The notes below the pieces were generated by a model that was not told where the DNA came from, ran no database searches, and saw only the letters and a program-made list of their open reading frames with translations. Below are positions 1 to 24,685 of a stretch of DNA of 24,685 nt, one piece after another. The stretch covers positions 1-24,685 of the forward strand of contig JSYX01000226.1 of the NCBI GenBank assembly GCA_000787465.1, given 5' to 3'. Source of the stretch: Thermomucor indicae-seudaticae (lineage: Eukaryota; Mucoromycota; Mucoromycetes; Mucorales; Lichtheimiaceae). Position 1 is the stretch's first letter, and each line of letters starts with the position of its first letter. Made by a program: the position numbers and the translations under genes.

Positions 1-2838
1 TTCCTTTATGAAAATACGACAATAGCACTTTAACAATTATTTTTAGACATATAAACGGGCCCTTCAAGTTGTCTTCATGTTCGTTTTCAGTGTTCACATC
101 AATGTTACGATCGATTACTTCAAGCGAGATCAAAGAAGCAGTATCTCAGTCAGCGAAAAGAAATCTACTCAGCAACACCAACAAGACAAAGCGGTCCCAT
201 TTCAGCAATCGACAGAAGCTGGCTATCTGTTATCAGCGCTTGATAAAACAATGCATCTGAACATTGATCAGTATATAAAACTAGTGATATTCCCCTGCTT
301 ATGGTGCACCGACTTTTTAATAGCCAAAATTTTCGGGACATATCAAATTTTCTATTTTAAACCCCGCTGCGTGTGCTTCTATATATGGAAATGCTAAAAC
401 TATTATCCGCGCGGGACTTCGCGGAGGGACTCGTACTACTTACTGATGAACTGTTGGATCTCCCTTCCTTCCACATCTTAGGTGTACGTTCCTATGAAGT
501 GCTATGACTTTGATGAGAATCGCCTGTCCCTGCCTTATTTATACGAATACACACAGACCAGTGTATAAGTTCTAGATACTTCTATATAAAAAGCAAAGCT
601 ACAGTACTGCTGTTCGTTATTCTAGTTGCTTCCAGTCGCGATGGTGGGGCTTCAGAAATCGTTCCAGCATCTTTTAGACTTTTTATAAAGCCTTGCGAAA
701 AGAGGAATATTATTTGTCACTTCTGTTTCATGTAGTACAAAACGTCCAAATTCAGCATGCTCCAAGCCCGAAATGGTCATTGTACCACGATATCAAATCC
801 TCCCTCACTTAGTAAACTTTAAACTCTATCTGCTCTTCGCCATGAAGAAATAAAACGGATCTAAGCGACAAGTTTTGTTCTATATCCAATGCTAAACAAT
901 TTTTGTGGATGAGATTTTTGATATTGCTCATGTGGAGGGACTAGATAGCCTTCGAAGTCTGACTCATATTTCTGACTATTCAAGAGCCAATGCACCATAC
1001 CAAAATGGAAAATGGCAGAAGCGATCACTAAATCGAGCGATCACTACATAATTATTACTACAGCGACCGGTTACTGTTCTGATTTCTTTTTTTGTTTTTT
1101 TGGAGACGACGGTCCACGAAGGATCGTTTATGGAGAAGACATCATTAAGGTAAGTGCCGAAGCTGCCCGTCAATTTCTAGCTTCTTCCCTTTTCTTTGGC
1201 AAAGATATCATTCACAATGAGCCCCACAAGACACAACTGATCGCACGAGACGGATATTGTGAAGATGATGGTTACTTTGAGGTAAGTGTGGGTGCCGAAG
1301 AGCACCACGTCCTCGTCGTGATCCCCGGGTTTGGATCAGGGCCCTTAACGGGACAGGACAGAAATAAGTGGGATGGGTCAAGCATAAATGGGACGGACCG
1401 TCCCGACATCCATCCCAATTCCGTGCCCTGGTCCGGATGCGTCATGCTCCGGAACTGAGAGCGCTTGTTTGCTAGTATTTGGTTTGACCTTTTAATGAAC
1501 ACAAACCGCTTTTGACTGGATGTCGGACTGGATGTCGCGCGTATTTTGGCTTCAACTTGCGATAGAAAATATTCCTCCTTGTGGGGGGCTTCCCAGATTT
1601 CGAGAAGCTAAAACGATGTGGACGCGGCACGCCTCTTCGACCTCGCAAGAGACTGGGTGAGAAACAGAGTGTCCCGGCTGCTTGAACGGACCTGTATAAC
1701 TTGAAGCTCATGACGATGTTTCTCTGGCATCGTTTAAATTTTGCTTCGAAAGTGCCAAAGGCGGTTCTCACTGAATCCAGAATTGCGCGGTGTGATCTAT
1801 ATAGCATTTGAAGACAAAGCATGCAGACGATGAACAAGTCGTGATGAGACATGGATACCGAAATTTAGAACAGCTTCATTCTTCAGCAAGGCAATGTCTC
1901 CAAAGTGAATACAGTATTCATTCGAAGCAGGCTCTGAAACACCGGCTTTCCTTGAGTCGTATGATTTCCATATTCCTAAACGACTTAGAATTATAGGTTT
2001 TTGGATAACTTTCTGCGACCTCCTCGGTGATTTTTGTATAAACTCAAAGTGAAATTTGCTCCATGCTTTAACGAGGTGTTTATGGTGAAATAGAAAAGAT
2101 AATGGTTGAATAAAACCAGAGTTCCAACCTTGGTTTTTGCGCAATGATGCGCGTTTCTTCGATAGTGGCATCGATGATATCGCTCCCATGAACTTCTGGA
2201 TGCAGCGCTTAGTGCGTTTTAAGCCCACGTGAACGACCGCGTGGTTCCACGCATGTAATCAGCAAATCTGCGGTATTTCCTTCATAACAGTTCTTGCAGA
2301 AAGTTTGAGAGGAAAACTGCGGCGCTACGCATATTGAGTTTTGTCGCAACGTGGTCGAACTTAAGAGTAAACTCCACATCCATTGTTTCTTTTTTTAAGA
2401 GAACTCCCTGGCGACGGATGATGAATGTCCGGTCCTGCCGCGAAGGAAAAAGCTCATAACAATTAGCAGCTGTCGTGCTGTCATGCTTTGGATCACAGAG
2501 CGAAGCCCGCAAAGCGTGATTGCGTCGAGCAATGGGGCACAGGGAGCGGAAAATCTATCAGCCGCCAATCACCAGAAGTTTCTGCGCCAAGTCAGTTTCA
2601 TTTTCAGCTTGAAAGTCCCAATCGAAAACGGTTTCGCACTCGTCCTATCAAATTCTTGCTTCCTTCGTAAGTCCCTTTCCACCAATAACAAAAGCGAACT
2701 GTATAGGATCCCCGCGAGCGCGTTGTATTGCATAAAAGTGAGTTATTTGTCGTTCTTGTTCCTTTGGTCTTCATCGCTGGGCATGCTGTCTTTCAACATC
2801 TTACTGACCAGTGCCCTGTGGGCTGGACCTGCAGCACT
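1..2838. other. Long region without a supported gene
   Basis: I see no gene I can name here. Open frames of 60-150 codons occur on both strands, but none shows a recognisable domain or joins through convincing splice sites. A TATA-like TATATAAA at 583-590 lies about 50 bp before an ATG at 641, but that frame closes after 15 codons. A hAT-like miniature element sits at 1337-1430 (listed separately). The last few hundred bases should hold the promoter and leader of NF-YA. A donor-like GTGAGT near 2738 and an acceptor-like CAG ending at 2811 could mark a leader intron. Confidence 0.5.
1337..1430. mobile_element. hAT-like miniature element (94 bp) with imperfect 8-bp target duplication
   Basis: The segment begins CAGGGC and ends GCCCTG, a 6-bp terminal inverted repeat of the CAGGG type common in hAT transposons. 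The 8 bases before it (gtttggat, 1329-1336) match the 8 bases after it (gtccggat, 1431-1438) at 6 of 8 positions, as expected of an aged hAT target-site duplication. Inside are nested inverted repeats: GGGATGG at about 1370 pairs with CCATCCC at about 1411, enclosing the odd palindrome GGGACGGACCGTCCC at about 1390-1404. It is too short to encode a transposase, so it would be non-autonomous. The short terminal repeat and mismatched duplication keep the call tentative. Confidence 0.45.
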
Positions 2839-3777
2839 ATGAACTCATATAACGAAACTGGTAACAACCGCATCGACGCTCAGGAACCAAATATGCCTGC
2901 GTCTACGGTGGCGGGTACTATGGTATGTTTTCGGTCTTCCAAGTTAACGCTTAGCAGTTGCATGCATGGGATGATTAACAACGCTAACTGCTTGCATTTT
3001 CGTTATTTCTTTATTCTAGAATGAAACACATCGATCGCCTATGGCATATGATCCAAGCAGACACTTAACCTATGGTCAGCCATTAGTGTCAATGGTACGT
3101 TGTCTTCTTTGTAGAAAGCGAAAGAAAGAGCATCGAAATTTATTGCAATTCGGCAGCCTGCAGCAGCAGCGATGATTACAGCTCAGGCACAGGTCATGAA
3201 CCCGTCTCTGTACCGTGGCCCCAACGGCGAAGTTATTGTAGCACCGCCCGCCGCTCCCCAACCACCACCAACTGAAGAAGAGCCACTCTATGTAAACGCA
3301 AAGCAATATCATCGTATCCTTAAACGTCGCGCTGCTAGATTCAAGTTGGAGGAAATGAATAGAGTCGGTCGTACTCGCAAGCCATACCTTCACGAGAGCC
3401 GCCATCGACATGCTATGAGGCGCCCGCGTGGCCCTGGTGGACGCTTTCTCAGTAAGTCCCTGGAACATATCACCTACATAGTCCTAGATAATGACCCAGA
3501 TACTTCTTTAGCTGCTGCTGAAATCGCTGAATTGGAGAAAAACGGCAAGTTACCGAGCAATGCTTCCGGCAGTAATAATAACTCCTCACAGCAGCAGCAG
3601 CAACAGCAGCAAGGTGCGAAGAGTAGCGAGCAGCAACAGGAACAGTCTTCAAATGGTCCCCCAACAAGCAATGAAAATGGCCTATCACAGCATCAGCAAC
3701 ATGAAAACCCGCAGCAACATCCTCCCAATGATACCACCACTGCGTCCGGAGGATACGCTAATCTACCGACACAGTGA
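2839..3777 (+). CDS. HAP2: NF-YA / HAP2 subunit of the CCAAT-binding factor
   Basis: Sequence-specific subunit of the trimeric CCAAT-binding transcription factor (NF-Y/HAP complex), acting in the nucleus. Exons 2839-2922, 3020-3094, 3157-3451 and 3512-3777 join in frame to 239 residues. The conserved core is at residues 95-151: the NF-YB/NF-YC binding helix ([20 protein letters not shown]) and the DNA-binding part ([19 protein letters not shown], then GPGGRFL). It continues as [13 protein letters not shown] only if the 60-bp intron 3452-3511 is removed; that intron has no stop and keeps frame if retained. The C-terminus is Gln/Asn/Ser rich with CAG/CAA runs at 3591-3611. The ATG at 2839 is the first in its exon, but the frame stays open upstream, so a longer N-terminus or a leader intron is possible. 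An AATAAA lies at 3937. The family call is certain; the first exon is less so. Confidence 0.93.
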
Positions 3778-4336
3778 CACAGTTGGTTTTGCTTTTACCA
3801 ATGCTTTTACACTCTTGCATATTTTTTTTCTTTTACTGTAGGTTATCCATCCCTTGAATATAAGCTATGCTTCAGTGAAGTGTATGCAGTTTGTTTGTAT
3901 TTCTCAGTCTTTCACGTGCGGAATGATGAGAATTACAATAAATACCAGCCAATAACTGCTCGAGGTTGAGAATTGCAGTATCGTGATCTTAATAACAACT
4001 TGGGTTTGAGTGTAAGGTCACTTTCTGCTAGGAGGTGTGCATTGGATGTTATTGATGACTGACCTGTTTCCTAGTTCCACGTTTCTTATTTATGAGGTCG
4101 AAACAATAGAATCCTTCCTACTTCCGATCAAGTTATTCAAGACGAAAAAGACTAGCGTCAGAAAAACGTATCATATATTGTTAGCTATAAGAATTAGAAG
4201 ATAATACTGTAAACTTTTCAATAACTACACGTAGAACCGAGAAAAGTAAAACTTTCACAGTATTCAGATACCAAAAGCCATATGTGACTTAGGGATAAAC
4301 CGGCTACATACGTCGTCTCTTGGGTTTCACGGTTTG
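3778..4336. other. Convergent intergenic region between NF-YA and the membrane-protein gene
   Basis: Both flanking genes end here, so it should hold two 3' untranslated regions. An AATAAA polyadenylation-type hexamer is at 3937-3942 on the + strand, 160 bases after the NF-YA stop. I see no further gene. Confidence 0.5.
3937..3942 (+). terminator. AATAAA polyadenylation-type signal for NF-YA
   Basis: Exact AATAAA, 160 bases downstream of the NF-YA stop codon, in AT-rich sequence. Its position fits a fungal 3' end signal. Cleavage site not determined. Confidence 0.4.
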
Positions 4337-5075
4337 TCATAGATCGACCCCTTGGAACCCTTGCTTGAAAGCCAAGGCACCTATAGCAAGTGCCAAACTG
4401 TAGAAAATGATCCCGTACATCAAACGAGCAAGATGATGTTCGTACGCGGCTTCAAAGATGGACCAGAATACTGCGAACGTAAAATAGCTGCGCGTGCAAA
4501 TTTGTCAATGCAAAAACTTTTTGCTAATGCATCCAAGGAACTTACATCCAGGACAGGATCATAACAGAACGCGTTTCGCCGCGACCAAAAGTGTTTAAGA
4601 CCAGAACCGAAAGCAAGAGGAGCACTAGGTCACGAAGTACATCGCTTGCACGGCTAAGTCGATTCTACACAATGTAACGGTCAACGATGGCTTATGTATT
4701 CACCACGGTGATGAGCACGTTCGCGGCCCAGCTTACATGTGCCGCAATTATTTCAGGTCGCCTAATCCATGGTCTACTTGGAACAGTCGCTGATTCGTTC
4801 GTAGTAGGATTGACTGGAACTGCTTCGTCTCGACCAGCATAATCTGGACCTCGATGTCCGTCGCCAAAGACATGCCGCACGAACCAAATAAGACCCCAAT
4901 AGACCCAAAGCGTAAAGAAAGCAATCCAATACAACTTCACGTTTCGATCTTGAATAAAAGCTGCAAGACTATCGTTATAGGAATAGCCATTGCTAGCATC
5001 AATGTACCCATAGCTTGAGGAAATGACCGAATGTTCTTGAAGTTTCCCTTGGCTGAAAATATCTACAGAAGTCAT
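4337..5075 (-). CDS. Four-helix membrane protein, MAPEG-like
   Basis: Three exons on the minus strand, 5075-4737, 4664-4546 and 4487-4337, join in frame to 202 residues. The introns are 72 bp (donor GTAAGC) and 58 bp (donor GTAAGT). Predicted membrane helices lie at about 48-66 (YWIAFFTLWVYWGLIWFV), 121-139 (DVLRDLVLLLLSVLVLNTF), 147-166 and 174-193. The first helix is followed by a polar loop of about 45 residues. The stretch IIAAHNRLSRASDVLRDLVL before helix 2 resembles the MAPEG pattern of a basic/Asn segment leading into the second helix. MAPEG enzymes are glutathione-dependent membrane enzymes and related proteins. This is a pattern judgement: I do not see a full MAPEG signature, and an unrelated four-helix protein is possible. 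The ATG at 5075 is the first of the open frame. No signal peptide is evident. Confidence 0.7.
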
Positions 5076-6094
5076 TGTATGATACTGGCGGGTAATAAAA
5101 CGAACAATTGCTATGTTGCAAGAAAAGCTTTATATCCACTACTTATATATATGTATTCCGTGTAGAAAGCCGAACAAGGCTTCACATGGTCTTTTCTATT
5201 AAACAAGCATCTCCCATGCTTGAAATATTCATATGTCCTACAGGGTCTAAGCTTGGAAATCGTGTAGTTAGGAGCCATCATGTGGAGTATGTATGACACT
5301 GTTCCAAAGCGTCCTGCGTTCGGTCCAGATGCCCTCAACACAATGCAATGTAGAACGAAAAAAGGAAGAACAAGCGCTATTTCGTCATAGCAAAGAGTGA
5401 GTATTTCATGTAAAAGAGAGAGAGCTCTATAATCTCGCACTCGAGTATCCTTTCCGATGCATGTGCTGTAAACCAGACATGTCGCTATCTCGTGTGGGCA
5501 CTCGCAGCCATCTGCATCGTTACTGCCAATCTTCAATAGTTATGGCGTTTACTAATATCACCATGAATAAACCGAAAATTCGGAAAAAGGTAACCTCATT
5601 TCTAAATTTGGTACAGAGAATAAGCTCATCTACGTAATTCTTCTTCAAGTCTTTCAGCATCTATAAGCCGATGTTCAGTTCTGCTGAATTACAAGCAGCA
5701 TAAGTTGTTTTCTTCAATTCCGTGGTCGGTTCTACAGTGTTATAGTGGATATTCCCAGCAAAAAGGAACCTGAAAGTAGACATGCAATGAAAGTGCTGAA
5801 ATACCATAACTGATGTCATGTTTATGCCAATAGCGACCTGACATGCTCCGTGGTTATTAAGTCTTACGCTAAGGAAAACTCTCCTTAACTTACGGTACTG
5901 TGAGCAACGAGCTATTGTTCAGGTTGAGTCACGAATGTAGACGTACTTCATTGTTGGTCTACTTTATCCGCTTATGGTCTTTCGAATGTCTGACTTTGAA
6001 TTCCCAAAATTTCTTGGGACGGATATCGCCTTTCGAATTCTTTTGCTTTTCTTTCGCTTTTCCGTCTTTATTGCCATTTTAAGAGGATCAAGTC
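5076..6094. other. Divergent intergenic region upstream of the membrane-protein gene and TFIIF alpha
   Basis: About 1 kb between two divergent start codons. The 100 bases before the TFIIF start are rich in T and C (tttcgaattcttttgctttt and similar), typical of a fungal leader. A 141-codon minus-strand frame at 5111-5536 has no recognisable feature and I treat it as chance. No other gene is seen. Confidence 0.5.
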
Positions 6095-8284
6095 ATGGCC
6101 AGCATTTACAACTTTACACATTCAAATACCCGCGGTCGAGGCCGTGGTGGAATACCCAATCAGCGCCCAATGCACAATACCCTGACCGGCAATGGAACGC
6201 CATCACGATTTCTACCTGCAGATCGGCCAATTATAAAATCTCAGAACACAGTTCAAACATTCAATATCCCATATCAGGACTATCAGCTCACTTCGACTAA
6301 ACGTCGCGGAAAAAATCATGTTATGGATTTCAGAACAACAAAAGTCGTTGACTTTAAGAACTTTGCGCGACCGGTTAAACTTCAGAGGAAAGATGCGGAT
6401 AAACAAAACTATCATCGCCATTTTGGCAACAATAAAACTGCCGGTAATACGCCTGGTGGTGCTGCTGGAGCGACAGCAACGGGCGAATCAAGCTCATCCA
6501 CGTCTTCCCCGCATTATGGACCAAAAACCGGTGCAGACACATCGCTCATTGCTCCTCTTGGTGGCGCAACACGTAACAAACAAATGTTGTTTAAGAAGCG
6601 AACAAAGCAGATCTTCTTGGCAAAAGACGACGTCAGAGAGCTTAAAGAACAAGAAACGAAACCTTGGATATTGGAAGACTACGATGGACAAAACAGTTTT
6701 ACGGGAGTTTATGAAGGATCCAAACAATCAGACTATGTATTTTTCGTCTTGACAGTGAGTAGGCGTGCGAGATATGGAGTTCCACCTTTATAGAGTTATT
6801 TAATGTTGGCAATCATTTTTGCAGGAGAATGGCTTCAAAGTCGTTCCGGTCGACAGATGGTACAAGTTTCAAGCAAAGAGAAATTTCAAAACATTGACAT
6901 TGGAAGAAGCAGAGGAACAGGTAACATTGCTAGAGGGGCGTGTTTTTATCAATCCATGTTTTTACGAAAAATCACTTGCATGTTGCAGCTCAAGAAGCAG
7001 CAAAGACGCGAGCAAAATCGTTGGATGATGCTCAAGCGTAACCAAGCTCTAGCAGAAGCTGAGGAGCAAAAAGCTCAACAGGAACAAATGGGACGTAGTA
7101 AAGTTCGGATCGGTACAGAAAACAGTGAGAAACGACGAGGACAGAGTCGGGACGACGATGAAATGGACGAGCTGGACTTTGAGGATGTCTTCCAAGATGA
7201 CGAAGAAGGAGGCGGAGAGTTTGAATTCGAGGACGAAGAGATGAAAGAGAGCAAAGTATGTATCTTCTTATAACCGCATTGGTGGGCCAAAGCTAAATAC
7301 TGTATATAGGAGCGTTTAAAGCGCGAAACAAAAGGCTATATTCCTGGCGATTATGATGATGAAGACGATTTCTTCGAAGAAAAAACCAATAAGCTCTCCT
7401 CAGATGGAAAGGTAAATAGCGATTAGGGCTTGTAACTGCGGAACTGATTTACTAAAATCTATGGTCTGCAGCAAATGCGAAAGCTTGTGCGAGATTTAGA
7501 AAACAATCGCGCCTATGAATCCGACGAAGAAGTTGATCCGTATGCCTCAAGTGTAAGTGGAAATTAACCCAATCGAATAGTACCAGTGATCTAATAGTTG
7601 ACGTAGGAGGATGAGGTGGAATCGGATACCGAAAAGAAGGAAGAAGTTAAGACTGGACAAGATACTGCTCAACAAAAGAAAGCACCTCAAACCCAGAAGC
7701 GGAAGGCAACTGCTCCTGCGAAACCTCCAGCAACAAAGAAGACCACGGCGGCTAAAGTCAAGAAGGAAGAACTTCCTCGTCCTTCCGCTCGACCTGGGTC
7801 GCCTTCAGTTCATATTAAGAAAGAGCCATCCTCGCCGTCGCCACCGCCAGGAGGAACGCGTGGACCATCTCCGCTTCATGCAGGATCGCCAGTGCGTACT
7901 ACTATTGATACTACCAGTGCAGCAGCTGTTATTGCCACATCCAAGAAACGCAAGGCAGAGGAGGGTGCCTCTAATGCACCGGATGCCAAGCATCGTATTG
8001 TTAACCATCCGGCGCCGTCTTCACCTAGTGGTGGTAGCCACACCATACCTTCCAGCACTGGTGGCCCCAAGGATGAAGACATTATCACTGAGGAAGAAGT
8101 GATTGCGACTTTACGTGGAAAGAAAATGACTCTAAAGGAGTTCTTGATGCATTTCCGGAAGCGTATCAAGAAGAATGAACGCAATCGGGAGATCATAACT
8201 GGTTTACTCAAGAAAGTTGCCAGACACAACTCAAAGGATGACCCTAACACAAAGACACTGGAGCTACGTCCTGAACTCCAGTAA
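6095..8284 (+). CDS. TFG1: Transcription initiation factor TFIIF subunit alpha (RAP74/Tfg1)
   Basis: Large subunit of TFIIF, which binds RNA polymerase II and helps place it at promoters. Six exons, 6095-6754, 6825-6920, 6989-7255, 7310-7411, 7472-7552 and 7607-8284, all join at phase 0 to give 627 residues. The introns are 54-70 bp. The N-terminal dimerisation half is recognisable: VMDFRTTKVVDFKNFARPVK near residue 80, then KPWILEDYDGQNSFTGVYEG and, across the first intron, YVFFVLT-ENGFKVVPVDRWYKFQ. The middle is highly charged, with an acidic block (DELDFEDVFQDDEEGGGEF) followed by Lys/Pro/Ser-rich linker. The C-terminus (about 562-627) is the winged-helix domain: ITEEEVIATLRGKKMTLKEF through TLELRPELQ. 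That domain binds the CTD phosphatase and TFIIB in other species. The length lies between human RAP74 and yeast Tfg1. The start at 6095 is the first ATG of the frame. Confidence 0.93.
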
Positions 8285-10542
8285 TGTACAGATGATCCGA
8301 AACGCCGTAAATGCGTAATATATGCCTTCCAAATAATAATTGGTGAACAATTAATTGCCTCACTCGAAGTATTCTGCTCTTGTGTTGTTATAAAAGCCGT
8401 ATCAAAGCGATTCTCTTCTGTGTAGAGTACTCATTATATTAACGGGTAAGGGTTGCCCACTTCGTCATGTAGTGGGCTTAGGTACATATGGTCGTCAAGA
8501 CGCCCTATATTTCTTCTGTATACTCGCGCGCACTGCCGCCTCAGTGGACATGGCATGAACTACTCGTGAGGATCACTTTTTCATGAGTGCTAAATCAACA
8601 CAAAACAGGTGACGCCTCGGCACGAAAGCTGAGTGCCTGGGCGTAAACTGTTTGCTTCAAGCAGTTGATCTCTTAGCGCCAGGGCCTGCCGCAATCAGTT
8701 TACGTAACAAATAGATGGCTATTTGAGACCAGATTCTTTCTCGAAGCAAGATTGTTTACAAAATATCACCAGTCTAACTCGGTGGATTTGATACTTGAAA
8801 CGGGCTATAAATTTTCCAGCCTGTTTCGTATAGAGCCAAAAGAGCGTGATGCACTGCATAAAAGTGAGTATTCTGCTTTTATCTTTCTTCTTTATAGAAG
8901 ATGTATCCCAAACAAAGAGTCTGTAGGAATGTCAAGTAAAAATAAAGGCATGTATCTCGTACGTCGCTATGAACAAAAATTATTGAGGATATAATCGTCT
9001 AAAACAATGCGTGTCTTGCAATGTCAAGTATGAATCAACTTGAACTCGATCAATCGATTTCTTACAGTGTGGAACGTCCATTTCGCAGCTATTATTGGTC
9101 AACATCTTGTAGCGTGTCTTGTAAACAATTAAGCGAAGGAAGTTTTCATAATACTCGACCTTGTGAAGGGCGCAACATGATACCGCATGTCCAAGTTCTG
9201 GGCCAAGGTCAGTATCAGTAGTAACTTTAACCATCCCAGCAGAAGTTTGGGAGTTCGGTGAAACATGCCTAGAACAGGTCAGGAGAGCTTGTAGCTTCAT
9301 CGCGTCGCGTTTGATCAGTTGGTTTTTGCTAAGGATTGAATCAAGTACAGCGCCATGAGCTTATTTTTGACAACTGGTGCTATGATATCTTGTTGCTATC
9401 CAGCTTCCTTTACTCAAGGGGCAGAGTTATGCATAAAAGAAAGAAACAGACAGGTCTAGCCATTACATAGTCTTTTTATGGCATACTTGAATACCAGAGC
9501 AAGCGCAATAAATCTTTGACTGTAGCGTTGCTATATACTGCATAACACCTGGAGGCCCAAAGTCCTTGCGGTATAACGAATACTGTGTCTTCCTGTTGAT
9601 GGTGGTGCGTATAACATTCGTCCATAGACAAGACTTTCTCTTTTTAACGTGTATTTTTCTTTTACCATGTCTTTGTCCCATGAAGCACTGGTGTTGGCAG
9701 CGCCATAGTGTAAGGAAGAAGTCGCTTTGAAAGCTGCATAAGATGCATTGCTTCAACGCTATCTTTAGCCTGACTACAGCTTATGAACGTGTGTTCGCTT
9801 ACCTTATACTACGTCTACGTATATATCGACCATGCATTCTACAGTTGCTCTAACCTTCCTATGCCTCATGATCAGCGTCTGCAGAATAGTTCGCAACTCG
9901 ACTGCGCTGCGGCGACACTACTTGGGGGTGGCGGCAAGTGGGAAGTCCCAGATGACATGAGACACATCATTGTCAAGAGGTCAATGCATTAGCGTTCTCA
10001 TAGTGGAAATCAAAACGCAAAGAAGCACAACCGCGAGTCATGAAGAGAAGGCTTTACATGAAACAACTATAAGTGCTCGAGATATTTGCCTGCAGATGGC
10101 TTCTTGTAAATGCGCAACAATCCGATCGGATGCCCTGCCATCATGGCATTCCGAAACTGGAGATTTCTGCAGCGTGGAGTGCACTGCATAAGTGGTACTA
10201 CAATGCCTGAATATGATGTTACAGAGCCATCATATGAGGACTCAATAAAGTACAGATTGATGTCTCTAGGGCATGAAATATGCTTAATACTTTAGCTATT
10301 GCACATGAGAAGCCCACTCTGTGATAGATACACTAACTGATCCGTTTACAAGCAAAAAGTATATGGAGTACCATGAAGAGTTGATCTCTATAATACCAAG
10401 TGTAAGTCAGTAAAAGAGTGCTATACTAAAACCGATAGCTTTTATTATTATCATCGACAGCTTAGATAATAACTACGTATACATAAAAAACACAAAACCG
10501 TGCAAACATCGTTTGCTGGATATGTATGTGCTACAGGTTAAA
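8285..10542. other. Gene-poor 2.2-kb region
   Basis: Open frames here are short (60-106 codons), overlap on opposite strands and show no family features, so I report no gene. Two inverted repeats are visible: gcccact/agtgggc at 8455-8477, and a 9-bp pair cgtaaactg (8642-8650) with cagtttacg (8696-8704). Neither has a recognisable role. The last 100 bases hold the 3' end of the next minus-strand gene, including an AATAAA on that strand at 10441-10446. Confidence 0.5.
10441..10446 (-). terminator. AATAAA polyadenylation-type signal for the small Thr-rich gene
   Basis: TTTATT on the + strand reads AATAAA on the minus strand, 97 bases after the stop codon of the gene ending at 10543. This supports a transcript 3' end there. 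Confidence 0.4.
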
Positions 10543-10947
10543 TCACTCAGGATTGGTTTGGCCATCCTGAGGCCTTTTCTCAGGCCGTTCGTATCTTCTT
10601 TTACGTCGTGGCTTTTCTTGACGCGGCTCGGATTGATAAGGTCGAACGAGAATCGCTTTAAATCGCTTCCAGAAGCCACTGACACGTTTTCGACAAGTTT
10701 TTTTCTTATCGTCATTTCCGGTAGGAGCGTCGGTAGGCCCGTCGGTAGGAGTGTCAGTAGTAGTATCCGTAGTAGTAGTTGGAAGAGTTGACGACGATTC
10801 CAAACCGACTGGTGTTGTTGAAGAACCTGCAACTGAGCGCTCCGCCGCAGACATTGCATTAGGCTCAAAAGCCGGTGGCAACGAGAAATTGAAAAAATCC
10901 TCCCAGTCGTTAGAGGGTTCAGTCTTTTCTGAACGTTTCTCCATCAT
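10543..10947 (-). CDS. Small unrecognised protein with Thr-rich repeat and basic tail
   Basis: A single-exon frame of 134 residues starting at the ATG at 10947 (two ATGs in tandem). I do not recognise the family. Residues 1-30 are polar with an aromatic patch (NDWEDFFNFSLPP). Residues 55-80 form a Thr/Asp/Pro repeat (TTTTDTTTDTPTDGPTDAPT). The last 55 residues are strongly basic (KKKTCRKRVSGFWKRFKAIL, then PRRKRRYERPEKRPQDGQ). Support for a real gene: on the minus strand a TATATAAAAAT box lies at 11000-11010, then a CT-rich leader of about 50 bases, then the ATG. An AATAAA follows about 100 bases after the stop. No signal peptide or membrane helix is seen. Charge suggests nucleic-acid or phospholipid binding, but that is inference. 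Confidence 0.5.
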   Translation of the reverse strand: MMEKRSEKTEPSNDWEDFFNFSLPPAFEPNAMSAAERSVAGSSTTPVGLESSSTLPTTTTDTTTDTPTDGPTDAPTGNDDKKKTCRKRVSGFWKRFKAILVRPYQSEPRQEKPRRKRRYERPEKRPQDGQTNPE

Positions 10948-10999
10948 TTGCAAAATGGATAAATATCAAGAGAAGAAAAGAGTGAAGAATGGAAAATGT

Positions 11000-11010
11000 C
11001 ATTTTTATAT
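11000..11010 (-). promoter_or_regulatory. TATA-like box upstream of the small Thr-rich gene
   Basis: The minus strand reads ATATAAAAAT about 55-60 bases before the ATG at 10947. It is followed by a CT-rich stretch (ccattcttcactcttttctt), the arrangement seen before other genes in this window. Confidence 0.45.
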
Positions 11011-11131
11011 GTAGTCGCAATATATTCCATGACTGGACAGTTATAGTTCCTCAAACAGACGATTAAACACTCGTCAAGGACAATATTTTTGTATCGTTAC
11101 TCATTGGATTTCAGCCTTGCAAGCTTCAGAG

Positions 11132-14100
11132 TCATTGTCTCACCCTAAGTTTCCTGACAGACGAGGTACGCGTCAATCTACCGTTGAAACTACTACTATT
11201 ATCACCGAGATGGTCTTACCTTCGTCGTTTTGGTCGCCGTTCATTTAACCGGAAATAATCCTCGTTGTTTTCTTCGTCACTGCTAGTACTTGCCGTGGAA
11301 AATATAGGCGCTTCCAGAATAGGACTAACGGAGCCAGATTGCCGTGTTGCAGCCGCATTCTATGAAAAAGACACAAGACCAGATGAGTTGATGCGCAAGT
11401 CATACATCATCTAGAATCACACCGTACTTCGTCTTCTTCTTCGGCTATATCCGGATTATGAACCGACTGTGTACCGACATCATTTGCGCTACTATTAGAG
11501 GTCAGCGCTGGACCAAAAGATGAATCGTTGCCGAATCCCTTTGTTTTCTCAAATGCCTCTTTTAACCGACGATGCCCCTCTTGCATAGCCTGCAATATTA
11601 TGCCTTATCCATAAGAATGATATCAATCAAATTATCCGTGTATATTAAAAAGTTCACCTTGACTCGACTTCGTAATTTCTGATTTTCTCGTTGTAGAGTA
11701 TCAAGCGCTATCCGCATATCGGAAATCAATTCTTCTTCGCGTCCAGCGTCGACGCTTACAACAATAGTCGATTCACGACGCTTGTTATTATCATAGGGCT
11801 TTTTTCCAGCAGGTGGTGGGGCCAGTACGGGTATGGAAAGTTGTGCGAAACGTTTGAAAAGCTTTTTGGCGCGTTCCTGAATGTTGTGCGGATCCTGCTC
11901 AAACTTTTTCTGGGCGATGAGTTTGATCAATCGTCCCATGTTTGTTTCCTAATAAACGCGTCAACAACAAAGAAACAGCATTAAGGCACTTGTTTTTGCA
12001 ATCCTCACCTTTACGAGCTCAAAGGTAATACCCTCGAATTCTTCCACCTGCTTCATGATAGAGTCTGTATCTGGCGCATACTGGCTTCATCGTGAATAGA
12101 TTACCTAGAATAAGGCCCAGCGTATCTGCTTACTTCTTCGCCTTTAAACACGCTCCGTCTCAGCTGTTTCCGCAATTCCAGAAACTGTTGGAACTTTGGG
12201 TCATTATAGGTGGTCGGTTTTTGCTCCAGTGTCACCGATTTTTGATCTATATCCATAGGTGAAGTTCCGGAGGGTTGTTGACTGGAGTCCACCTTCTGCT
12301 TAGTCTCCGTGTCTTGTGACTGAATGTCTTCATCCATGGCGGTTGTTTGGCTCGACTTTGGATCACGCGAAAGGCTTTCGATAGTTTTCTCCTGTTCTCT
12401 CACTTGCTGTGTAAGTTTACGGATCACATCTTGTTGTTGTTGCTTTTCATTTTCCAAGTCTGCAATCTGATTATAGATTCTATTTAAGTACCAGTAAAAT
12501 ATATCTTAATCATTCCAGATGTCTTACCTTTTGTAACAAACTCTGTTTCGTGATCTCATGGTCCTGCATAACACCGCGTAACCTATCCATTTCGCCAGCC
12601 AATGCCTGTTGCCTCTCATTAAGCTAGAACATAGTCTGAGGTCATGTCTCACATGGAATCCAACAATATTATAAACCTACTTTAGCCAATACGCCTTCGT
12701 GAGCTTTCATTGGAGATGCATGTGGTTAGACTTCACGCATGTTTCCAGGTTACTGCAGGTCTGTTTACCTTGACTTGAGACGGACTTGTCTTTCAACTCG
12801 TCAATTTGAAGTTGATTCATATCGTTCTATGGGTTCTCCACTCAATTAACTCTACAGACCTTGATTTTGGGATTCTCACCATACCTCCCGCTTCAATGCT
12901 GACATGTAGATATCCTCCATTCGACGAAGCTCAGTTTCCATTTCCTTTGCAACTTGCTGGCGGATATTCGATTCCAGAGTCGCGCATCGGGTCTCTGCTT
13001 CTATCCACTGAGGAATAAAGTAAATAAACAGTCCAAATAGCATTAGCTGTCACTTCAAGGTACCTTCTGTTGAAGATCTTCTAACTGATAGATCAGGTTA
13101 TCGACAAAAGGATCTTGCTCTTCCTCATCGTCGTCGTCCGGGGCGTGTGCAACACCGAAATCTGCGAACGAGAAAAGCCCGAGTCCTATTACATACAACC
13201 ACTCAATACATAAGCCTGAAAGTCATCAGCTAAGCCGCCTACATACCAGGATGGCCATTCGGATGTTTCTCGGATACATTGGGCCGTACGCGCTTCACTG
13301 TCCAAGTCATAAGTTCATCAAGCTTGTGAGAAAAACTTTCTGGTATGTACCTGTTCCGGAAACTCCGTGGAAATCCAGCTTGGGATGGACACGTCGCCAT
13401 GTAGCTACATCTTTGGCAACTGCTGCAAACTTCATCACATGACTATTCTCATCGAATCCTGTATCAAAAGGGTTCACATTGACAACCATAACCTTTCCAA
13501 CACTGTATCAGTTCGAGGGAGCCTAGTCCATATCGTCTTTGTGACATACCGCTTTTCCATCTCCTTCAAAGGAACTTTTGAATAACTCTGTCAATTTACT
13601 GTGCCTAAAGGGAACAATGGCTTGACGCTAAAGCATCGATCAGAAACCGAACTGTTTGTTATGAGCACACGATCTATTTACCTTTCCCATTTCTGCTTTC
13701 AGCTGGTTGAGTCTTAAAGTCTCCATGCATTGACCAAGAACCATGAGTGATTTGTTAATGTTCCCTGCCTCCTTTAACCTCTGTCCTACACAAGTTACAA
13801 GCCGTATCATTGGCATCCCCTCCGTTATAACTGATCATCTACTCATTTACCTGAATTGTACGTGTTTCGATATCTTTCAGAACCAGCAAGATCCACTATC
13901 GATAATTTTGACACTGTGGCATATGAAGGATCCTGCATAAAGAACCATGTAAACACGGACAGACTTCACCAAAGCATACAAATACGTACCTCAATAATAT
14001 AATCATCATCGTCGACCGGTATCCGAACGATACGAATGGTAAATATGCTATGACTTCGGCTGCTTGTGTGATTCATTAAAGTAGAAAACACAGCCCTATT

Positions 14101-15620
14101 TCGTTGGCCTTCATGAAGCAGAGCGTATGCTTCCTACGAGCGGAATTCACAGTTAGATCATGTTGTCGACAAACGTCTGGAGAAATGCTTCAAGGTATAT
14201 ACATACCTCGATTGTCCGAACTTTGACCTCGGTAAGGCCGGCAATATACTTATGGCCGCTACGATACTCGTATTTCAGCGACAAGGCCCGGCGCTTCAAT
14301 TGTCGATCAGGCGGCACGAGCAGGTCGTAGATCTTTTCTGTATATACTTCCGCAAAGGATACCCAGATGCTGTACTCAAACTTATCATCGACGCTGATAG
14401 CTAAAGAACAACCCCGAAAAGTTTAGATGTTGAAAAGATTGCACGTTTAGGCAAAAATCTTCGATACTTGCTTGTTCTGTCTCTTTCCACTGGTAACTTG
14501 AATCCTTCCCAAAGTTCAGGATTCTGAAGACCCATCAAATAATACATGAGTATAAGATTGCAACAATACTGCACCACTGCTTCATAACACATACCGTTGT
14601 ACCCGGGTGGGGAGTCTCGGTAAGTCCAATATAATCAAATACATGTCTGTTCTCTTCGGCTGGATCATCATAGGATTGCACAAGACTATGCATTGTTGGT
14701 TTAAGCTGGCCCATCAATAACCAAGTAATTCAGAAAAAAAGCGACCCCTGTGACCGATGCTTGTGGATTCCTTAATCATACCTTGGATTCACTCAGATTC
14801 ATATAAACGCTATTGAATATAACATCGAGAGCTCTTGGAAGCAACCCTGGATTGGTTCTGGTTCCCATAATGGAGTAGGTTTTGCCAGAGTTTGTCACGC
14901 CATAGGCAAAGACCAATGCATTTTCTCCATGAAGGACGTCTTTTACCAATGGCAAAGTTGTACTGGCAAAGAAATCGCTCTGCGTTACGGATTCGGTAAA
15001 GATTTTTGTAAACCTGTAACGTTCGGGTGCTCTATTGCGTGTGCGATATGCGTTGGAATCCTAGGTCACAGTGATTGATTTGTCAGGAAGACATAATCTG
15101 TACATGTTGTCTTGTGCGCGTATAATAACCTTTGGCGGTATCATTGTCACTTCCAAGTCATCCACTATTTGCAGATACGGATCCTGAGTTGTCCCTTCAG
15201 TTTCAAGTCTCGGTGGAGGAGGTCGAAGTCTTAAGTACGCCTAACAAGCATTGTCAGCGCCTGTCTCCTGTTCTGCAAACTATGATAAACTAAACACACT
15301 TTAATAGGCTCCTTTTCTGGGTTATAGGCTACGAAGCTGTCATCGTGGTTGCGTTTGGCCTTGGCCGCTTGTTGCTGCTGCTGTAGCATTTCTTCTTGAG
15401 CAAGAGCGACAAAATCCGGAGGCTTAACGTGAGTTCGAAGGAACGAACGGTTTATACTTCCAGCAGGTAATTTTGTGGGTGTCTGTTCATATAATGAACG
15501 GTTGGGAGTGCGATTGGATGTACGATTGGGCGTGAGATTCGGTGTACGCTGAGGCGCCCTGCTCGGCGTATGTTCGTCGTTCGTTGCTGCCGTGCGTTTT
15601 GGTGTCCAGGGTCCACTCAT
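11132..15620 (-). CDS. Kinesin-6 family motor protein (KIF20/MKLP type)
   Basis: Plus-end-directed mitotic motor, expected at the spindle midzone. Exons (minus strand): 15620-15300, 15240-15130, 15060-14782, 14705-14595, 14523-14468, 14393-14207, 14133-13990, 13932-13851, 13785-13682, 13627-13550, 13492-13351, 13297-13247, 13161-13064, 13007-12885, 12826-12769, 12703-12681, 12623-12528, 12466-12134, 12080-12009, 11948-11658, 11589-11428, 11359-11220, 11153-11132. These join to 1027 residues; introns are 53-85 bp. Motor signatures: AYLRLRP, P-loop GVTNSGKT (198-205), NHTSSRSH (376-383), DLAGSE (417-422), NINKSLMVLG and VPFRHSKLTELF. GVTNSGKT and the roughly 55-residue insert between LSESK and DKFEYSIWVSF are kinesin-6 hallmarks. 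The N-terminus has six Thr-Pro sites and TPN repeats, possible CDK targets. The rest is mostly coiled coil with a basic end (NERRPKRRR). If the last intron is not spliced, translation stops at TAA 11218-11216. Confidence 0.92.
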
Positions 15621-15804
15621 AGCTGCGCTTCTCTCTTTTCGATTTTACCGTCGTTTCTCGATCGAGCTGGTCAAATGAGGCTGATCAATGGTACACAGTG
15701 CAAAAATGTGCCTGGCGTAATACCCGAAAAAAACCCAGAATTTGGAAACGCGCATTGGGCACAACATCCTTTTTTCGCGTTGTTTTGCGTTTGATAACTT
15801 AACA
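15621..15804. promoter_or_regulatory. Shared divergent promoter of kinesin-6 and REX2
   Basis: Only 184 bp separate the two start codons, so both promoters and leaders must lie here or overlap coding sequence. There is no clear TATA box. Transcription from both sides is inferred from layout alone. Confidence 0.45.
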
Positions 15805-16737
15805 ATGGTCAAGAACCCTCTAGTTTGGATCGACTGTGAGGTGTGCATCCACCGGCAGGAAAATGCAGCTCTCTTCTTATTTAACAAGGAAAAGCCAATA
15901 GATGACGGGTCTCGATATAACCAAGGATCATCTCATCGAGATCGCAGTCTTGATCACGGACGGCGATCTCAATGTCGTTGCAGAGGTTCAAATAAAGTGT
16001 GAGGGTTTTCTTTCATCAAGAAGTGGATGCTAAGAAAACATGTATCCTACAGGGCCCTGAACTCGTCATACACCAGCCACGCGAGGTTATGGACAACATG
16101 AACGGTATTGTTGGGCGACAGGGACAGGGCTATTACTGGGTTCTAATGAGATCCGATAAGACTGGTGCAAACAGCATCATGGACAAGTGAGCGCTAAGTT
16201 CTATGGGACAGCTAGAGTTTCCTGGTGCTTATTGTTATGTATGTCGCCCCACAGTCTGGATTGACACAAGCTGTCCTGGATTCCACGATCACCACGGAAG
16301 ATGCAGAAAATCAAATCTTGGAGTTCTTGAAAATGCATATCCTTCCCGGCGAAGCACCCTTGGCTGGAAACTCGGTACATGCTGACAAGCGGTTCCTGGA
16401 AAAGGAAATGCCAAGAATAGTAGATTTTCTTCACTATCGGATAGTTGGTAAAGGAGTAATTCTGTTACTACTTGACCAAATCTCATACTAATGGCACTCT
16501 TTTGTTTGGTGTTCATCCTGTTAGACGTGAGTACGGTCAAGGAACTCACAAAGAGATGGTATCATGTGGTTTTAGGTCTCCGGAATTCCCTTTGTATACT
16601 AATCTCTCGTTTATAGGTACCCAGCTGTTGCCGCCGGCGTGGTTAAAAAGAAATGCCATCGTGCCTTGGATGATATCAAAGAGAGCATCGCAGAGTTGAA
16701 GTATTATCAAGAGCATGTGTTTGTACCAAGACACTAG
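15805..16737 (+). CDS. REX2: Oligoribonuclease (REX2/Orn), DEDDh 3'-5' exonuclease
   Basis: Degrades short oligoribonucleotides to mononucleotides; fungal and animal forms act in mitochondria and cytosol. Exons 15805-15840, 15902-15985, 16053-16104, 16161-16186, 16255-16447, 16525-16558 and 16617-16737 join to 181 residues, the usual Orn length. All five catalytic positions of the DEDDh fold are present: D10 and E12 in WIDCEMTGLD, D110 in HADKRF, H156 and D161 in HRALDD. Other family motifs are [40 protein letters not shown] and [14 protein letters not shown]. Exon 4 is only 26 nt and encodes the start of DWCKQHHGQ; without it the frame breaks. Intron 2 uses a weak donor, GTTCAA. No obvious mitochondrial presequence: the protein starts [12 protein letters not shown], one residue set before the catalytic Asp. 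It diverges from the kinesin and converges on the transporter. Confidence 0.95.
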
Positions 16738-16807
16738 ATGCTCAGATACACAAGACCGAAGCTCTGTATGTTCAAATCAACCAATATACTGGAACGTCGT
16801 TCTATTA

Positions 16808-18417
16808 TTATTCCCGTATACGGATTGCATTCTTTTCCTGTGCGTACTCTCCAACAGGATTTGTCGAGGATGCGATGGCTTCAGATGATGTGTCTTGTAA
16901 GATCTCTTCAGTTGCAAACAACTTTTCGATCTCTTCTAGCGATTTCCCCTTGGTCTCCGGAAAGTAGAAGTAGACTGGTATTAGGTAAAGCACGTTGAGT
17001 ATACTGAAAATCACAAATGTCCAGTAGCTTGCATATTCGAACAAAATCGGTCCCACTTCAGCCACCACAAAGTTGCCTATCCAGTTTGCTGCTGTCGATA
17101 AGGAGTTCCCCTTGGCTCGAAGTGTAGTTGGAAAAATTTCGGAAGGATATAGCCAGGCCAGGCTTAACCAGGTAGCACCAAAGACAAAGTTGTAGCTGGC
17201 GACAAACACCACGATGGCTGGTGCCGCGTTATCGAAATCTGCTTCTGTAGCAGCATACTGAAAGCCGCCCACAAGAGCTAGCGTGACGCCATGTCCTATT
17301 AAGCCGGCATACATCAGTTTTCGCCTGCCGAGTCTGTCGATGGTATAAAGTGATGTCAGCGCGCCGCAAACGTAAATGATTCCGTCCACGCCTGTCATGA
17401 GCATCGCTTTATCTGTGAGCATGAACTGCTCAAATACTATAGTTATGTAATAGCTAGCCATGATTCATGAACTATTCATGAACTAAAGATAAACCATTTG
17501 AAAAAGAAAAAGCATACCTTACGATGTTGATACCGCTTAATTGTTGGATTAACTGGCCACCGATTCCGAGCATAACACGGTATCGACTGTTGAGTTTGCC
17601 TTTAGAAAACAGCTCTCGATACGACGTCATGTTCTGCTGCTGCTCCAGTTCGATAGCCATTCGTATTTCTTCCCATTCGGCGACGCAGCGTGGATGCTTG
17701 ATATCACCATCTGACCAAAGTCGAGCAAGCACGGTTTTGCACTCGTATTCGTGGCCATGCGCTTGAAGCCACCGAGGCGATTCAGGCAAAAAGAAAGTGG
17801 CAGAGAAAAGAGGGATTCCAAAGACGCATTGGAAAGCAAGCGGGAACCTCCACGCAAAGTCGCCCGATACGAAGTACAATCCGTATTCCAGCCAGTAAGC
17901 CATACCGATACCAACGACCAAAAGGACTGCAGAAAGGGCCACATGCACTCCTCTCGCTTTCGGTGGCGACAGCTCTGCTTGATAGACTGGGATCGTGGCT
18001 GTGTTCATGCCGTTGCCGACGCCAGTAACAACTCGAGCGGCGATCATCATGCCAGCGTTCAATGAAAGAGTTTGAGCGAGGGCTCCAATCACTAGAATGG
18101 TACATCCAAGCCGAATCGTCTTGCGGCGACCCAAGGAGTCTCCGATACGGCCAGTCCACAGTGCACCCGCAAAGCAGCCGATTTCATATATGGCGACAAT
18201 GGCGCCCACGAGGCTTGATGAAGGATGGCCCATCTGTTGGTTAAAGCGTTCGTTTGCTACGACGCCTGACATGACACCCTACATATTGCGAAATGAGACC
18301 ATTGTCTTTGACTCGATGTAGGCCTTTTTTCCATGCCTGATCGTATCCAAACAAGAGAAATCCGGTGGCTGCCATTGCCGTGGATGCAGCAAAGAGTGCT
18401 TTACCGTGTAGTACCAT
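16808..18417 (-). CDS. MFS sugar transporter (sugar porter family)
   Basis: Twelve-helix plasma-membrane transporter, probably proton-sugar symport of a hexose or similar substrate; the exact substrate cannot be read from sequence. Exons 18417-18337, 18278-17518 and 17453-16808 join to 495 residues, normal for the family. Signature motifs: GYDQ-GVMSG across the first junction, GRIGDSLGRRKT (70-81), PESPRWL (192-198), QQLSGIN (272-278), DRLGRRK (320-326) and PETKGKSLEEIEKLF (from 446). The second junction restores VSYYITIVFE. The first intron (18336-18279, 58 bp) begins with GC rather than GT. The stop is 70 bp from the convergent REX2 stop, so the two transcripts probably overlap at their 3' ends. 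The start at 18417 leaves 7-8 residues before the first helix, a short cytosolic N-terminus. Confidence 0.93.
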
Positions 18418-19720
18418 ATCAGTAATCAGAAATACAGGAAAATACTCGTTAGTGAAAAGAAGGAAAGGGTTTTGCGAGATTAAGCGGCTGCTAAATGTAA
18501 TGCAAAGAATAGTACAGGGATAGATGGTTGTTTATTGCGCATATTCGACAAGCAAACCACATCACATTGCTGTTTTACATATGAATGTTCGTCGAATATC
18601 CCTGAACTTCCATATCATGATCCACTTGCCGAGCAATGATCCGCCGCGTTCATCGAAACAGCTGCGCTAGCAAAGGCTTCTGTTGAACAACACGTATTAC
18701 TTAGTCTCGAAGATCTATTACTCTAGGAACTGACGGAATGTCTCATCTTGTTTACACTGTGATACCGTATATTCATCCGCAAGGTTTTCCACCCTTGTTT
18801 GCCACTCATTGCGTCGTCATTCACGCTGTTGTGAACACTTGATGTACTTTCCAGAGTTGTGTCATAGCGCAGAAAGCATGCATGGCGTAAAGACAGCTGA
18901 TAAGCGATAAATGTGCATTACACACGATCTAGATCGATGCAGGTTAACCATCGTACATCAGATATAAACGAATTGGTTAAAGTTATTTGATATCTGTTCA
19001 ACTCGTTATAGCTCTGCATATCAGAGATGAATTCCTTTATTTCTGAGGTGGATATAGATGACAATGCGTTAGATGACATTTAACGGTTTATCCTATCGAC
19101 TCTGCTTTGCCAACAAGTTGAATGCGTAGATTTTCCGAAGACAGACATGTGCACTTTGCAGAAGATGGCAGAAAAAGCATACCTATGACAGTAACGGAAA
19201 TGGATGGGATTATGACATACTGTATGCGTACATGTTAAAGTACTGTATTTTTCCGCTTACAAAGTCTTTTGACGCCGCTGGCGAAGACAGTTCTGCGCTG
19301 ATTCCATTTTTCATTTGACCTCTTGCTGAAGGACGTTCGCACCAAGTATGATCAGTATTCAGTACCTTCGTCAATACGATGAAGAATGCAGAAAGTGTAT
19401 CATCGAAAGTCTAAGTTTATTTGCCTTTGCAAAGGTTTGCTATGAAGTTCTCTCGACAATGACAGTTACAAGAGGCACATTGTTTTGAGAACAATACCAA
19501 TCACTCCATGTTCTGCATTGGGAAGGTACGTAGCTCGTCTTAGAAAACTTTCTCTATCTCAAAGTTCACCCGATTGGACCCATGGAACTGATTTGTGAGC
19601 GAGGTGGCAAATCCAAAGAATACGCGAGGGTGACAAAGACACGGTGGAATGCAACCTATCACGTGTCAAGGTGGAATCTTCTGTCTTTTTTCTGTCCTTT
19701 TTCCTTCAAAGTCTAAGACC
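18418..19720. other. Divergent intergenic region between the transporter and the C9orf72-like gene
   Basis: About 1.3 kb with stops in all frames and no recognisable gene, RNA or repeat. It should contain both promoters. A T/C-rich stretch (ctgtcttttttctgtccttt) runs just before the ATG at 19721. Confidence 0.5.
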
Positions 19721-22166
19721 ATGTCGTCGCATGAACGAGATTCAGCAGGATCGCATGAACAACCACGCCCACGTTTACAAAAATCAAAAGCGTCAGCGTC
19801 CACAATTGCCATTCAACCGCTCGAGATTACGACAACCGCCGTGGTTACCGGAAACACTGACAGTTTTGCAGGCAGTAGTAACGAAGGTCACGAGCAGAGT
19901 GAAACGAACGAAAAAGGTCATACAATAATATCCAGCAGTAGTACCTCGGAAAACACAAGTAGTATTGGAGAAGACGTGTGGTCAGAGGCAGATAATAACG
20001 TGGATCTACGTCGCAAGCCGTCTCACCACCACCACCATCACCATCACCACTACCACATCGTTTCCCCTGTCTTTCACGCAGATTCTTCCTCTTCCGTTTC
20101 CCCATTAGGATCGCCACTCAGCTCGGCAGGTGGAATCGTCCTCACGCCATCAAGCAATGAAGCTGTTATTTTCCCTGAATTACCGCCGCCTATTATCAAA
20201 GGACCGTCTGAAGCTATTGTCGCTTTACAGGATGCTGCTAACGGTTAGTGAGCATTTGATTGGATTCTGAGCGTTTCTTCAACTCTCGAACGTTTGGCTA
20301 TCGTAGACGCGATGAGCAGTTCACAGAAAAGGCGACTCGAAAGACGTACCCCGTCGACTTCAACAACATCACCATCAACAGCCATTCATCCTGCTGCGGC
20401 TGCTGCTGCTGCTATTACTACCACTACGACAGCGGGGTTATCAAAGGATCATGGCTCGAAAAAGGAGAAGAGTCAAAGGACCATGGCTCAACTCTTTGAG
20501 AGCTGTTTCTTTTCGTCTGTTTTGCTCATTCAATGGTCTAACGTTGTAGGGCCCAAGGTAGAGAAGATTTGGTCCAACGAACCAATGAGTGACCAGATCC
20601 AAAGCTTGATAGGCCGTCAAGTGTTGAACGGTGAAATGGATCGAACCATTCAATCAGTAGAACTGAAATGGATTGTGCTGCATCGTCAAGGGATTATCTG
20701 CACAGCCTTTATATATCATGACCAGTCCCTCTGTGCTCTTGTCTTTGTTCTTCCAGTGCGCCATCTTCGTAATTTCTCGCCGTACTTTCGTGTTTTGAGA
20801 GACCGTGTGCCGGAATCACTTATAAGGCCTTTGGTGCAGTTGCGTAAAATCTACCGCCGACAGAACATTGTAAGCTATTTCATATATATCTCGCCAACAC
20901 TTCTCGTGATCTTATATGATATTTCGCAGAGCTGGTCGACTGCTTTGGACTTTTTTGCATGCAGACGACTAGCACCGTTTATTCGGTCCATTATGAAGTT
21001 AGAGTCTGTCTCGCTACCCGTCGATTGCAGTAAAGTAAAGAAAGGCATTGAACCAAATGGTTTGTTCGCTTCTTATCTCCTGCTGACAATGCATGTCATT
21101 TAGATTAGTTACGGCGTTCTTGATCATGAATCGAGACAAATTATAGATTCGCCGTTTTTTGCAAAGTAAGGCAGCAGAAAGTACATAGAGGTAGAGAGTC
21201 TGTAGTCCCTTAATTAACGCGCGGCAGGGTTGTTACATCGCATTTACAGACACAGGCATCTACTGTACTAATAGGGAGCAATCTGACTGCTATAAACATG
21301 GTGCGTAAAGAGTGCTTAAAGTATGGGCGAACCCACGCTGACGGGGAGTAATTATTGCATAGATGATCAACACATTGAGCCTCTTTTTATCACCGGATGA
21401 ACGAAACCGTTCAAGTCATGCAAGGAAGAATCTTCAATATATAGCTGACCTCTATCTTCAGGGCCTCTTAATTCAGGAAGTACAGGATATGGAAACCAGA
21501 CTTGAAACGGCTATTCTTGAGTCAAGTATACCAACGACGGTAGTCGACATGACCAAGCTTACTGTCAAACAGACGCCACTCTTTCTCGAATACGTGGAGC
21601 TTAGGCGAGAGTATTTCAAATGGGTTGAATCTCGGCTTGATAACGACCTTGCAGAATACGTGTCGCAGTCCGATATCGGCACTCACACACCAATGTGGAG
21701 GTTTGTTCTTTTTCCTAAAACATTGGCGTGTATCAGAGAGATATAACATTCCGAACCCCATTATCTTATCGTTGATATCAGGCGACAAACGACAACGTTT
21801 CGCCGAGTAGATACTATAGCACCCATGGTCCAATCTTTGCTTGATGAGGTCAGGCGCATACCTACAAGACTACGAGAAGGATACGTACGCCAATGGCGTC
21901 GGTGGCTGGTACGCCAAGCGTTGACGTTTATCAGGATGGTTCAAAGTGAAAAGTAAAGTTCAGATAAAGAGAGAGGGAGAAAGAAAAACTTCTGTCTCAC
22001 CATTTGATTGAGACTTAGGACATTATCTTCACAGGACGACAAGAGTTTTGCACGTATAACGGAGATCCTGGGATTAAACCATCCTGCGGATCTGACTATT
22101 GTTCTAGCACAGGCTGATAAATTGAGACCTGGTATGATCCACCAATTGCATTCTTACATGAAATGA
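19721..22166 (+). CDS. C9orf72-like protein (longin-DENN family)
   Basis: Homologue of animal C9orf72, which with SMCR8 and WDR41 forms a GAP-type complex acting on small GTPases in autophagy and lysosome traffic. Eight exons, 19721-20243, 20307-20869, 20930-21034, 21104-21165, 21228-21300, 21363-21700, 21782-21952 and 22019-22166, join to 660 residues. The longin part begins near residue 237: WSNVVGPKVEKIW and LNGEMDRTI. Later family signatures follow in the right order: TSHLQTQASTVLIGSN, INTLSLFLSPDER, TKLTVKQTP, RQALTFIR and DLTIVLAQADKLRPG. The first 235 residues are Ser/Thr-rich low complexity with nine histidines (102-110) and an Ala/Thr run. I chose ATG 19721 (context gaccATG) over in-frame ATG 19649. 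The 60-bp intron 20870-20929 has no stop and keeps frame. An AATAAA lies 18 bases past the stop. Partner genes are not in this window. Confidence 0.88.
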
Positions 22167-22469
22167 ATTCCCGTTGTCTTGACAATAAAAATCGCGTAAA
22201 TAAAATTCGGTCACGGAGATTGAAAGCTTCATGATAAGCTGCATTACCTAGAAAAGATTCCAGATCAGGCAGCGCGCAACTAACTTTTACATAATGCAAA
22301 TTGTTTCCTTGCTCGAAAGGTCTATAAATATTTCGGCCTTCGGTATGGGGGTTGCAAGAGGGAGATGGAAAAATCACCAATATATAAGACCACTGTTCCT
22401 TCATTGCCATACCCAACAGCTTTTTCCCAAAAATCACGCTCCTCCTTCTCTACTACTGCTACTGCTAAA
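22167..22469. promoter_or_regulatory. Intergenic region with C9orf72-like 3' end and agmatinase promoter
   Basis: AATAAA at 22184-22189 fits the end of the upstream transcript. TATAAATA at 22323-22330 and TATATAAG at 22381-22388 are candidate TATA boxes. From 22395 the sequence is C/T-rich up to the ATG at 22470, a typical leader. TATATAAG, about 80 bp from the ATG, is the better placed of the two. Confidence 0.5.
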
Positions 22470-23832
22470 ATGGTTTCCAAGATCCTCTTGTCTATTGGCC
22501 TGGTAGCCGCTGCAGCCAACTCGATCCTCGGCCACCCAATGTCCTTTGGTGATCATGACCTTCGTCCTCAACAACATCCAATCCTTAGTGTTCAAACTTC
22601 TTCAACTGGTGGTGACCCTGGTGCTCCCGGTGGTGATGGTGAAAAAACGGCCGATGCCTTTTTGCAGGCATTCCTACGTTTGCCCATTTGCCATACGAAC
22701 AGTGCTGGTCCAACAGTTCAGCGAGCTTCGACATTGCTTTCATTGGTGCTCCGTTTGATACTGGTAAACTCATTCTTTCTACCATCCTTTTCTTGCAAAG
22801 AAGCCCTGTTGACTCGGATTGACTATTATTATTACAGGCACTAGTTACCGTCCTGGCGCTCGTTTTGGTCCTGCCGGTATCCGTGATGGCTCCCGTCGTC
22901 TTGCTCTTTATGGTGGTTACAACGTCCCAATGGATGTCAACCCCTTCCAGGCTGGTGCCAGGGTTGTTGACTGTTCGGGTATCTTTGTCACGTAAGCTCC
23001 AGACACATATCTAGCCTTTACAGCTCTTTAACTTTAAAACCGTCTTTTAGCCCTTACGATAACGGGGTGGCAATCAAGCAGATCCAAGAAGGCCATCAGG
23101 AGCTCTTGCACCGCACACCTGCCAATCCCAGTCTCAGCAAGTTTCCACGTCTGATCACCTTGGGCGGTGACCACACCATCACCTTACAATTACTCCGTTC
23201 TATCCACTCTGCTTATGGTCCTGTGTCCGTTATCCACTTTGACTCTCACCTGGATACCTGTAAGTCAGCCAACACACGCGCGTACTTCAAACGTGTTACT
23301 CAGATGGGCATGATGTCTAGGGAAACCTGTCGTTTTCGGTGGTGCCAAGTCTGAAGTTGCCTCGGTCAACCACGGCACCTACTTCTACCACGCTTCGCAG
23401 GAAGGTCTGATCAAGAAAGGCGAGTCCATCCACGCCGGTATCCGTACGACGCTTAGCGGTCCGAGCGACTACGTCAACGATCTGGAAATGGGCTTCGAGA
23501 TCGTGGAGGCTCGTGACATTGATACGATTGGTACTCAAGGCATTATTGAACGTATCCGTGAGCGCGTGGGGGACAACCTCGTCTACCTTTCGATCGACAT
23601 CGACGTCTTGGACCCTGCCTTTGCACCTGCTACTGGTACTCCCGAAACAGGTGGCTGATCGACTCGTGAGCTGCGTCGTATAGTCCGTGGTCTCGAAGGT
23701 CTAAAGTTGGTCGGTGCTGACATTGTGGAGGTCGCTCCGGCTTACGATACGAACGCTCAAGTTACTGCTCTTGCAGCTGCTGATCTTATGCTTGAGGTCA
23801 TGTCCCTTATGGTCAAGACACCCGTCAACTAA
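22470..23832 (+). pseudogene. Secreted-type agmatinase/ureohydrolase, disrupted by an in-frame TGA and a probable frameshift
   Basis: Agmatinase-family enzyme, hydrolysing agmatine or a related guanidino compound to urea. It starts with a signal peptide (MVSKILLSIGLVAAAANS). Exon ends: intron 22764-22837, 22992-23050, 23260-23320; the last exon runs to TAA 23830-23832. Binuclear Mn ligands are intact: GGDHTIT, HFDSHLDTW (restored by the third intron) and SIDIDVLDP. In the last exon GTPETGG is followed by TGA at 23656-23658 where the family has Trp (TGG); in the same frame 57 well-conserved residues follow ([20 protein letters not shown]). Near the N-terminus the frame must shift at the T run around 22659-22663 to pass from GEKTADAF to GIPTFAHLPYEQCW. 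Alternatively an intron with acceptor at 22667 and a weak donor (22588, 22609 or 22612) removes it. With both lesions allowed for, the length is about 370 residues. Sequencing error is an alternative to decay. Confidence 0.8.
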
Positions 23833-24310
23833 GAAAAACACTTAGGATCTAGTCTTTTTCCGTCTTTCCCTTTCCCCACTTCTCCATTCTTTTTTCTGTT
23901 GCTGTACAGTAGTTAGTCATTCGTAGCATTTTTTTATAAATATTCTGTCGTGGTTCCAACACATGTTTTTTGTCTATCAAGTTTCTTGTCAGCATTTTAG
24001 TCTAACATCAGATGCCAAACGCACGGTTACACTATCCACGAAGATACGATTACTTCGCAGTGAAACGTCATAACAGATAGGGATCCGCTATTTAGCGACA
24101 ACAGTGGATATCAACAAATTTCTGCGAAAATTTGGGCCTAGCAAATATCCTCTCTATATTAAACGCTGATTACCAGTAAGTGCCTCTCAATTTATTATCC
24201 TACATTAGCGAGATACGTCTAGTCATGGTCAAACTACACAGGCGACGGTCTATGTTCCACTGCGCATTACAGTACGAAGGGAATTGCATAACCGCAACGA
24301 TCCCCTGCAG
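23833..24310. other. Intergenic region after the agmatinase gene
   Basis: The first 120 bases are T/C-rich and probably the 3' untranslated region. I see no gene or RNA in the rest. Confidence 0.45.
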
Positions 24311-24448
24311 TGCCCGCTCGATATAGTGATCACCCCGCTGGACGCAAAAACCGATCACTATAACAAGCGATCACTATATAGACTTAGTGATCTTTATCTG
24401 CAAACAGAGTTGGTGGAATTGAAAAGTGATCACTATATCGAGCGGGCA
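24311..24448. mobile_element. Miniature inverted-repeat element (138 bp, 23-bp perfect terminal repeats)
   Basis: tgcccgctcgatatagtgat followed by cac (24311-24333) is exactly the reverse complement of 24426-24448. The interior repeats the core GATCACTA or its complement TAGTGATC at least three more times (about 24353, 24370 and 24384), so the strand can fold in several ways. There is no room for a transposase, so it would be non-autonomous. I could not find a clear target-site duplication at the ends, which leaves the superfamily open. Confidence 0.65.
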
Positions 24449-24685
24449 TTGTACAGCAAGCAACACCATGAACCGCATGCGTTGCTATTTTTCAGACGTA
24501 CCTGAGGGGATTGAGTCCCTTGCATGATAGGTACTGTGAGAATAGCTTATCTCAACAGCTTTTGATTACTGATGTTATTAATCAGGATACATGAATTCAA
24601 CGCGAGGTTCCGTCACAGAGGAACTAGGATCTTTCACGCACCATGGCTTTTAGCACCGGCATATTATCGCAACATTGTCTATCCA
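24449..24685. other. Window end, no gene seen
   Basis: Short non-coding stretch; nothing recognisable. Confidence 0.4.

Follow-up and report, generated by a model that had tools for sequence, protein, structure and literature searches.

Gene organization of the locus

We analysed a window of 24,685 nucleotides (contig C197) in the 24.8 Mb assembly of Thermomucor indicae-seudaticae. The eight exons at positions 19721-22166 of the forward strand were joined into an intact protein of 660 residues, which reproduced the span, exon number and length given in the preliminary description. All seven introns have GT-AG borders and consistent phases, and their lengths are, in order, 63, 60, 69, 62, 62, 81 and 66 nt (range 60-81 nt). 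The sole stop codon in the joined frame is the terminal TGA (22164-22166). The seven C9orf72 motifs quoted in that description were all read from the joined protein in the order claimed. The coordinates of the exons and of the other genes are summarized in Table 1.

Table 1 Exons of the C9orf72 gene, neighbouring genes in the window and the SMCR8 gene. Identities are with eight chosen Mucorales proteins.
Feature	Position	Strand	Content and support
Exon 1	19721-20243	+	Start codon, N-terminal motif STIAIQPLEITTTAVV, His run, second motif SEAIVALQDAAN
Exon 2	20307-20869	+	Low-complexity linker and longin domain (WSNVVGPKVEKIW, LNGEM)
Exon 3	20930-21034	+	GT-AG junctions; 20-28 of 35 residues identical
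Exon 4	21104-21165	+	GT-AG junctions; 6-13 of 20 residues identical
Exon 5	21228-21300	+	TSHLQT motif; 14-17 of 25 residues identical
Exon 6	21363-21700	+	DENN region, motifs LFLSPDER and PTTVVDMTKLTVKQTP
Exon 7	21782-21952	+	RQALTFIR helix; 22-35 of 56-57 residues identical
Exon 8	22019-22166	+	DLTIVLAQADKLRPG and stop codon TGA
NF-YA (CBFB_NFYA) domain gene	3115-3777		Pfam search
Sugar transporter, major facilitator family	16808-18278	-	Two frames; Pfam search
Arginase-family gene	22470-23658	+	Just downstream of C9orf72; PF00491 matched 22971-23354 only
SMCR8 gene	Contig C584:8000-16222 (locus L006)	-	Gene model of this study

Exon 2 carries a match to the C9orf72-like family of Pfam (PF15019) and is kept in the Mucorales alignment. 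PF15019 also matched over the DENN region (21354-21584, E 4.8e-17), and exon 6 has 50-69 of 104-112 residues identical to the eight Mucorales proteins. Support was weakest for exon 8, with 12-20 of 43-49 residues identical in six of these proteins; the other two end earlier. This exon aligns with human C9orf72 as far as the KPG segment. A chance joining of exons was ruled out by a shuffle control, in which the last 431 residues scored up to 543 bits against 26 homologues and 20 shuffles of the same residues reached at best 23.5 bits. A run of nine His residues (20024-20050) lies in the low-complexity part of exon 1, and His-rich runs occur there in several relatives too.

For the arginase-family gene, the rest of the frame and a signal-like start were read by eye. 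The stretch at 6083-6793 resembles TFIIF alpha, below the Pfam cut-off. An Rfam scan of the window at the gathering threshold gave no match.

Family assignment of the protein

In a Pfam search, the 660-residue protein matched PF15019 with an E-value of 2.4e-47 and 162 bits (cut-off 27), over profile positions 6-227 of 230. One further family was listed up to E 0.1, a condensin one that did not reach its cut-off, and within the same limit neither the FNIP families nor the folliculin families gave a match. PF15019 matched the genome in two pieces, both inside the gene described here, which is one place.

The top chains in a sequence search of the PDB were those of two C9orf72 sequences (E 1.2e-32 and 2.9e-30). 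Both alignments begin at residue 245-248 and end at residue 651, and residues 248-651 align collinearly with residues 30-459 of human C9orf72, with the longin and DENN domains in one chain. Among the best 60 of 73 PDB rows there was no folliculin, FNIP, SMCR8 or other DENN protein, and most of the rows other than C9orf72 matched the His-rich, low-complexity N terminus.

We compared the fold with human C9orf72 through the predicted model of a Mucor relative. Foldseek ranked four C9orf72 chains first. VIA-align was less clear: an archaeal longin scored highest (Z 16.2, 147 residues), C9orf72 chains followed with Z 14.9, 14.1, 14.0 and 11.0 (the last at rank 12), and FNIP2 (Z 13.2) was tied with two C9orf72 chains and above one. 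The C9orf72 structure model is poor beyond the longin domain (mean pLDDT 55.2). The fold comparison suggested in the preliminary description was thus favourable by Foldseek and not decisive by VIA-align.

The last 431 residues retrieved 26 database proteins. PF15019 was present in 25 of them, from 18 genera that we take to be Mucorales, and absent from the single Endogone protein. The best homologue was from Fennellomyces, with 65% identity over 88% of the region, and 15 of the 26, each covering at least 88% of it, were 45-65% identical. At least four already carry a C9orf72-like name in the database. Animal contamination was ruled out, since every one of the 26 homologues comes from a mould. 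On these sequence comparisons, the gene is real and correctly named, a C9orf72 orthologue of a Mucorales mould.

N-terminal extension

An extension of about 240 residues lies ahead of the longin domain and contains two motifs conserved in Mucorales. We searched for these motifs in 27 rows, comprising our protein and the 26 homologues. Motif 1 (STIAIQPLEITTTAVV, residues 27-42) lies in exon 1, and with up to four substitutions allowed a motif 1-like sequence (STTAIQTLEITTTAVV) was present in 20 of the rows. Some of the rows lacking it are short at the N terminus, perhaps through annotation errors, and others are not. Motif 2 (SEAIVALQDAAN, residues 163-174) was found in 25 of the 27.

The stretch around motif 1 (19766-19864), KSKA..ST.AIQPLEITTTAVV, is strongly conserved in Mucorales and lies outside the PF15019 match. 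No second copy of this 33-residue stretch was found in the genome up to E 10. We speculate that this conserved N-terminal motif might serve for docking.

SMCR8, a probable partner

An SMCR8 orthologue is present in this genome as a separate gene, so that one of the partners named for a search in the preliminary description was found. Two of the six introns in its gene model are GC-AG and the first exon is uncertain; the SMCR8 and C9orf72 models are both free of internal stops. In the column of the catalytic arginine, 41 of the 42 aligned rows have R and one has a gap (42 of 60 matches were aligned), and the site reads INARGY in our protein. Three fungal SMCR8 proteins already bear this name in the database. 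Foldseek with the SMCR8 model returned SMCR8 and folliculin mixed among the first six chains.

SMCR8 was matched in Lichtheimia, Phycomyces, Umbelopsis and Mortierella, and C9orf72 in none of the four; sequence length and shared words restrict what the C9orf72 search can find. The gene may have been lost, be misannotated or have escaped the search.

FNIP, folliculin and WDR41

An FNIP gene is present on contig C254 (FNIP_N, E 2.7e-17; FNIP_C, E 2.0e-11). Folliculin was not found in the genome with two Pfam families (PF11704 and PF16692), human folliculin or an exact motif pattern, in searches that had no positive control and are unable to span introns. When one mismatch was allowed, the pattern hit three sites, against two for the reversed control. 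By eye, the site on contig C86 lies in a RAD51-like stretch, and those on C418 and C258 have no folliculin-like frame. The named proteins among the best 120 of 667 rows in a homologue search with human folliculin were all vertebrate, and therefore no fungal folliculin query was obtained. A 2025 survey reports FLCN-FNIP1 as conserved in Mucoromycota, and its main text has no occurrence of SMCR8, WDR41 or C9orf72 (PMC11836306).

A search of the genome with human WDR41 (E limit 10) gave 43 matches, the best at 2.0e-6. Most of them, 37, fall within query residues 14-197; the other six are at 246-432. tblastn of WDR41 on 20 kept loci yielded scattered pieces; the longest covered query residues 50-364 at locus L026 (20% identity, E 4e-4), and pieces for 38-120 and 321-436 were found at locus L022. 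Read by eye, L008, L009, L022 and L026 look like F-box/WD or FBXW7-like repeats, and L010 and L011 like other WD40 proteins. No WDR41 was recognised among these six of the 20 kept loci, in a search run with no control. As for the remaining partners proposed at the outset, neither WDR41 nor folliculin was recognised by these uncontrolled searches.

GTPase contact residues

In the Arf1-bound human structure (PMC8213707), the C9orf72 and SMCR8 longin domains make a pocket, and Arg147 of SMCR8 reaches into the active site of Arf1. In that study, activity towards ARF1 was almost lost with the double mutant W33G/D34K of C9orf72 and was lowered with I71R. In the PDB sequence alignment, human Trp33, Asp34 and Ile71 correspond to Trp251, Ser252 and Met285 of our protein. 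The equivalent of Trp33-Asp34 is WS in 26 of the 27 rows, the region being missing in one, and the equivalent of Ile71 is M in 22, L in two, V in one and I in one, again with one missing. As the tryptophan is kept and Asp and Ile are replaced by Ser and Met, the pocket appears to be largely but not fully kept. Because of the same two replacements, the choice of substrate may differ from that of the human complex.

Proposed function and alternative explanations

The best explanation overall is that the gene is a Mucorales C9orf72 orthologue that probably forms a heterodimer with the separately encoded SMCR8. By analogy with the human complex, the protein would be one half of a longin-DENN heterodimer that inactivates a GTPase of the Arf or Rab type. 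The two longin domains would form a cup that receives the switch regions of the small GTPase, and the heterodimer would stimulate GTP hydrolysis on endomembranes. The basis for the pairing is co-occurrence and family membership. Since no WDR41 was recognised, the fungal complex may lack WDR41 or be recruited by a different factor. An extended version of this model, which we put forward tentatively and regard as rather unlikely, is a two-subunit C9orf72-SMCR8 GTPase-activating complex of Mucorales that does without WDR41 and in which the N-terminal motif STTAIQ.LEITTTAVV takes over membrane or partner recruitment.

It is highly improbable that the gene encodes a C9orf72 look-alike from elsewhere among the longin-DENN proteins (FNIP/Lst4, folliculin, NPRL or a canonical DENN protein). 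Membership of another DENN family was rejected on the Pfam search and on the best 60 of 73 rows of the PDB sequence search; Foldseek points the same way, and VIA-align does not decide the matter. The genome has its own FNIP gene elsewhere. No other DENN protein matched better by profile or by sequence, and the original reading of the gene as a C9orf72 homologue stands. A second alternative accepts the orthology and takes the protein to be chiefly a Rab exchange factor or scaffold outside any GTPase-activating complex. The title of a 2018 paper (PMC6195791) claims GEF activity for C9orf72, which we counted in favour of this alternative. From the resemblance to DENN proteins, early reports had likewise suggested GEF activity (PMC3521125, PMC3570213), and Asp34 is not conserved in our protein. 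However, SMCR8 with its catalytic arginine is kept in the same genome, and the human structure puts this arginine in the Arf1 active site (PMC8213707); we consider an exchange factor or scaffold doubtful.

It might also be supposed that, for want of folliculin, SMCR8 is shared between C9orf72 and FNIP as a pairing partner. FNIP is present, and two Pfam families, the human protein and two motif scans all failed to reveal folliculin, but these searches were made without a positive control or the ability to bridge introns, and the survey cited above has FLCN-FNIP1 conserved in Mucoromycota (PMC11836306). Such sharing therefore seems very unlikely to us, and the heterodimer of C9orf72 with its own SMCR8 is the explanation that we prefer.

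Prior knowledge and significance

Human C9orf72 is linked to motor neuron disease. To our knowledge, the function of this gene has been studied almost only in animals. The preliminary description implied that a fungal copy would be new; this does not hold, as C9orf72 was reported from Rhizopus as early as 2012 (PMC3521125) and copies named after the family are in the databases. The same paper and that of Levine and others (2013, PMC3570213) describe C9orf72 as absent from most fungi. As far as we could judge, these 2012 and 2013 DENN papers are the only ones on C9orf72 in fungi in the open-licence literature, in which no paper on a fungal C9orf72-SMCR8 pair was found. The C9orf72 gene is thus largely already known, and the addition made here is the SMCR8 partner in the same genome.

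A mould with C9orf72 and an arginine-bearing SMCR8 would make it possible to study the core GTPase function outside neurons and perhaps independently of WDR41. As the SMCR8 partner is present, such moulds might serve as a simple system in which to test the pair. The pair in this genome also helps to date its losses within fungi. The two-subunit complex, if true, would be a minimal version of the human disease complex that is open to genetic manipulation.

Comparison with known systems

FNIP1/2 and yeast Lst4 share the longin-DENN fold with our protein, and the FNIP2 chain and the Lst4 longin domain stand high in the fold lists; our protein differs from them in that neither Pfam (limit E 0.1) nor the best 60 of 73 PDB rows gave an FNIP match. 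The C9orf72-like proteins of other Mucorales (Fennellomyces, Circinella, Mucor, Rhizopus and others) have the N-terminal motifs in common with it, and apart from the length of the low-complexity linker no substantial difference was seen. Human C9orf72 (PDB 6lt0, 6v4u, 7mge and 7o2w; PF15019) has the same longin-DENN architecture and the same order of motifs, whereas the protein described here has about 240 additional N-terminal residues, Ser in place of Asp34 and Met in place of Ile71.
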